This document shows positions 1 to 64,000 of a stretch of DNA of 64,000 nucleotides, piece after piece; position 1 is the first letter of the stretch; every line of letters begins with the position of its first letter. The DNA lies in the NCBI RefSeq assembly GCF_003711205.1, contig NZ_CP031013.1, positions 1,116,001 to 1,180,000 on the forward strand, in the 5' to 3' direction. Source of the DNA: Polaromonas sp. SP1 (GTDB taxonomy: Bacteria; Pseudomonadota; Gammaproteobacteria; Burkholderiales; Burkholderiaceae_C). The position numbers were made by a program, and so were the translations under genes. The notes beneath the pieces were generated by a model. That model saw nothing but the letters and a program-made list of their open reading frames with translations. It was not told the origin of the DNA and made no database searches.

Positions 1-249
1 TCGTAAGCATGCCTTCGACTTTACAGCGATTCATGCACCAGCCTGCGCCTGGCGTGGCAGCCTGGCCGGTTTTCGCACCGCTTTGGCGCACCTGGCCCGC
101 CAGGGCTTGCACCAAGCTGGGCACGTTGCTTGCTCATGATGGGCATGCACCCGGAACCCGTATGGAGGAAATTCAGAACGTCGCGCTCAACGGCGCGACC
201 CTGCAGCCGCGGCCGCCAGGGCAAACACCCTGGCTTGATAAGCTCGGCA
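1..249. other. left edge, no supported gene
   Basis: This stretch precedes the first convincing gene. Short open frames exist on both strands, but none has a ribosome binding site or a recognisable product. I see no RNA gene or repeat here. Confidence 0.4.
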
Positions 250-837
250 ATGATGAACTTCAAACCATACCCCTTCATGGCCGCGATGCTGTTATGTGCT
301 GCAAACCCCGTTTCGGCTCTGGAGCTCCAGAACCAGAATTTCAGCGACGACGAAATTTTCTCGGCGGTCGTCAACAGGTTTAAAAAGCCGCTTCAACACC
401 GCTTCAACCCGGCCGCCGAGGGCGAGCGAAAGCCGCTGCTGGTGCTGGGCCCGGCGCTCAAGTTCGGCAAAAAAATGCAGTCCCAGACTTTTACCCACCT
501 GACGCAGCAAGAGCTGGTAGCGCAGCAGCAGGCCGTTTTTATATGGATAGAGAAAGCGGCCCCGGATCCTGAGCGCAGCGCACTCTACGTGAACTACGAC
601 ATCCCGAGCAACGCGTCTTTCGGCGTGTTGAAGGTTTACCCCAAAGACGGCGCACTGGTGGCTGAAAGTCACGACAGCTTTCGCTCATCCTCAGGCGCCA
701 GGGCCACCTACGGCAAGCTCTACAAAGGCGTGGCCTGCCAGGACAACACCGAAATGGCGTATCGCTGGAACTACTACGCGCGCAGCGGCTCAGGCGGGCG
801 TTGCCCTGAGGCGATGTTTACCGAATTCACGGACTGA
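250..837 (+). CDS. secreted hypothetical protein
   Basis: A 195-residue protein of unknown function. ATG 250 or 253 is chosen because it places a typical signal peptide at the N-terminus (basic start, core around MAAMLLCAA, cleavage near PVSA-LE). The frame stays open upstream of this point, but that part is not protein-like. The mature protein is polar, with two cysteines in its C-terminal third that could form a disulfide, so it probably sits in the periplasm. It lies 30 bp before a sensor kinase in the same direction; a functional link is possible but unproven. Confidence 0.6.
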   Translation: MMNFKPYPFMAAMLLCAANPVSALELQNQNFSDDEIFSAVVNRFKKPLQHRFNPAAEGERKPLLVLGPALKFGKKMQSQTFTHLTQQELVAQQQAVFIWIEKAAPDPERSALYVNYDIPSNASFGVLKVYPKDGALVAESHDSFRSSSGARATYGKLYKGVACQDNTEMAYRWNYYARSGSGGRCPEAMFTEFTD

Positions 838-867
838 CCGGGTCCTTCAACCCGCCGAGTTACGCCC

Positions 868-2052
868 ATGCCCGCCCCCGCCCACCTTCCCGGCGCCAAC
901 CAGCCCGTCTGGCGCGACAAGCTGTCGCAGCTGCTCGAATCCACCGGCGAGGGCATTTTCGGCATCGACATGGACGGCTGCTGCACTTTCATCAACCGCG
1001 CCGGCGCCGAACAGCTGGGCTACGCGCCCGCCGACGTGCTGGGCCACAACATGCATGAGCTGGCGCACCACTCGCATGCCGGCGGTGCGCATTACCCCGA
1101 GCACCTGTGCCCCATCTTCAACGCCTTTCGCAAGGCGCTGCCTTGCCGCATCGACACGGAGCTCTTCTGGCGCAAGGACGGCAGCGCGTTTGCCGTCGAA
1201 TACTCGTCGCACCCCATCGTCGAAGGCGGCGTGGTACAGGGCGCGGTGGTGACCTTTGTCGATATCTCGGCGCGCCGCCAGGCCGAAGACGCGCTGCGCC
1301 AGGCGCATGCCGTGCTGGAGCAGCGCGTGAGCGAGCGCACGCAGGCGCTGTCGGAGGCGCTGCAGCACCTGCGCGAACTCACCGCCTACACCCACACCGT
1401 GCGCGAGGAAGAGCGCACCCGCATCGCGCGCGAGGTGCACGACGAACTCGGCAGCCTGCTGGTGGCGCTGAAGATGGACGTCGGCTGGCTCGACAAACGC
1501 CTGGGCGAACAACAGCAACGCGAGCCCGTCGCCGCGCAGGCCATGCGCGACACGATGCGCAGCAAATGCCAGAACATGGGCCGGCTGATTGAAAGCGCGG
1601 TCGACAACGTGGGCCGCATCATCACCGACCTGCGCCCCAGCATCCTCGACCACCAGGGCCTGTGGGCCGCACTCGACTGGCAGGCGCATGAGTTTGTGCA
1701 GTCGGCCGAGCTGGCGCTGGACTGGCAGATGGACGTGGCCGACGCCGCGCCGCTGCCCGAGCCTTCGGCGATTGCCATCTTCCGCATCTTCCAGGAAATG
1801 CTCAGCAACGTGGGGCGGCACGCCGCCGCCAGCCGGGTGGCCATCACCATACAAGCCACGGCCGATCACATCAGCATCGCCGTGCAGGACAACGGCCGCG
1901 GCGCCGAAGCCGCCGCCTTTGAAGCGGCCAATGCCTACGGCGTGATGGGCATGCGCGAGCGCGCACGGCACCTGGGCGGCAGCCTGGAGATTTCAAGCCA
2001 AATCGGCCTCGGGTCCAGGTTCCACCTGGGCATACAGCTATCAAATCAATAG
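868..2052 (+). CDS. PAS-domain sensor histidine kinase (NarX/HisKA_3 type)
   Basis: A 394-residue cytoplasmic-looking sensor kinase. Residues ~14-135 form a PAS domain (GIDMDGCCTFIN start, VTFVDISARR end) followed by a coiled coil (~140-175). The HisKA_3 box is EVHDELGSLL with phospho-acceptor His191. The HATPase part has an N box around Asn314, DNGRG at 341-345 and GMRERA at 361-366. No membrane segment is visible, so the signal is probably internal, such as redox state or a small ligand. It pairs with the NarL-type regulator 56 bp downstream. The last codons and the stop lie in a partial copy of the dispersed repeat R1, so the C-terminus was set by the repeat. Confidence 0.92.
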   Translation: MPAPAHLPGANQPVWRDKLSQLLESTGEGIFGIDMDGCCTFINRAGAEQLGYAPADVLGHNMHELAHHSHAGGAHYPEHLCPIFNAFRKALPCRIDTELFWRKDGSAFAVEYSSHPIVEGGVVQGAVVTFVDISARRQAEDALRQAHAVLEQRVSERTQALSEALQHLRELTAYTHTVREEERTRIAREVHDELGSLLVALKMDVGWLDKRLGEQQQREPVAAQAMRDTMRSKCQNMGRLIESAVDNVGRIITDLRPSILDHQGLWAALDWQAHEFVQSAELALDWQMDVADAAPLPEPSAIAIFRIFQEMLSNVGRHAAASRVAITIQATADHISIAVQDNGRGAEAAAFEAANAYGVMGMRERARHLGGSLEISSQIGLGSRFHLGIQLSNQ

Positions 2053-2063
2053 CAATCAAGCCC
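2037..2063 (+). repeat. dispersed repeat R1, partial copy
   Basis: Left arm of the R1 repeat (GCTATCAAATCAATAGC, then CAAGCCC), with the right half missing. It contains the stop codon of the upstream histidine kinase. Confidence 0.6.
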
Positions 2064-2108
2064 TTTCCCCACCGTTCCCAACCTTTCCCCCACCTTGCCC
2101 GGCCCACC

Positions 2109-2768
2109 ATGACCTCCCTCAAAATCCTGATCGGCGACGACCACCGCATCGTGCGTGAAGGCCTCAAGCAGGTGCTGGCCGATGCGCCTGACATTGAAGT
2201 GGTCGCCGAGGCTGAAACCGGCCCCGACATCCTGCAGCGCGTCGACGCGCTGGGCGGCGACAAAGGATTGAGCGCGGTGCTGCTGGACATCGCCCTGCCC
2301 GACCGCGACGGCCTGGACGTGTTGCAGGCGCTGAAAAAAAGCTGGCCCCGCCTGCCGGTGCTGATGCTCAGCACCTACCCCGAAAAGCAATACGCGGTGC
2401 GCTGCATCAAGCTGGGCGCGGCGGGCTACCTCAACAAAAGCGCCAACCCCGACGACATGATTGCCGCGGTGCGCAAGGTGGCGTCGGGCGGCCTTTACGT
2501 TTCAGCCGCCACGGCCGAAGCGCTGGCCAGCGCGGTCGGCGGCAGCGGTGGGCGCAGCGGCGCTGAAGCCCTGTCGCACCGCGAGCACCAGGTGTTCCGG
2601 CTGCTCACGGCCGGCAAGTCCGTCGGCGAGATCGGCACGCAGCTGGGCCTGGCGTCCAACACCGTCAGCACCTACCGGCTGCGCATCCTTGAAAAAACCG
2701 GCGCCAAAAACGATGTGGAACTGGCGCTGTATGCCGAGCGCCACGCCAAAACACCGGCCGGCGCCTGA
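2109..2768 (+). CDS. NarL/FixJ-family response regulator
   Basis: A 219-residue two-domain regulator. The receiver domain has the acidic pair Asp10/Asp11, phospho-acceptor Asp60 in LLDIALPD, the Ser88-Thr89 switch and Lys110. The C-terminal LuxR-type helix-turn-helix spans about 154-212 (ALSHREHQVFRLL, then NTVSTYRLRILEK). It follows the histidine kinase on the same strand and is its likely partner. The genes regulated are not evident; the CBS-pair gene is the next one downstream. Confidence 0.93.
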   Translation: MTSLKILIGDDHRIVREGLKQVLADAPDIEVVAEAETGPDILQRVDALGGDKGLSAVLLDIALPDRDGLDVLQALKKSWPRLPVLMLSTYPEKQYAVRCIKLGAAGYLNKSANPDDMIAAVRKVASGGLYVSAATAEALASAVGGSGGRSGAEALSHREHQVFRLLTAGKSVGEIGTQLGLASNTVSTYRLRILEKTGAKNDVELALYAERHAKTPAGA

Positions 2769-2932
2769 TCGCGGCACGTCGCGGAACATCGCGGCACGTC
2801 GCACGCCCTTGTCATACGGCCGCTCGGGCGCCCGTTGACCGGCCAAACACGCCCGCTCAGGTCATGCTGGCTCCTGCTGGCTGGAGACGGCGATGCCGCT
2901 CCAGCCCAAGCCCACCCTCAAGGAGTATTTTT

Positions 2933-3352
2933 ATGACGACCGTCACCGACGTGATGACCCGCAACGTGCGAACCATGGCCCCCGGCGATACCGTGGCCGC
3001 AGCCGCCAAAGCCATGCAAGAACTCAACGTGGGCGTGATCCCCGTGTGCGAGGGCGACAAGCTGCTCGGCATGGTGACCGACCGCGACATCGTGCTTCGC
3101 GCTGTGGCGAAGGGGCTGGACGGCGCCACCCCGCTGTCCACCGTGATGAGCACCGACGTGCGCACCGCCCGCGAAACCGATGACCTCGACACCGTCCTCG
3201 CCGACATGGCGTCCCGCCAGATCCGCCGCCTGCCGGTGCTGGACGGGTCGCAACGCCTGACCGGCATCATTTCCATCGGCGATATCGCCGTCAAGGGCCA
3301 GGACGAAGAGGATGTGGGCCAGTCTTTGGCCGATATCTCGTCTCCGGCCTGA
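2933..3352 (+). CDS. CBS-domain pair protein
   Basis: A 139-residue stand-alone Bateman module, made of two CBS repeats. The first runs from VTDVMTRNV to GMVTDRDIVLRAV and the second from VMSTDV to LTGIISIGDIAVK. Such modules bind adenine nucleotides or other adenosyl ligands and usually act as energy or redox sensors. ATG 2933 is chosen because AAGGAG at 2920-2925 lies eight bases upstream; the frame is open before it, but the extension is arginine/serine-rich noise. The partner protein is unknown. Confidence 0.88.
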   Translation: MTTVTDVMTRNVRTMAPGDTVAAAAKAMQELNVGVIPVCEGDKLLGMVTDRDIVLRAVAKGLDGATPLSTVMSTDVRTARETDDLDTVLADMASRQIRRLPVLDGSQRLTGIISIGDIAVKGQDEEDVGQSLADISSPA

Positions 3353-3580
3353 GCGAACGGCGCAGGGCCGGCCTGTGCCCTGCTCGAATTTGGTGCAGTG
3401 ATCAAACCCGCACGCCGCTGCTGAAGGTGAAAAAAACCACCTGACGCCCCGGCCTGCGCACGCAAAAACGGCATGGCAGCGCCTGCTTTGCTGTTTCGCA
3501 AGCGATTTTGTAGTGGACGCCCTACACGCTGTCACGGCATCCCCAGCGAAATGCGGCGCATGCTGCATTTCCCGTCAAAG

Positions 3581-3596
3581 TGGCCCGCTGCTTGCA
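3581..3596 (+). promoter_or_regulatory. sigma-54 promoter of the nrt-cynS operon
   Basis: TGGCCCGCTGCTTGCA matches the sigma-54 consensus (TGGCACG-N4-TTGCW), with the invariant GG and GC separated by 10 bases. It lies 35 bp before the nrtA start, giving a transcription start near 3608. No clear NtrC dyad was found upstream by eye. Confidence 0.7.
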
Positions 3597-3630
3597 AGAC
3601 AGCCGCATCTTCCAACGAAAGGTGCGCGCC

Positions 3631-5034
3631 ATGTCTGACCGTTTCTCCCCTTACGACGCCGACCGGCCCCTGATGCTCAAGTGCAGCTGCGGCGGCAACC
3701 ACGCCCCGGCCGATCACCACCCGGAGATGAATGCCGACGGCGCCGCCGCCGAGCTGCGCCGGCGCAGCCTGAGCAGCGAGTTCGAGGCCTACTCCAACGA
3801 ATTTATTGAAGCCACGCTCGTCAAGGCCCTGTTCCCCCAAGACGAAGTGCGCCGCCGCTTCCTGCGCGCTGTCGGCAAAGGCACGGCCATGGCAGCAATC
3901 GCCAGTGTGCTGCCCGTCGGCACCATGCAGGCCATGGCGCAAGACAAGGGCCAGCTGGAAAAAACCAACCTGAAGATCGGCTTCATTCCCATCACCTGCG
4001 CCACGCCGCTGATCATGGCGCACCCGCTGGGCTTCTACAGCAAGGAAGGCCTGAATGTTGAAGTCGTCAAGACCGCCGGCTGGGCGCTGATACGCGACAA
4101 GATGATCAACAAGGAATACGACGCCACGCACTTCCTCAGCCCCATGCCGCTGGCCATCTCGATGGGTGTGGGCTCCAACCCGGTGCCCATGAATGTGGCC
4201 ACTATCCAGAACACCAACGGCCAGGCGATCACACTGGCCAACAAACACAAGGACAAGCGCGACCCGAAGATGTGGAAGGGCTTCAAGTTTGCCGTGCCCT
4301 TTGAGTTCAGCATGCACAACTTCCTGCTGCGCTACTACGTGGCTGAAGCCGGGCTGAACCCCGACACCGACATCCAGATCCGCGTGGTGCCGCCGCCCGA
4401 GATGGTGGCCAACCTGCGCGCCGGCAACATCGACGGCTACCTCGGCCCCGACCCTTTCAACCAGCGCGCGGTGTACGAAGAAATCGGCTTTTTGCACCTG
4501 CTGACCAAAGACCTGTGGAACGGCCACCCCTGCTGCGCCTTCGGCACATCCACAGAGTTCATCCAGAAGAACCCCAACACCTTTGCCGCGCTTTACCGCT
4601 CGGTGCTCACGGCCGCCGCCATGGCGCGCGACCCGAAAAACCGCGAGCTGATCGCCAAGGTGATTGCACCGCAGGCCTACCTGAACCAGCCGGAGACCGT
4701 GCTGACGCAGGTCCTGACCGGCCGCTTTGCCGACGGCCTCGGCAATATCAAGACCGTGCCCGACCGCGCCGACTTTGACCCCATCCCGTGGCAGTCGATG
4801 GCGGTGTGGATGCTGACGCAGATGAAACGCTGGGGCTACGTGAAGGGCGACATCAACTACAAGCAGATCGCCGAAAAAGTCTTCCTGCTGACCGACGCCA
4901 AAAAACGCATGGCCGACCTGGGCCAGAAGGCGCCGGAAGGCGCATACCCCAAGTTCACCATCATGGGCAAGGTGTTTGACGCGGCCAAGCCTGATGAGTA
5001 CCTGAAGAGTTTCGCCATCAACAAGATGGCTTAG
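3631..5034 (+). CDS. nrtA: nitrate/cyanate ABC transporter substrate-binding protein
   Basis: A 467-residue NrtA/CmpA-family binding protein that should deliver nitrate, nitrite, bicarbonate or cyanate to the permease. The periplasmic domain begins near residue 110 (LKIGFIPITCATPLIMA) and carries family blocks such as HFLSPMPLAIS and GYLGPDPFNQRA. The N-terminus is unusual: about 70 residues with a CSCGGNH motif (Cys18, Cys20, His24) precede a twin-arginine signal (RRRFLRAV at 74-81, cleavage near AMAQ). ATG 3631 is supported by GAAAGG just upstream. It is first in an operon with the permease, ATPase and cyanase, so cyanate is a realistic substrate. The start codon of the next gene overlaps the stop. 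Confidence 0.88.
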   Translation: MSDRFSPYDADRPLMLKCSCGGNHAPADHHPEMNADGAAAELRRRSLSSEFEAYSNEFIEATLVKALFPQDEVRRRFLRAVGKGTAMAAIASVLPVGTMQAMAQDKGQLEKTNLKIGFIPITCATPLIMAHPLGFYSKEGLNVEVVKTAGWALIRDKMINKEYDATHFLSPMPLAISMGVGSNPVPMNVATIQNTNGQAITLANKHKDKRDPKMWKGFKFAVPFEFSMHNFLLRYYVAEAGLNPDTDIQIRVVPPPEMVANLRAGNIDGYLGPDPFNQRAVYEEIGFLHLLTKDLWNGHPCCAFGTSTEFIQKNPNTFAALYRSVLTAAAMARDPKNRELIAKVIAPQAYLNQPETVLTQVLTGRFADGLGNIKTVPDRADFDPIPWQSMAVWMLTQMKRWGYVKGDINYKQIAEKVFLLTDAKKRMADLGQKAPEGAYPKFTIMGKVFDAAKPDEYLKSFAINKMA

Positions 5035-5900
5035 TGGACATGCCCAAGTCACTGAACTTCAAGGCCACGCTGGTCTCGGTCCTGCTGCTGCTGGTGTTCC
5101 TGGCGGCATGGCAACTGGCCACGCTGCCGGCCGCCGGCGGCGCAGCCGGGCCCGCGGTGTCAGCCGAGCAGGCCGAGTACCTGAAGATGCTGGGCAAAGA
5201 CCCAGGCGCGGCCAAGGCCGGCGGCTTTCCCACACCGCTGCAAATGGGCCAAACCGCGTGGCGGCACCTGGCCAACCCGTTTTATGACAACGGCCCCAAC
5301 GACAAGGGCATTGCCATCCAGCTCGGCTTTTCGCTGGCGCGTGTGGGCCTGGGCTTTTTGCTGGCTTGCATGGTGGCCGTGCCGCTGGGTTTTGTGATCG
5401 GCATGTCGCCGCTGCTGCGCCGCGCGTTTGACCCCTTCATCCAGGTGCTCAAGCCGATCTCGCCACTCGCGTGGATGCCGCTGGCGCTCTACACCATCAA
5501 GGACTCGTCGATCTCGGGCATCTTTGTGATCTTTATCTGCTCGGTCTGGCCCATGCTGATCAACACGGCCTTTGGCGTGGCTTCGGTCAAACGCGAATGG
5601 CTCAACGTGGCCAGCACGCTCGAAGTCAATCCCCTGCGCAAGGCCTTCCAGGTGATCTTGCCGGCGGCGGCGCCCACCATCCTCACCGGCATGCGCATCT
5701 CCATGGGCATTGCCTGGCTGGTGATTGTGGCGGCCGAGATGCTGGTGGGCGGCACCGGCATCGGCTACTTCGTCTGGAACGAGTGGAACAACCTCTCGCT
5801 CACCAACGTGATCTTCGCCATCCTGGTCATCGGCATCGTCGGCATGCTGCTGGACCTGGCCTTTGCGCAGCTGCAGAAGGCGGTGACCTATGTGGAGTGA
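5034..5900 (+). CDS. nrtB: nitrate/cyanate ABC transporter permease
   Basis: A 288-residue inner-membrane permease of the NrtB/SsuC type. Hydrophobic segments lie near 8-28, 95-118, 127-145, 150-175, 215-240 and 255-275. The conserved cytoplasmic ATPase-contact loop (EWLNVASTLEVNPLRKAFQVILP) lies around residues 188-210. It starts at a GTG overlapping the nrtA stop, which suggests translational coupling; ATG 5040 is an alternative start. It forms the membrane channel with the ATPase encoded next. Confidence 0.9.
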   Translation: MDMPKSLNFKATLVSVLLLLVFLAAWQLATLPAAGGAAGPAVSAEQAEYLKMLGKDPGAAKAGGFPTPLQMGQTAWRHLANPFYDNGPNDKGIAIQLGFSLARVGLGFLLACMVAVPLGFVIGMSPLLRRAFDPFIQVLKPISPLAWMPLALYTIKDSSISGIFVIFICSVWPMLINTAFGVASVKREWLNVASTLEVNPLRKAFQVILPAAAPTILTGMRISMGIAWLVIVAAEMLVGGTGIGYFVWNEWNNLSLTNVIFAILVIGIVGMLLDLAFAQLQKAVTYVE

Positions 5901-5949
5901 CCTTGCGGCACGCACCCACGCGCCTCAGCCGATACAGAAAGAACGCACC

Positions 5950-6744
5950 ATGCAGGGATTCCTGAAAATCGAAGGGCTGAGCAAAGCCTTCACGCCAAGC
6001 AGGCCGGTGTTTGCCGATGTGTCCTTCACCATCAGCAAAGGCGAGTTCGTCTGCATCATCGGCCACTCTGGCTGCGGCAAGACCACCATCCTCAATGTGC
6101 TGGCGGGGCTGGACACCGCCACCGCCGGCCACATCTTTATGGAAAACCGCGAGATAGGCGGCCCCAGCCTGGAGCGCGGCGTGGTCTTCCAGAGCCACGC
6201 ACTCATGCCCTGGCTCACCGTGCGCAAGAACATCGCGTTTGCCGTCGTATCGCGCTGGCCCGACTGGACGGCCGCGCAGGTCAATGCCCATGTGGAAAAG
6301 TTTGTCGCCATGGTGGGCCTGACCCCCGCCATCGACAAAAAGCCTTCACAACTCTCAGGCGGGATGAAGCAGCGCGTCGGCATCGCCCGCGCCTTCGCCA
6401 TCCAGCCCAAGATGCTGCTGCTCGACGAACCCTTTGGCGCACTCGACGCACTGACACGCGGCACCATCCAGGACGAACTGATGGCCATCGTGCGCGAGAC
6501 GCAGCAAACCGTTTTCATGATCACGCACGACGTGGACGAAGCGATATTGCTGGCCGACCGCATCTTGCTGATGAGCAACGGCACCGACAACGACGGCGTC
6601 TACACGCCAGGCCGCATCGCCGAAGAAGTCATCAACCCGCTGCCCCGCGAACGCACCCGCGCCGGCCTGCACCACCTGTCCGGCTACTACGACCTGCGCA
6701 ACCACATCGTCGACTTCCTCGTCACCCGCGCCAAGGCGCATTGA
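5950..6744 (+). CDS. nrtD: nitrate/cyanate ABC transporter ATPase
   Basis: A 264-residue ATPase energising the importer. The Walker A motif GHSGCGKTT is at 38-46, the signature LSGGM at 135-139, Walker B LLLDEP at 156-161 and the switch His in MITHDVDEA. It is the short NrtD/CynD/SsuB form, without the regulatory binding-protein domain that NrtC carries. ATG 5950 puts the N-terminus at MQGFLKIEGLSK, normal for the family; an in-frame ATG at 5890 overlaps the permease and is less likely. It is third in the nrt-cynS operon. Confidence 0.92.
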   Translation: MQGFLKIEGLSKAFTPSRPVFADVSFTISKGEFVCIIGHSGCGKTTILNVLAGLDTATAGHIFMENREIGGPSLERGVVFQSHALMPWLTVRKNIAFAVVSRWPDWTAAQVNAHVEKFVAMVGLTPAIDKKPSQLSGGMKQRVGIARAFAIQPKMLLLDEPFGALDALTRGTIQDELMAIVRETQQTVFMITHDVDEAILLADRILLMSNGTDNDGVYTPGRIAEEVINPLPRERTRAGLHHLSGYYDLRNHIVDFLVTRAKAH

Positions 6745-6792
6745 CTCTCTCGCTTTCACCTTCATCAAACCATTTCAAACACAGGAGCCAAC

Positions 6793-7236
6793 ATGAACCG
6801 CAACGACATCACCGAAAAAATCATCACCGTCAAAGTCAGCAAAGGCATCACCTGGGAATCCGTCGCCAAAAAAGTTGGCCTCAGCAAAGAGTGGACGACT
6901 GCAGGCTGCCTCGGCCAGATGACCTTCGACGCCAAACAGGCCAAAGTGATCGGCAAGATTTTTGGCTTGACCGCCGAAGAACAAAAGTGGCTGCAAGTCG
7001 TGCCCTACAAAGGCTCACTCCCCACCCCCGTGCCCACCGACCCCCTGATCTACCGCTGGTATGAAATCGTCAGCGTGTATGGCACCACCATCAAAGAACT
7101 GATCCACGAAGAATTCGGCGACGGCATCATGAGCGCGATCGACTTCAGCATGGACATCGTGAGGCAGCCGGATCCCAAGGGGGATCGGGTGAATGTGGTG
7201 TTGTCGGGCAAGTTCTTGCCGTACAAGACGTATTGA
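6793..7236 (+). CDS. cynS: cyanase (cyanate hydratase)
   Basis: A 147-residue cyanase, close to the 156 residues of the E. coli enzyme. It converts cyanate and bicarbonate to carbon dioxide and carbamate, which decays to ammonia. The catalytic triad is intact with the right spacing: Arg88, Glu91 and Ser114, matching Arg96, Glu99 and Ser122 of E. coli. The N-terminal part (KGITWESVAKKVGLS) is the usual helix-turn-helix-like domain. AGGAG at 6783-6787 supports the start. Its place behind a transporter operon with a sigma-54 promoter suggests use of cyanate as a nitrogen source. Confidence 0.96.
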   Translation: MNRNDITEKIITVKVSKGITWESVAKKVGLSKEWTTAGCLGQMTFDAKQAKVIGKIFGLTAEEQKWLQVVPYKGSLPTPVPTDPLIYRWYEIVSVYGTTIKELIHEEFGDGIMSAIDFSMDIVRQPDPKGDRVNVVLSGKFLPYKTY

Positions 7237-7420
7237 TTACTCTGACCCGGGATGCCTACTGGCACCCTGGAGTCCCGCGCCGGAGGCCTAGAGCCCTCTA
7301 ACCCGGCACGCAATCAGCAGCAGGCCGAAACCAATATTCACGACCAGCTCGCAATGGGCGCGCCCAAGCGGACCACACCAAACTGCGCGAGCGGAGCAAC
7401 AACAAAGATGACAAGGGAAT
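7237..7420. other. left flank of the accessory island
   Basis: Base composition drops after cynS. An open frame on the minus strand ends in a hydrophobic tail (LVVNIGFGLLLIACR), but it has no start signal or recognisable family. I see no insertion sequence ends, tRNA or target-site duplication. Confidence 0.3.
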
Positions 7421-7690
7421 CTAGGCGTCATCAGACCTCGACTTGACCGCTGAGTACTTCTCAAAACCCGGGAATATCTCGAAGTAGCTGTCCGGAAAGT
7501 GCACGTCGAACTCGTGAAACTTTGCGGATGCGAGAAGTCGCTCGTGCGCTCGTATGGTCGCCTGCCTCGAAACGGCGCTCCGAGCGATGGTATTAGCATT
7601 GCTATTCAACGCATGCACTATTCCTGCAGCGTAATCGGCGAATAGCAGCAGAGGCTCAGATTCCTCGCTAGTCAGCGTGAGCGTAGTAGC
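7421..7690 (-). pseudogene. C-terminal part of the DUF3800-like gene, beyond an in-frame TAG
   Basis: Eighty-nine codons continue in exactly the same frame as the gene at 7691-8260, directly after its TAG stop (7691-7693), and end at TAG 7421-7423. The product would contain LLLFADYAAG, which looks like the C-terminal LQLADYVAG-type motif of DUF3800 proteins, followed by a well-formed ~60-residue tail. No good start codon serves it; a GTG at 7618 would lie beyond the motif. The intact protein would be about 279 residues. I read this as the detached end of a gene broken by one nonsense change, or as a readthrough product. Confidence 0.6.
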
Positions 7691-8260
7691 CTAGTGAAAG
7701 ATTCCGAGTGAATTTATTTTCGGCTGATGTTCGTTCATCGAACGCCACGCCCCAACGAGAGCATCTCTATTCTCTTCACCTTGAATTTCATTATCGAAAA
7801 TCACACATTCCGATATATTCAGTCGACCCTTCCTATCAGTGATACGTGGCAATGTTCCCACCTTTATTGAGTGCCCCATCGCCAGCGTGGAAGCTTGCCC
7901 AAGCAGCAGCATCTTTATCAGTGTTCCAGCCTTCAGGAATGCGATAGGCCCACCAGCGAGCGGAGCGGTCCTCGCATGGATTTCACGGGAATCACGCCAG
8001 AATTCCGACCATCGCTTATCGCGCTTATCGAGCGACCCGGCAGCTATCGACCACGCTTCCCTAAGAAGCAGATCAGTCACCGCAGCAACATGATCGTCAT
8101 CTGAATTTCGCCATTTCGGAAGCCCCGCCGGAATCAATGACCTTATTCTCTTCACAGAACCCGATGGTAAGCATATTGAAGCAACTGTTAGCTTATCAGC
8201 GTTCAGCGCATTCTCAGACACTTGACCCGCGATGTCCGACACTGACGTGATCGCAACCAT
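7691..8260 (-). CDS. DUF3800-like protein, truncated by a stop codon
   Basis: A 189-residue product. Its layout resembles DUF3800, a family with an RNase H-like fold: an early acidic residue followed by a glycine (SDIAGQ, Asp9), a central helical region, and FDNEIQGEENR near residue 160. The C-terminal ADYxAG motif expected of the family lies just past the stop codon in the same frame (7421-7690). The gene starts nine bases after the AAA ATPase gene ends, on the same strand, so the two are probably one operon. Base composition is lower in GC than the core genes around it. Family assignment is by eye and moderate. Confidence 0.55.
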   Translation of the reverse strand: MVAITSVSDIAGQVSENALNADKLTVASICLPSGSVKRIRSLIPAGLPKWRNSDDDHVAAVTDLLLREAWSIAAGSLDKRDKRWSEFWRDSREIHARTAPLAGGPIAFLKAGTLIKMLLLGQASTLAMGHSIKVGTLPRITDRKGRLNISECVIFDNEIQGEENRDALVGAWRSMNEHQPKINSLGIFH

Positions 8261-8269
8261 GTGTGAGCG

Positions 8270-9634
8270 CTACGCGAGAAGACCGAACGTATGTGAAAGC
8301 TGTGCGATGCCACGTAACCTATAGGTTACGGTTCGCCCCTCTTGCTTACGCGTGAGAAGGTTCTGCTTATGTAGTTTTGTCAAATAGTTGCTAGAGAAAT
8401 CTTGCATAGACCGAACAGGGAAACTCTTAAAGTCGCTGGCCCTCGCTTGTCCTGCCTTACCAATTGCTTCTAGAACGGCCATTTCCTTCGCATTCAGGTA
8501 TAGGCCCTTCAGCTCGCTTTCAACAATCTTACGTAAGTAGCTTGCGGCTTGAGGATGCGCCAACTGCTGGTTGATTAGCATCTGGCCGATCGAGGCATTA
8601 AAGGCCGTATCGAATGTCTTTTTGAACCCGGGCGTGTTTTGGACAACTTTAATAGCGGGCGTTTTGAGCACTTGATCTCTGACACTTTCAACAAATTTGG
8701 CGCATATGCTGTTGCTGTATTTAAGAACAAAGCGCATCTCCCCAAACGAGGCCTCATACAGACGCTTATGTGTTTCCTCTGTAAGAGGAGACTTACCTCC
8801 CTTTGAGTTGTGAAATCTAGACACTCGAATGGCGATAGCTTCATGAAGCTCCCCAATTTCAATTGGGCGAATTTCAATTCCGGAACCGGTAGTACGTTCA
8901 AAAACTCTTGGGTCCAGCGACTGAATCAAGCTACCCAAACCGCTTTGCCCGATAAGCACCCACCAAACGTTAGCGATCGAAAATAGAGTGTCACGAAACG
9001 AGATCAACATCGATCCGAGTTGCTCATCGGACAGATTTTCGAGGTTATCTAGAGCGATAACTGCAGATTGAAATCCGAGTGTTGTGACAACCTCAGAGGA
9101 CATCGCCGCCAGAGCATCAGCTATCGCTTCAAAGGATGCATCAGACGCCTTGGGAAGCTGTGCTGTTCGCCCCACAGATCCACCACATCCAAGAACGGAA
9201 ATGCCGAGGCTAAAAGCCGACGTACCTGTGCCGGCCAGCCATTCGCCAATTTCCTTTATCTGCTTGGGAACAGGCTTGGCATTCAGCGCGCACCAAGCAT
9301 CAATTGAACGATATAGCGAATCAACGGCACGAAGCGCGAGTCTCTTTAAGTCGTCTGTCGGCTGTACGGGGCAAAGAGTTCTCGCAGCAAGCAACTTAGG
9401 GCCAAAGGGTGCTAAGTCATTCTCCAAACGATATTGCTGCACGTTGAAGAAGCTGGTTTTTCCGACGCCAGGCGTACCCGAGAGCACCAATACACCACCT
9501 GCAGATGTCCCCAGTTGAGTACAGAGTTCCGTTGCTTCGTTATCGCGCCCCACCAATAGGTCAATATCTTCCGCCCGCGGCAGTAGCGGATTTGTGTTGT
9601 ACGGACTTTCGCGAAAGCCAAGAGATGCCCACAT
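8270..9634 (-). CDS. AAA ATPase with C-terminal winged-helix-like region
   Basis: A 454-residue ATPase of the Orc1/Cdc6-like AAA_16 style. Walker A GTPGVGKT is at 53-60, Walker B VIALDN at 192-197, and a sensor-1-like strand WWVLIGQSG at 224-232. The last ~75 residues (NAKEMAVLEAIGKAGQARASD onward, NLLTRKQEGRTVTYRL) look like a MarR-type winged helix. A near-perfect Shine-Dalgarno (GGAGGAG) precedes the ATG. It lies in a lower-GC island between core metabolic genes, next to a DUF3800-like gene and a small membrane protein. An ATPase with an RNase H-like partner suggests a defence or mobile-element function, but this is inference. Confidence 0.7.
   Translation of the reverse strand: MWASLGFRESPYNTNPLLPRAEDIDLLVGRDNEATELCTQLGTSAGGVLVLSGTPGVGKTSFFNVQQYRLENDLAPFGPKLLAARTLCPVQPTDDLKRLALRAVDSLYRSIDAWCALNAKPVPKQIKEIGEWLAGTGTSAFSLGISVLGCGGSVGRTAQLPKASDASFEAIADALAAMSSEVVTTLGFQSAVIALDNLENLSDEQLGSMLISFRDTLFSIANVWWVLIGQSGLGSLIQSLDPRVFERTTGSGIEIRPIEIGELHEAIAIRVSRFHNSKGGKSPLTEETHKRLYEASFGEMRFVLKYSNSICAKFVESVRDQVLKTPAIKVVQNTPGFKKTFDTAFNASIGQMLINQQLAHPQAASYLRKIVESELKGLYLNAKEMAVLEAIGKAGQARASDFKSFPVRSMQDFSSNYLTKLHKQNLLTRKQEGRTVTYRLRGIAQLSHTFGLLA
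8313..8330. repeat. perfect 18-bp palindrome
   Basis: CGTAACCTATAGGTTACG is a perfect palindrome inside the 3' end of the ATPase gene. It may be chance or a protein-binding site. Confidence 0.4.
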
Positions 9635-9817
9635 TTCTTATATCTCCTCCAACAGAAATTTATCTTGCGAAGTTTCCAAGACTTAACGTCATGCGCGCTG
9701 CAAACTACAGCTCTCGCTAACAAATTCTAGGCTTTTCACGCTTTGATCCCCTCATCCAATCGGAGGGAATTCACGCTTTAAATATCTAACCAACTTGCTC
9801 ACCTGCATTCTTGCTTT
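9635..9817. promoter_or_regulatory. leader of the ATPase gene with three short direct repeats
   Basis: This 183-bp AT-rich gap holds the Shine-Dalgarno of the ATPase gene and three similar 12-mers: TTTTCACGCTTT (9733-9744), AATTCACGCTTT (9768-9779) and TTTTCACGATTT (9815-9826, running into the upstream gene). They may be operator repeats. No confident -10/-35 pair was assigned. Confidence 0.3.
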
Positions 9818-10312
9818 TCACGATTTCTCTAGGTAGCTGCGCAACAACGATTCAAGCTTGGGCAGCCGATCTTGCAGTTCATGAAGTTTGGAGGCTTGGT
9901 TATTGTTGACGTTCTGAAGCCTCGCGGAGATCATTTGCAGTTGAACTGAAAATCTTTCAGTTAATGTCACCATCGATAGAGTTGAACTCCTAATCTCGGG
10001 GGATAACTTATCGCCGCGCTCAATGATTTTCAGAAGAATGCCCTCCAGACCTTCGGCTAGCTCTGCGACTAGATCGGTCTGATTAAACATCGTTTGCTCT
10101 CGGTCACTAATGGGTTGACCCGTATTTTTTCGCTCCCTCTTAAGCGTTTCGGCGTCGACCCGGTATTGCGTGAAAGCGGCTATTGCGCTTCGCAGTAAAT
10201 CTTCATCTCGCTGACGTTCAGCTCGTTTGAAGTAGTGATGCGATGCCAGCGCCGTCCCAACAGCAACTAGCAGTGACAGAGTGGATAGTGCACTATTTAG
10301 GTCAATACTCAT
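9818..10312 (-). CDS. small membrane-anchored coiled-coil protein
   Basis: A 164-residue protein of unknown family. ATG 10312 gives one N-terminal membrane helix (ALSTLSLLVAVGTALASHHYF) followed by a charged, helical, coiled-coil-rich body ending in repeated leucine heptads (LHELQDRLPKLESLLRSYL). A GTG at 10375 would extend it by 21 residues, with no better signal. Base composition is lower in GC than flanking core genes, as in the ATPase and DUF3800-like genes downstream on the same strand. It could be a membrane-tethered component of the same system; nothing proves this. Confidence 0.55.
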   Translation of the reverse strand: MSIDLNSALSTLSLLVAVGTALASHHYFKRAERQRDEDLLRSAIAAFTQYRVDAETLKRERKNTGQPISDREQTMFNQTDLVAELAEGLEGILLKIIERGDKLSPEIRSSTLSMVTLTERFSVQLQMISARLQNVNNNQASKLHELQDRLPKLESLLRSYLEKS

Positions 10313-10527
10313 GCTTATGGCGTTCAAGTCGGACGTACCCAGTGAGCTGTAGCCACTACGGCGCGTCAAGATCACGCGTCTTGGTCACCCAAACATCAGA
10401 GCTCCAGCTAATGGGAAGAGTGTGTCGCTTTTTGGCTCTATCAAAACTACTGGCTTACCCGCCCCATCCCTCTTCCTTTGGGTAAAGGATTCTCGTGACT
10501 CTCTCGAAGCACTTGGCTAAAGGCAAA

Positions 10528-11769
10528 ATGCCACACATGAACTCCCTATCCGGCATCCGCATCCTCGACCTCTCCCGCGTGCTCGCAGGCCCCTGGTGTA
10601 CCCAGACACTCGCTGATCTGGGTGCGGACGTGATCAAGATTGAGCGCCCTGGCACGGGTGACGACACACGCACCTGGGGTCCGCCGTTTTTGAAGGATGC
10701 GCAGGGGGCGGACACCGAGGCCGCTTATTACCTGGGCACGAACCGCAACAAGCGCTCCGTCACATGCGACATTGCGCAGCCCGCGGGCCAGGCGCTGGTG
10801 CGTGCGCTGGCTGCGCATTGCGATGTGTTTGTGGAGAACTTCAAGGTGGGCGACATGGCGCGTTATGGGCTGGACTATGCGTCGCTCAAAGCCATCAACC
10901 CGCGCCTCGTTTACTGCTCTGTCACGGGCTTTGGGCAGACGGGGCCTTATGCCGACCGTGCGGGTTATGACTATGCGATCCAGGGCATGGGTGGGCTGAT
11001 GAGTGTGACGGGTGAGCGTGACGACCTGGGGGGTGGGCCGCAGAAGGTGGGTGTGGCGGTGGCGGATTTGATGACAGGCATGTATGCGACGGTGGCGATT
11101 CTTGCTGCGCTGCGCCATGCCGAGAAGACCGGCGAGGGCCAGCAGGTGGACATGGCGCTGCTGGACACGCAAGTGGCGATGCTGGCCAACCTGGGCGCCA
11201 ACTATCTGGTGAGCGGCAAGGCGCCGGGCCGTGCGGGCAATGCGCACCAGAACATCGTGCCGTATCAGGTGTTTGAAGTGGCGCCTGCCGCTGACGGCAG
11301 CAAGGACCATTTGATTCTCGCGGTGGGCAATGACTCGCAGTATGCGAAGTTTTGCACCGTGGCCAACATCCCTGAGCTGGCAACCAACCCGCTGTTTGCC
11401 ACGAATCGCAACCGCGTGCAGAACCGCGGCCAGCTGGTGCCGATTCTGGAGGCGGTGATGAAGACGCGCAGCAAGGCCGACTGGCTGAGCGCGCTGGAGG
11501 CGGCGAAGGTGCCGTGTGGCGCGATCAACAGCCTGGCGGAGGTGTTTGCCGATCCGCAAATTGAGGCGCGCAAGATGGTGACCGAGTGGCAGCACCCGGT
11601 GAAGGACGATTTGAAACTCGTCTCCAGCCCCATCCGCATGAGCGCGACGCCGGTGCGCACCGACTTGCCGCCGCCGCTGCTGGGCCAGCACACGGATGAA
11701 GTGCTGCGCGAGCTGCTGAACTATTCGGACGCGCAGCTGTCTGAACTCAAACACATAAAGGTGATCTGA
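10528..11769 (+). CDS. CaiB/BaiF family (class III) CoA-transferase
   Basis: A 413-residue family III CoA-transferase, which moves CoA between carboxylic acids through an aspartyl-CoA intermediate. The N-terminal block (LSGIRILDLSRVLAGPWCTQ) and the catalytic Asp180 in GVAVADLMTGMYA are clear. ATG 10528 sits behind TAAAGG; ATG 10537 is a reasonable alternative. The substrate cannot be told from sequence. The stop overlaps the start of an esterase-like gene, so the two are co-translated. Confidence 0.9.
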   Translation: MPHMNSLSGIRILDLSRVLAGPWCTQTLADLGADVIKIERPGTGDDTRTWGPPFLKDAQGADTEAAYYLGTNRNKRSVTCDIAQPAGQALVRALAAHCDVFVENFKVGDMARYGLDYASLKAINPRLVYCSVTGFGQTGPYADRAGYDYAIQGMGGLMSVTGERDDLGGGPQKVGVAVADLMTGMYATVAILAALRHAEKTGEGQQVDMALLDTQVAMLANLGANYLVSGKAPGRAGNAHQNIVPYQVFEVAPAADGSKDHLILAVGNDSQYAKFCTVANIPELATNPLFATNRNRVQNRGQLVPILEAVMKTRSKADWLSALEAAKVPCGAINSLAEVFADPQIEARKMVTEWQHPVKDDLKLVSSPIRMSATPVRTDLPPPLLGQHTDEVLRELLNYSDAQLSELKHIKVI

Positions 11770-12500
11770 TGGCAAATTTTGTTTTGGTGCACGGTGCCTG
11801 GCATGGCGGCTGGTGCTGGCAACGCGTCACCGCCCCGCTGCAGGCGCAAGGCCATCGCGTGTACGCCGTCACGTTGACGGGCCTGGGCGAGCGCGCGCAC
11901 CTGCTCTCGCCCGCGATCAACCTCGACACGCATATCAACGACGTCATCAACCTGATCGAAGCGGAAGAGTTGCATGACGTCATCCTCGCCGTGCATTCGT
12001 ACGCCGGCATGATCGGCACGGCGGTGACTGACCGCATGCCCGAGCGCATCAAGCACCTGGTGTATGTGGATGCGGTGGTGCCCAAGCCCGGCGAAAGCTG
12101 GAGCAGCACGCAGGCCAGCGCGACGCAGCAGCAGCGCATGGCGGCGGCGCAGGCGTCGCCGAACTTCAGCTTTCCGCCGCCTGACCCGGAGGTGTTTGGC
12201 CTGCATGACGCCGACCATGCATGGGTAAAACGCCGGCAGACGCCGCACCCAGGCAACACCTACCAGGCGCCGCTGCACTTTGATGTGAAGCGTGTGGCGG
12301 CGGTGCCGCGCACCTTTGTCAATTGTGTGGACCCGGCGCTGGCGACCATTGCACCCAGCCGCCTGCGTGTGCAGGACCCGAAATTCTGGGACGGCGCGTG
12401 GCTGCCGAATTCGCGGGTGGTCGAGATCAAGACCGGGCACGACCCGATGATCAGCGAGCCTGCGGCGCTGACAAAATTCCTGCTGGAAAGCGCCGAATGA
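11769..12500 (+). CDS. alpha/beta hydrolase, salicylate-esterase type
   Basis: A 243-residue alpha/beta hydrolase like plant methylesterases and bacterial EstC-type esterases. It has the oxyanion block LVHGAWHGGWCW, nucleophile Ser77 in AVHSYAG, and catalytic His224 in KTGHDPM. Being cytoplasmic and translationally coupled (TGATG) to the CoA-transferase suggests a shared catabolic step. Its stop in turn overlaps the ATG of the thioredoxin-like gene. Confidence 0.88.
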   Translation: MANFVLVHGAWHGGWCWQRVTAPLQAQGHRVYAVTLTGLGERAHLLSPAINLDTHINDVINLIEAEELHDVILAVHSYAGMIGTAVTDRMPERIKHLVYVDAVVPKPGESWSSTQASATQQQRMAAAQASPNFSFPPPDPEVFGLHDADHAWVKRRQTPHPGNTYQAPLHFDVKRVAAVPRTFVNCVDPALATIAPSRLRVQDPKFWDGAWLPNSRVVEIKTGHDPMISEPAALTKFLLESAE

Positions 12501-12976
12501 ATTTGCTCGGCCGCCGCCAGTTCACCGCCGCGTTGGCGGGCAGCCTGGCCTTGCCGCAGCTGGCGCGGGCGGCAGACACGGCATTGCCGGTGCCCGCATC
12601 GTTGCCGGCGGCTGCCGGCATCGCGGCACTGAAAAAAGAGCCGCTGGTGCTGCTGGTCAGCCTGCCCGGCTGCCCGTATTGCGAGCTGGTGCGGCGCAAC
12701 TACCTGTTGCCGGCGCAGCGTGAGGGCAGCATGCACGCCTGGCAGCTCAACATCAGCGACCGCATCACGCCGCTGACGGGCTTTGACGGCAAGGTGACGA
12801 CAGCCGCCGCGCAAGTCGCGGCATGGAAGGCGGGCTTCACGCCGACAGTGCTGTTTCTCGGCCCGGCTGGGCAAGAACTGGCGGAGCGGCTGGTGGGCCT
12901 GGCGTCTGTGGATTTTTATGGTGCCTACCTGGATGCGCGGCTGGCAGAGGCGCGCAGGGCGGTAAGGGCGCTTTAG
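12497..12976 (+). CDS. periplasmic thioredoxin-fold protein with Tat-like signal
   Basis: A 159-residue exported protein. The N-terminus has a twin-arginine-like signal (RRQFTAALAGSLALP, cleavage near ARA-A). The mature part has a thioredoxin-like core with CPYC (Cys59, Cys62) in LVSLPGCPYC and FTPTVLFLGPAG near the expected cis-Pro position. It probably reduces or oxidises a periplasmic thiol protein. ATG 12497 overlaps the preceding stop (ATGA), so it is the third gene of the CoA-transferase operon. Confidence 0.82.
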   Translation: MNLLGRRQFTAALAGSLALPQLARAADTALPVPASLPAAAGIAALKKEPLVLLVSLPGCPYCELVRRNYLLPAQREGSMHAWQLNISDRITPLTGFDGKVTTAAAQVAAWKAGFTPTVLFLGPAGQELAERLVGLASVDFYGAYLDARLAEARRAVRAL

Positions 12977-13020
12977 CCAGCACCCGGCCGTTGAGGCTGC
13001 CGCCGGGCAGAAACTTCATT

Positions 13021-13076
13021 TGCTATTATTTTGATAGCTGCTAGTCAAGGCGGGTATTGGGCTAGATGCCTTTTTT
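13021..13076 (+). repeat. dispersed repeat R1, diverged copy
   Basis: It begins TGCTATTATTTTGATAGCTG and ends GGGCTAGATGCC-T(6). It has the two-hairpin plan of R1 with several changes. It lies between the thioredoxin-like gene and the GrpB-family gene. Confidence 0.6.
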
Positions 13077-13129
13077 ATCATTAATACTCCTTTGGCCGCC
13101 CTGAACCAGAATCTGCCCTCTTCCCAACC

Positions 13130-13672
13130 ATGACTGGCCCCAATTCCCTGCTTGCCGCCATTCACGAGGAAGTGAGCCTGCAGCCCTATGACCCGCGCTG
13201 GCCGGGCCTGTTTGCCGCCGAGCGGGACCGGCTGCGGCTGCTCGCGCCGCAGCTTCCGGCGCGCCTGATCGACATCCAGCACATCGGCAGCACGGCGGTG
13301 CCGGGCCTGGCGGCCAAACCGGTGATCGACATGCTGGCCGGGGTCGAATCGATGGCGGCGGCCGAGGCGCTGTTGGCGCCGCTGTGCGCCAACGGCTACA
13401 CCACGTCGGCGGAGTTCAACGCCTCACTCAACGACCGCAAATGGCTGATGCGCTGGGCCGACGGGCGGCGCACGCACCATTTGCACATCGTGGTGCACGG
13501 CGGCGATGTGTGGGCCGGGCGCCTGCGCTTTCGCGACGCACTGCGTGCGGATGCGGCGCTGGCCGCGCGCTATGCCGCCCTCAAGGCGGAGCTGGCGGCG
13601 AAGCACCCGCGCGACCGTGAGGCTTACACCGATGCCAAGGCCGCGTTTGTGCAGGCGGCCAGCAAGGGCTGA
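13130..13672 (+). CDS. GrpB family (UPF0157) protein
   Basis: A 180-residue GrpB-family protein with a nucleotidyltransferase-like core. The signature HIGSTAVPGLAAKPVIDM is at about 44-61, and HHLHIVVHGG with its downstream Arg-rich helix is intact. Members are sometimes fused to dephospho-CoA kinase, but the stand-alone role is unknown. It is preceded by R1 repeat DNA and followed by the riboswitch leader of dadA, so it seems to be a single-gene unit. Confidence 0.88.
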   Translation: MTGPNSLLAAIHEEVSLQPYDPRWPGLFAAERDRLRLLAPQLPARLIDIQHIGSTAVPGLAAKPVIDMLAGVESMAAAEALLAPLCANGYTTSAEFNASLNDRKWLMRWADGRRTHHLHIVVHGGDVWAGRLRFRDALRADAALAARYAALKAELAAKHPRDREAYTDAKAAFVQAASKG

Positions 13673-13770
13673 GCGCTTCTACTATTAAGGTTCTGAATCA
13701 CTCCGCTAGACCAGTACTGAAGGCCCCATCCACGCTTGGCAAAACCGCCTTCGGTGGTAAATTCAAACCC

Positions 13771-13969
13771 GTTCAAGCAGGAGAGCGCTGCCCGCAAAGG
13801 CAGCCACCGAAGGCGCAAACTTCCATAATCGCTCAGGTCCCGTACTGCCCGGAACACACAGCCGTCTGGAGAGACGCCGCACGCAATGTGCAGCGCACCG
13901 AAGGAGCAAAGCCGATGCTTGTCATAGACATCAAGCACGGCTGAATCTCTCAGGTACCAAGGACAGTGG
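13771..13969 (+). ncRNA. tandem glycine riboswitch
   Basis: Two aptamers lie back to back. Aptamer 1 (about 13771-13857) has GGAGAGC, then CACCGAAGGCGCAAA, then CGCTCAGGTCCCGTACTG and GGAACA. Aptamer 2 (about 13862-13969) has TCTGGAGAGAC, CACCGAAGGAGCAAA and TGAATCTCTCAGGTACC with AAGGACAG. These are the hallmark blocks of the cooperative glycine riboswitch. A terminator-like hairpin follows (13976-14025) and then dadA, so glycine should control expression of the amino-acid dehydrogenase. Confidence 0.93.
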
Positions 13970-13975
13970 AAGCGG

Positions 13976-14025
13976 CCGCAAGCATGCTGACAGGCGATGC
14001 TTGGCGGTTGCCACGTTTCTTTTTT
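13976..14025 (+). terminator. expression platform hairpin of the glycine riboswitch
   Basis: CCGCAAGCAT (13976-13985) pairs with ATGCTTGGCGG (13997-14007), with one bulged base, and a T-rich run follows (14016-14025). It lies just after aptamer 2, as expected for an intrinsic terminator whose folding depends on glycine. Confidence 0.65.
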
Positions 14026-14096
14026 GAATCACGCACCCCCCAAGACCCTGCAGCACTTGCGCAACTGCAATGTTCTGCTTGAAAAAAGGATTCGCC

Positions 14097-15410
14097 ATGA
14101 AAGTCATGGTTTTGGGGGCGGGTGTCACGGGGATCACCACCGCCTGGTATTTGGCGCAACGCGGTCATGAGGTGACGGTGGTCGAGCGCCGCGGCGCGGC
14201 CGCGATGGAAACCAGCTTCGCCAACGGCGGGCAAATATCGGTGAGCCACGCCGAGCCCTGGGCCAACCCGGGCGCACCGCTCAAGGTATTGCAATGGCTG
14301 GCGCGTGAAGATGCGCCGCTGCTCTTCAGGCTGCGGGCCGATGTGAACCAGTGGCTGTGGGGCCTGGAGTTTCTGCGCAACTGCACGCCGGCGCGCACCG
14401 CAGAAAACATCAAACAAATCGTGAGCCTGGGCATGTACAGCCGCGGCGCGCTGCAAAAGCTGCGTGCCGAGCTGGGCCTGCAATACGACGCGCAGACCAA
14501 GGGCATCCTGCACTTCTACACCAGCCAGGCCGAGTACGACGCCGCGCAGGAACCGGCGCGCATCATGCGCGAGCACGGCTGCGAGCTGGACATGAAAACC
14601 GCCGACGAGTGCGTGGCCATTGAGCCGGCGCTGGCGCAATGCCGCAGCAGCATCGTGGGGGGCAGCATGACGCCGAGCGATGAGTCGGGCGATGCGCAAG
14701 CTTTTACCACCGCGCTGGCCGCGCGCTGCGAGCAGGCGGGCGTGAAGTTTTTGTACAACACCACCGTGCTGGGGCTGGATGCCGCAGAGGGGCAACTCAA
14801 TGGTGTGCAAGTCGCGATGGGCCGCGGTGAGGCCGGCGGCAAGGTCGAGATGCTGAAGGCCGACGCCTATGTGATGTGCCTGGGCGCCTTCAGCGCGCAG
14901 TGGGCCAAGGTGCTGGGGCAAAGCCTGCGCATCTACCCGGCCAAGGGTTACTCGGTCACGCTGCCGGTCATCAACGAAGCGGCCTCTTACCAGGTCAGCC
15001 TGACGGACGACGAGTACAAGCTGGTGTTCTCGCGCTTTGGCAATCGCCTGCGCATTGCCGGCACGGCCGAACTCAACGGCTACAACACCGAGCTGAACCT
15101 GGTGCGCTGCAATGCCATCGTGCGCCGGGTGAAGCAGCTCTTCCCCGAGATGACGGACGGCGAAGGCGCGCAGTTCTGGACGGGCCTGCGCCCGGCCACG
15201 CCGAGCAACGTGCCGTACATCGGCAAGAGCCGCGCATCCAACGTCTTCCTCAACACCGGCCACGGCACGCTGGGCTGGACGCACGCCTGCGGCTCGGGCG
15301 CGGCGATCGCGGACATCGTGAGCGGGCGCGTGCCGGAGGTGGACTTTGCGTTTACCGGCATGCCGAAGGCGGGGCGCGTGATGGCATTGCCGGGGATGGT
15401 GAAGGCCTGA
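14097..15410 (+). CDS. dadA: D-amino acid dehydrogenase small-subunit-like FAD oxidoreductase
   Basis: A 437-residue DadA-type flavoprotein. The N-terminus VMVLGAGVTGITTAWYLAQRG is the FAD dinucleotide fold, and the family block NGGQISVSHAEPWANPG follows. The C-terminal FAD region includes GLRPATPSNVPYIG and NTGHGTLGWTHACGSG. It should oxidise D-amino acids (D-alanine and others, perhaps glycine) to keto acids and pass electrons to quinone. ATG 14097 is chosen because MKVMVLGAG is the family start; the upstream ATG at 14070 would add nine unlikely residues. The tandem glycine riboswitch in its leader points to glycine as the inducing signal. Confidence 0.93.
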   Translation: MKVMVLGAGVTGITTAWYLAQRGHEVTVVERRGAAAMETSFANGGQISVSHAEPWANPGAPLKVLQWLAREDAPLLFRLRADVNQWLWGLEFLRNCTPARTAENIKQIVSLGMYSRGALQKLRAELGLQYDAQTKGILHFYTSQAEYDAAQEPARIMREHGCELDMKTADECVAIEPALAQCRSSIVGGSMTPSDESGDAQAFTTALAARCEQAGVKFLYNTTVLGLDAAEGQLNGVQVAMGRGEAGGKVEMLKADAYVMCLGAFSAQWAKVLGQSLRIYPAKGYSVTLPVINEAASYQVSLTDDEYKLVFSRFGNRLRIAGTAELNGYNTELNLVRCNAIVRRVKQLFPEMTDGEGAQFWTGLRPATPSNVPYIGKSRASNVFLNTGHGTLGWTHACGSGAAIADIVSGRVPEVDFAFTGMPKAGRVMALPGMVKA

Positions 15411-15480
15411 TCGGCGAGCGGCTGCATCAGATGAGCGGAAACGGTAATATCGCCCTCCGTTCATCAAGCCACTGCAGCCA

Positions 15481-15690
15481 ATGACATCACCTGCCACCAC
15501 GCCGCCCGACGGCCTTCCGCACTACCGCCTCCTCACCGGCCCGGACGACGCGAGCTTTTGCCACCGGGTGAGTGAAACCCTCGCGCTGGGTTACGAGCTT
15601 TACGGCTCACCGGCGGCAACCTTCAACGGCGAGCGTGTGATCGTGGCGCAGGCGGTGCTGTGGCCTGCAGTTCGCAACGGCAAGGCATGA
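15481..15690 (+). CDS. DUF1737 domain protein
   Basis: A 69-residue protein consisting of a DUF1737 domain (YRLLTGPDDASFCHRVSE, LALGYELYGSPAATFNG, VIVAQAVLW). The function is unknown; members are often found fused to or beside enzymes. The stop overlaps the start of the DinB-like gene, indicating coupling. Confidence 0.85.
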   Translation: MTSPATTPPDGLPHYRLLTGPDDASFCHRVSETLALGYELYGSPAATFNGERVIVAQAVLWPAVRNGKA

Positions 15691-16220
15691 GCAACGCCCT
15701 GCCCCTGAACCCCGCCACCCTGCAGGCGATGGCGGATTTCCCGCGCCAGCTGGAGCAGTTCTACGACGCGATTCCGCCAAGCCACAAGGACTGGACGCCG
15801 CCGTCATGGGACGGCATTCCGAGCGAAACTTTTACGGCACTGGGCCAGGTTTGCCATGTGCGGGACATCGAGATCGACGGCTACCACGTGCGGATTCAGC
15901 GCACGCTGGCAGAAAACAATCCGCTGCTGGAATCGCTGGACGGCTACGTGCTGGAAAAGGAACGCGACTACGCACACGCCGATGCGAATGAAGTGCTGGC
16001 GGCGTTTCGCGCCGCGCGTGTGAAGACGATGGCGATCCTGGCGGGCATCACACCGCAGCAGCTGGACCGCACGGCGGAGTTCGAAGGCTACGGCGCGCTG
16101 ACGCTGCGCAGCCTGGTGCACTATTTGTGCAGCCACGACCAGCAGCATTTGGCGGGTTTGCAGTGGCTGCTGGGGAAGATTGATGCGGCTGGCGCTGCAG
16201 ATGAAAAAGGGAAGTTGTAA
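15687..16220 (+). CDS. DinB-like / DUF664-type four-helix protein
   Basis: A 177-residue helical protein of the DinB/YfiT kind. Histidines are placed as for a metal site: CHVRDIEIDGYH at about 54-65 and HYLCSHDQQHLAG at about 147-159. Members include thiol transferases acting with bacillithiol or glutathione, but the substrate is not predictable here. ATG 15687 overlaps the DUF1737 stop by one base step (ATGA). Confidence 0.78.
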   Translation: MSNALPLNPATLQAMADFPRQLEQFYDAIPPSHKDWTPPSWDGIPSETFTALGQVCHVRDIEIDGYHVRIQRTLAENNPLLESLDGYVLEKERDYAHADANEVLAAFRAARVKTMAILAGITPQQLDRTAEFEGYGALTLRSLVHYLCSHDQQHLAGLQWLLGKIDAAGAADEKGKL

Positions 16221-16435
16221 CGCTTTCTTATCAGGAAAGCTGCTTAGCGCGCTACCTCGCCCCCTCTTTTTTCAACTGAAAAACAACGAATTTCCCACGT
16301 CAAGCCCACTTTATGACCCTTTAGAGTTGGTCAACCTGTAAGTAAAAGTTAGTTTGGACGCACACTGAGACCAACCGGCGTCTCTGCCGTGCGGCCGCAA
16401 TGCGGTTCTATCCATAACTACTGGGGTGATTAAAG

Positions 16436-17398
16436 ATGATGGTGTATCTACGTAACGCGGCGGTTCTGACCGGCACCGCCCTGGCGCTGAGCGCAAGCTG
16501 GGCCCAAACCGAAACCCCGCGCGCGCCCGCCAAGGCCAAGCCAGCGGCCGCAGCGCCTGTCGAAAAATTTTCAGGCCCGCGCGAAAAAATGGTCGTGGCC
16601 ATGCCCAAGACCTACGGCAAGACCGAGACGATGGCGCTGTGGGGCGACTATTTCAGCCACCTGTCGCGCTGCGCCAATGTGGAACTGCAGAACGCCCAGG
16701 GCGATTCGCTCGAGCGCACCAGCAACGTCGACATCCTGGGCGAGAAGGAACTGGTCGAAGCCCTGTCGACCGGCAAGGCCCAGATCGGCCAGGTGAACCC
16801 CGGCCTGGCCGCGCAGATGGTGACCGCCGGGCAGGCCGCGCCGTTCGGCGTGCCGGGCAACAAGGCCACCGGCCAGCGCAATTCCTACAAGCTGATCCTG
16901 ATCAGCCGCATCGACAGCCCCTACAAGGAACCCAAGGACCTGGTGGGCAAAAAGATCGCGCACACCACACCCACCTCCAACTCGGGCAACCTGGCGCCGC
17001 GCGCGCTGTTCCCGGCGCTGGGCCTGACACCTGACAAGGATTACGAGGTGGTGTTTTCCAACGGGCATGAGCGCTCGGTGACCGGTGTGATGCATGGTTT
17101 TTACCCTGCCGCGGCCGTGGCCAGCGATTTGTACCAGCGCATGGTCGTCAAGGGCGACGTGAAGGGCTCGAGCATCCGCACGCTCTGGGAAAGCCCGCCC
17201 TTCATGACGGAAACCTGGACCATGAACAAGGACGTCTCGCCCGAGCTGCAGGCGCGCGTGAAGAAGTGCTCGTTCAGCTACAACTTCTCGCCGACGCTGA
17301 AGAAACAGCTGCCCGGCAACGACACCTTCCTGCCCATCAATTTCGATCGCGATTTTGCGACGGTGATGCAGGTGTACCGCTCCACGCAGAAGAAGTAA
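16436..17398 (+). CDS. PhnD-like phosphate/phosphonate binding protein
   Basis: A 320-residue periplasmic binding protein of the PhnD/phosphite family. A signal peptide (LTGTALALSASWAQ) is followed by an Ala/Pro/Lys linker. The ligand-site blocks KKIAHTTPTSNSGNLAPR and FSNGHERSVTGVMHGFYPAAAVASD resemble PhnD. No permease or ATPase gene is adjacent, so it is an orphan component or has another sensing role. The start is ATG 16436 or 16439. Confidence 0.82.
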   Translation: MMVYLRNAAVLTGTALALSASWAQTETPRAPAKAKPAAAAPVEKFSGPREKMVVAMPKTYGKTETMALWGDYFSHLSRCANVELQNAQGDSLERTSNVDILGEKELVEALSTGKAQIGQVNPGLAAQMVTAGQAAPFGVPGNKATGQRNSYKLILISRIDSPYKEPKDLVGKKIAHTTPTSNSGNLAPRALFPALGLTPDKDYEVVFSNGHERSVTGVMHGFYPAAAVASDLYQRMVVKGDVKGSSIRTLWESPPFMTETWTMNKDVSPELQARVKKCSFSYNFSPTLKKQLPGNDTFLPINFDRDFATVMQVYRSTQKK

Positions 17399-17403
17399 CA
17401 CCC

Positions 17404-17500
17404 CCGTCCAGGCTCACTGCGTGTAGCCTGTTCCCCCCTCAAGGGGGCGGCGCCTGCAGTCTGGCAAAGCCAGTCCCGCGGCTGCCCGCTGGCGTGAGCG
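17404..17500 (+). repeat. dispersed GC-rich repeat R2
   Basis: The copy reads CACTGCGTGTAG, CCCCCCTCAAGGGGG, then CTGGCAAAGCCAGTCCCGCG, ending near GGCTGCCCGCTGG. It lies between converging genes, where its C/G hairpin could serve as a terminator. Confidence 0.7.
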
Positions 17501-17512
17501 ATCGTGGAGACA

Positions 17513-18226
17513 CTACTTCATCCCACCGAAGACTTTTTTCAAAATCGCGCTGCCGGTGCCAACCGGGTCCTGGCGGATCTTCTTTTCTTCTTCGCCGATG
17601 ATGAGGTAAAGGCCGTCCAGCGACTTGCCGGTGACGTATTGCTGGATGTTGGCGTCTTCTTTCTTGACCAGGCCAAAGCCGGCGGCCTTGCCAGCGAATT
17701 CGTTGTATTTGTTGGCCAGCCCGACTTTTTCGGTCGCCTTGGTCACCACGGGCAGAAACTTCACGCCCAGCGGGGCGCGGGTTTTTTCGGCAAAGAAGGT
17801 GGTCACTGAAGTCTCGCCACCCGTCAGGATGTTCTTGGCGTCGTTCACGTTCATGGTGCGCACCGCATTGACCAGCAGGTCCTTGCCCATGGGCACGGCG
17901 GCTTCGGCGGCGCGGTTGATGGAGGTGACCAGCTCATCGATGCGTTTGCCCTGGCCGAAGTTTTTCAGCAATTTCGACGCGTCTTCCAGGTATCCGGGCA
18001 AAGGAATGCGAACTTTTGGGTTTCCGAGGAATCCATCTGTCTTGCCCAGCAGGGCGACGGCTGCAACCGCGCCTTTTTCAAGGGCGGTTTTCAGGCCCGC
18101 GCTGGCGTCGGCATTGCTGATGCCGGACAAATCCCCGAGTGAAAGCGCGTGGGCTTGGTGGTAGGTGGCCAATATCAGTGCGCCCAACGCGCTGACGCCT
18201 GCCTGGTTAAAATTGCGACGTTGCAT
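17513..18226 (-). CDS. DUF4197 secreted protein
   Basis: A 237-residue protein with a signal peptide (FNQAGVSALGALILATYHQAHA) and a DUF4197 body: LSGISNADASAGLKTALEKGA, VRIPLPGYLEDASKLLKNFGQG, and a C-terminal block DGLYLIIGEEEKKIRQDPVG. The function of the family is unknown; it is probably periplasmic. ATG 18226 is only 16 bases from the divergent TlpA-like start, so each promoter must lie inside the other gene. The open frame upstream of 18226 is antisense to that gene. Confidence 0.9.
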   Translation of the reverse strand: MQRRNFNQAGVSALGALILATYHQAHALSLGDLSGISNADASAGLKTALEKGAVAAVALLGKTDGFLGNPKVRIPLPGYLEDASKLLKNFGQGKRIDELVTSINRAAEAAVPMGKDLLVNAVRTMNVNDAKNILTGGETSVTTFFAEKTRAPLGVKFLPVVTKATEKVGLANKYNEFAGKAAGFGLVKKEDANIQQYVTGKSLDGLYLIIGEEEKKIRQDPVGTGSAILKKVFGGMK

Positions 18227-18241
18227 GATGAGGTTCTCCCG

Positions 18242-18757
18242 ATGAAATTGACATCCAGCCAGACAGTATGCCGCATGGCCCTGGCCGGCGTTTTGGCCCT
18301 GGCAGCCCTTGCCAGCCTGCCCGGGTGCAGCGGCGCGCAAGCCGCTCCGGAGTCGACCTTCGTGCTGCTCGACGGCAGCAAAAAGACCACCGCCGACCTC
18401 AAAGGCAAGGTCACCCTCGTCAACTTCTGGGCCACGAGCTGCGTGACCTGCGTGGCCGAAATGCCCAAAGTCATCTCCACCTACAACAAATACCAAAGCC
18501 AGGGCTACGACACGCTGGCCGTGGCCATGAGCTACGACCCGCCGAGCTACGTCGTCAATTACACCGAAACGCGCAAGCTGCCTTTCAAGGTGGCCATCGA
18601 CAACACCGGTGCCGTGGCCAAGGCCTGGGGCGATGTGCAACTCACGCCGACGACCTACCTGGTCAACAAGCGCGGCGAAGTCGTCAAGAAGTATGTGGGC
18701 GAGCCGGATTTTGCGGCGCTGCACCAGCTGATTGAAAAGCTCCTCGCAGAGACTTGA
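18242..18757 (+). CDS. TlpA-like thioredoxin lipoprotein
   Basis: A 171-residue exported TlpA/ResA-type thioredoxin. A lipobox ends at Cys29 (LASLPGC). The active site is WATSCVTC (Cys67, Cys70), and the cis-Pro loop is LTPTTYLVNKRG. It probably reduces periplasmic disulfides, for example on cytochrome c apoproteins. A strong terminator follows at 18779-18809. Its start nearly abuts that of the divergent DUF4197 gene. Confidence 0.88.
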   Translation: MKLTSSQTVCRMALAGVLALAALASLPGCSGAQAAPESTFVLLDGSKKTTADLKGKVTLVNFWATSCVTCVAEMPKVISTYNKYQSQGYDTLAVAMSYDPPSYVVNYTETRKLPFKVAIDNTGAVAKAWGDVQLTPTTYLVNKRGEVVKKYVGEPDFAALHQLIEKLLAET

Positions 18758-18778
18758 AGCGTTTCGTGCCCCCAAAAG

Positions 18779-18809
18779 AAAAGCCGGTTCAAACGAACCG
18801 GCTTTTTTG
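18779..18809 (+). terminator. intrinsic terminator after the TlpA-like gene
   Basis: AAGCCGGTTC, loop AAAC, GAACCGGCTT, followed by a T run. It is a near-perfect hairpin 22 bp after the stop codon. Confidence 0.9.
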
Positions 18810-18846
18810 TTCCCCAAGCTCGAAAGAGATATCTCTAACCAAGCGG

Positions 18847-18933
18847 GGGCCGTGGAACCGGCTTTGCCGGGCCACAGGCTCCGCCCCCTGCAAGGGGGGA
18901 AGGCGCTACACGAAGTGAGCGTCCGACGGGGGT
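18847..18933 (-). repeat. dispersed GC-rich repeat R2
   Basis: Reverse-oriented copy: GGAACCGGCTTTGCCGGGCC, CCCCCTGCAAGGGGGG, then CTACACGAAGTGAGCG. It lies directly downstream of the cytochrome c' stop codon on that gene's side. Confidence 0.7.
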
Positions 18934-18937
18934 GTGC

Positions 18938-19393
18938 TTACTGTGCTCTGAAAGCGTCGTGGCAAGCCTTGCAGCTGCCGGCGGTCGCCGTAAACGCCGT
19001 CTTCAGGTTGTCCAGGTTGCCGGTTTTGGCGGCAGCGGCCAGCTTGGCCGACTCTGCCACCAGCTTGTCGCTGTGTTCCTTGAACTTGGCCTGCTCGGTC
19101 CAGATTTCAGGCTTGGCCTTGGTGTTGCCGCCCTTGTCGGTGCCGGGGCCAAAGGCAACCCATGGCAGCTTGGCCATCTCGGCCACGATTTCGGCGTTTT
19201 CCGCAGCGACCTTGGCGTCGAAAGGCACACGGCCGTTGGCCATGGCGCCGACGCGTCCGAAGTGCTGGCCCATCACAAACAGCGCGCTCTGGCGGTATTT
19301 GATGGCGTCTTCAGGCTTGGCAAACTGCGCCGAAGCCGGGGCGGCCAGGGCCATCAGGGTGGCGGCCGCAGCGATACAGGCAAATGCTTTCAT
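18938..19393 (-). CDS. cytochrome c' (c-556 type)
   Basis: A 151-residue periplasmic cytochrome c'. The signal peptide is cleaved near ASA-Q, residue ~22; residues ~25-140 form a four-helix bundle, and the heme motif CKACH lies at the C-terminus (GSCKACHDAFRAQ), as usual for class II c-type cytochromes. They bind NO and may protect against nitrosative stress. The start ATG 19393 follows GAGG. A cytochrome b561 gene is divergent across a 203-bp gap containing a perfect palindrome. Confidence 0.92.
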   Translation of the reverse strand: MKAFACIAAAATLMALAAPASAQFAKPEDAIKYRQSALFVMGQHFGRVGAMANGRVPFDAKVAAENAEIVAEMAKLPWVAFGPGTDKGGNTKAKPEIWTEQAKFKEHSDKLVAESAKLAAAAKTGNLDNLKTAFTATAGSCKACHDAFRAQ

Positions 19394-19479
19394 GGGGGAT
19401 CCTCGTAGGTTTATTCTTGAGATGGGGCAATGGCAACGCAGTTTGCCTGTTGCCATGTGGCTGAGTTTAGCGGCCGGCG

Positions 19480-19500
19480 ATAAGTTCCGCAGGAACTTAT
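19480..19500. promoter_or_regulatory. perfect inverted repeat, candidate operator
   Basis: ATAAGTTCC, spacer GCA, GGAACTTAT. The 9-bp arms are perfect and lie between the divergent cytochrome c' and cytochrome b561 genes. No T run follows on either side, so an operator is more likely than a terminator. The regulator is unknown. Confidence 0.55.
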
Positions 19501-19596
19501 GCTCTACGGGAAAGCACCAAGAGCTCAGCGGGCCGGCCGCGCACAATGCCTTGGCAATGCCTTGCATAGAACAACCCACATGAACGAGGAGTGAGC

Positions 19597-20286
19597 ATGT
19601 ACACCAACAAAAATCTTCACAAGGTGCGTGTCTGGGATCTGCCGACACGGGTTTTTCACTGGGCGCTGGTCGCCTGCGTGGTCGGCCTGGCCATCACCGG
19701 CACCGTGGGCGGCAACGCCATGGTCTGGCACTTCCGCTTCGGCTACACCGTGCTGGCCTTGTTGCTGTTTCGCATCGTCTGGGGCCTGGTGGGTGGGCGC
19801 TGGTCCCGGTTTGGTGCGTTTATTTACGCGCCGCAGAGCGTCATCAACTACCTCAAGGGGCGCGGCAAGCCCGAGCACGGCGTGGGCCACAGCCCGATCG
19901 GCGCGGGTTCGGTGTTTGCGATGCTCGGCTTCCTCGTCGCCCAGGTAGGCACGGGGCTGCTGAGCGACGATGAAATCGCGTTTGCCGGCCCGCTGACGCG
20001 TTTTGTCTCCAACGCCACCGTGAGCCTCACGACCAACTATCACAAGAACATCGGCAAATGGGTGCTGCTGGCGCTGGTGGTGCTGCACATCGCGGCCATC
20101 ATTTATTACCTGAGCCGCAAGCACAACCTGGTGGGCGCCATGCTGCACGGCGACAAGGAACTGGTGGTGGCAGCGCCGCCCTCGCGCGACGACACGGTGT
20201 CGCGCGTTGCGGCGGTGCTGATCCTGGCGGTTTGCGGCGGCGTGGCCTACTGGGTGTCGACGCTGGAAGCGGCGCCCGCGTTCTGA
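19597..20286 (+). CDS. cytochrome b561-family membrane protein
   Basis: A 229-residue four-to-five-helix b-type cytochrome. The N-terminal block VRVWDLPTRVFHWALV carries the first heme ligand, and LVVLHIAAIIYYLSRK another. A C-terminal extra helix (AAVLILAVCGGVAYWVS) follows. Such proteins pass electrons from quinol to periplasmic c-type cytochromes, which fits the divergent cytochrome c' gene. ATG 19597 behind GAGGAG is preferred over GTG 19591. Confidence 0.9.
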   Translation: MYTNKNLHKVRVWDLPTRVFHWALVACVVGLAITGTVGGNAMVWHFRFGYTVLALLLFRIVWGLVGGRWSRFGAFIYAPQSVINYLKGRGKPEHGVGHSPIGAGSVFAMLGFLVAQVGTGLLSDDEIAFAGPLTRFVSNATVSLTTNYHKNIGKWVLLALVVLHIAAIIYYLSRKHNLVGAMLHGDKELVVAAPPSRDDTVSRVAAVLILAVCGGVAYWVSTLEAAPAF

Positions 20287-20382
20287 CGCACCCGGCGCCT
20301 GGCGGTACGGGAAACCGGCAGGCCTGCCGCGCCGGGGAATCACGGTAAACTGGTTCTCGACTTTTTGCCCTGCCGCCGACCC

Positions 20383-20871
20383 GTGCAACGCCCCAACATC
20401 CAGTTCATCACGCCCGACACGCCGGAGCAATTGGCCGCCACGCGGCTGATTTTTCGCGAGTACGCGGAGCAGCTGGGCATTGACCTGTGCTTCCAGAATT
20501 TCGAGGCCGAGCTGGCCGAGTTGCCCGGCGAATACGACGAACCCGAAGGCACGCTGCTGCTGGCGCTGGTGGACGGCGAAGTCGCCGGCTGCTGCGCATT
20601 GCGCGCGCTGGACTCCGTCGACTACCCGAACGCCGGCGAAATGAAGCGGCTTTATGTGCGCAACGCGTTTCGCCGCTTCGGCTTGGGCCGCCAGCTGGCG
20701 GAGGCGATCCTGGAGGCGGCGCGCGTGGCGGGTTACAGCTCGGTCCTGCTGGACACGCTGGACGACATGGAATCGGCCCGCGCCTTGTATGCCGAGCTGG
20801 GGTTTTCGGAGATCCCGCCCTACTATCACAACCCGATTCCGGGGGCGCATTACCTCAAGGTCGATTTATAA
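20383..20871 (+). CDS. GNAT-family N-acetyltransferase
   Basis: A 162-residue GNAT protein. Motif A is MKRLYVRNAFRRFGLGRQLAEAIL, with the acetyl-CoA loop R-x-F-G-L-G-R, and the fold ends in YAELGFSEIPPYY. The substrate is unknown. The start is uncertain: GTG 20383 or TTG 20365 both give a good N-terminus, and no ATG fits. A bidirectional terminator lies downstream before the converging peroxiredoxin gene. Confidence 0.8.
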   Translation: MQRPNIQFITPDTPEQLAATRLIFREYAEQLGIDLCFQNFEAELAELPGEYDEPEGTLLLALVDGEVAGCCALRALDSVDYPNAGEMKRLYVRNAFRRFGLGRQLAEAILEAARVAGYSSVLLDTLDDMESARALYAELGFSEIPPYYHNPIPGAHYLKVDL

Positions 20872-20874
20872 GAA

Positions 20875-20930
20875 ATCGGCCTCCAGCCCAATATCGATAT
20901 AGACTTTGTGCTATTAAATTTATAGCAAAT
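20875..20930 (-). repeat. dispersed repeat R1
   Basis: Reverse-oriented copy, GGCCTCCAGCCC at one end and GCTATTAAATTTATAGC at the other. It starts a few bases after the GNAT stop codon. Confidence 0.75.
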
Positions 20931-20982
20931 CACCGGTGGGCAGACAAAACCCGGATCACCCGCGCGCCGGGGTGAGGTCATC

Positions 20983-21018
20983 AAAAAAGCCACCTGCTTG
21001 CGCGAGGTGGCTTTTTTC
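20983..21018. terminator. bidirectional terminator between GNAT and peroxiredoxin genes
   Basis: AAAAAAGCCACCT, loop GCTTGCGCG, AGGTGGCTTTTTTC. A and T runs flank both sides of the stem, so it can stop transcription from both converging genes. Confidence 0.88.
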
Positions 21019-21074
21019 TTGAACGGCGGCCGCCCTGCCTGGAGGGGCGAGGCGGGGCGGCCGTCAGGCCGGAC

Positions 21075-21581
21075 TCAGCCCTTGGCCTGGGCGAGCAGGG
21101 TGGCGGCGTCGCTGACTTCAAATTTGCCGGGGCCTTCCACATTGAGGCTGGCGACTTTGCCGTCCTTGACCAGCATGGAATAGCGGTTGCTGCGCAGGCC
21201 CATGCCGCGCGCGGTCAGGTCCAGCGTGAGGCCGGCGGCCTTGGCGAAGTCCGCGCTGCCATCGGCCAGCATGCGCACCTTGTCGCCGGTCTTCTGGTCG
21301 CGCGCCCAGGCGCCCATGACAAACGCGTCGTTCACGCTCAGGCACCAGATCTCGTCGACACCGGCAGCCTTCAGTTCGGCGAATTTCTCCACATAGCCGG
21401 GTACGTGTTTGGCCGAGCAGGTGGGTGTGAAGGCGCCTGGCAGCGCAAACAGGGCGATGGTTTTACCGGCACTGGCTTTGGCCACATCCACCGGGTTGGG
21501 GCCGATGCTGCAACCATTGCCTTCGACTTCGGAAAATTCCATCAGCGTGGTGGCCGGAAGGGTGTCGCCTACTTTGATCAT
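21075..21581 (-). CDS. peroxiredoxin, Prx5 type
   Basis: A 168-residue thiol peroxidase that reduces hydrogen peroxide and organic hydroperoxides. The peroxidatic Cys55 sits in PGAFTPTCSAKHVPGY, and the Prx5 pattern CLSVNDAFVMGAWARD follows. Arg near residue 130 (RGMGLRSNRYSMLV) is in place. It lies just downstream of the S10 operon terminator and has its own leader, so it is not part of the ribosomal operon. Confidence 0.93.
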   Translation of the reverse strand: MIKVGDTLPATTLMEFSEVEGNGCSIGPNPVDVAKASAGKTIALFALPGAFTPTCSAKHVPGYVEKFAELKAAGVDEIWCLSVNDAFVMGAWARDQKTGDKVRMLADGSADFAKAAGLTLDLTARGMGLRSNRYSMLVKDGKVASLNVEGPGKFEVSDAATLLAQAKG

Positions 21582-21740
21582 GGGGTGCTCCTCAAGAATG
21601 GATGGGTTTGTGATGGGTCAGGGAAAATCAACCCCCGAAGTGTAGTGCGGCGGCAGCTAGCGTGTGCTCACTGTGCGAAAGGCGGCCTGGGCTGGAAGGT
21701 CATGCCTTGAAAGCCGGCAAAAAGAGGACGGCGGCACAAA

Positions 21741-21777
21741 CAAAAACGGCCCACCGAAGTGAGCCGTTTTTAAAAGC
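21741..21777 (-). terminator. terminator at the end of the S10 operon
   Basis: AAAACGGC-c-CAC, CGAA loop, GTG-a-GCCGTTTT, with T/A runs on both sides. It lies 35 bp after the rpsQ stop on the minus strand and closes the str-S10 cluster there. Confidence 0.85.
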
Positions 21778-21811
21778 CTGACCGGGGTCAGCCCGAGCTT
21801 GAACCCAGGAC

Positions 21812-22081
21812 TTAAACGATCACGGCCTTTTCAACCAGACGGGTCACAACCCAGTTCTTGGTCTTGGAGATCGGACGGCTTTCGGTGATCTCGATCACGT
21901 CGCCCGTGTGGTACTCGCCCTTTTCGTCATGGGCGTGGTACTTGCTGGACAGCGATACGATCTTGCCGTACAGCTCGTGCTTCACACGGCGCTCGACCAG
22001 GACCGTCACGGTCTTGGCGCGCTTGTCGCTCACCACCTTGCCGATCAAGGTGCGCTTGAGGGATTTTTTAGCTTCCGTCAT
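21812..22081 (-). CDS. rpsQ: 30S ribosomal protein S17
   Basis: 89 residues, against 84 in E. coli. The family block [21 protein letters not shown] and the C-terminal [22 protein letters not shown] are intact. S17 is a primary 16S rRNA binder. It is the last gene of the operon: its ATG overlaps the rpmC stop, and a terminator follows. The usual next gene, rplN, is absent. Confidence 0.97.
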
Positions 22082-22287
22082 TTTTTGGCTCCTTGCTTGA
22101 CGATGGTTTCGGCCAGGATAGTCTTGGCGCGAGCGATGCTGCGACGCGTGGAACGCAGCGTGGAAGTGTTGGTCAGTTGCTGCGTGGCTTTTTGCATACG
22201 CAGGCCAAAGTGGGCTTTTTGCAGCTCTTTGACTTCGGTTTTCAGGCCGGCAACGTCTTTTTGGCGCAGTTCAGTAGATTTGGTCAT
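22078..22287 (-). CDS. rpmC: 50S ribosomal protein L29
   Basis: 69 residues, a helical hairpin typical of L29 ([33 protein letters not shown]). Two in-frame ATGs lie six bases apart; 22287 is preferred because AAGGGG is then about eight bases upstream, whereas ATG 22293 is too close. It sits near the peptide exit tunnel. Confidence 0.95.
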
Positions 22288-22299
22288 TGTCATTTCCCC

Positions 22300-22716
22300 T
22301 TACTGGCCAATCATGCGGCTGACGAAGGTGGTGCGCAGCGGCAGCTTGGCAGAAGCCAGGCGGAACGCTTCGCGGGCCAGCTCTTCAGGCACACCGACGA
22401 TTTCAAACACGATCTTGCCGGGCTGGATTTCAGCCACGTAGTACTCTGGATTACCTTTACCGTTACCCATACGCACTTCAGCAGGCTTTTGGGAAATCGG
22501 CTTGTCCGGGAAGACACGGATCCAGATACGGCCGCCACGTTTGACGTGACGGGAAATCGCACGGCGTGCGGCTTCAATTTGACGAGCAGTCAGGCGACCA
22601 CGGTCGGTGCACTTGAGACCGAAGTCACCGAACGCAACCGAGGAACCCCGGGTTGCGATGCCGGTGTTGCGGCCTTTTTGCTCTTTGCGGTATTTTCTGC
22701 GAGCGGGTTGCAGCAT
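22300..22716 (-). CDS. rplP: 50S ribosomal protein L16
   Basis: 138 residues, against 136 in E. coli. It has the conserved start [17 protein letters not shown] and the block [23 protein letters not shown]. It helps shape the tRNA sites of the large subunit. Twenty-four bases separate it from rpsC upstream. Confidence 0.98.
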
Positions 22717-22740
22717 TTTGATTCTCCGTTAATAGACCGA

Positions 22741-23649
22741 TTACTCGGTCTTGGCACCGTCAGCTGCTGCAGCTGGCGCGGCTTTACGGACGCGCTTAAC
22801 GGTGGTTTTCGGGGCTTCGCTACCTGGGGTAGCTTCAGCCGGCTTGTCGCTTCCATCTACCGGAGCGGTATTGGTCGCACCACGAGGTGCACGGGCACCG
22901 CGTGGAGCAGGACGGTCGGAACCAGGACGATCGCCAGGACGGGCATCACGGCGTGGGCCGCGCGGCTTGCGTTCTTCGTCGGCCGGTGTTTCCACCATCT
23001 TGGCGCCCGGCGCATCGTTGCGGCCCAGCGTGTCGCCCTTGTAGACCCAGACCTTGACGCCGATCACCCCGTAGGTGGTCTTGGCTTCAGAGGTGCCGTA
23101 GTCGATGTCGGCGCGCAGGGTGTGAAGGGGCACGCGACCTTCGCGGTACCACTCGCAACGAGCGATTTCAATGCCGTTGAGGCGGCCGGACGACATGATC
23201 TTGATGCCCAGGGCACCCAGACGCATGGCGTTTTGCATGGCGCGCTTCATCGCACGGCGGAACATGATACGTTTTTCAAGCTGTTGGGTGATGCTGTCGG
23301 CGATGAGCTTGGCATCAATTTCAGGCTTGCGAACTTCTTCGATGTTCACGGCGACCGGCACGCCCAGCTGGCGGCTCAGTTCTTTCTTGAGGTTCTCGAT
23401 GTCCTCGCCTTTTTTGCCGATCACGACGCCCGGACGTGCCGAGAAAATCGTGATGCGGGCGTTCTTGGCGGGGCGCTCGATCAGAACGCGCGAAACTGCG
23501 GCGTTCTTGAGCTTGGCCTTGAGGTACTCGCGAACCTTGATGTCTTCAGCCAGCATGCCGGCGAAATCACGGTTGCTTGCGTACCAGCGGCTGGCCCAGT
23601 TGCGGCTAACTGCAAGGCGAAACCCGGTTGGGTTGATTTTTTGTCCCAT
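22741..23649 (-). CDS. rpsC: 30S ribosomal protein S3
   Basis: 302 residues, about 70 longer than E. coli S3. Residues 1-230 are the normal KH-domain protein ([48 protein letters not shown]). The extra C-terminal tail is rich in Arg, Pro, Gly and Ala ([21 protein letters not shown]) and ends in a lysine/alanine segment. Comparable tails occur in related betaproteobacteria. S3 lines the mRNA entry channel. Confidence 0.97.
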
Positions 23650-23661
23650 ATCCTGCTGCCT

Positions 23662-23991
23662 TTAGTTGCCAACCACCACGTACACATGGCACGTGGGTTT
23701 GCTGATGCTGTTGCCGCGGCCTTTTGCGCGCGCGGAGAAACGCTTGAGCGTGGCGCCTTGTTCGACGTAGATGGTTTTCACCTTCAACTCGTCGATGTCG
23801 GCGCCATCGTTGTGTTCAGCGTTGGCGATGGCGGACTCCACAACCTTCTTGATGATTCCAGCAGCTTTTTTCTGCGTGAAGTTCAGGATGTTGAGGGCTT
23901 GATCCACTTTCTTGCCGCGGATCAGGTCAGCGACCAGACGGCCTTTGTCGACCGACAGACGAACGCCCCGGAGGGTTGCACGTGTTTCCAT
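23662..23991 (-). CDS. rplV: 50S ribosomal protein L22
   Basis: 109 residues, against 110 in E. coli. The start [21 protein letters not shown] and the exit-tunnel loop ([23 protein letters not shown]) are as expected. Macrolide-related loop residues look normal. Twelve bases separate it from rpsC. Confidence 0.98.
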
Positions 23992-24001
23992 GGTCTTTTC
24001 C

Positions 24002-24280
24002 TTACTTTCTCACAACTTTTTTATCAGCCGGATGACCTTTGAAAGTCCGGGTGAGTGCGAACTCGCCCAGCTTGTGGCCAACCATTTGATCGGTGATGTA
24101 GACAGGTACGTGCTGCTTGCCGTTGTGAACGGCGATGGTCAAGCCGATGAACTCGGGCAGGATCATGGAGCGACGCGACCAGGTCTTGATCGGCTTTTTG
24201 TCCTTGTTGGTAACGGCCTTGTCGGCTTTTGCTACCAAATGATGGTCGACAAACGGACCTTTTTTGAGTGAACGTGTCAT
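24002..24280 (-). CDS. rpsS: 30S ribosomal protein S19
   Basis: 92 residues, the standard length. [15 protein letters not shown] and [19 protein letters not shown] are diagnostic. It binds the head of the small subunit with S13. Confidence 0.98.
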
Positions 24281-24289
24281 GGGTTAGCC

Positions 24290-25114
24290 TTACTTCTTGC
24301 GACGCGAAACAATCATCACTTGCGTGCGCTTGTTGTTGCGGGTGCGGTAGCCCTTGGTCAGGTTACCCCATGGATCGACAGGATGACGGCCTTCGCCGGT
24401 CTTGCCTTCACCACCGCCGTGCGGGTGGTCAACCGGGTTCATCACCACACCGCGAACGGTCGGGCGAATACCCATCCAGCGCTTCACACCGGCCTTGCCG
24501 AGACGGCGCAGGCTGTGTTCTTCGTTGGCGACTTCACCGATGGTGGCGCGGCACTCGATGTGGATCTTGCGAACTTCACCGGAGCGCATACGCACCTGGG
24601 CGTAAGTACCTTCGCGGGCCAGCAACGTTGCCGAGGTGCCGGCGGAGCGGGCGATCTGCGCGCCCTTGCCGATTTGCATCTCGATGCAATGGATGGTGGA
24701 ACCCACTGGGATATTGCGGATAGGCAGCGTGTTGCCGACGCGAATCGGCGCTTCCGAACCGCTGATCAGCGTGGCGCCGACTTCAAGGCCGCGAGGGGCG
24801 ATGATGTAGGTGCGCTCGCCGTCGGCGTAGCAGAGCAGGGCAATGTGGGCCGTGCGGTTGGGGTCGTACTCAATGCGTTCGACCTTGGCCGGAATGGCGT
24901 CCTTGTTGCGCTTGAAGTCCACCACACGGTAGTGGTGCTTGTGACCGCCGCCTTTGTGGCGCGTCGTGATGTGCCCGTTGTTGTTACGGCCGGCCTTCTG
25001 GAATTGTGGCTCCAGCAGCGGCGCGTAAGGTTCACCCTTGTGCAGGTGATCCCGGGAGATCTTCACCATCCCGCGCATGCCGGGGGAGGTGGGTTTCATT
25101 TTAATGACAGCCAT
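24290..25114 (-). CDS. rplB: 50S ribosomal protein L2
   Basis: 274 residues, against 273 in E. coli. The peptidyl-transferase-proximal motif [17 protein letters not shown] with its essential histidine is intact. The start ATG overlaps the last base of rplW. Confidence 0.98.
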
Positions 25115-25443
25115 TACGCAGACTCCCCACCGAGGTTGAGTTCCTGACCGGGCTTGAGCGTCACGTAGGCCTTGCGAACGTTGTCGCGGCGGCCGACGGA
25201 TTTGCCAAAGCGCTTGGTCTTGCCTTTGATGTTGAGGACGGCAACCGACTGGACATCCACCTTGAACATCAGCTGCACGGCAGCCTTGATTTCAAATTTG
25301 GTAGCGTCCTGCAGCACCTTGAAGGTCACGGCATTGGTCTTGTCCGCAATCATCGTGGCTTTTTCAGACACGATGGGAGCGACCAGAACCTGCATCAGGC
25401 GGCCTTCGTCGAATTTCAGAGAAGATGGGTTACGGGCGCTCAT
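25114..25443 (-). CDS. rplW: 50S ribosomal protein L23
   Basis: 109 residues, against 100 in E. coli. [13 protein letters not shown] and the long exit-site loop ([26 protein letters not shown]) identify it. L23 is the docking point for trigger factor and SRP. Its ATG overlaps the rplD stop (ATGA), so it is coupled. Confidence 0.97.
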
Positions 25444-26060
25444 GCGAACATCTCCTTGAGTTGGTCCATGGCAGCCTTGGTGACCAGAACCTTCTTGTAG
25501 TGAACCAGCGACACCGGATCGGCGTAACGGGGCTCAACCACGAGGATGTTCACCAGATTGCGGGAAGCCAGGTAAAGGTTTTCATCAACCACATCAGCGA
25601 TGACCAGCACCGAGTTGAGGTTCATGGCCTTGAATTTGTCAGCCAGGACCTTGGTCTTGGGTGAATCCACAGCCAGGGAATCAACCACAGCCAGGCGGCC
25701 TTCGCGCGCCAGTTGCGAGAAGATGGACGCCATGCCGGCGCGATACATCTTCTTGTTGATCTTCTGCGTGAAGTTTTCGTCAGGCATGTTCGGGAAGATA
25801 CGACCGCCGCCGCGCCACAGTGGCGAAGACGTCATACCAGCACGTGCACGGCCAGTGCCCTTTTGTTTAAAAGGCTTCTTGGTCGAGTGACGAACCTGCT
25901 CACGGTCCTTCTGGGCCCGGGTACCCTGGCGGGCGTTGGCCTGGAAGGCCACGACCACCTGGTGAATCAGGCTTTCGTTGTATTCGCGACCAAACACGGT
26001 ATCAGGCACGTCCACCTTGGACGAAGCCAGACCTTGGTCATTCAGGAGTTCGACCTGCAT
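25440..26060 (-). CDS. rplD: 50S ribosomal protein L4
   Basis: 206 residues, against 201 in E. coli. The loop [20 protein letters not shown] with [20 protein letters not shown] reaches the exit tunnel. In E. coli L4 also represses its own operon; whether that holds here is not visible. Its ATG overlaps the rplC stop. Confidence 0.98.
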
Positions 26061-26743
26061 CAGTTCGCTCCTTTAGCAGCGGTGGTGGGCTTGGCTTTGA
26101 TCGCGGCACGAACCGTGACAAAACCGCCTTTGGAACCAGGCACAGCGCCGCGAATCATCAGCAGCTGACGGGCTTCGTCGATGCGCACGATGTTCAGGTT
26201 TTGCGTGGTCACGGTGACGTCACCCAGGTGGCCCGTCATGCGTTTACCAGGAAACACACGGCCGGGATCCTGCGCCATACCGATGGAGCCGGGAACGTTG
26301 TGCGAACGGCTGTTACCGTGCGACGCGCGTTGCGAGCTCATGTTGTGGCGCTTGATGGTGCCGGCATAGCCTTTACCAATGGAGGTGCCCTGCACGTCCA
26401 CCAGCTGGCCCACGGCAAACACGTCGGCTGCGGGCACAACAGTACCGGCAGCGTATTTGCCTGCGACGTCAGCCGTCACGCGGAATTCTTTCAGGATCTC
26501 ACCAGCTTCAACGCCTGCTTTCGCAAGGTGGCCGGCGGCCGGCTTGGTCACGCGCGATGCTTTGCGTGCGCCAAATGCCACTTGAAGGGCATCGTAGCCG
26601 TCATTTGCTTCGGTTTTAACCTGGGTCACGCGGTTGTTTGATACATCCACCACGGTAACAGGAACTGTGTCCCCATCATCCGTGAACAGACGCATCATGC
26701 CAACTTTGCGGCCCAGCAACCCGAGGGAGTTGCTCAGACTCAT
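26060..26743 (-). CDS. rplC: 50S ribosomal protein L3
   Basis: 227 residues from ATG 26743, slightly longer than E. coli L3 (209). [23 protein letters not shown] and [33 protein letters not shown] (split across the family block) are clear. A GTG at 26767 would add eight residues and is less likely. A strong promoter-like sequence lies about 120 bp upstream. Confidence 0.97.
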
Positions 26744-26871
26744 GATGTGTTCTTTCGTAACTTCCACCGCTGCGACTTCAATTGGCCGCAGACGTTTTGA
26801 TGTGAAAGACTGTTAATAAAACCGCCCAATCCATGCCAGCAAAAGAACCAACATGTAAAGGACAGCCCAAG

Positions 26872-26900
26872 AGTATAGCCCAGGCTGCCACAAATGGCAA
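26872..26900 (-). promoter_or_regulatory. internal promoter upstream of rplC, within a hairpin
   Basis: On the minus strand TTGCCA (26900-26895), a 17-bp spacer, and TATACT (26877-26872) form an excellent sigma-70 promoter. Start of transcription is expected near 26865. The same bases form an inverted repeat, AGCCCAGG...TGCCA with TGGCA...CCTGGGCT (26877-26909), so the site may also form a hairpin in read-through RNA from rpsJ. Confidence 0.65.
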
Positions 26901-26959
26901 ACCTGGGCTAAAACCTGTCGATTTGGGGCCCGGCTTGTGGCCGAAACCCCGATTTTTGC

Positions 26960-27274
26960 TTACTGCAGCTTGATTTCGACGTCCACGCCGGCAGGCAGGT
27001 CGAGCTTCATCAGGGCGTCCACGGTTTTGTCCGTAGGGTCCACGATGTCCATCAGACGCTGGTGCGTGCGGATTTCCAGCTGGTCGCGGCTCGTCTTGTT
27101 GACGTGGGGCGAACGCAGGATGTCGAAACGCTTCATGCGGGTTGGCAGGGGTACGGGGCCCTTGACAATCGCGCCAGTGCGCTTGGCGGTGTCAACAATT
27201 TCGGCTGCCGATTGGTCGATCAGCTTGTAATCAAACGCCTTCAGGCGAATGCGGATTTTTTGCTTGGTGGCCAT
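26960..27274 (-). CDS. rpsJ: 30S ribosomal protein S10
   Basis: 104 residues, against 103 in E. coli. [24 protein letters not shown] and [24 protein letters not shown] are diagnostic. It also acts with NusB in antitermination. It lies only 25 bases after tuf, joining the str and S10 clusters, while a 216-bp gap with its own promoter separates it from rplC. Confidence 0.98.
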
Positions 27275-27299
27275 GGTAATTCCTTAAAGATTTGCAGAA

Positions 27300-28490
<1,191 letters not shown>

Positions 28491-28563
28491 TTTTATCTCC
28501 AGATAAAGAACATGCCCGTGTACGGTTTAACGTCTGCACTGTGTTGCTGATTCACTTCGCACG

Positions 28564-28592
28564 GGTACAAAGTGGCACACAATCGCAGACAA
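28564..28592 (-). promoter_or_regulatory. possible tuf promoter
   Basis: On the minus strand TTGTCT (28592-28587), a 17-bp spacer, and TGTACC (28569-28564). The -10 match is modest. It follows the fusA terminator hairpin, a sensible place for a separate tuf promoter. Confidence 0.4.
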
Positions 28593-28594
28593 GG

Positions 28595-28626
28595 AAAAAG
28601 CGGCCGGCCCCACTGGAGACGGCCGC
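28595..28626 (-). terminator. terminator or attenuator between fusA and tuf
   Basis: GCGGCCG (28626-28620 on the minus strand) pairs with CGGCCGC (28606-28600) and is followed by five T. It lies 10 bp after the fusA stop. Confidence 0.7.
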
Positions 28627-28635
28627 GAACGTTAC

Positions 28636-30738
28636 TTACTTGGCGCGCGAGGCCATGATGGCTTCCGACACATTGCGCGGGGCTTCAGAGTAGTGCTTGA
28701 ACTCCATGGAATACGTTGCACGACCCTGCGACATCGAGCGCAGCGTGGTCGAATAACCGAACATTTCAGACAGCGGCACTTCTGCCTTGATGGCCTTGCC
28801 GCCACCGACCATGTCTTCCATGCCCTGCACCATGCCGCGACGTGAGGACAAATCGCCCATCACGTTACCGGCGTAGTCTTCAGGCGTCTCAACTTCCACG
28901 GCCATCATGGGCTCAAGGATCACCGGGCCGGCCTTGCGGCAGCCTTCCTTGAAACCGAAGATGGCAGCCATCTTGAACGCAAGTTCGTTCGAGTCCACAT
29001 CGTGGTACGAACCGAAGTGCAGCGTGACCTTGACGTCGACCACCGGGTAACCAGCCAGCACACCGGAGGTGACGGCTTCGTTGATGCCCTTTTCGACCGC
29101 GGGGATGTATTCGCGAGGAACCACACCGCCCTTGATGGCGTCGATGAACTCGATGCCCTTGCCGGCTTCGTTGGGTTCGATCTTCAGCACGACGTGGCCG
29201 TACTGGCCCTTACCGCCGGACTGACGCACAAACTTGCCTTCAGCGTCTTCCACCGTCTTGCGGATGGTTTCGCGGTAAGCCACTTGCGGCTTGCCCACGT
29301 TGGCTTCCACGCCGAACTCGCGCTTCATGCGGTCCACAATGATTTCCAGATGCAGCTCGCCCATACCGGCAATCAGGGTCTGGCCGGACTCTTCGTCGGT
29401 CTTGACGCGGAAAGACGGATCTTCCTGGGCCAGACGTTGCAGCGCGATACCCATTTTTTCCTGGTCAGCCTTGGTCTTCGGTTCCACAGCCTGCGTAATC
29501 ACGGGCTCAGGGAACACCATGCGCTCAAGCATGACGATGGCATCGGGATCGCACAGGGTTTCGCCCGTGGTCACGTCTTTCAGGCCCACGCAGGCGGCGA
29601 TGTCGCCGGCGCGGATTTCGCTGACTTCTTCACGGTTGTTCGCGTGCATCTGCACGATACGGCCGATACGCTCTTTCTTGCCCTTGATCGGGTTGTAAAC
29701 GCTGTCGCCCTTTTTCAGAACGCCGGAGTAAACACGCACGAAGGTGAGCTGGCCCACAAATGGGTCAGTCATCAGCTTGAAAGCGAGCGCAGAGAACTTT
29801 TCTTCGTCGTCAGCCTTGCGGGTGACGGGCGCTTCGTCTTCGTCCATGCCCTTGACGGGTGGAATGTCGATCGGCGACGGCATGAATTCAATCACGGCGT
29901 CCAGCATGCGCTGCACGCCCTTGTTCTTGAAGGCGGAGCCGCAGTACATCGGCTGGATTTCGCTGGCGATGGTACGCGTGCGGATGCCCAGCTTGATTTC
30001 GGCTTCGGTCAGGTCGCCCTCTTCCAGGTACTTGTTCATCAGCTCTTCAGACGACTCGGCCGCAGCCTCGACCATCTTCTCGCGCCATTCCTTGGCCAGC
30101 TCGACGAGCTCGGCAGGAATATCGCTGTAGGTGAACTTCATGCCTTGCGAGGCTTCGTCCCAGATGATGGCCTTCATCTTCAGCAGGTCGACCACGCCGG
30201 TGAAGTTTTCTTCGGCGCCGATGGGGATCACCATCGGAACAGGGCTGGCCTTCAGGCGCAGCTTCATCTGCTCGACGACCTTGAAGAAGTTCGCGCCGGT
30301 GCGGTCCATCTTGTTGACGAACGCGAGGCGGGGAACCTTGTACTTGTTGGCCTGGCGCCAGACGGTTTCAGACTGTGGCTGAACGCCGCCCACGGCGCAG
30401 TACACCATGCAGGCGCCGTCGAGCACGCGCATGGAACGCTCCACCTCGATGGTGAAGTCCACGTGGCCCGGGGTGTCGATGATGTTGATGCGGTGCTCAG
30501 GCAGGGACGTGTCCATGCCCTTCCAGAAGCAGGTGGTGGCGGCAGAGGTAATCGTGATGCCGCGCTCCTGCTCTTGCTCCATCCAGTCCATGGTGGCCGC
30601 GCCGTCGTGAACTTCACCAATCTTGTGGTTCACGCCGGTGTAAAAAAGGATCCGCTCGGTGGTGGTGGTCTTGCCGGCGTCAATGTGCGCGGAAATTCCG
30701 ATGTTGCGGTAGTTTTGAATGGGGGTAGCGCGGGACAT
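28636..30738 (-). CDS. fusA: elongation factor G
   Basis: 700 residues, against 704 in E. coli. [27 protein letters not shown] and [12 protein letters not shown] mark the GTPase domain; domains II-V follow to the C-terminus. It drives translocation. It is preceded by 222 bp after rpsG with no gene, and followed by a terminator hairpin before tuf. Confidence 0.98.
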
Positions 30739-30960
30739 AAATTACTTTCAGTTCGGGGTTACGAACAAAGACTCGTTGAAAGACTGCCCGACCCCGGGCA
30801 TCTCTCATCTCTTCTACGCGTCTGCCGGCCGGGAAGCGATGTCGTGCATCACATCCGGCTGACAGGAATTGGGGTTGAACCGGTGGCAATCAAGATGAAG
30901 ATCATCTTTAAACCACCCGGCAACCCGTCAATCCAGCGCAGCAAATACTGCGATCGAAAA
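30739..30960 (-). other. rpsG-fusA intergenic region
   Basis: A 222-bp spacer inside the str operon. I see no gene and no strong terminator. Confidence 0.4.
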
Positions 30961-31434
<474 letters not shown>

Positions 31435-31657
31435 TTTTCACCTCTTTGCTTCAGTTGGCATTGCTTTTGGCAACACCGCGAGAGTTATCAAAACCCTCAC
31501 TTACTCGACCGGTGCAACTATTTGCACTTGGGTCACTTCGTTTCAGACACCTGCCAGGGCGAATGAAACACCTGTTTTGAAGAACTATCACAGAGGACTG
31601 TGACAACTGCTTCTGGCGCGAGCTCCCGGTAAAGGGAACACCCGAGCCGGTTTGGCT
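31435..31657 (-). other. rpsL-rpsG intergenic region
   Basis: A 223-bp spacer with small imperfect hairpins and no gene. A processing or attenuation role is possible but nothing decisive is seen. Confidence 0.35.
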
Positions 31658-32035
31658 TTATTTGGCCTTTGGCTTCTTCGCACCGTACTTGGAGCGCGAC
31701 TGCTTGCGGTCTTTCACGCCTTGCAAGTCGAGCGAACCACGGACGATGTGGTAACGCACACCGGGCAAGTCCTTGACACGACCGCCGCGAACCAGCACCA
31801 CGCTGTGTTCCTGCAGGTTGTGGCCTTCGCCGCCGATGTAGGAAATGATTTCAAAACCGTTGGTCAGGCGCACTTTGGCGACCTTACGCAGAGCGGAATT
31901 GGGCTTTTTAGGCGTCGTGGTGTACACACGGGTGCACACACCGCGGCGCTGCGGAGAATTTTCCATCGCAGGGCTCTTGGACTTGATCTTTTCGACCTCG
32001 CGCCCCTGACGGACTAACTGATTAATGGTTGGCAT
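31658..32035 (-). CDS. rpsL: 30S ribosomal protein S12
   Basis: 125 residues. [21 protein letters not shown] and the decoding-centre motif [17 protein letters not shown] are clear. Lys43 and Lys88, the sites where streptomycin-resistance changes arise, are both wild type. ATG 32035 is the family start. First gene of the cluster, with a strong promoter about 90 bp upstream. Confidence 0.98.
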
Positions 32036-32123
32036 TGAAAACGTCCCTAAACGTCTGAAAACTACATTTACCGTGTTGATACGGCCACAAATATTTCCCG
32101 CCGTGAAAGCGGAAAAGCCTTCT

Positions 32124-32152
32124 AGTATAAACCGGAAGGGAAAAAGGCTCAA
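32124..32152 (-). promoter_or_regulatory. promoter of the str operon
   Basis: On the minus strand TTGAGC (32152-32147), a 17-bp spacer and TATACT (32129-32124). This is a strong sigma-70 match about 90 bp before the rpsL start. Confidence 0.75.
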
Positions 32153-32406
32153 GTAAAAGGCGATCGGCGCGAGAAAGGTATGCGGGCGAACAGCCCGAAT
32201 CGGCACCGTGACCCCGGCTTTTGGGGGTCCGCATGCGCGCAGGCTTCAACGATGTTAGCGCCCACTCCAGCATCTCGAGGATGTCTTTGCCTCTGAACTT
32301 ACCCTGGAGGCCAGAACACCCGGTGATTGAAGCGCAGACTTCCCCGCCGTCTTCAGCGAAGCGCCAACCAGCCCCCAGGCGCTCCGCCAAACTTCCTTGA
32401 CTGTCT
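32153..32406. other. spacer between dacC stop and the str promoter
   Basis: About 250 bp with no gene on either strand. The short palindromes AGCCCGAATCGG and CCCCGGCTTTTGGGGG are seen; no clear terminator for the minus-strand carboxypeptidase gene could be assigned upstream of this point. Confidence 0.35.
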
Positions 32407-33633
32407 TTATTTGATCCAGAGCCGGATCGCGTCCCAGGCGCGGCCGAGAATGCCGGCTTCTTCCACGGCTTCCAGCGCCACCAAAGGCACCTCCGCCACT
32501 GGCGTAGGGTTGTCGCCCAGTGTGACTTTCAGGGTGCCCAAGGCCTGCCCTTTGGCAAATGGCGCCACCAGCGGGTCGGGCCGGGCGACCTGGGTTTTCA
32601 CTTTGGGCGCGCTGCCGGCGGCCACGGCCACCACGATGGCTTCGGGGCGGCCCAGCTTGACGGTCGACGACTTGCCCTTCCAGACCGCGGGCGCGACCAC
32701 GGCCTGGCCGGCGTCGAACAGCTTGACGGCCTCATACGCGGTGTAGCCCCAGTTCAGCAGTTTTTGCGACTCATTGGCGCGGGCGCTGTCGCTGGAGGTG
32801 CCCAGCACGATGGCCAGCAGGCGGCGCCCGCCGGGAGCGCCCGCCGAGCCCAGATTCGGGAAGTCGCGTTTGGCGGTGGCGATCATGCAATAGCCGGCGG
32901 CGTCGGTGTGGCCGGTTTTCAGGCCATCGACGGACGGGTCGCGGAACAGCAGGGTGTTGCGGTTGGTGTCGTTGGCGGCCGGGGTGCCGGGGTAGCGGTA
33001 TTTCTTGATAGCCGAGTAGCCGATGTAATCCGGGAAATCCGTCATCAGCCGCGTGGAAAGGATGCTCAGGTCGCGCGCCGTGGTGGTGTGGCCGGGTTCG
33101 GTCAGGCCTTCGGGGTTTTTGTAGCTGGTCGACTTCATGCCCAGCGCCTTGGCCTGCTCGTTCATGAGCCGGACAAAGTTTTCGGCCGTGCCGCCCACGC
33201 CTTCGGCCAGCGCCATGGTGGCGTCGTTGCCCGACTGCACGACCATGCCCTTGATCAGGTCCTCGACGGGCACCTTCATCTTCGGATCGATGAACATGCG
33301 CGAACCCGGCATCTTCCAGGCGCGCTCGCTGACGCTAAAGGTTTGTTTCAGGTCGATTTTTTTGGATTTGAGCGCGTCGAACACCAGGTATTCGGTCATC
33401 AGCTTGGTCAGCGACGCCGGCTCGACCGGGGAATCAATGTCCTTGGCCGCCAGGATCTGGTTGGCGGTGACGTCCAGCAGCAAATAGGAACGTGCTGCGA
33501 TTTCGGGCGCCTGCGGCACCTGGGCGTGCACCGCGGGCAGCACAACGGAAAAAGCCAGAAACAGGGGGGCGACAAAAGCGCGCAGGCCGTGGGCAGGGGA
33601 AAAGTCCGTGAGGGCCTTGAGTGAACGTTGCAT
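32407..33633 (-). CDS. dacC: D-alanyl-D-alanine carboxypeptidase (PBP5/6 type)
   Basis: A 408-residue low-molecular-weight penicillin-binding protein that trims the terminal D-Ala from peptidoglycan pentapeptides. The signal peptide ends near HAQ (residue ~38). The catalytic SLTK (Ser74, Lys77), SGN (134-136) and KTG (239-241) motifs are present. A PBP5-type C-terminal beta domain follows, and a C-terminal amphipathic helix (ILGRAWDAIRLWIK) anchors it to the inner membrane. It is a single gene on the minus strand. The dac letter is by resemblance only. Confidence 0.92.
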   Translation of the reverse strand: MQRSLKALTDFSPAHGLRAFVAPLFLAFSVVLPAVHAQVPQAPEIAARSYLLLDVTANQILAAKDIDSPVEPASLTKLMTEYLVFDALKSKKIDLKQTFSVSERAWKMPGSRMFIDPKMKVPVEDLIKGMVVQSGNDATMALAEGVGGTAENFVRLMNEQAKALGMKSTSYKNPEGLTEPGHTTTARDLSILSTRLMTDFPDYIGYSAIKKYRYPGTPAANDTNRNTLLFRDPSVDGLKTGHTDAAGYCMIATAKRDFPNLGSAGAPGGRRLLAIVLGTSSDSARANESQKLLNWGYTAYEAVKLFDAGQAVVAPAVWKGKSSTVKLGRPEAIVVAVAAGSAPKVKTQVARPDPLVAPFAKGQALGTLKVTLGDNPTPVAEVPLVALEAVEEAGILGRAWDAIRLWIK

Positions 33634-33693
33634 GTAAGAGGTATCAGTGAAGGGTGAAGAAACCGGATGAGCCGGATAAGGCCTGCGGCACGC

Positions 33694-34335
33694 TCAGATC
33701 GCGGGTGAAGACAGGTGGCGGACCACCAGGTTTTTCAACAGCGGCAATTGTCCATGAAAGAAATGGCCGCCCCCGGGGACAACCGTAACAGGGAGTGCCT
33801 GCGGGCGCGCCCAGTCCAGCACGGCGGAAAACAGCACGGTGTCGTCCTCCTCGCCGTGCACCACCAGGGTTTTGGGGTGCGCGGCAGGGTCGATCGGCGC
33901 GGCCGGTGCTCGGGTGACGCTGGTGCCGACCAGCACCAGCTTTTCAATGTCGCGGCTGGCGGCCAGGCGCGCAAAGGCATGCGTGGTGACAAACGCGCCG
34001 AACGAGAACCCCGCGAGCGCCAGCACCTGGCCGCCGGCGGCCGGCGCGGCGTGTTCGACCACGGCCAGGAAATCCTCCAGTTCGCCCCGGCCTTCGTCGT
34101 GGCTGCCGGCGCTGCCGCCCACACCGCGAAAGTTAAAGCGTACCGCCGTCCATCCGCACTGCACAAAGGCCCGCGCAAGCGTCTGCACCACCTTGTTGTC
34201 CATGGTGCCGGCAAACAGCGGGTGCGGATGCGCAATCACCGCGATGCCGCGCGACTCGCCGGCGGGACGGTCCAGCGCGATTTCAATGGCGCCAGCGGGC
34301 CCCTGGATGAGGGATTTTTGGGTTTGGGCGTTCAC
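33694..34335 (-). CDS. alpha/beta hydrolase
   Basis: A 213-residue cytoplasmic alpha/beta hydrolase of the COG2945 type. The strand-turn IAVIAHPHPLFAGTMDNKVV, nucleophile elbow LAGFSFGAFV, and a late GGGHFFHG histidine are in place. It is typical of small serine hydrolases acting on an unknown ester or peptide. A full R1 repeat copy lies just upstream of its start. Confidence 0.85.
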   Translation of the reverse strand: MNAQTQKSLIQGPAGAIEIALDRPAGESRGIAVIAHPHPLFAGTMDNKVVQTLARAFVQCGWTAVRFNFRGVGGSAGSHDEGRGELEDFLAVVEHAAPAAGGQVLALAGFSFGAFVTTHAFARLAASRDIEKLVLVGTSVTRAPAAPIDPAAHPKTLVVHGEEDDTVLFSAVLDWARPQALPVTVVPGGGHFFHGQLPLLKNLVVRHLSSPAI

Positions 34336-34362
34336 GAAAAAAACCTTTGAGACGGGTTATTT

Positions 34363-34415
34363 GCTATCAAAATTGTAGCTAAAAGCCAAGGCGGCGCCTG
34401 ATCTGGAGGCCTAAA
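34363..34415 (+). repeat. dispersed repeat R1
   Basis: GCTATCAAAATTGTAGCTA at the left, GCCAAGGCGGCGCC in the middle and TGGAGGCCTAAA at the right. It lies between two minus-strand genes. Confidence 0.8.
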
Positions 34416-34452
34416 TCATGCCGAATCTTGTCAACACGTGACGAAGGCCGGC

Positions 34453-34800
34453 CTAGCGCCCCAGATGCGCCGGTGTCACCAGGCGTTCCACCACTTTGCC
34501 GTTTTTCAGGTGCGACTCAACGATCTCGTCGATGTCGCTGGCATCCACGTAGGTGTACCAGACGGCTTCCGGGTAGACCACCGCCACCGGGCCGCCCGCG
34601 CAGCGGTCCAGGCAGCCGGCCTTGTTCACGCGCACCTTGCCCGGCCCGGCCAGCCCGGCGGCTTTTACCTGCGACTTGCAGCGGTCAAAGCCTTCCTGCG
34701 CGCGGTGGTCGGCGCAGCAGTCTTCGCCGTTCTCGCGCTGGTTCAGGCAAAAGAAGATGTGGCGTTCGTAATAGGAATGGGAGGATTTTGAGTCGGGCAT
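34453..34800 (-). CDS. thioredoxin-like [2Fe-2S] ferredoxin
   Basis: A 115-residue ferredoxin of the Shethna/thioredoxin-like class. Cysteines suited to the cluster are Cys18, Cys29 (or Cys28), Cys63 and Cys67 (AGCLDRCAGGP). It begins with an acidic, soluble N-terminus (ERHIFFCLNQRENGEDCC). It carries electrons to an unknown partner. No iron-sulfur assembly genes are nearby. Confidence 0.9.
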   Translation of the reverse strand: MPDSKSSHSYYERHIFFCLNQRENGEDCCADHRAQEGFDRCKSQVKAAGLAGPGKVRVNKAGCLDRCAGGPVAVVYPEAVWYTYVDASDIDEIVESHLKNGKVVERLVTPAHLGR

Positions 34801-34844
34801 GCCGTGACTTTAGAGGATTGCGGTGTTCCCTCGCCCCAGCGAGG

Positions 34845-36155
34845 TCAAGGTCGCGGCTCGCGGCCCGAAAGCCGCAGCAATACATAGAGCAGCGCCGCAT
34901 AAGGCCAGATCCAGCCGAGCCACTGCACCACGCCGTGGAAACGGATGAAACGGCCCTGCTCCCAGGTTTGCAGGGTTTGCGCAAAGTAAGGATCTGCGGG
35001 CGCCTGATTCAGCAGCCCGAGGTGAATGGCCAGCGCCAGCAGCGCCAGCGCCGCCGCAGCGCGGCGCGGCACCGGCAACAGCGCCAGGGCCAGCAGCGCT
35101 GCTAAGCCGATGCCCACCTGCACCGGCAAATCCAGCCAGGCCCAGGCGTGGTCCGGGCCATAGCTGAGGGCGGCCGACAGCGCCGACACCGCAATGCCGG
35201 TGGCGATGATTGCGGCGGAGAACGCCGCGCGCTGCCAGAGCGTGCGGATCACGCAGTAGCCGAGCAGGCAGGGGATCAGCGCGCCCAGGGCGACGCACAG
35301 CAACTCGGCGGCCGGCACCAGCGGCTGCAGCTCCATGTCGCGCACCGGCATCCATTCCAGGAAGGGCGTATCGGTCAGCACCTCGGCCAGCGCCGCCTCC
35401 AGCCGCTCGAACACCTGGCCCAGCCCCATCGGCACCGACGCCGGGAACAGCAGCGCCAGCGGCCAGAGCACGAGCAGCACCAGCGCGCCGCGCGCATCCT
35501 GCGCAAACCAGCGCGCCCGGAAGCGGCTCCAGCGGTCGACCACGCCGGCCCTTTCAAGCGCCCAGGCAAAACAGGCGCCCAGCCAGGCGCCCAGCGTGTT
35601 GAGCGCCAGGTCGACATTGGAAGGAATGCGCGACGGCAAATAGCTTTGCAGCGTTTCCATCGCCAGCGACAGCAGGCCGCAAGCCAGCACCGCCACCGTC
35701 ACCGCCCACGACACACGCCGGCTGCGCAAGGCCGCCAGCGCCAGCAGAAAACCCAGCGGCGCGTAGCCGAACAGGTTGGCGCCCACATCAAAACCCGTCC
35801 AGTACTGCGGCAGCGGCGCGGTCAGGAACCGAAACGGTGAAATGCCCTGGTCGCGCCAGTCGGCGAAAGGGTAGAGGCTGGCGTAGACGACCAGGCAGAT
35901 GGCGGCGAGGGCCAGGGGCCAGGCGGTGGTCTTGTGAACACCCCTATTGGAATGTTGCGCACCCCCGACATTCTCACTACGCTTCGCTTCGTGTAGTTCT
36001 GCCCCCCCTTGCAGGGGAGTACGTTGCACACCCCTATCGTTCTCACTCCGCTTCGCTTCGTGTAGTGCCTTTTCCCCTTGCAGGGGACGACGCGAGGCGC
36101 CCGGCGAAACCGGTTCGCCCGCGTCTGCTGGGTTGGGAGGGGGCGTCTTTTTCAC
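34845..36155 (-). CDS. VanZ-like family membrane protein with repeat-derived N-terminus
   Basis: A 436-residue inner-membrane protein. Residues ~75-435 hold about ten hydrophobic helices with the VanZ-like pattern (YASLYPFADWRDQG, DVGANLFGYAPLGFLLAL, PSNVDLALNTLGAWLG). The function is unknown. The first ~72 residues are soluble and consist of two tandem translations of the R2 dispersed repeat (PLQGEKALHEAKRSEN, then PLQGGAELHEAKRSEN). The true start could lie later, near HKTTAWPLA, so the repeat-coded part may not be translated. The gene ends 44 bases before the ferredoxin start on the same strand. Confidence 0.75.
   Translation of the reverse strand: MKKTPPPNPADAGEPVSPGASRRPLQGEKALHEAKRSENDRGVQRTPLQGGAELHEAKRSENVGGAQHSNRGVHKTTAWPLALAAICLVVYASLYPFADWRDQGISPFRFLTAPLPQYWTGFDVGANLFGYAPLGFLLALAALRSRRVSWAVTVAVLACGLLSLAMETLQSYLPSRIPSNVDLALNTLGAWLGACFAWALERAGVVDRWSRFRARWFAQDARGALVLLVLWPLALLFPASVPMGLGQVFERLEAALAEVLTDTPFLEWMPVRDMELQPLVPAAELLCVALGALIPCLLGYCVIRTLWQRAAFSAAIIATGIAVSALSAALSYGPDHAWAWLDLPVQVGIGLAALLALALLPVPRRAAAALALLALAIHLGLLNQAPADPYFAQTLQTWEQGRFIRFHGVVQWLGWIWPYAALLYVLLRLSGREPRP
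35961..36090 (-). repeat. two tandem partial R2 copies
   Basis: Units at about 35961-36020 and 36029-36090 each carry CTTCGCTTCGTGTAG followed by a CCCCTTGCAGGGG hairpin. They lie inside the 5' end of the VanZ-like reading frame. Confidence 0.6.
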
Positions 36156-36175
36156 TGCGCTGCCCTGGCTGTGAC

Positions 36176-36604
36176 TTAAAAGGGCTTGACCACAACCAGG
36201 ACGACTGCTGCGAACAGCAGCAGCACCGGCACTTCATTGAACCAGCGAAACCACTTGTGGCTGCGGGTGTTGCGGTTGGCGACAAACTTGCCGAGCAGGC
36301 GGCTGCAGGCGTGGTGGTAGCCGATCACCAGCACCACCACGGCGAGCTTGGCGTGCATCCAGCCGTTGCCCGGGCCGCGGCCTATGCCGTAACCCAGGTA
36401 CAGCCACAAGCCGAAAGCCAGCGCCGGCACGGCCAGGATGGTGGTGAAACGCATCAGCTTGCGCGCCATCAGGATGAGCCGCTCACGCTCTGCCACGCTT
36501 TCCGGCGGCACCATCGCCAGGTTCACAAAGATGCGCGGCAGGTAAAAAAGCCCCGCGAACCAGCTGGCGATGAAAACGATATGGAGTGATTTGACCCAGA
36601 GCAT
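36176..36604 (-). CDS. hemJ: protoporphyrinogen IX oxidase HemJ
   Basis: A 142-residue four-helix membrane protein of the HemJ (UPF0093) family. The start MLWVKSLHIVFIASWFAG holds the conserved His, and KWFRWFNEVPVLLLF the C-terminal block. HemJ oxidises protoporphyrinogen IX in heme synthesis. ATG 36604 is the family start. It lies near hemB on the opposite strand, fitting a heme locus. An R2 copy lies directly upstream of its start. Confidence 0.9.
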   Translation of the reverse strand: MLWVKSLHIVFIASWFAGLFYLPRIFVNLAMVPPESVAERERLILMARKLMRFTTILAVPALAFGLWLYLGYGIGRGPGNGWMHAKLAVVVLVIGYHHACSRLLGKFVANRNTRSHKWFRWFNEVPVLLLFAAVVLVVVKPF

Positions 36605-36617
36605 GAACAAAGTGTAG

Positions 36618-36708
36618 CCCCCACGCTCCCCACTGCGTGTGGTCGCTGCCCCCCGAGGGGGTCGCCCGCCTGCGGCCCGGCAAAGCCGGTTCCGCGGCTC
36701 ATGCTGGT
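36618..36708 (+). repeat. dispersed GC-rich repeat R2
   Basis: CCCCACGCTCCCCACTGCGT, then a CCCCCCGAGGGGG hairpin, CGGCAAAGCCGG and CCGCGGCTCATGCTGG. It lies upstream of the hemJ start codon. Confidence 0.75.
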
Positions 36709-36886
36709 TTAACCCGCGCCCACTCCCCTGAGACGATGACGGCACTGCGGCCGCGCGTTCAGAAATTCGTTTGCCGGGATGAAGCGCCCGGAGCACAGCA
36801 ACCGGAATGGACTTAAGTCCATGAGGATTCCGAGCACCGCGCAACGCAGCGATTCGCCCGGCCAGCGGATTTATGAATGTGCGGAC
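36709..36886. other. hemJ-hemB spacer, left part
   Basis: No gene seen. It contains GGACTTAAGTCC, a short palindrome at about 36809-36820. Confidence 0.3.
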
Positions 36887-37001
36887 AAAAAAAATGCCCG
36901 GGGCATAAGCCACCGGGCTGGTAAGCCTTTTTTGCTGTCACACGCAAAGGCCCCGCTCAGGGAGGAAAAGCGGGATGCGGTCGCCAAATTGGTAACCACA
37001 C
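36887..37001 (-). ncRNA. candidate small RNA, ~115 nt
   Basis: Predicted from a promoter (37008-37037) and a terminator. The terminator stem is GCCCGG (36918-36913) with CCGGGC (36901-36896), followed by a run of eight T (36894-36887). Between them is a pyrimidine-rich loop, CTTTTCCTCCCTGAGC, which is complementary to ribosome binding sites, and a second short stem. No convincing reading frame is present. It is transcribed away from hemB. Not matched to a known family by eye. Confidence 0.5.
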
Positions 37002-37007
37002 GTATTA

Positions 37008-37037
37008 ATTCTAATCATGCACATCCTGTTTTGGCAA
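37008..37037 (-). promoter_or_regulatory. promoter of the candidate small RNA
   Basis: On the minus strand TTGCCA (37037-37032), an 18-bp spacer, TAGAAT (37013-37008). Expected start near 37001. Confidence 0.5.
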
Positions 37038-37140
37038 TGGTTTTCTAAGTAATCTAAGAAACTTTCATGTAAAGCTGGCCATAGCTTGAAGCCGTCAAGC
37101 GCCGCCATGGCCGGCGCCAAATACTTCGAGGTATTCATAA

Positions 37141-38193
<1,053 letters not shown>

Positions 38194-38231
38194 ACCGGCC
38201 AAGCCTTCCACGCCAGGGACCCGACTCCAAC

Positions 38232-38879
38232 ATGAGCGCAGTGGATTGCTTCAAGCACGAGTTTTTGGGCTACCTGAATGGCCTGCCGATCTATCACCCA
38301 CTAGAGAAAGTGACGCTGGAAGACACCGGCCGCGGCTATCGTGAATTTGCGTGCGACGAATCCTCGTTGGTCATAGGAGGGGGTTCAGGCGAGCATCCAG
38401 CGCTCGTGATCCACGGGATTGACTCGCTGGTCGCCAAATACCTGTTGCACGACCTGGACATGTCCGCAGCGCACGATCAACGAAGACCCGCGACACCCTC
38501 TACGGATGCCATCGACAGGCTGGTGGACATCGTTGAGGCCGACAGCCATTCGCTCGTTTTTCATGACTGGACCATGCAGCACCACAGGCGCTTCTGTGAG
38601 CACGCCATGTCGCCGCTGAACCAGACGCCCCTCGGGGAAAAAGAGGCTGCCGAGCAGTGGATAAAACTCTCCCTGGGCGAATTTGTGTACTTCTCCCTTC
38701 CCGAGCTCTGCCCCAGGCTTGGTGAGATGCAGGATCTGGCAGGCCTCTTCAAGGAAGACGGTTGGGAAGCCGGCTATTGGATGGGCAATGTCTCCTGCCC
38801 GCCACCGGGATACAGGCCCAGATCGCAGTTTCAGAATCAGGGATTCTTCGGGTGGGAGTACACGCGTTCAAAACCGTGA
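38232..38879 (+). CDS. hypothetical protein
   Basis: A 215-residue soluble, acidic protein I do not recognise. It has no signal peptide or membrane segment. Features include EYxx-style aromatics near the C-terminus (GFFGWEYTRSKP), WTMQHHRRFCEHA and a central region of charged helices. The frame extends upstream through hemB in a different register, but the protein-like part starts at ATG 38232. It lies 38 bases after hemB on the same strand and may be co-transcribed. Confidence 0.6.
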   Translation: MSAVDCFKHEFLGYLNGLPIYHPLEKVTLEDTGRGYREFACDESSLVIGGGSGEHPALVIHGIDSLVAKYLLHDLDMSAAHDQRRPATPSTDAIDRLVDIVEADSHSLVFHDWTMQHHRRFCEHAMSPLNQTPLGEKEAAEQWIKLSLGEFVYFSLPELCPRLGEMQDLAGLFKEDGWEAGYWMGNVSCPPPGYRPRSQFQNQGFFGWEYTRSKP

Positions 38880-38891
38880 CAATGCACGGCC

Positions 38892-38945
38892 GCTATCAAA
38901 ACAATAGCTATCAGCCCATACAGTACCTGGGCTGGAGGCCAATTT
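38892..38945 (+). repeat. dispersed repeat R1
   Basis: GCTATCAAAACAATAGCTAT, AGCCCATACAGTACCTGGG, CTGGAGGCCAATTTG. This is close to the consensus and lies in the gap before corA. Confidence 0.85.
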
Positions 38946-38978
38946 GATTCATAAATAATGCAGGGCTGAGAAACTTTC

Positions 38979-40094
38979 ATGCGCGTTTTCAACATCACCA
39001 CCGGCGGACAGGGCGTTACCGAAACCGACGCCCTGCCGACCGCGCTGCCCGCCCAGGGTTTTGTATGGGTCGCCTGCGCGCGGCGCGAGTTCGAGGTGCT
39101 GCAGGCGCAGATCCAGGCCAGCCTGCAGTTGCTGTGCGGCACCCAGCTGGTCGACCTGCATGTGGCCGATTTGCTGAACAACCAGCTGCCTTCGCACTAC
39201 GACTACACCTCGCAGTACGACATCATGGTGTTTCGCCGCCTGGCCGCCGGCCAGACCGAAACCGACCTCAGCACACCCGGCGAGCCGCTGCACGAGCGCA
39301 TGAAACGCAGCGGCCCGCCGGTGCTCAAACGCATCGACACCAGCCCGGTCGGCTTTGCCGTGTTCGACCAGCTGCTGCTGACCGTGCACCCGACCGACTG
39401 CGCCGTGCGCGACGCCTATGCGGCCCGGCTGCTCAACGCGACGACGGCGGAGTCGCGCTCCAGCGGCGTCAAGCTGCCCACCAGCCCCGCCGACATGATG
39501 CTGCGCATCGTCAACCAGATGGTGGACGGCTACCTGGAGCTGCGGCGCGAGCTCACGCGCCAGCTGGACCACTGGCAGTCCGAGCTGCTCAAGCCCGGCA
39601 CGCGGTTTACCAACTGGAGCTCGGTGCTCGACGCACGGCTGGCCATGCACCACCTCGACGAGATCTGCGAAGACCAGCGCTCGGCCGTGCAGGACTGGGT
39701 CGATTCCATCGAAACCTGGCCCGAGAGCGCAACGCCGGCGGCGATGCGCGAGCGCGAGCTGCTCAAGGTGCGCTCACGCGATGTGCTCGAGCACATCGAA
39801 CGTGTGGTGCACCACGTGCGCCGCATGGAGCAAAGCGCCGAAACCGCGGTGCAGATGCATTTTTCGGCGCAGAGCAACCGCACCAACGACATCATGCGCA
39901 CGCTGACGGCACTCACCGCCATCTTCCTGCCGCTGAACCTGATCACCGGCTTCTTCGGCATGAACTTCGAGTTCATGCCCTTTATCCACACGCCCACCGG
40001 CTTCTGGCTGACCTTCGGGTTCATGATCCTGCTCGTCGTGGTGGTGGTCACGGTGTTCTGGCGCAAGCAATACCTGGCCCGGACCCGGCGTTAA
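38979..40094 (+). CDS. corA: CorA-family magnesium/cobalt transporter
   Basis: A 371-residue inner-membrane channel for divalent cations. The long N-terminal cytosolic domain is followed by two C-terminal membrane helices with the selectivity motif GMN in TGFFGMNFEFMP. The N-terminus (MRVFNITTGGQGVTETDALP) is typical of betaproteobacterial members. It acts as a pentamer and is a single-gene unit. Confidence 0.93.
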   Translation: MRVFNITTGGQGVTETDALPTALPAQGFVWVACARREFEVLQAQIQASLQLLCGTQLVDLHVADLLNNQLPSHYDYTSQYDIMVFRRLAAGQTETDLSTPGEPLHERMKRSGPPVLKRIDTSPVGFAVFDQLLLTVHPTDCAVRDAYAARLLNATTAESRSSGVKLPTSPADMMLRIVNQMVDGYLELRRELTRQLDHWQSELLKPGTRFTNWSSVLDARLAMHHLDEICEDQRSAVQDWVDSIETWPESATPAAMRERELLKVRSRDVLEHIERVVHHVRRMEQSAETAVQMHFSAQSNRTNDIMRTLTALTAIFLPLNLITGFFGMNFEFMPFIHTPTGFWLTFGFMILLVVVVVTVFWRKQYLARTRR

Positions 40095-40143
40095 GTTCAC
40101 GCACCCGTTGTCTGTCGCTCCTCATCGCCAGCAGGAAACACCC

Positions 40144-40722
40144 ATGACCCCAGCCCTCATCCGTTTCTTTCCCGTGTTGCTCATCGCCGCAGCCGCGCTG
40201 CTGGCCGGCTGCGAAAGCCTCAGCCCCGCCGAATGCGCCACCGCCGACTGGCGCCAGCTGGGCATCCAGGACGGCAGCCGCGGCCGCAGTGACCGCGCGG
40301 CCGACTACTACGAGTCCTGCGCCAAGGCCGGCATCCCGGTCAACGTGGCCGTCTACCGCCAGGGCCGCGACCAGGGCCTGGTGAGCTATTGCCAGCCGGC
40401 CAACGCCCTGAATGAAGGCCTGGCGGGCAACAGCTACGAAGGCGTGTGCCCCGCGCCCATGGACCAGAACTTCCGCAACATCCACGGCATCGCCTGGCGT
40501 GAGCAGGACGCCCGCAAGACGCTGGCGCGGCTGCAGAACGAGCAGGACCGCATGCAGTCCGAGCTGCGCGATTCGAAAACCGCCGAAGACCGCAAACGCA
40601 CCCTGCGCGAGCAACTCTCGCGCTCGGACCGCCGCATCGAAGACGCCCGCCTCGCCCTGCGTGACGCCAGCTACCAGCTGGACCGCCTGCGCAGCGACAT
40701 GCACCAGCGCGGCCAGTACTGA
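40144..40722 (+). CDS. DUF2799 lipoprotein
   Basis: A 192-residue outer-membrane lipoprotein candidate. The lipobox ends in LLAGC (Cys24), and the DUF2799 body (WRQLGIQDGSRGRSDRAADYYESCAKAGI, split) is followed by a long coiled coil (DARKTLARLQNEQDRMQSE to the end). ATG 40144 gives the signal peptide directly; an ATG 36 bases upstream is less likely. It is followed after eight bases by a DUF72 gene. Confidence 0.82.
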   Translation: MTPALIRFFPVLLIAAAALLAGCESLSPAECATADWRQLGIQDGSRGRSDRAADYYESCAKAGIPVNVAVYRQGRDQGLVSYCQPANALNEGLAGNSYEGVCPAPMDQNFRNIHGIAWREQDARKTLARLQNEQDRMQSELRDSKTAEDRKRTLREQLSRSDRRIEDARLALRDASYQLDRLRSDMHQRGQY

Positions 40723-40730
40723 CCCCTGCC

Positions 40731-41483
40731 ATGCCGCCTGCCCACGGAGATCTGTCAAACGTGCGGGTGGGCTGTGCGGGCTGGAGCCTGCCGCGCGAAA
40801 CCTGGCCGGAGTTTCCCGAAGCCGGCAGCCACCTTGAGCGCTATGCCGCGCGTTTGAATGCGGCCGAAATCAACTCGTCGTTTTACCGCCCGCACCAGCC
40901 CGCCACCTATGCGCGCTGGGCCGCCAGCGTGCCGGACGGTTTCCGCTTCAGCGTCAAGCTGCCCAAAACCATCACGCACGAAAAGCGCCTGCGCGATTGC
41001 GAAAACCTGCTGGACGATTTTTTGCCGCAAGTCACCAGCCTCGGTGAAAAGCTCGGCTGCCTGCTGGTGCAACTGCCGCCCAGCCTGGCGTTTGATGCGG
41101 CCGCCGTGCGGGCGTTCTTCGATGCGTTGCGCGAGCGGCATGCCGGCGCCATCGCGATTGAACCGCGCCATGCCAGCTGGTTCACGCCGGCGGCCGACGC
41201 GTTGCTGCAAGCTGCGGGCGTGGGCCGCGTGCTGGCCGACCCGGTGATGTTTGACGCAGGCCGTGCACCCGGCGGCGATCCGGGCCTGGTCTACGTGCGC
41301 CTGCACGGCTCGCCGCGCATGTATTACTCGGCGTATGCGCCGGCCGTGCTGGATGCGCTGATTGTCCGGCTCAAGCTTGCGGCGGCGTCTGACGCTTCGC
41401 TCTGGTGCATCTTTGACAATACAGCCAGCGGCGCCGCGGTGCCCGATGCGCTGTACCTGGCGCGCGGGCTGGCCCGGCGCTGA
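40731..41483 (+). CDS. DUF72 family protein (YecE-like)
   Basis: A 250-residue TIM-barrel-like protein of the DUF72/YecE family. VRVGCAGWSLPRETWPEFP at the start, the block INSSFYRPHQPATYARWA, and YVRLHGSPRMYYSAYAP are conserved. The catalytic role is not established; some members have been linked to DNA repair endonucleases by fold. Co-directional with the lipoprotein gene just before it. Confidence 0.88.
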   Translation: MPPAHGDLSNVRVGCAGWSLPRETWPEFPEAGSHLERYAARLNAAEINSSFYRPHQPATYARWAASVPDGFRFSVKLPKTITHEKRLRDCENLLDDFLPQVTSLGEKLGCLLVQLPPSLAFDAAAVRAFFDALRERHAGAIAIEPRHASWFTPAADALLQAAGVGRVLADPVMFDAGRAPGGDPGLVYVRLHGSPRMYYSAYAPAVLDALIVRLKLAAASDASLWCIFDNTASGAAVPDALYLARGLARR

Positions 41484-41515
41484 TCCCGGCGGCCACGCCG
41501 CCCGAAAGGATGCCC

Positions 41516-42073
41516 ATGACCCCACACTCCGGCGCTAAATCCGCGACCTGCGCCGACGACCTGACGCGCGAAAACGTGCAGTCCATGCGGCGCGTGGAAG
41601 AAGCCGCACTGGCCAACCGCAGCCGCGCCGACCGCATGGCCGCCTTTATCGCCACCTTCTGCGGCTCCATGCCGTTTGTGTGGCTGCACGTACTCGCCTT
41701 CGCCTTGTGGATAGGGCTCAACTCGTGGCCGGGACTGAAGCACTGGGACCCGTATCCCTTTACCTTCCTCACGCTGGTGGTGTCGCTTGAAGCGATCTTT
41801 CTCTCGTCCTTCATTTTGATCAGCCAGAACTACGAACTGCGCATCAGCGACAGGCGCAACCAGCTGGATTTGCAGATCAACCTGCTGACCGAGCAGGAGA
41901 ACACCAAGATGATCCAGATGCTCGAACGCATCGCCAAAAAAGTCGGCGCCGACGTCGCCGACCCGGATGTCCGCATCCTCAAAGAAAGCACCGACCCGGA
42001 AAAGTTGATCGCCCAGATCGAGCAGGCGCAGCGCGACAACCCGCCGGCGGCGGACGCCGCGGCGAAGGGTTAG
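41516..42073 (+). CDS. DUF1003 membrane protein
   Basis: A 185-residue inner-membrane protein with two hydrophobic helices (FVWLHVLAFALWIGL and FLTLVVSLEAIFLSSFILISQ) and a cytosolic coiled-coil tail. The block SMPFVWLHVLAFALWIGLN is typical of DUF1003. ATG 41516 is preferred to ATG 41510 because GAAAGGA is then correctly spaced. Function unknown. It converges with the GST gene. Confidence 0.87.
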   Translation: MTPHSGAKSATCADDLTRENVQSMRRVEEAALANRSRADRMAAFIATFCGSMPFVWLHVLAFALWIGLNSWPGLKHWDPYPFTFLTLVVSLEAIFLSSFILISQNYELRISDRRNQLDLQINLLTEQENTKMIQMLERIAKKVGADVADPDVRILKESTDPEKLIAQIEQAQRDNPPAADAAAKG

Positions 42074-42077
42074 AAAC

Positions 42078-42743
42078 TCACACCCAAGGCTGGGCCAGAC
42101 CTTCTTCGTTGAAAGCCTTGATCACCGCGGGCCGCGCCAGTGCCCGTTGCAGGTAAGGCCCCAGGTGCGCACGGTCGCGCGCGGGTTTGGACGCGAAGTT
42201 GCGCGTCCACCGGCACAGCGTCAGCGCGTAGATGTCCACCGCCGAATACTTCGCGCCCAGCAGCCAGGGCTGCGCATGCGTTTTTTCCAGCCTTGCCAGT
42301 TCGGCGTCCAGCTGGTCCAGCATCAAGCCGACCTTGGTTTCGGCGTGCGACTTCAACTCGGCCACACCGGCGTCGTTGCCGGGGTTCATCCAGCGGTCGG
42401 TGTAGAAATAAATAATCAGCGTCGACTGCATGGTGTTGGTCAACCAGATCAGCCATTTGTAGAAATGCGCGCGCTCCGTGCTGCCGACGGCCGGGGCCAA
42501 ACCAGCTTCAGGATGCGTGTCGCACAAATGCAGACAGATCGCCGCGGTTTCATACAGCACCAGATCGCCGTCGACCAGCGTCGGGATCAGGCCGTTGGGA
42601 TTGAGCTTGCGATAAGCCTCGGAGCGATGCGCACCTGTGCTGGTGTCGACCAGGATTTTTTCAAACGGCACGCCCAGTTCCTGCAGCAGGATATGGGGTG
42701 CCATGGCGGCGGAACTGGGGGAAAAATGCAGTTGGTATGTCAT
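42078..42743 (-). CDS. glutathione S-transferase
   Basis: A 221-residue GST. The N-terminal thioredoxin-like domain has the catalytic Ser region (HFSPSSAAMAPHILLQELGVPFE) and the cis-Pro block GLIPTLVDG; the C-terminal helical domain is normal. It conjugates glutathione to electrophiles. It is the last of four same-strand genes that look like a detoxification or aromatic-acid set. Confidence 0.92.
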   Translation of the reverse strand: MTYQLHFSPSSAAMAPHILLQELGVPFEKILVDTSTGAHRSEAYRKLNPNGLIPTLVDGDLVLYETAAICLHLCDTHPEAGLAPAVGSTERAHFYKWLIWLTNTMQSTLIIYFYTDRWMNPGNDAGVAELKSHAETKVGLMLDQLDAELARLEKTHAQPWLLGAKYSAVDIYALTLCRWTRNFASKPARDRAHLGPYLQRALARPAVIKAFNEEGLAQPWV

Positions 42744-42745
42744 AT

Positions 42746-42838
42746 GCCCCCACGCTTTTCACTTCGTGTAATGCGCTGCCCCCCGAGGGGGCCGCCCGCC
42801 TGCGGTCTGGCAAAGCCAGTCCCGCGGCTCATGCTGGG
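42746..42838 (+). repeat. dispersed GC-rich repeat R2
   Basis: GCCCCCACGC, TTCACTTCGTGTAATGCGCT, CCCCCCGAGGGGG, CTGGCAAAGCCAG, CCGCGGCTCATGCTGG. It lies between the GST and amidohydrolase genes. Confidence 0.8.
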
Positions 42839-42888
42839 TTGAAGAGTCTCGTCGTCGTTCATATCGATGCCATCCTATTCGCGAATAG

Positions 42889-43812
42889 TTATTTTTCGGC
42901 GAGTCCAAAGATGCCCGCCGCATTGCCCCAGGCGATTTTGCGGGCTACATCGGCGGGCAAATCTCCCAGCCAGCCGCGGTAACCCTTCATCAGCTCGTCG
43001 TAGTATTGCCAGCGCTGGTTGACCCAGGTGTCGGAGCCGATCATGAAGCGGCCGGGGTACTTGAGGATCAGCGTGCGCCATTCGGGGCACAGCCTGCCGC
43101 CTTCACAGGTCAGGCCCGGCCGATACGACAGCTCGCCCATCAGCTGCGGGTATTTGCCCAGCAGCGCATCGACACGCGCCACGGGCGCGCCGCCTATGCC
43201 GGTGTGCGCCCAGATGAGGCGCACGTCGGGCGCGTGGGCCATCAGCAGGTCGATCGCCGTGTCGTCGACATGCGAGAGCACGGCGAGCCTGTTCTTTGCC
43301 GCGAACTGCATCAGCTTTTTGGCGACCGGGCCGTTGGCGTTGGCGCTGTCGTAGAGGTGGAATTCGCCGATGCCTTTGTACGGCCCGGCCTGGTCGCCGG
43401 TGACGCCGCGGGCAAACTCGGTTTGCACCATCTCGTAAATCGTCTCGTCCCGAAACCAGTTGTCGTAGTCGGCGCGGTTGCGGTACAGGCGGATAAAGGG
43501 CACCACGGTGACGCCGGCCTGCCGGGTTTCGGGCATGGCGGCGAGCGATTTGGTGCCGTCGTTGGGCCGGGAGTTGGCGACGATGGCTTTGACGCCGTTG
43601 CGTTTCATGCGCGCCAAAACATCCGCCGGCGTGTGGGGTCCGCTGTTCCCGTTCCACGCCTCTTCGTTGTAATGCAGGTGCGTGTCGAACAGCGGGCCGA
43701 CGTAGTCGGCCGCCAGGCTTGGCGCGGCGCTTGCTATCAAAACAATAGCTACAAGCCCATGCCCCACCTTGGCTAGAGGCCTAAAACGATTGAAACCCGG
43801 CGCGCCGCGCAT
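42889..43812 (-). CDS. exported amidohydrolase-2 family metal-dependent hydrolase
   Basis: A 307-residue TIM-barrel hydrolase. The metal motif [11 protein letters not shown] is at about 42-52, with AHTGIGGAP and [11 protein letters not shown] later. It should hydrolyse or decarboxylate a cyclic or aromatic acid; the substrate is unknown. The signal peptide is unusual: residues 9-27 ([19 protein letters not shown]) are encoded by an antisense R1 repeat, and the mature protein starts near SLA-ADYVG. It begins two bases after the dienelactone hydrolase stop. Confidence 0.82.
43733..43786 (+). repeat. dispersed repeat R1, coding for a signal peptide
   Basis: GCTATCAAAACAATAGCTAC, AGCCCATGCCCCACCTTGG, CTAGAGGCCTAAAA. 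It is read antisense as part of the amidohydrolase leader. Confidence 0.85.
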
Positions 43813-43814
43813 GA

Positions 43815-44504
43815 TCAGGCCAGCTTGTCCGCAAAGAACGCCAGCGAGCGCTCACGCGCCAGTTTGGCGGCGGCTTCGTCATACGCGCCGCGCTGGTCAC
43901 AATTAAAGCCGTGGTCGGCCGGGTAAATATGGGTCTCGACTTCCGGGTGCGCCTTGATAAAAGCGTGGATGGTGTCCAGGGGAATCGAATGGTCGCGATC
44001 GCTGAAGTGGGCCAGCACCGGGCATTGCGGTTGCAGGGCGATCTCGGCCGGGGCCGTCATGCCGCCGCCGTAGTAAGGCACCGCCGCGCTCAGGCCCTTG
44101 AGCAGGCACGCCGCGCGCCACGCCAGAAAACCGCCCCAGCAAAAGCCGATGATGCCGACCTTGCCGCCGCCGGTTTTGGCCGCGTAATCAATGGCGGCCT
44201 GGATGTCCGTCAGCACGCCCGGCGCGGGCAGCCCGTTGACGGCAGCCTTCAATGCGATGCCCTCTTTGATCGTGGCGTCGTCGTAGCCCATGTCAACGCC
44301 GGGTTTGACGCGGTGAAACGTCGCCGGCGCCACCGCCAGGTAACCCTGGGCGGCAAAGCGGTCCGTGACAGCCTGGATGTGCGAGTTGACGCCAAAAATT
44401 TCCTGCAAAACCACAACAGCAGCCTTGGGTTTGCCCGCTGGCTCGGCGACGTAGGCCGGAAACACAAAGCCGTCAGCGGCCTTCAGATCGATGAATTTAC
44501 CCAC
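43815..44504 (-). CDS. dienelactone hydrolase family protein
   Basis: A 229-residue hydrolase. The catalytic triad is complete: Cys122 in [10 protein letters not shown], Asp171 in FSDRDHSIP, His198 in PADHGFNCD, with Glu35 in LQEIFG. It hydrolyses dienelactone-like esters. Same-strand and nearly overlapping with the amidohydrolase, and 59 bases after the DsbA-like isomerase, suggesting one operon. Confidence 0.93.
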
Positions 44505-44563
44505 GGTGCAATCTCCTTGGTTTCAATAAAAGTGTCAAAAAATCGGTCGGCTTATGAACGGGC

Positions 44564-45178
44564 TCAAGGGTTGGCTTTGGCGGCCAGCGCGCGCTCCACA
44601 AAATCAAGCCGGTCCTGGCCCCAGAACAGTTCGCCTTCGATGACATAACTGGGCGCGCCGAACACGCCGGCGTCAATCGCCTGCTGGGTGTTGGCTTCAT
44701 AGCGCTCCTGCACGGCCTGGCTGAAGGACTGCTCCAGCCGCTCGGCAGGCAGGCCGCATTCGGCGAGCAGTTCAGCCAGCACTTTTTCGTCGGCGATGTG
44801 GCGCTCACGCACCCACACGGCGCTGAAGATCGCCCCGCCGATTTTCATCGCGGCTTCTGCGCCGTCATGCTGGTCGACCGCGATGATGAGGCGCGACGCA
44901 TCGTCGCCCGAGACGGGGAAAAATTTGGGCTTGAGGTTCAGCGGCGCATGCAGAAAGTCGGAAAAACGCTGCAGCTCCAGCAGCCGGTAGGCCTGGCGCT
45001 GCGGCGCCCGCTGGCCCAGCGGCAGCCCGCCCGAGATCGGGAAGACCTTGCCGCCCAGGTCAATGGGCAGCACCCGTACGGTGGCGCCGGCCGCGCGTGC
45101 GATCTGCGCAAAGCGCTCGTGGCCCAGGTAGGTCCAGGGGCTTTGCGGGGTGAAGTAGTAGTCGACGGTGGTGCTCAA
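44564..45178 (-). CDS. 2-hydroxychromene-2-carboxylate isomerase / DsbA-like
   Basis: A 204-residue kappa-class-GST-like protein. The active-site region DYYFTPQSPWTYLGHERF has Ser in place of a redox Cys, as in HCCA isomerases, which act on naphthalene breakdown products. GAPSYVIEGELFWGQDRLDFVERAL is the C-terminal signature (split). It begins the GST/amidohydrolase/dienelactone hydrolase set, consistent with aromatic compound handling. Confidence 0.88.
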   Translation of the reverse strand: MSTTVDYYFTPQSPWTYLGHERFAQIARAAGATVRVLPIDLGGKVFPISGGLPLGQRAPQRQAYRLLELQRFSDFLHAPLNLKPKFFPVSGDDASRLIIAVDQHDGAEAAMKIGGAIFSAVWVRERHIADEKVLAELLAECGLPAERLEQSFSQAVQERYEANTQQAIDAGVFGAPSYVIEGELFWGQDRLDFVERALAAKANP

Positions 45179-45315
45179 GATGGTCTCCTCCAGGTTGGCT
45201 GGATGGTTGGGTTCGCGCAGGCGAATACGGTATGGGGATGATGCAGCTTAAGGTACATTGATCCGCCCAAGGCTTGTTTTTACCCGGGATTGCCATTCCC
45301 TGCAGGAGGTGCGGT

Positions 45316-46062
45316 TTGTCAAAAGTTGTTCTGATCACCGGCGGCTCACGCGGCATTGGCGCCGCCTCGGCCCTGCTGGCGGCACGCCAGGGCTGGGCGG
45401 TGGCCGTCAACTACACCCGCAACTCGCTGGCCGCCGACGAGGTGGTGCGGCAAATCCGCCAGGCCGGCGGCCAGGCCATCACGGTGCAGGCCGATGTGGC
45501 CGACGAGGCGCAGGTGCTGGCCATGTTTGAAAAGGTCGACGCCAAGCTCGGCCGCCTGGACGGCCTGGTCAACAACGCCGGTGTGGTGGACCGCACCACC
45601 CGCGTCGACGCCCTGACGCTGGAGCGGCTGCGGCGCATGTTCGAGATCAATGTGTTTGGCTCTTTTCTCTGCGCGCGCGAGGCCGTCAAGCGCATGAGCA
45701 CCCGCTACGGCGGCACGGGCGGCGCCATCGTCAATGTCTCCAGCGCCGCGGCGCGGCTGGGCGCGCCCGGCCAGTATGTGGACTACGCGGCGGCCAAGGG
45801 CGCCATCGACACCTTCACCATCGGCCTGGCCAAGGAAGTCGCCGCTGAAGGCATTCGTGTGAACGCGGTGCGGCCCGGCATCATTGACACCGACATCCAC
45901 GCCTCGGGCGGCCTGCCCGACCGGGCGCGCGACCTGGCGCCGCAAGTGCCGATGCAGCGGGCCGGCACGGCAGAAGAAGTTGCTGAATCGATTGTCTGGC
46001 TGCTGGGGGACAATGCGGGCTACACAACAGCGGCATTGATTGACGTCGCGGGAGGAAGGTAG
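45316..46062 (+). CDS. short-chain dehydrogenase/reductase, TTG start
   Basis: A 248-residue Rossmann-fold oxidoreductase. TGGSRGIG, NNAG, NVSSAAA, and YAAAK (YxxxK) are all present. It probably reduces a ketone or oxidises an alcohol with NAD(P). TTG 45316 is chosen because a full AGGAGG (45304-45309) lies six bases before it; an in-frame ATG at 45274 would put the site inside the gene. Divergent from the isomerase gene. Confidence 0.9.
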   Translation: MSKVVLITGGSRGIGAASALLAARQGWAVAVNYTRNSLAADEVVRQIRQAGGQAITVQADVADEAQVLAMFEKVDAKLGRLDGLVNNAGVVDRTTRVDALTLERLRRMFEINVFGSFLCAREAVKRMSTRYGGTGGAIVNVSSAAARLGAPGQYVDYAAAKGAIDTFTIGLAKEVAAEGIRVNAVRPGIIDTDIHASGGLPDRARDLAPQVPMQRAGTAEEVAESIVWLLGDNAGYTTAALIDVAGGR

Positions 46063-46063
46063 T

Positions 46064-46156
46064 GCCCCCACGCTCCCCCACTGCGTGTGGGTCGCTGCCC
46101 CCCGAGGGGGCCGCCCGCCTGCGGTCTGGCAAAGCCAGTCCCGCGGCTCATGCTGG
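46064..46156 (+). repeat. dispersed GC-rich repeat R2
   Basis: CCCCACGCTCCCCCACTGCG, CCCCCCGAGGGGG, CTGGCAAAGCCAG, CCGCGGCTCATGCTGG. It starts right after the SDR stop codon and nearly matches the copies at 36618 and 42746. Confidence 0.8.
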
Positions 46157-46183
46157 AATTGGGCTCAACTTTAGGGAAGAACG

Positions 46184-46816
46184 ATGGACTTCAAACCGCT
46201 AATCACCTTATTGGCCATCGTCAACCCGCTGGCCATCGTGCCGTTTTTCATCCACTACACGCAGGGCTTTTCCGACGAGCAGCGCCGCCGCACCATCCTG
46301 GTCGCGTCCTTCGCGGCCTTTGTGGTCATTGCCATCAGCGCGCTGCTGGGGCTGGAGATCCTCGACTTCTTCGGCATCTCGCTGGCGAGCTTCCAGGTCG
46401 GCGGCGGCATGCTGCTGCTGATCAGCTCGATGAACATGCTGAACGCGCAGCCGGCCGAAGCCAAGCCGCTGACCAACGAAATGGAGGACGGCGCCGAAAA
46501 GGCCGCGCGCGGCGCCAGCATCGCCGTGGTGCCGCTCACCATCCCGCTGCTGACCGGCCCGGCCACCATGTCGACCGTGGTGATTTACGCCGAGAAAGCG
46601 CAGACCGCCTTGCAGGTCGCTGCTCTCGTCGGCTACGGCATCGTGATTGCGCTGGTGACGGCCATCAGCTTTTCGCTGGCCGAGCCGATTGCCCGCGTGC
46701 TGGGCAAGACCGGCATCAATGTGATGACGCGTTTGATGGGCCTGATCCTCGCCGCGCTGGCGGTTGAAGTGATGGCCGGCGGGCTCGGAAAGCTTTTCCC
46801 CATCCTGCGCAGCTGA
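46184..46816 (+). CDS. MarC family membrane protein
   Basis: A 210-residue protein with six membrane helices. LLAIVNPLAIVPFFIHYTQGFS and IPLLTGPATMSTVVIYAEKA are MarC family blocks. The function is not established. Its stop overlaps the creB start (TGATG), so it belongs to the creBC operon. Confidence 0.9.
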   Translation: MDFKPLITLLAIVNPLAIVPFFIHYTQGFSDEQRRRTILVASFAAFVVIAISALLGLEILDFFGISLASFQVGGGMLLLISSMNMLNAQPAEAKPLTNEMEDGAEKAARGASIAVVPLTIPLLTGPATMSTVVIYAEKAQTALQVAALVGYGIVIALVTAISFSLAEPIARVLGKTGINVMTRLMGLILAALAVEVMAGGLGKLFPILRS

Positions 46817-47514
46817 TGGCCAGTGCGCGCATCCTGCTGGTGGAAGACGACCCGGCGATTGCCCGCTCCATCATCTACACGCTGGAGCGCGACGGCCTCA
46901 GCGTGACGCACAGCCTGTTGCTGGGCGATGCGCGCGCGCAAATCAGCCGGCAGCCGCCCGACGCAGTCATCCTTGATGTCGGCCTGCCCGATGGCAGCGG
47001 CCTGGATTTGTGCCGCGAGCTGCGCGCCGCCGGCAGCTTGCCGGTGCTGATGCTCAGCGCGCAAGGCGAAGAGATCGACCGCGTGCTCGGGCTGGAGCTG
47101 GGCGCGGACGACTATGTGAGCAAACCCTTCAGCCCGCGTGAGCTGCTGGCGCGCGTGCGCAGCCTGCTGCGGCGTGCGCGCATGCCGGCTCCCGCAACGG
47201 CGCCCTCCTCCACTCCTTTTGAGATCGATGCAGCGGGCCAACGCGTCACGCTGCACGGCCGCCCGCTCACGCTGACGCGCCGCGAGTTCGGCTTGCTGGC
47301 CGAGCTGCTGCGCCACAGCGGCCGGATACGCTCGCGCGACGAGCTGCTCAACGCCGTCTGGGGCACGGATTCGGACAGCACCGACCGCACTGTCGATACC
47401 CACATCAAGACCTTGCGCGCCAAGCTGCAGGAAGTCACGGCGGGGCAAGACTGCATCACCACGCATCGCGGCATGGGTTACAGCCTGGATGTAGACCGCC
47501 TCAAAGGCGACTGA
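46816..47514 (+). CDS. creB: CreB-type OmpR-family response regulator
   Basis: A 232-residue regulator. The receiver has Asp11/Asp12, phospho-acceptor Asp54 in VILDVGLPDG and Lys near 109; a PhoB/OmpR winged helix (DAAGQRVTLHGRPLTLTRREF and VDTHIKTLRAKLQEV) completes it. With CreC it forms the carbon-source responsive CreBC system. A CreB-type direct repeat is present before creD nearby. Confidence 0.92.
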   Translation: MASARILLVEDDPAIARSIIYTLERDGLSVTHSLLLGDARAQISRQPPDAVILDVGLPDGSGLDLCRELRAAGSLPVLMLSAQGEEIDRVLGLELGADDYVSKPFSPRELLARVRSLLRRARMPAPATAPSSTPFEIDAAGQRVTLHGRPLTLTRREFGLLAELLRHSGRIRSRDELLNAVWGTDSDSTDRTVDTHIKTLRAKLQEVTAGQDCITTHRGMGYSLDVDRLKGD

Positions 47515-47515
47515 C

Positions 47516-48913
47516 ATGCGCCTGGGCATCCGTCTGCTCTTTGGCTTCTTCCTGGTCACGGGCCTGGCGGCCTTCTTTGTGCTGCGGGTCTTCGTCGCCG
47601 AAGTCAAGCCCAGCGTGCGCGAGGTGATGGAAGACATGATGGTGGACACGGCCAACATCCTGGCCGAGCTGGCCAGCGACGACGTGGCGGCCGGCGCCAT
47701 CGCCGAGGGCCGCTTTGCCGGCCATGTGCGCAACTACGCACGCCGGCCCATCGACGCGAAGATCTGGGGCATGGCCAAGCAGTCGCTGGACTTTCGCGTG
47801 TATGTGACCGACGCCGGCGGCAAGGTGGTGTTTGATTCTGAAAACTTGGCGGTGGGCCAGGACTATTCGCGCTGGCGGGACGTGGCCCTGACCTTGCGCG
47901 GCGAGTACGGTGCGCGCGCCACGCGTGAAGTGCAGCAGGACGACCGCAGCTCGGTGATGTATGTGGCCGCGCCCATCACCCATGCGGGCAAAACCATCGG
48001 CGTGCTGACGGTGGCCAAGCCGATGTCCACCATCCAGGCTTTCATCGACCGGGCCGAACGCAAGATTTTGCTCAGCGGCCTGCTGCTACTGGTGCTGTCG
48101 CTGGCCATCGGCGTGGCCGTGACCTTGTGGGTGGTGTGGAGCATTCGCAAGTTGCGCCGCTATGCCAACGCCGTCGGCCAGGGCGAGAAACCCGCGGTTC
48201 CGCAGATACCGGGCGAGCTTGGCGAGCTGGCCATGGCAGTCGATGCCATGCGCCTGAAGCTCGAGGGCCACGAGTACATAGAAGATTACGTGCGCGCCCT
48301 GACTCATGAGCTCAAGAGCCCGCTCGCCGCGATCCGCGGCGCCGGCGAGCTGCTGCAGGACGAGCTTCCCGAACACGCGCGCCGCGAGTTTTCGGGGCAG
48401 GTACTGGCCCAGTCCGGCCGCATGCAGGCGCTGGTGGACCGCATGCTCGAGCTGACGAAGCTGGAGCAGCGCCATGCACAGGTACAGCGCGAGCGCCTTT
48501 CGTGGGCCGGCTTCTTCCAGTCGTTTGAGCTTGCGGGCGGTGCCGGCCGCGCCCAGCATGTCCTCAAAGTCGTAATCAGCCCGGAACATGCCGGCGTGCA
48601 TGCGGAGCCCGGCCTGCTGGGCCTGGCGCTCAGCAACCTGCTGGAAAACGCGCGCTCGTTCGCGCCCGAGGGCTCGACGATCACGCTGGAGGCGGGGCCA
48701 GACTTCATTGCCGTGCAGGACAGCGGGCCCGGCGTGGCCGACTACGCCCTGCCCCGCCTGGGCGAGCGCTTCTTCTCGACGGTGCGCCCCGACGGCCACA
48801 CCAAGGGCTCGGGCCTGGGACTGGCCATCGTGCGGCAGATCATGCTGCTGCACGGCGGGCGCATGGTGGTGCGCAACACACAACCCGGGCTGCGGGTCGA
48901 GCTGCATTTCTAG
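47516..48913 (+). CDS. creC: CreC sensor histidine kinase
   Basis: A 465-residue membrane kinase. Helices at about 5-27 and 184-207 enclose a periplasmic sensor domain. A HAMP-like linker and the HisKA box with His264 (YVRALTHELKSPLAAIRGAGELL) follow, then the ATPase core (ALSNLLENARSFAP, DSGPGV, GSGLGLAIV). It phosphorylates CreB. Two bases separate it from creB. Confidence 0.92.
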   Translation: MRLGIRLLFGFFLVTGLAAFFVLRVFVAEVKPSVREVMEDMMVDTANILAELASDDVAAGAIAEGRFAGHVRNYARRPIDAKIWGMAKQSLDFRVYVTDAGGKVVFDSENLAVGQDYSRWRDVALTLRGEYGARATREVQQDDRSSVMYVAAPITHAGKTIGVLTVAKPMSTIQAFIDRAERKILLSGLLLLVLSLAIGVAVTLWVVWSIRKLRRYANAVGQGEKPAVPQIPGELGELAMAVDAMRLKLEGHEYIEDYVRALTHELKSPLAAIRGAGELLQDELPEHARREFSGQVLAQSGRMQALVDRMLELTKLEQRHAQVQRERLSWAGFFQSFELAGGAGRAQHVLKVVISPEHAGVHAEPGLLGLALSNLLENARSFAPEGSTITLEAGPDFIAVQDSGPGVADYALPRLGERFFSTVRPDGHTKGSGLGLAIVRQIMLLHGGRMVVRNTQPGLRVELHF

Positions 48914-48927
48914 ACGCGCCGCGCCCA

Positions 48928-50304
48928 TCACAGGGCCGCCTTCACGGGTTCAGGTTTGGGCGCTTCAACCTGCTTGAAGCGTGCATACCAGTCGACCTGG
49001 CGGGTCAGCATCATGATCGCTGCAAGCACGGCGAACAGGGCCACAGCGCCCAGCAGCAAGGCCGTCTGCTCCATCCGCAGCAACACGAACAACATGCCGT
49101 ACAAGGTGGCGATGCCCAGGCCGAAGGGCAGGCCGCGCGACCAGCGGCCCAGCATATAGCTGGCGTAAAACGTCAGCAGCAGCACGCAGGCGGCAGCGGC
49201 AATCGCATAGGCGGTTTCAAAAGGCATGTGCTCCGACAAACTCACCAGCAAGAGGAAAAACATGCTCATCGCCGCCCCCACCAGCAGGTACTGGATCGGG
49301 TGCACGCGCAGCGACTTCATGAATTCAAACAGCCCTACGGCCAGAAAAGTCAGGCCGATGAACAGGAGGCCGTATTTGGTGGCGCGGTCGCTCAGCGCAT
49401 AGGTGTTGGAGGGGTCGACAAAAGTCACGCTGAAGGCCTCGACGCAAGCGCCGTGACTCGAACCGTCGCTGTAGGAAGGGCAAACGCCCCTGCGCTTGGT
49501 GGCGTCCTGTTGCGTCACGTCCTGTTGCGCCGTGCTGGCCAGCGAGCTGACGCGCCAGCTGGCCTCAAAGCCGTCCTCCGTCACCTTGCGGTCCATCGGC
49601 AAAAACTGCCCGCCAAAACTCGGGTGAGGCCAGTTGGACGTCAGCTGCACCCGGGTGTCGCCGCCCAGCGGCACGACCGAAATGCTTTCGGTGCCCACCA
49701 GTTCCAGCGCGATCTGCGCCTGCAGGGGCGCCGCGCCCACGGCGGCCATGGACAGCGGCGCGTGCACGCCGCGCGGGTAGCTGCCGTAAAAGGTGCCGGG
49801 CTTGAGTGCCAGCAACTGTTCACCGATCTTTACGCTGGCATGGCGGATGCCGCGCGAATCGGACACCGCCATCATCAACAGGGGCTGGCCGCAGTTCATG
49901 CGCGAGCCAGCATGCTGGGGCACGGGCTTGAGCACTTCGGTATCGGCCCATTCGGCGACGATGTCGGCCTTGAGGTTAAAGACCTGCGTCGCATGCAGGC
50001 CGCGGGCGCGCGCCTCCAGCTTGCTGCCGCCCTTGATCGTCAGCGAGGCCGGCGCGGCCACCAGCGTGAACTCGCGCCGCTCGCTGCGCACCTTTTTGTC
50101 CTCATCCTTGACATCCCACTCCTCGGTGCAGGCCCGGTGGATGAGCGGGCCGGTCAGCGTCTGCGGCCCGGCCAGGCTCTGCGCCACGCTCTGGATGGCG
50201 ATCTGCCGGTAATTCTGGCGGTCGTGCACCACACCGCTGATCTGGAACAGCGCAAGCACCAGCAAGACCAGCACGATGGCCAGCGCGAAGAGTTTTTGTT
50301 TCAT
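48928..50304 (-). CDS. creD: CreD inner-membrane protein
   Basis: A 458-residue protein with an N-terminal helix, a large periplasmic domain (~50-290) and six C-terminal helices. GPLIHRACTEEW-like, SDSRGIRHASVKIG and THPSFGGQFLP-like blocks match CreD. CreD is the main output gene of CreBC and affects beta-lactam or envelope tolerance in some species. It converges with creC, and a consensus CreB repeat lies 79 bp upstream. Confidence 0.92.
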   Translation of the reverse strand: MKQKLFALAIVLVLLVLALFQISGVVHDRQNYRQIAIQSVAQSLAGPQTLTGPLIHRACTEEWDVKDEDKKVRSERREFTLVAAPASLTIKGGSKLEARARGLHATQVFNLKADIVAEWADTEVLKPVPQHAGSRMNCGQPLLMMAVSDSRGIRHASVKIGEQLLALKPGTFYGSYPRGVHAPLSMAAVGAAPLQAQIALELVGTESISVVPLGGDTRVQLTSNWPHPSFGGQFLPMDRKVTEDGFEASWRVSSLASTAQQDVTQQDATKRRGVCPSYSDGSSHGACVEAFSVTFVDPSNTYALSDRATKYGLLFIGLTFLAVGLFEFMKSLRVHPIQYLLVGAAMSMFFLLLVSLSEHMPFETAYAIAAAACVLLLTFYASYMLGRWSRGLPFGLGIATLYGMLFVLLRMEQTALLLGAVALFAVLAAIMMLTRQVDWYARFKQVEAPKPEPVKAAL

Positions 50305-50382
50305 GACTTCCTTTCGTTTTTGAACAACGAAAGGGAGTGTGCAAATCCTGTGTGAGCTCAGGATGAGCTATCGAGCGCCTGT

Positions 50383-50398
50383 GTGAAGTCTGCGTGAA
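50383..50398 (-). promoter_or_regulatory. CreB-binding cre-tag upstream of creD
   Basis: On the minus strand TTCAC-GCAGAC-TTCAC, an exact match to the TTCAC-N6-TTCAC direct repeat recognised by CreB. It lies about 80 bp before creD. A third TTCAC lies upstream at 50418-50422. Confidence 0.85.
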
Positions 50399-50498
50399 GT
50401 GGAGTGTGACGGGGAGCGTGAAGCCCACGCCTCTCCTCCGTTCGCCCTGAGGTATCGAAGGGCCGGTGCGCTGAGGGTGCATTCCCCGGCCGGCTTTC

Positions 50499-50566
50499 AA
50501 TCTGCGTAAATCTGCGAAATCTGTGGTTACGGATTCATCCGCAGATTACGCAGATTTGCGCAGATA
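50499..50566. repeat. long imperfect palindrome of ATCTGCG units
   Basis: AATCTGCGTAAATCTGCG on the left is answered by CGCAGATTACGCAG and CGCAGAT on the right. The unit recurs both directly and inverted. It lies between creD and the cNMP-binding gene. Confidence 0.6.
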
Positions 50567-50631
50567 AAAACCATTAAAGGACTTCGATTGCCCAGCCTGA
50601 ACGGGAAAGGACTGAACCTGTACGGGTGGTT

Positions 50632-51198
50632 CTATTTTTTGCGGAGGAGTTTCACGAGCTGATTACTCGTGTTGCGCAAGCGCTGCGCCATCATCTGCGT
50701 GATCTTGACCAGCAGCTTGGCGCCGACGCCGGGGTGGTCGCGGATCAGCAGGGCGATTTCGTGGCGGCCCCACACGCCGGCTTCGACGGCCTCGATGGCG
50801 GTGCAGGTGGCGTAGCGCGGCTCGCTGTCGAGCATGGACATGTCGCCGACCGCCGCGCCGCTGCGCACCACGGCCACGCGCGAGACGGTGGGCTCGGCCT
50901 GCGGATTGGCGTCTACCTGCGCCGCATCGGCGGCAGACTCCAGGCGTTTGGTCACGTCGACCGTGCCCTTGAGGATCACCATCATCCAGTCGCCGAATTC
51001 GCCTTCCCGGATCATCACCTGGCCCGGCTCGGCGTGCACCAGCAGCATGGATGCGCCCAGGATGTCGGCCTCGGCCGGCGTGAAGTCCTGCAGCAGTTGG
51101 GAGTTTTGCAGAAACTCCGGCCCCCAGGCGCTCAGGCCTTCGCAGCAGCCCAGCACTTTCAGCCCGGCCGCATCGAGTTGTTCTTCAAGCGTCTTCAT
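50632..51198 (-). CDS. cyclic nucleotide-binding domain protein
   Basis: A 188-residue protein with a CRP-type cyclic nucleotide fold (VMIREGEFGDWMMVILKGTVDV, then a phosphate-cassette-like AAVGDMSMLDSEPRYATCTAIE) but no DNA-binding domain. The canonical Arg-Ser of the cassette is partly replaced, so the ligand is uncertain. It lies 33 bases after the Mla-like lipoprotein gene and is probably the last gene of that operon, so it may regulate the transporter. Confidence 0.85.
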   Translation of the reverse strand: MKTLEEQLDAAGLKVLGCCEGLSAWGPEFLQNSQLLQDFTPAEADILGASMLLVHAEPGQVMIREGEFGDWMMVILKGTVDVTKRLESAADAAQVDANPQAEPTVSRVAVVRSGAAVGDMSMLDSEPRYATCTAIEAVEAGVWGRHEIALLIRDHPGVGAKLLVKITQMMAQRLRNTSNQLVKLLRKK

Positions 51199-51231
51199 GA
51201 TGAGCCTGGTCAGCGCAAGGGGAGCGCGGCG

Positions 51232-51942
51232 TTAACGCGAGGACTGCTGCAGCCATTGGTCGATCTCTTCAATGGCGGCGTCGGTGGCGGCCGTCAGGGC
51301 CTGCACGCCGCCGGGCGCGTCGCTGCTGGGCGCGGGGCGCTGCACGATGACATTGCGCTGGCCCACCAGTTTTTCGCCGGCCGGCGTCACCTCGACCAGC
51401 GTGGCGCGCAGGCGGATCAGGCCGACGCTCTCGTTGGGCGTGCTGAAAAGGTGGCTGAATTCTTCGAGGTCCAGGCGCAGCACCAGCGGCAGCACCGCGT
51501 TCTGGCTGCGGTTCAGCGCCACGCTGGCGCCGGCGCCGAAGACGGCGCGGCGCTGGCCGAGTTTTTCGCGCACGCGCTGGCGCACCAGCTGCGCGGGCGG
51601 CATGCTCCAGCGCGCCTGCGAGTAAGGCCGCAGCTGCTGCGCGTCGGCATAACCCAGGCGGTAGAGCACCGCCATGTTGTCGAGCGCACCGCCGGAGGTG
51701 GAAACATCGTCCAGCGCCAGCGGCGGCAGCGGCGCCTGGCGCGTGCTGGGCGGCGTGGCGAGCAGGCCGGGGCCGAAGTCGTACATGGTGGCGCGCGTGG
51801 GCTTGTCGGGCAGGCCCGAGCAGCCGGTGAGCGCCGCCGCCAGCAATATCAAGCCAAAAATGCCTCCAGCCCAGGCGCCGCCTGGGCTTTTAGCTACTGA
51901 ATTGATAGCATATTGATGCGAACTGGAAATGGATGGGGTCAT
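51232..51942 (-). CDS. ABC-type transport auxiliary lipoprotein (PqiC/Mla-associated)
   Basis: A 236-residue lipoprotein (lipobox LTGC at Cys41) of the ABC_trans_aux/PqiC family (YDFGPGL, LRPYSQARWSMPPAQLVRQRVR, LRLDLEEFSHLF, ALTAATDAAIEEIDQWL). It is the outer-membrane partner of an MCE transporter. The N-terminus is unusual: residues 11-30 are encoded by the R1 repeat. Its ATG overlaps the MlaD-like stop. Confidence 0.85.
   Translation of the reverse strand: MTPSISSSHQYAINSVAKSPGGAWAGGIFGLILLAAALTGCSGLPDKPTRATMYDFGPGLLATPPSTRQAPLPPLALDDVSTSGGALDNMAVLYRLGYADAQQLRPYSQARWSMPPAQLVRQRVREKLGQRRAVFGAGASVALNRSQNAVLPLVLRLDLEEFSHLFSTPNESVGLIRLRATLVEVTPAGEKLVGQRNVIVQRPAPSSDAPGGVQALTAATDAAIEEIDQWLQQSSR
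51855..51910 (-). repeat. dispersed repeat R1, coding
   Basis: Minus-orientation copy, GCTATCAATTCAGTAGCTA, AGCCCAGGCGGCGCCTGGG, CTGGAGGC. It is read in the sense direction as residues 11-30 of the auxiliary lipoprotein. Confidence 0.85.
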
Positions 51943-52874
51943 TTTTTCTCTCCTCCTTGGGCGGAAAAGCCGGGTTCACCCGGGCCGGGTACCGGCGGGC
52001 CGTTGCCGAAGATCAGCGACTGCGGGTTGTCGTCCACCGCGCTCACGGTGCGGCGCAGCTGGCGCATCGCCCGCGCGGTTTCGTCGGCCACCTCGCCCAG
52101 CTTGGGCAAGGTGCCCGCGCTGAAGGTTTCGACGCCCGAGGCCAGCGCGGCGCCGCCCTCGGCCAGTTTGTCGAGCGGCCCGCCTTTTTCATTCAGGCGT
52201 TTGGCGGTCACCGTGACTTCGTCGGTCGCCTTGCGCACCGATGCCAGCGTGGCGCTGGTGTCACGCGACAGACCCGGCAGGCTTGCGACCGTGGGCTCCA
52301 GGCCCTTGACCACGCGGTCTATGCTGCCGGCGGCATCGCCGAGCTGTTTGACAGCCGCGGTGACGGCCGCCTGGTTTTCATCCGACAGCAGCTTGTTCAG
52401 CCGCGTGCTGGCCTGCTCGACCTGGTCGAAAATGACTTCACTCTGCTTGAGCAGCTTGTCCAGCCCGCCGGGCTTGAGCGGAATGCGCGGCGGGTCGTCG
52501 TCGTTGACTGCCAGCCGTTCATTTGACTTGCCGTCATCGTCCAGCTGGATAAAGCCCAGGCCCGTGACGCCTTGCGAAGCCACCGTGGCGAAGGTGGATT
52601 TGGTGACCGGCGCGGTGCGATCAATGGAAATGCGGATCAGCACATTGCCCTTGACCTTGGTGTCAAAGCCGATGAGCTCGACCTTGCCCACCGGCACGCC
52701 GCGAAAGCGCACGGTGGCCTGCGGCTGCAAACCGGAGACGGTTTCGCTGGTGCTCATGTCGTAGAGGTCGCGCTGGGTGTTGTCGCGCGTGAGCCAGATG
52801 GCCAGCAAGGCCAGCAGGGCGGTGACCACCAGGACAAACGCACCGGCGGCCATGGCATGGGCTTTGTTTTCCAT
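51939..52874 (-). CDS. MlaD-like MCE-domain protein
   Basis: A 311-residue inner-membrane-anchored periplasmic protein. One N-terminal helix (AGAFVLVVTALLALLAIWL) precedes a single MCE domain (TVSGLQPQATVRFRGVPVGKVELIGFD) and a coiled-coil tail with repeated helices (LDKLLKQSEVIFDQVEQAS). It forms the lipid-binding ring of the transporter. Stop overlaps the auxiliary lipoprotein ATG. Confidence 0.9.
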   Translation of the reverse strand: MENKAHAMAAGAFVLVVTALLALLAIWLTRDNTQRDLYDMSTSETVSGLQPQATVRFRGVPVGKVELIGFDTKVKGNVLIRISIDRTAPVTKSTFATVASQGVTGLGFIQLDDDGKSNERLAVNDDDPPRIPLKPGGLDKLLKQSEVIFDQVEQASTRLNKLLSDENQAAVTAAVKQLGDAAGSIDRVVKGLEPTVASLPGLSRDTSATLASVRKATDEVTVTAKRLNEKGGPLDKLAEGGAALASGVETFSAGTLPKLGEVADETARAMRQLRRTVSAVDDNPQSLIFGNGPPVPGPGEPGFSAQGGEKK

Positions 52875-52886
52875 ATCGAAGCCTTT

Positions 52887-53675
52887 CTAAACAGTAAAGG
52901 GGTACTCGCGCAATAGTTCCATCGCGCGTTGACCCCTTTCACCAAGGAAAAATTCGTGAATGAAGGGGTGCGGGAAGGCCACCACCTCTTTGGGCACATC
53001 GTTGACGATGACCTTCTGCTCGGCCAGCACGGCAATGCGCGTGCTGAGCTCGAACAGCGTGTCCAGGTCATGCGTCACCATCACCACCGTGAGCTCCATG
53101 TCGCGGTGCAGCGAGCGCAGCAGCGCGACAAAGCTGTCGGAGCTTTCCGGGTCCAGCCCGGCGGTGGGCTCATCGAGCAGCAGCAGCGGCGGGTCCATGA
53201 TGAGGGCGCGCGCCAGCGCCACGCGCTTGATCATGCCGCCCGATAAATCGCTGGGCATCTTGTCGGCGGCGTCGGGGCCGAGGCCCACCATCTGCAGCTT
53301 GACCATGGCGGCCTCACGCACCAGCGCCTGCGGCAGCGTCTTGAGTTCGCGCAGCGGAAAGGCGATGTTCTCCAGCACGGTAAAGGCCGAGAACAGCGCG
53401 CCCTGCTGGAACAGCATGCCGACGCGGCTGGCCGCGCCGCGCTTGCCGAGCTCGGCCGCCGGCCGGCCCAGCACGGTGATCTCGCCCTGCGTCGGCTTTT
53501 CCAGCCCCAGCATCTGCCGCAGCAGCACCGTTTTGCCCGTGCCCGAGCCGCCCACCAGCGACAGCACCTCGCCGCGCTCCACGCGCAGGTCGAGGTCCTT
53601 GTGCACCACGGCTTTTTTGTCGCCGTTCTGGAATACGGTCCAGAGTTTTTTGATGTCGACGATAGGTTCGCTCAT
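52887..53675 (-). CDS. MlaF-like ABC transporter ATPase
   Basis: A 262-residue ATPase. Walker A GGSGTGKT is at 42-49; signature LSGGMIKR and Walker B LLLLDEPTAGLDP follow; the switch MVTHDLDTL is present. It energises lipid movement through the MlaE-like permease. ATG 53675 overlaps the permease stop; the frame upstream of it is antisense-like noise. Confidence 0.93.
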   Translation of the reverse strand: MSEPIVDIKKLWTVFQNGDKKAVVHKDLDLRVERGEVLSLVGGSGTGKTVLLRQMLGLEKPTQGEITVLGRPAAELGKRGAASRVGMLFQQGALFSAFTVLENIAFPLRELKTLPQALVREAAMVKLQMVGLGPDAADKMPSDLSGGMIKRVALARALIMDPPLLLLDEPTAGLDPESSDSFVALLRSLHRDMELTVVMVTHDLDTLFELSTRIAVLAEQKVIVNDVPKEVVAFPHPFIHEFFLGERGQRAMELLREYPFTV

Positions 53676-54802
53676 ATGCCTACGCTCTTGAACAGTACGG
53701 CAAACAGCGCGTCGACCAGGATGACGACTGTGATCGACGTCACCACCGACGCCGTCGTCCCCTGCCCCAGGCTCTCGGTGTTGGGCTTGACGCGCAGGCC
53801 GTAGTGGCAACCCACCAGCGCGATCAGCAGGCCGAACACCACCGACTTGGCCGTGGCCAGCGTGAGGTTGGCCACCTCCACGGCGGCCGGCAGCGAGTTG
53901 ATGAAGTAAGACGGCGAGATGCCCATGGACACGTTGGCCGCCAGCATGCCGCCCAGCAAGGCGGCAATGGTTGTCCAGACGCTGATCAGCGGCATCACCA
54001 CCGCCAGCGCCAGCGCACGCGGCATCACCAGGCGAAAGCCGCGTGCAATGCCCATCACGCGCATGGCGTCGAGCTCTTCTGTCACCCGCATCACGCCGAT
54101 CTGCGCGGTGATGGCCGAGCCGCTGCGCCCGGCGATCAGGATGGCGGCCAGCACCGGGCCGAGCTCGCGGATCAGCGAGATGCCCAGGATGTTGACGATA
54201 AAGGCGTCGGCGCCGAACTGGCGCAGCTGCTGCGAGATCAGGTAGGCGAGCACCACGCCGATCAAAAAACCCACGAGCGCGGTGATGGGCAGGGCCGTCG
54301 CGCCGATATGAAAGAGGTGGCCCGACAAATCGCGCCAGGGGCCTTCCTGCGGGTGCTTGATGAGCCGCAGGATGTCGAGCAGCAACTGGCCGATCAGGCG
54401 CACCAGGCCCTTGAGGTGGTCCAGCAGCCGAAACAGCCGCTCGCCCAGCAGGATGAAGGGCGCGCTCCAGTCGGACTTGCGGGCTTTGGCAGGGGCCTCG
54501 ATGCTGAATTTGGCGACGGTCTCCAGCACGGCGCGCTGGTTGGGCTCGGCCTTGATCTGCTCCGGCCACTTGCGGCCCCAGTGGTTCCACAGCACCTGCG
54601 CACCGAGGTGGTCGAGCTTGTGAACGGACTCGAGATCCCAAGCCGCTGCGGTGTCGGGCAAGCCCTTGAGCTGCGCGGTCAGCGCCTGCCAGACTTCTTC
54701 ACCGGTCAGGTCGGCCGCCGTCCACGCACCACGCACGACATACAGCCGGCCTTGCGGCGTGTCCTGCTGTTCGATGCGGGGGGTGGCGTCTTCCATAAGC
54801 AT
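53672..54802 (-). CDS. MlaE-like permease with fused STAS domain
   Basis: A 376-residue protein. Residues ~1-105 form a STAS-like domain (VRGAWTAADL, AAWDLESVHKLDHLGAQVLWN), like MlaB; the rest is the MlaE permease with five or so helices (GFLIGVVLAYLISQQLRQFGAD, ELGPVLAAILIAGRSGSAITAQIG). The fusion joins the MlaB and MlaE roles in one protein. First gene of the operon. ATG 54802 or 54796 is the start. Confidence 0.9.
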   Translation of the reverse strand: MLMEDATPRIEQQDTPQGRLYVVRGAWTAADLTGEEVWQALTAQLKGLPDTAAAWDLESVHKLDHLGAQVLWNHWGRKWPEQIKAEPNQRAVLETVAKFSIEAPAKARKSDWSAPFILLGERLFRLLDHLKGLVRLIGQLLLDILRLIKHPQEGPWRDLSGHLFHIGATALPITALVGFLIGVVLAYLISQQLRQFGADAFIVNILGISLIRELGPVLAAILIAGRSGSAITAQIGVMRVTEELDAMRVMGIARGFRLVMPRALALAVVMPLISVWTTIAALLGGMLAANVSMGISPSYFINSLPAAVEVANLTLATAKSVVFGLLIALVGCHYGLRVKPNTESLGQGTTASVVTSITVVILVDALFAVLFKSVGI

Positions 54803-55134
54803 CCGGTAAAGCCGGGCGCGGGCCGGCGAGACAAACGCGCTAAATCCCAAAACAGGTCAACAGCGACCACGCAGTGGCGCACCGTGCCCAGGAGCAACAC
54901 TGCATGGTAACTGCTGAAAACACAAATTACGTCCCTGTGAGCGCGCTGTCGATTTGGTCCTACAGCCGAGCGGGGCAGCGGGTAATCCCCGCCCGTGCGC
55001 AAGCCCCGCTTTTGCCACAATCAGCCCCAGGCACGGCGGTCAGTCTCGCGTTAGGCTGGGCTGGCACCATGGTGCGAGTCGGCGTGAGCCCGAGCTGCCG
55101 CCCCTTACGAAGAGACAACCCGAGACAAGCCCCC
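54803..55134. other. gap between the Mla-like operon and the GMC gene
   Basis: 332 bp of divergent promoter space without a gene. A perfect GCACCATGGTGC palindrome is at 55064-55075. No confident promoter or RNA was recognised. Confidence 0.35.
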
Positions 55135-56877
55135 ATGCAAGACGAGAGCCAGGTTTTTGACTACATCATCATCGGCGCCGGCACGGCCGGCTGCCTGCTG
55201 GCCAACCGCCTGAGCGCCGACGCGTCCAAGCGCGTGCTGCTGATCGAGGCGGGCCGCAAGGACGACTACCACTGGATCCACATCCCGGTGGGCTACCTGC
55301 ACTGCATCGGCAACCCGCGCACCGACTGGCTCTACAACACCGAGCCGGACGCAGGCCTGAACGGCCGCGCCCTGCGCTACCCGCGCGGCAAGACGCTGGG
55401 CGGCTGCTCCAGCATCAACGGCATGATCTACATGCGCGGCCAGGCGCGCGACTACGACCAGTGGGCGCAGCTCACGGGCGACATGGCCTGGCGCTGGGAG
55501 AACTCGCTGCCGCATTTCAAGCTGCACGAAGACTATTACAAGGGCGCCGACGCGATGCACGGCGCGCGCGGCACCGCGCCCGAGCTGATGCAGGACAAAA
55601 GCCAGCCTTACCAGAAGCTGCTGCGCCACCACAACTCGGGCGGCGAATGGCGCATTGAAAAGCAGCGCCTGCGCTGGGACATCCTGGACGCGTTTGCCGA
55701 AGCGGCGGTGCAGGCCGGGATACCGGCCACGGCCGACTTCAACCGCGGCGACAACGAGGGCGTGGGTTACTTTGAAGTCAACCAGAAAAACGGCTGGCGC
55801 TGGAACACCGCCAAGGCCTTTTTACGGCCGGCCTGCTACGCGCGCCCCAACTTCGAGCTGTGGAACAACGCGCAGGTCTGCAAGCTGGTGATTGAGCCGC
55901 AGGCCGACGGCGGCCAGCGCTGCACCGGCGTCGAGGTATGGGCAGGCGACGAGCGCATCACCGCGCATTCGACGCGCGACTCCGGCCCCATGGGGGAAGT
56001 AATCCTCTGCGCGGGCAGCATCGGCTCGCCGCAGATATTGCAGCTCTCGGGCATAGGCCCCGCAGCTTTGCTGCAGCAGCACGGCATCCCGGTGCTGCAG
56101 GATTTGCCGGGCGTGGGCGCCAACCTGCAGGACCACCTGCAGATCCGTTCGGTCTACAAGGTGCAGAACCCTCCGGGCGGCAAAAGCTGGGGCCTGTCGC
56201 TCAACACCATGGCCAGCTCGCTGTGGGGCAAGGCCCGCATCGGGCTGGAGTACGCGCTTCGCCAGACCGGACCCATGAGCATGGCGCCCTCGCAGCTGGG
56301 CGCGTTCACGCGCTCGTCACCCGACCAGCCCTACGCCAACCTCGAATACCACGTGCAGCCGCTGTCACTCGACGCGTTTGGCGAGCCGCTGCACAGCTTC
56401 AATGCCTTCACCGCCAGCGTGTGCAACCTCAACCCGACCAGCCGCGGCACGGTGCACATCAAGAGTGGCCGCTTTGAAGACGCGCCGGCGATTGCGCCCA
56501 ACTACCTGAGCACCGCCGAAGACCGCCAGGTGGCGGCCGATTCGCTGCGCGTGACGCGCAAGATCGTGAGCCAAAGCGCGCTGGCCAAATACCACCCCGA
56601 AGAGTTCAAGCCCGGCGTGCAGTTCCAGACGGACGAAGAGCTCACGCGGCTGGCCGGCGACATCGCCACCACCATCTTCCACCCGGTGGGCACCACCAAG
56701 ATGGGCAAGGAAGACGACCCGATGGCGGTGGTCGATTCGCACCTGCGGGTGCGCGGCGTTCGCGGCCTGCGGGTGGTCGATGCCGGTGTGATGCCGTTGA
56801 TCACCAGCGGCAACACCAACTCGCCGACCTTGATGATTGCGGAGAAAGCCGCAGCCTGGATTCAGGCCGGCATCTAG
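55135..56877 (+). CDS. GMC-family oxidoreductase (choline dehydrogenase-like)
   Basis: A 580-residue FAD oxidoreductase of the GMC family. The dinucleotide fold DYIIIGAGTAGCLLANRLS is at residues 9-27, the PRGKTLGGCSSINGM signature near 90, and GSIGSPQILQLSGIG near 300. The catalytic His pair lies in IFHPVGTTKMG and the C-terminal NTNSPTLMIAEKAA. It oxidises an alcohol; the substrate may be choline or another primary alcohol. ATG 55135 is the family start; the long upstream extension is not protein-like. Confidence 0.93.
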   Translation: MQDESQVFDYIIIGAGTAGCLLANRLSADASKRVLLIEAGRKDDYHWIHIPVGYLHCIGNPRTDWLYNTEPDAGLNGRALRYPRGKTLGGCSSINGMIYMRGQARDYDQWAQLTGDMAWRWENSLPHFKLHEDYYKGADAMHGARGTAPELMQDKSQPYQKLLRHHNSGGEWRIEKQRLRWDILDAFAEAAVQAGIPATADFNRGDNEGVGYFEVNQKNGWRWNTAKAFLRPACYARPNFELWNNAQVCKLVIEPQADGGQRCTGVEVWAGDERITAHSTRDSGPMGEVILCAGSIGSPQILQLSGIGPAALLQQHGIPVLQDLPGVGANLQDHLQIRSVYKVQNPPGGKSWGLSLNTMASSLWGKARIGLEYALRQTGPMSMAPSQLGAFTRSSPDQPYANLEYHVQPLSLDAFGEPLHSFNAFTASVCNLNPTSRGTVHIKSGRFEDAPAIAPNYLSTAEDRQVAADSLRVTRKIVSQSALAKYHPEEFKPGVQFQTDEELTRLAGDIATTIFHPVGTTKMGKEDDPMAVVDSHLRVRGVRGLRVVDAGVMPLITSGNTNSPTLMIAEKAAAWIQAGI

Positions 56878-56884
56878 GCAGCTC

Positions 56885-57727
56885 TTAAATATTCAGCCAC
56901 TTCAGCAGCTCGCGCATGCGCGGCTCTGACGTGGTGTCAAACTGCTCGACGCCGATGCGCTTGAGCACGTCCTTGCCGGCGTCGCTGGCGGGCAGGGTCA
57001 GCAGCTCCTCCTGGATGGCCTTGACCTGCTCGGGTTTGATGCGTTTGTGCGCCACCAGCGGAAAGTAAGGCTGCGGCACGCTCTTGTGCAGGATGCGGCC
57101 GCCATCCTTTTCCCACTTCCTGCCGATGCCTGAATAGGAGGCGACGCCGCCCACGTCGGCGAACTTGTTGTCCAGGTAAAAGCCGACCGCCGCCTGCTCG
57201 CGCACGAACTGCACGTTTTCCTTGTCGACCAGGATGCCCTTGTCGCGCAGCTCGGCGGCGCAAAATCGCGACATGTAGGCGATCTGCTCCGGCAGCGCGA
57301 TGCGCTTGCCCTTGACGTCGTTGATCGTTTTCAGCTCGGACCCCTTGGGCGCGATGACAAAACACTGGCCGTCGGGCTTGGTGCTGGCGATGTAGCTGTA
57401 GCCGTAGTCGCGCATGCCGCGCGCCGGGTAGTCGCTCGGCCGGGCCATCACCAGGTCGAAGCGGCCGGTCTGCATGCCTTCTTCAAGTTGCTTGAATTCG
57501 CGTGCAAACACGACGCTGACCTTGGCCTTCAGCGCTTTGCCGATCACCTCGGCCAGGCCCTGGTATTTGGCGATCACCTGGGCGTGGTCCAGCCCGCCGG
57601 AGGTGCCTTCGCTGATGCCCAGCACCAGTTGCTGGGCCTGGGCCTGGGCCGGGCCCGCCAGGAACGCAAAGGCCATCGGCAGCGCCATCAGGAAAAGTCC
57701 AAATGTTCCCTCGTGTCTTGATTTCAT
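56885..57727 (-). CDS. PhnD-like phosphate/phosphonate binding protein (second)
   Basis: A 280-residue periplasmic protein with a signal peptide (LFLMALPMAFAFLAGPAQAQA). LGISEGTSGGLDHAQVIAKYQ, MQTGRFDLVMARPSDYPARG and GVASYSGIGRKWEKDGGRI resemble PhnD/phosphonate SBPs. ATG 57727 is chosen for its Shine-Dalgarno (AGAGG). No permease or ATPase lies near, so, like the one at 16436, it is an orphan. Confidence 0.82.
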   Translation of the reverse strand: MKSRHEGTFGLFLMALPMAFAFLAGPAQAQAQQLVLGISEGTSGGLDHAQVIAKYQGLAEVIGKALKAKVSVVFAREFKQLEEGMQTGRFDLVMARPSDYPARGMRDYGYSYIASTKPDGQCFVIAPKGSELKTINDVKGKRIALPEQIAYMSRFCAAELRDKGILVDKENVQFVREQAAVGFYLDNKFADVGGVASYSGIGRKWEKDGGRILHKSVPQPYFPLVAHKRIKPEQVKAIQEELLTLPASDAGKDVLKRIGVEQFDTTSEPRMRELLKWLNI

Positions 57728-57961
57728 CAGCAACCTCTTATATTTAAAAAATGCCATGCTACGGGCCGCTTCGGAGCCTGTCATCCCGCAATTTGTCACT
57801 CCTTGTTACGTCAATCAACCTTTGCAGACACTGCTGACGGAGGAGAGCCGCCAAGGGGCCAGGCCGCGCCTATCTGTGACGAGATGTAGCGGCCTGGATG
57901 AGTCATGCAAAATTCGCAAACCCGCCCACTCGCAGGGCCTGAACCCCCTGCTCCGCACCCC

Positions 57962-58378
57962 ATGAAAAACCCGCTGCCGGCATGTCCCGCCACGCTGTGC
58001 CTGATCCCCCTTGTGCTGGCCCTGGCGGCCTGCGCGCCCGGCGCGCGAACCAGCCACGACCCCTTGTCCATCGCGCGCGCGCCGGTGGCCACCGCCATCA
58101 ATGATTACCAGCGCTGCGCACAGGACGCGCTGGCGCCGCTCATGAAGGACGCCACCGCGTCGGTGTTCGCGCTGGCCGATGCCGCCCTGGCCACCTGCGC
58201 ACCCGCCCACGACGCCGTGCGGCGCAGCATCCTGGCGGACAACGCCGGCCACCCGTATGTGGCAGCCTTTGCCGACGAAGCCAGCGAGAACGTGCGCCTG
58301 CGCACGCGCAACATGCTGGCGCACAGCGTCAACCGCGCACGCGAAGCCGCAGCGCCACAAATCCAGCAGGCAAAGTAA
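57962..58378 (+). CDS. hypothetical lipoprotein
   Basis: A 138-residue lipoprotein candidate (signal IPLVLALAAC, lipid Cys24) of unknown function. The mature part is small and helical, with two more cysteines (YQRCAQDA, LATCAPAH). ATG 57962 gives the signal peptide directly. An R2 copy follows and no partner gene is apparent. Confidence 0.6.
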   Translation: MKNPLPACPATLCLIPLVLALAACAPGARTSHDPLSIARAPVATAINDYQRCAQDALAPLMKDATASVFALADAALATCAPAHDAVRRSILADNAGHPYVAAFADEASENVRLRTRNMLAHSVNRAREAAAPQIQQAK

Positions 58379-58416
58379 TCAGCGAAAAACCGGCAGCGCC
58401 CGGGGACAAGAACACC

Positions 58417-58497
58417 GCAGAACCGGCTTTGCCGGGCTGCAGGTGTTGCCCCCCTGAGGGGGGTTCCGGCTACACGAAGTGAGCCGAGACAGGGGGC
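58417..58497 (-). repeat. dispersed GC-rich repeat R2
   Basis: GAACCGGCTTTGCCGGGC, CCCCCCTGAGGGGGG, CTACACGAAGTGAGCCGAGA. It ends at the stop codon of the next gene on the minus strand. Confidence 0.75.
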
Positions 58498-58961
58498 TAC
58501 CGCAGACCCTTTACGTAGCGCGGTGCGTTCGGGTCGCGGTGCTTGCGTTCGCGGTGCGACTCGCTGTCGCCAAAAATCGCGCCGAAGGTGGATTCGATAA
58601 AACCCGATTCCGGGTAAACCTCTTCCTCGGTGTCGATGGAGCGGGCCGGGGTCAGCCTGTCGGGCGGCGGCGTCTCGCGCGGGGCGGCCACTGCGCGCTC
58701 CTTCACCACTTCGCTCACCAGCTGGACCAGGGGCACGCGCGGCTTGGGGTCGGGCGTGGCCATGATCTCCTCGAGCTTGTCGGCCCAGACGGCGAGATCG
58801 GGGTGGTTGTCTTCCGCCGCCTTTTCGCGGGCAAAACGCGCCACCTCCACCGCGTACTCGTGGTTGCTGGCCATCCACTCGGTATCGGTCACCCGGCCGG
58901 TCTTGCGGCGCAGCAGCACATGCAGGTGGGCGGCGATGGCGATTTTTTCGTTGGAAGGCAT
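58497..58961 (-). CDS. hypothetical protein downstream of the ammonium transporter
   Basis: A 154-residue soluble protein I do not recognise. The N-terminal half is helical (IAAHLHVLLRRKTGRVTDTEWMASN, HPDLAVWADKLEEIMA), and the C-terminal half is charged and probably disordered (PPPDRLTPARSIDTEEE). ATG 58961 starts the protein-like part. It lies 37 bases after amt on the same strand and is probably co-transcribed, so it may respond to nitrogen supply. Confidence 0.65.
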   Translation of the reverse strand: MPSNEKIAIAAHLHVLLRRKTGRVTDTEWMASNHEYAVEVARFAREKAAEDNHPDLAVWADKLEEIMATPDPKPRVPLVQLVSEVVKERAVAAPRETPPPDRLTPARSIDTEEEVYPESGFIESTFGAIFGDSESHRERKHRDPNAPRYVKGLR

Positions 58962-58998
58962 GGTGTGCTGTCCTTCAAAGTTGGAGACCGCTGTCAAC

Positions 58999-60471
58999 TC
59001 ACGTACCGAGGCGTTCAGCGTGCTGGGTGATGTCCAGGCCGTCGCTCTCGGAGGCTTCGCTCACACGCAGGCTCACCAGCAACGACGTGATCCACAGCGC
59101 CACCGCCGTCATGAAGAGGCTGTAGAGCATGACCGAGCCGGCGCCTATGGCCTGGGTCAGCACGCTGCCCTCGGCACCTGAAATGGCCTTGCTGGCAAAA
59201 ACGCCGGTGAGCAGCGAGCCCACGATGCCGCCCACGCCGTGCACGCCGAACACGTCGAGCGAATCGTCGGCATTGAGCAGGCGCTTGAGGCCCGTGGCGC
59301 CCCAGTAACAGGCCAGGCCGGCCACCAGGCCGAACACCAGCGCCGAGCGCGGCGAGACAAAACCGGCCGCCGGCGTGATCGCCACCAGCCCGGCCACCAG
59401 GCCCGAGCACAGGCCCAGCAGCGAAGGCCGGCCGCGCACCATCCATTCCGCCGCCATCCACGACAGCGCACCGGCAGCCGCCGCAATGTGCGTGACCGCC
59501 ATGGCCAGGCCGGCGCGGCCGTCAGAGGCCACGGCCGAGCCGGCGTTGAACCCAAACCAGCCCACCCACAGCATGCCGGCGCCGGCCATGGTCAGGCCCA
59601 GGTTAAAGGGCGTGAAGGGCTCGCGGCCGTAACCGTGGCGCGGGCCGAGCACGTAAGCGCAGACCAGCCCGGCCACCCCGGCGTTGATGTGCACCACCGA
59701 GCCGCCGGCAAAGTCCAGCGCGCCCATGCGGGCCAGCCAGCCGTTGGGCTCCCACACCCAGTGGGCGATGGGGGCGTAGACGATCAGCGTCCACAGCGAC
59801 ATGAAAACCAGCATGGCCGAAAAGCGCATGCGCTCGACAAACGAGCCGACCACCAGCGCCGCCGTGATGATGGCAAAGGTCAGCTGGAACATCGAATAGA
59901 CCGATTCCGGGATGTTGGGCGCGATGTGGCTGACGGCGACTTTGCCGCCTTCCTTCACATAGTCGAGCCCGGCGAACCAGAGCCGCTCGGTGCCGCCGAT
60001 GTAGTGGCCGAGCGCGCCCGAGCCCGGCGTGAAGGCAATCGAATACCCGACGGCGAACCACAAGAGGCTGACAACCGCGCAGATTGCGACGACGCAGGCC
60101 ATCACATTGAGCACGCTTTTCTTGCGCACCATGCCGCCGTAAAAAAGCGCGATGCCGGGCAGCGTCATCAGCAGCACCAGCGCGGTGGAGGTCATCATCC
60201 AGGCGGTGTCGGCGCCGTTAAGGGTTTCCGCGCCGACCAGGCCCGGCTGCGTGAGGGGCGCGGGGGCGGGCGCTGCTGGGGCGGATGCGACCGCGGCGGC
60301 CACGGGGGCCGGCGCAGCAACGGCAGCGGGTGCAGCCGCCGGTGCGGCCTCAGGCGCGCTGGCGGGGGCTTCCGCTGCAGGCGCGGCGGGGGCTTGCGCC
60401 AGGGTTTGCTGGCCCGCCAGCCCCGCACAGATCAACAGGACCGACGCCAAAAAGCGCTTCATCAACAACAT
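58999..60471 (-). CDS. amt: ammonium transporter
   Basis: A 490-residue Amt channel. A signal peptide (FLASVLLICAGLAGQQTLA) is followed by an Ala/Pro-rich linker (~25-85) and about eleven membrane helices. The twin-His region (VVHINAGVAG, FGVHGVGGIVG) is intact. ATG 60471 is preferred over 60462 because of AAAGG at the right distance. A sigma-54 promoter and an NtrC-type site lie upstream. No glnK is adjacent. Confidence 0.93.
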   Translation of the reverse strand: MLLMKRFLASVLLICAGLAGQQTLAQAPAAPAAEAPASAPEAAPAAAPAAVAAPAPVAAAVASAPAAPAPAPLTQPGLVGAETLNGADTAWMMTSTALVLLMTLPGIALFYGGMVRKKSVLNVMACVVAICAVVSLLWFAVGYSIAFTPGSGALGHYIGGTERLWFAGLDYVKEGGKVAVSHIAPNIPESVYSMFQLTFAIITAALVVGSFVERMRFSAMLVFMSLWTLIVYAPIAHWVWEPNGWLARMGALDFAGGSVVHINAGVAGLVCAYVLGPRHGYGREPFTPFNLGLTMAGAGMLWVGWFGFNAGSAVASDGRAGLAMAVTHIAAAAGALSWMAAEWMVRGRPSLLGLCSGLVAGLVAITPAAGFVSPRSALVFGLVAGLACYWGATGLKRLLNADDSLDVFGVHGVGGIVGSLLTGVFASKAISGAEGSVLTQAIGAGSVMLYSLFMTAVALWITSLLVSLRVSEASESDGLDITQHAERLGT

Positions 60472-60522
60472 ACTGTTTGCCTTTCGTGCAACGCCCAACA
60501 ACCCAACAATTGGTAACAACAG

Positions 60523-60538
60523 GCATAAGTCGTGCCAG
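60523..60538 (-). promoter_or_regulatory. sigma-54 promoter of amt
   Basis: On the minus strand CTGGCACGACTTATGC, with GG and GC separated by 10 bases. One mismatch to the consensus. It lies about 50 bp before the amt start. Confidence 0.75.
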
Positions 60539-60641
60539 CGTGGTTTAAAGGGAATTGGGGGCAAATGAGTACAGAAGACTGCGTGGAGAAGGCCCGGCGC
60601 GGCGGGCGGCGCGGCCCGGCCGCCTGGTCAGGCGCACTTGT

Positions 60642-60675
60642 GGGCATTTCCGGGCGCATTTCCGGGCGCATTTCG
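60642..60675. repeat. short direct repeats
   Basis: GGGCATTTCC followed by GGGCGCATTTCC and GGGCGCATTTCG, a 12-bp unit repeated about three times between the NtrC site and the sigma-54 promoter. Confidence 0.55.
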
Positions 60676-60693
60676 GGGGCGGGAAACTCCCAA

Positions 60694-60710
60694 TGCACTA
60701 TCGGAGTGCG
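60694..60710. promoter_or_regulatory. NtrC-type binding site upstream of amt
   Basis: TGCAC-TATCGGA-GTGCG, with GCAC and GTGC separated by 7 bases as in the NtrC consensus. It lies about 155 bp upstream of the sigma-54 -24 element, a typical enhancer distance. Confidence 0.6.
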
Positions 60711-60830
60711 CGGGCTACATTGGAGGACTTGCTGACGAGCCTAGCTGCTCGCAACGCGAGGAGCCGAGGAGACACGAGAGAGTCAACTAAAAGTACACAG
60801 CAAAGCGCATTCCACAAGATGCCGTTTTGC

Positions 60831-60861
60831 AAAAAGCGCTGGTAACCCCAGCGCTTTTTTT
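60831..60861. terminator. bidirectional terminator between mrdA and amt leader
   Basis: AAAAAGCGCTGG, a short loop, CCAGCGCTTTTTTT. A and T runs lie on both sides. It probably ends the minus-strand mre-mrdA transcript and may also insulate the amt enhancer. Confidence 0.8.
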
Positions 60862-60907
60862 ATGCCCGTGTTTTTTTGATGCTCCGGCGCCAGGCTTGGC
60901 ATCCAAT

Positions 60908-60957
60908 CGGCCTCAAACCCTTTATCCACCTGGGCAGTGTGCTATCAATTTTATAGT
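60908..60957 (-). repeat. dispersed repeat R1
   Basis: GGCCTCAAACCC, ATCCACCTGGGC, GCTATCAATTTTATAG. Reverse-oriented copy downstream of mrdA. Confidence 0.75.
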
Positions 60958-61036
60958 GAAGGGCCATTTCGGTGCGGGCCGGCGTCAGCCCCGGCCGGGA
61001 ACCCCGGCAATCCGGGCTGGCCGGAATTTCTAGATG

Positions 61037-61092
61037 AAATCGGCCTCCGGCCCAGGCGGCGCGTGGACTATTTGCTATTCATTCAATAGCAA
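61037..61092 (-). repeat. dispersed repeat R1
   Basis: Reverse copy, CGGCCTCCGGCCC, GGCGGCGCGTGG, then GCTATTCATTCAATAGC. It is directly beside the mrdA stop. Confidence 0.75.
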
Positions 61093-61099
61093 AAACCGC

Positions 61100-63184
61100 T
61101 CAATCCGGGTTGATGCCCGCCGCAGCCATGGGCGGGGGCAGCTTGCTCAGCGCCTCGGCAATTGCTGCCGCCTTGGCTTTGGCGGCGGCCGCCGCCGCTG
61201 CGGTGGTGGGGCCGGGCGTGGCGCCGGCGCCGCCGGGGGCCAGCAGGCTGGCCACATCGGCCGCCTGGCGCGGTTTGCCGATGGGCGCGGCGGCCAGGCC
61301 TTTTTGCACCGCGATCATGTCTTCTTCGCTGGGGTACTGGCCCAGCAGCACGTAGTCGAACACCCGGCGCGCGATCGGGGCCGCCACGCCGGCGCCCCAG
61401 CCGGCGTTTTCGACGATCACGGCCAGCGCGATCTTCGGGTCGTCGGCCGGCGCGAAGGCCATGTAAACGGCGTGGTCGCGCTGGTATTCCTCCATCTTGG
61501 CGCTGTTGTATTTGTCTTTCTGGCCGATGGTGACGGCCTGCGCCGTGCCGGTCTTGCCGCCGCTCAGGTACCCCGCGCCGGCAAACACGCGCGCCGAGGT
61601 GCCTTCCTGCGTCACGCCGACCAGCGCCTTGCGCACGATGGCGATGTTTTCGGGCTTGTAGCCGAGGTTTTCGGCGGGCTCCTCGGGCAGCGGGTGCATC
61701 ACGCGCGTGACCGGGTCCTGCGTGCCGATGACCAGGCGCGGGCGGCGCTTGACGCCGTTGTTGGCCAGTACCGCCGTGGCCTGCGCCAGCTGCAGCATGG
61801 TGAAGGTGTTGTAGCCCTGCCCGATGCCCAGCGAAATGGTTTCACCGGGGTACCACTTTTGCTGCGCCGCGCCGCGTTTTTTGTAGGCCTCGCGCTTCCA
61901 GTCCTGGCTGGGCAGCACGCCGGCCAGCTCGCCGCCGATGTCGATGCCGGTGATCTGCCCGAAGCCCAGCGGCTTCATGAAGTCGTGCATGGCGTCCACG
62001 CCGAGCTCGTTGGCCAGGGAGTAGTAATACACATTGCTGGACTTGACGATGGACTTGTACATGTCGACCGCGCCCAGCGCGATGTCGCCGTGGCTGCGGA
62101 ACACGTGGCCGCCGAAAGCCCAGGAGGCGTTGTCGTTGACGATAAAGCTGGCCGAGCGTTTGCCGGTTTCCAGCGCGGCCATCGCCATGAAGGGCTTGTA
62201 GGTCGAGCCCGGCGGGTAGGTGCCGCGCAGCGCGCGGTTGAGCAGCGGTTTGTCCAGCGAGTCGCGCAGGTACTGCCAGCTTTCCGTGTCGATGCCGTCC
62301 ACGAAGAGGTTGGGGTCAAACGTGGGCTTGCTGACAAAAGCCAGCACGTCGCCGGTCTTCGGGTCCAGCGCCACCAGCGCGCCGCGCCGGTCGCCGAACA
62401 TGTCTTCGACCAGCTTTTGCAGGCGGATGTCGAGCGACAGCCGCACGGTGTTGCCGGGCGTGGCCGGGTTGCTGGCCAGCTTGCGCATGGCGCGCCCGCC
62501 GGCCGAGGTCTCGACCTGCTCGACACCGGTGATGCCGTGCAGCTGCTGCTCGAAGCTTTGTTCTACGCCAAGCTTGCCGATGTAGTCGGTGCCGCGGTAG
62601 TTGCCTTCGTTTTCGCTGCCTTCGATGTTTTCTTTTTCGGCCTGGTTGATGCGGCCGATGTAGCCCACCACATGGCTGCCCAGCTCGCCATACGGGTAGC
62701 TGCGGAACAGCCGGGCCTTGATGTCGACGCCCGGAAAGCGGAATCGCTGCGCCGCGAAACGGGCCACTTCCTCGTCCGTCAGGCGCGTGCGGATCGGCAG
62801 CGACTCGAAATTTTTCGATTCTTCGCGCAGGCGCTTGAAGCGGCGCTTGTCGCGCAGCTGGATGTCGACCACTTTTTCCAGCGCGGCAATCGTTTCCTCG
62901 AGGTTCTCCACCTTCGACGGCGTGATTTCCAGCGTGTAGGCCGAGTAATTGGTCGCCAGCACGATGCCGTTGCGGTCCAGGATCAGGCCGCGGTTCGGCA
63001 CGATGGGCACGATGGCCGTGCGGTTGCTTTCCGCCTGCTCGTTCAGGTCGGCATGGCGGTACACCTGCAAATACACCAGCCGCGCCGCCAGCAAGGCAAA
63101 CGCACACAACACCACCAGGCTCGCCACCAGCACCCGCGCGCGAAAACGCGACAGGTCGGCTTCAACGTTGCGCAGTTCAGTCAT
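61100..63184 (-). CDS. mrdA: penicillin-binding protein 2 (elongation transpeptidase)
   Basis: A 694-residue class B PBP. A membrane helix (~17-38), dimerisation domain and transpeptidase domain follow. Active-site motifs are STYK (Ser327, Lys330), SSN in VKSSNVYYYS and KTGTAQ. An Ala/Pro-rich C-terminal tail (~645-685) is present. It crosslinks peptidoglycan for rod growth with MreBCD and RodA. No rodA follows it here; the operon appears to end at mrdA, with a terminator 240 bp on. Confidence 0.96.
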   Translation of the reverse strand: MTELRNVEADLSRFRARVLVASLVVLCAFALLAARLVYLQVYRHADLNEQAESNRTAIVPIVPNRGLILDRNGIVLATNYSAYTLEITPSKVENLEETIAALEKVVDIQLRDKRRFKRLREESKNFESLPIRTRLTDEEVARFAAQRFRFPGVDIKARLFRSYPYGELGSHVVGYIGRINQAEKENIEGSENEGNYRGTDYIGKLGVEQSFEQQLHGITGVEQVETSAGGRAMRKLASNPATPGNTVRLSLDIRLQKLVEDMFGDRRGALVALDPKTGDVLAFVSKPTFDPNLFVDGIDTESWQYLRDSLDKPLLNRALRGTYPPGSTYKPFMAMAALETGKRSASFIVNDNASWAFGGHVFRSHGDIALGAVDMYKSIVKSSNVYYYSLANELGVDAMHDFMKPLGFGQITGIDIGGELAGVLPSQDWKREAYKKRGAAQQKWYPGETISLGIGQGYNTFTMLQLAQATAVLANNGVKRRPRLVIGTQDPVTRVMHPLPEEPAENLGYKPENIAIVRKALVGVTQEGTSARVFAGAGYLSGGKTGTAQAVTIGQKDKYNSAKMEEYQRDHAVYMAFAPADDPKIALAVIVENAGWGAGVAAPIARRVFDYVLLGQYPSEEDMIAVQKGLAAAPIGKPRQAADVASLLAPGGAGATPGPTTAAAAAAAKAKAAAIAEALSKLPPPMAAAGINPD

Positions 63185-63290
63185 GGTGGTGCGACTCTAC
63201 AACCGCGAGAAAGTGCCCGCAATCCCGTGTTCTTGCCCCGCATAAAACCGGGGCGATGCGAAGCGAGCCGTCCAAAAGCCAGTCCGAGAC

Positions 63291-63373
63291 GCGGAACCGG
63301 CTTTGCCGGGCCGCAGGCGGGGCGGCCCCCTCGGGGGGCAGGGAGCTACACGAAGTGAGCGACCGTGGGGGCT
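63291..63373 (-). repeat. dispersed GC-rich repeat R2
   Basis: GGAACCGGCTTTGCCGGGCC, CCCCCTCGGGGGG, GGAGCTACACGAAGTGAGCG. It lies between mreD and mrdA, inside the operon. Confidence 0.75.
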
Positions 63374-63892
63374 TCATAGTGGTCTGTTCTGGTCGGGATC
63401 GGGCGCCCGCCGCTGCGGCGCCAGCAGCAACACGCTCACGACCGGCCACAACAGCGCTTCGATCAAAGGCGCCAGCAGCATGTTCCAGCCCGGAAAAATA
63501 CCGCCGCCGATCATGCGGATGATGAGCTCCACGCCGTGCGCCACCGCAAACAGCGGCAGCACCTGCAGCGCCTGCGAGGGCACCGTGAACCACAGCAGGC
63601 GGCGGTGGATCATGGTGGCAAAAAAGCTCAACGCCGTGTACGACAGCGCATGCTGGCCCAGCAGCGAGGACTGGTGCACGTCCATGCCCAGGCCGAACAT
63701 GAAAGCCACGCCGATGCCGACGCGCAGCGGCTGGTGCACGTTCCAGAACACCAGCACCAGCGCCAGGAAGTCGGGCATCCAGGGCACACGGCCCAGCGGC
63801 AGCATGTCCAGCAGCAGCGCCGCGATCAGGCTGCACCAGATAAAAACGGGGTTGGCCGGCAGCAGCAACTGCTGGCCCGATCGCATGATCAT
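63374..63892 (-). CDS. mreD: rod shape-determining protein MreD
   Basis: A 172-residue membrane protein with five hydrophobic helices, typical of MreD (WMPDFLALVLVFWNVHQPLRVGIGVAFMFGL region, split). It supports the elongation complex. Its ATG overlaps the mreC stop. Confidence 0.92.
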   Translation of the reverse strand: MIMRSGQQLLLPANPVFIWCSLIAALLLDMLPLGRVPWMPDFLALVLVFWNVHQPLRVGIGVAFMFGLGMDVHQSSLLGQHALSYTALSFFATMIHRRLLWFTVPSQALQVLPLFAVAHGVELIIRMIGGGIFPGWNMLLAPLIEALLWPVVSVLLLAPQRRAPDPDQNRPL

Positions 63893-64000
63893 TTGGAAGC
63901 CCCTTTCTTCTTGGCCGGGGCTTCCGGCGCATCGGCCTCGGGCCGCGGCGGGATCTGGCCCGTGCCGGGCTTGACGACGATGACGTGCCGCGCGCCCGTC
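63889..64000 (-). CDS. mreC: rod shape-determining protein MreC, C-terminal end
   Basis: The last 36 codons only; the gene runs off the right edge. The peptide ends in HVIVVKPGTGQIPPRPEAD and a lysine-rich tail (PAKKKGASK). It is placed by position upstream of mreD and by the HVIVVKPG end typical of MreC. Confidence 0.8.
   Translation of the reverse strand, partial: TGARHVIVVKPGTGQIPPRPEADAPEAPAKKKGASK

Follow-up and report, generated by a model that had tools for sequence, protein, structure and literature searches.

A laterally acquired, low-GC segment between cynS and a CoA-transferase gene of Polaromonas sp. SP1 carries an Orc/Cdc6-type AAA+ ATPase of a solitary family

The window, that is, the whole stretch of 64,000 nucleotides analysed here, is part of the 4.5-Mb single-contig genome of Polaromonas sp. 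SP1. Three frames on the minus strand lie between cynS and a CoA-transferase gene, and the ORF listing confirms this layout as it was originally described (Table 1; the first frame is listed as 7691-8260, up to its first stop codon). On the left lies a nitrate/cyanate-type transport cluster that includes cynS, and on the right a CoA-transferase of the CaiB type, both names being taken from the sequence itself. The GC content is 0.46-0.52 in the segment and about 0.60-0.68 in the flanking genes, in agreement with the lower GC that had been noted for the three genes.

Table 1. Features at the cynS/CoA-transferase locus (positions in the window).
Feature	Position	Strand	Evidence
cynS (cyanate hydratase), left core flank	6793..7236	+	ORF of 147 aa; 81-89% DNA identity across the genus
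Remnant of a 59-aa membrane-protein gene	7237..7419	-	blastn identity of 76-83%, ending at 7418/7419; alignment
Frame originally called 'DUF3800-like'	7421..8260	-	Translation; 189 aa to TAG at 7691-7693
Orc/Cdc6-type AAA+ ATPase, 454 aa, intact as judged by its motifs	8270..9634	-	Alignment, AF2, Foldseek, sub-threshold Pfam
Single-helix membrane-anchored helical protein, 164 aa, orphan	9818..10312	-	ORF; hydropathy
Low-GC, laterally acquired segment at a genus-variable spot	7420..10515	.	Comparison with empty and filled sites
CaiB/BaiF-type CoA-transferase, right core flank	10516..11769	+	ORF; homology to relatives from 10516-10521

The original prediction placed an accessory island at 7237-10490. 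An accessory segment is indeed present between the core genes, but the stretch 7237-7419 does not belong to it, since this stretch is common to sister species and represents a resident small membrane-protein gene outside the island. The resident gene is intact in G621, G605, G592 and G627, where it adjoins cynS (in G627, a fragment of the cynS tail), and in the window its 5' part is missing beyond 7419/7420 and the remaining frame has decayed. Because homology of the flanks to relatives ends at 7418/7419 on the left and begins at 10516-10521 on the right, the transferred segment extends over about 7420-10515. The drop in GC and the resident gene cut at the edge show that this segment is horizontally acquired accessory DNA. 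No transposase, integrase, tRNA, Rfam RNA or convincing terminal repeat was found in it; a 16-nt direct repeat of 81% identity at 7469/10494 was considered as an island end repeat and is of chance quality.

When 40 other genomes of the genus were searched at the DNA level, the flanks proved to be conserved and the space between them not constant. In four species (G597, G611, G603 and G589) the gap from cynS to the CoA-transferase gene is 24-71 bp, so that these sites are nearly empty, and in other members it is 1.4-8.5 kb, with different cargo. Among sister species, G621 carries an Mrr-type restriction enzyme with Mrr_N and Mrr_cat, G620 an HNH protein and G592 a methyltransferase; in G627, a remnant copy of the spot holds a TIR-domain protein flanked by pieces of the cynS tail and of the CoA-transferase head, and further unknown genes also occur as cargo. 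A PADLOC match to 'mad2' in the G592 cargo proved to be an ordinary methyltransferase domain. More distant members of the genus carry metabolic operons in the gap, and the spot is therefore variable and is ruled out as a dedicated defence hotspot. We consider it a genus-level variable site that receives nuclease and TIR genes in some species.

Two sister sites give additional details on this spot. At L038 (G627, contig C80, 2997-4164), the TIR-domain gene is accompanied by the small membrane-protein gene. The two are bounded by 65 bp of the cynS tail on one side and 65 bp of the CoA-transferase head on the other, and the intact CoA-transferase gene is located on a different contig; this arrangement is a relic or duplicate of the variable site. 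At L039 (G620, contig C2), the insert contains a second copy of the cynS 3' end at 4561-4695 (135 bp, 89%) and a shorter piece of it at 6692-6743, along with a duplicated DUF1801 gene. These duplications suggest insertion through recombination at the cynS 3' end.

The membrane-protein gene precedes the ATPase gene by 183 bp in the window, and its product would grow from 164 aa to 185 aa with a start at the GTG at 10375. One moderate hydrophobic helix at the N-terminus (hydropathy peak of 1.62 from residue 5) supports a single-helix membrane-anchored helical protein, in line with the membrane-anchored coiled coil that had been predicted. The protein showed no family match above chance in Pfam, NCBIfam and PHROGs, and no relatives in plasmids.

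The frame downstream of the ATPase gene starts on the same strand after nine bases, a spacing that the ORF coordinates confirm. Past its in-frame TAG, 89 more codons remain open up to another TAG at 7421-7423, which is the edge of the island; the chance of such an open run is about 0.03. In this extension, SEESEPLLLFADYAAGIVHAL resembles by eye the 'lQlADlvag' of DUF3800, and a multiple alignment puts the stretch there; the by-eye motif reads 'FADYAAGI'. The open extension and this motif together suggest an interrupted gene. The codon usage of the two halves of the frame against the ATPase model (z of about 3.4 and 1.9) is weak and not decisive. We consider it likely, from its reading frame, that the downstream frame is a gene interrupted by an in-frame stop. 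Searches of plasmids, phages, viral contigs and 389 genomes of the order gave no relatives of its product. The best weak match, to L096 in a small local search (E 4e-4), is to a sensor histidine kinase and was regarded as chance.

The product of this frame had been called DUF3800-like, and this assignment is not supported. No match to DUF3800 (PF12686) was obtained in Pfam up to E 1 (gathering score of 21 bits), in NCBIfam, in PHROGs, or from this frame when the genome, translated in six frames, was searched with PF12686 up to E 10, and profile alignment with hhalign to nine DUF3800 proteins gave no match. The (Y/F)xDES(G) motif at the N-terminus of DUF3800 proteins is absent, the aligned stretch reading GQVSENAL. 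A single-sequence AF2 model is uninformative at a pLDDT of 34, its order of secondary-structure elements being compatible with an RNase H-like fold. The resemblance to DUF3800 proteins is limited to the C-terminal by-eye motif and the gross length.

On the other hand, the description of the central gene as an Orc/Cdc6-like ATPase with a winged-helix tail is upheld. The alignment shows Walker A (GTPGVGKTS), a Walker B-type LDNLENL, and conserved RD, IGQ and GE(M/I)RFV motifs, as well as a conserved N-terminal signature, W..LGF..(N/S)P(Y/F); the set of AAA+ motifs is complete and, as read from the sequence, intact. In Pfam, AAA_16 and AAA_22 appear below threshold only. The AF2 model has a mean pLDDT of 69; it is weak around the P-loop (below 50 for residues 51-58 and 231-274), and its terminal part is well predicted as a winged helix, the secondary structure ending in helix-helix-strand-strand. 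In a Foldseek search with this medium-confidence model, the best PDB matches were archaeal ORC2 (1w5t, E 2.1e-5) and Cdc6 (1fnn, E 4.5e-5), and TnsC and RdrA were found lower in the list.

These features allow a comparison with known ATPases. At the level of the fold, the protein has what characterizes Orc1/Cdc6-type AAA+ proteins, namely Walker A, Walker B, sensor motifs and a C-terminal winged helix, and it shares the AAA+ domain, the helical lid and the winged helix with the archaeal and eukaryotic Orc1/Cdc6 initiators. However, it falls far short of the model of the initiator family, NCBIfam TIGR02928, with 13.4 bits against a cut-off of 181.3. It also shows about 13% identity, carries LDN..E where Walker B normally has DE, and has no origin context. 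The transposition regulators TnsC and TniB are likewise AAA+ ATPases acting on DNA, but the segment has no TniQ or TnsB-like genes, and the winged-helix tail sets the ATPase apart from them. RdrA of RADAR and the nSTAND/AAA_16 defence ATPases show weak structural or profile similarity, with AAA_16 and nSTAND1 appearing in relatives of the ATPase. The ATPase is half their size, however, and lacks a sensor or effector domain and RdrB or another partner.

Relatives of the ATPase were sampled through short exact peptide patterns in 84,980 species and through searches of about 2000 genomes, a sampling in which linked examples could be missed. The pattern scan gave five relatives with 44-47% identity over the full length, from Bacteroidota, Planctomycetota and Acetobacteraceae, and the whole-genome searches added a sixth near relative (G854) and many distant ones, which are multi-copy in some Planctomycetota; the near relatives as a group have 44-48% identity. 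The family is unnamed, rare and spread over Pseudomonadota, Bacteroidota and Planctomycetota, with identities of 45-48%. None of 200 other genomes of the host's taxonomic family carries the ATPase, the phage and viral contig collections gave no relatives, and only two distant relatives were found among 72,556 plasmid records. The tree of the ATPase crosses phyla, and the window protein is placed in an open fork with a planctomycete protein and an Acetobacteraceae protein. In the literature on DUF3800 or Orc-like ATPases in defence, we found nothing on this family, and we know of no member with a tested function.

The original prediction combined the ATPase with a nuclease-like partner, and the neighbourhoods of the relatives argue against such a conserved pair. 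No frame like the second gene of the window lies before or after the ATPase at L003, L005, L006 and L085, and at L002 no frame of at least 90 aa starts within 371 bp downstream; L004 was left out of this test because its sequence ends 187 bp after the ATPase. About ten distant relatives examined were also solitary, and a comparison of the downstream protein with the whole genomes of five near relatives gave one chance match only (E 0.16). The ATPase is solitary in the relatives sampled (at L002, on the downstream side), and the outcome that the original prediction had named as refuting, homologues that are always unlinked, therefore holds for the sampled relatives that could be compared.

A three-gene phage-defence system is accordingly not supported. 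A genuine anti-phage system of two genes, or of three if the membrane protein takes part, with the ATPase as a sensor and an RNase H-fold nuclease as the effector, and which the nonsense codon would have inactivated in this genome, would explain the close spacing on one strand, the by-eye motif past the TAG and the secondary-structure order of the AF2 model, and it would fit with the Mrr and TIR cargo of sister species in the same spot. However, as the downstream protein shows no statistical DUF3800 signal, lacks the DESG motif and has no relatives that were found, and as the relatives of the ATPase have no such partner, we regard this system as unlikely. The broader proposal of a role in phage defence may still apply. 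None of the three proteins has a match of note among the PADLOC-DB 2.0.0 profiles, but the Mrr and TIR proteins in the sister cargo and two relatives of the ATPase beside defence-type genes are compatible with a putative defence role. One of these two, at L002, follows a PHP-AAA protein that is akin to TrlF and Ppl, and the other, at L085, has three genes assigned to the PADLOC candidate PDC-M64 in its vicinity; such neighbours hint at a defence setting and do not prove it.

The company of other relatives bears on a different explanation, in which the ATPase serves a mobile element, in the replication, target choice or maintenance of a plasmid, phage or transposon as in Orc1/Cdc6, TnsC and TniB, and the segment is debris of that element. 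The relative at L003 adjoins DUF6943 and other mobile-element-type genes, one of the two plasmid-borne relatives has transposition genes beside it, and the fold matches include both Orc/Cdc6 and TnsC. Nevertheless, the segment's lack of a transposase, an integrase and terminal repeats, the near absence from plasmids, the absence from phage and viral contigs, and the mostly single occurrence of close relatives among chromosomal genes make this explanation quite improbable. Apart from these points, the relative at L034 (Paraburkholderia dioscoreae plasmid pI, 5977-8431), which adjoins TniQ/TniB/transposase genes, also has DUF2326 and DNA-methyltransferase genes at a distance of about 3.5 kb.

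Another possibility is that the ATPase is an ordinary accessory regulator, or that the segment is decaying flotsam, with no role in defence or mobility. A winged helix and a solitary state would suit an ATP-dependent regulator, and the neighbouring frames are orphans, one of them interrupted. However, the ATPase keeps all motifs of its family over deep divergence, which indicates that it has been under selection, and a lateral spread as wide as this points to some benefit, selfish or protective, so we consider this possibility rather unlikely.

Considering all of these results, we think it probable that the segment represents a laterally acquired, lone AAA+/winged-helix ATPase together with a neighbour that is probably broken and lineage-specific, and that the ATPase acts alone, possibly against mobile DNA. 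By way of the winged helix and the AAA+ module, ATP-bound protomers may form assemblies on DNA in the manner of Orc/Cdc6 and TnsC; the ATPase would then act without a partner, possibly against incoming mobile DNA or in competition with it. The neighbouring frame would be a lineage-specific passenger, probably already inactivated by its in-frame stop, and consequently a working ATPase-nuclease pair would not be encoded here. The one recognisable functional gene of the segment would be a self-contained Orc/Cdc6-type ATPase from a solitary family that moves between phyla. The nine-base spacing counts against this reading of a lone ATPase, since a functional pair that is transcribed together would have just such a spacing. 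The anti-mobile-element role taken by itself is favoured by the lateral spread, the retention of all motifs and the occasional defence-type company, and we propose it only tentatively. A further step, in which the lone Orc-like ATPase would be the first known representative of a new single-gene anti-mobile-element system, recognising invader DNA, blocking its replication or expression without an effector partner, and spread laterally over at least three phyla, appears to us speculative and rather improbable.

With the three-gene defence system removed, the focus moves to an unnamed, solitary and laterally spread family of Orc-like ATPases, which has intact members in several phyla and is directly testable. 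Among its distant members, relatives of about 510 aa in Planctomycetota (L071-L084, in G1266, G1286, G1322 and G1338) have extra winged helices, with as many as five copies in one genome, and those examined are solitary.
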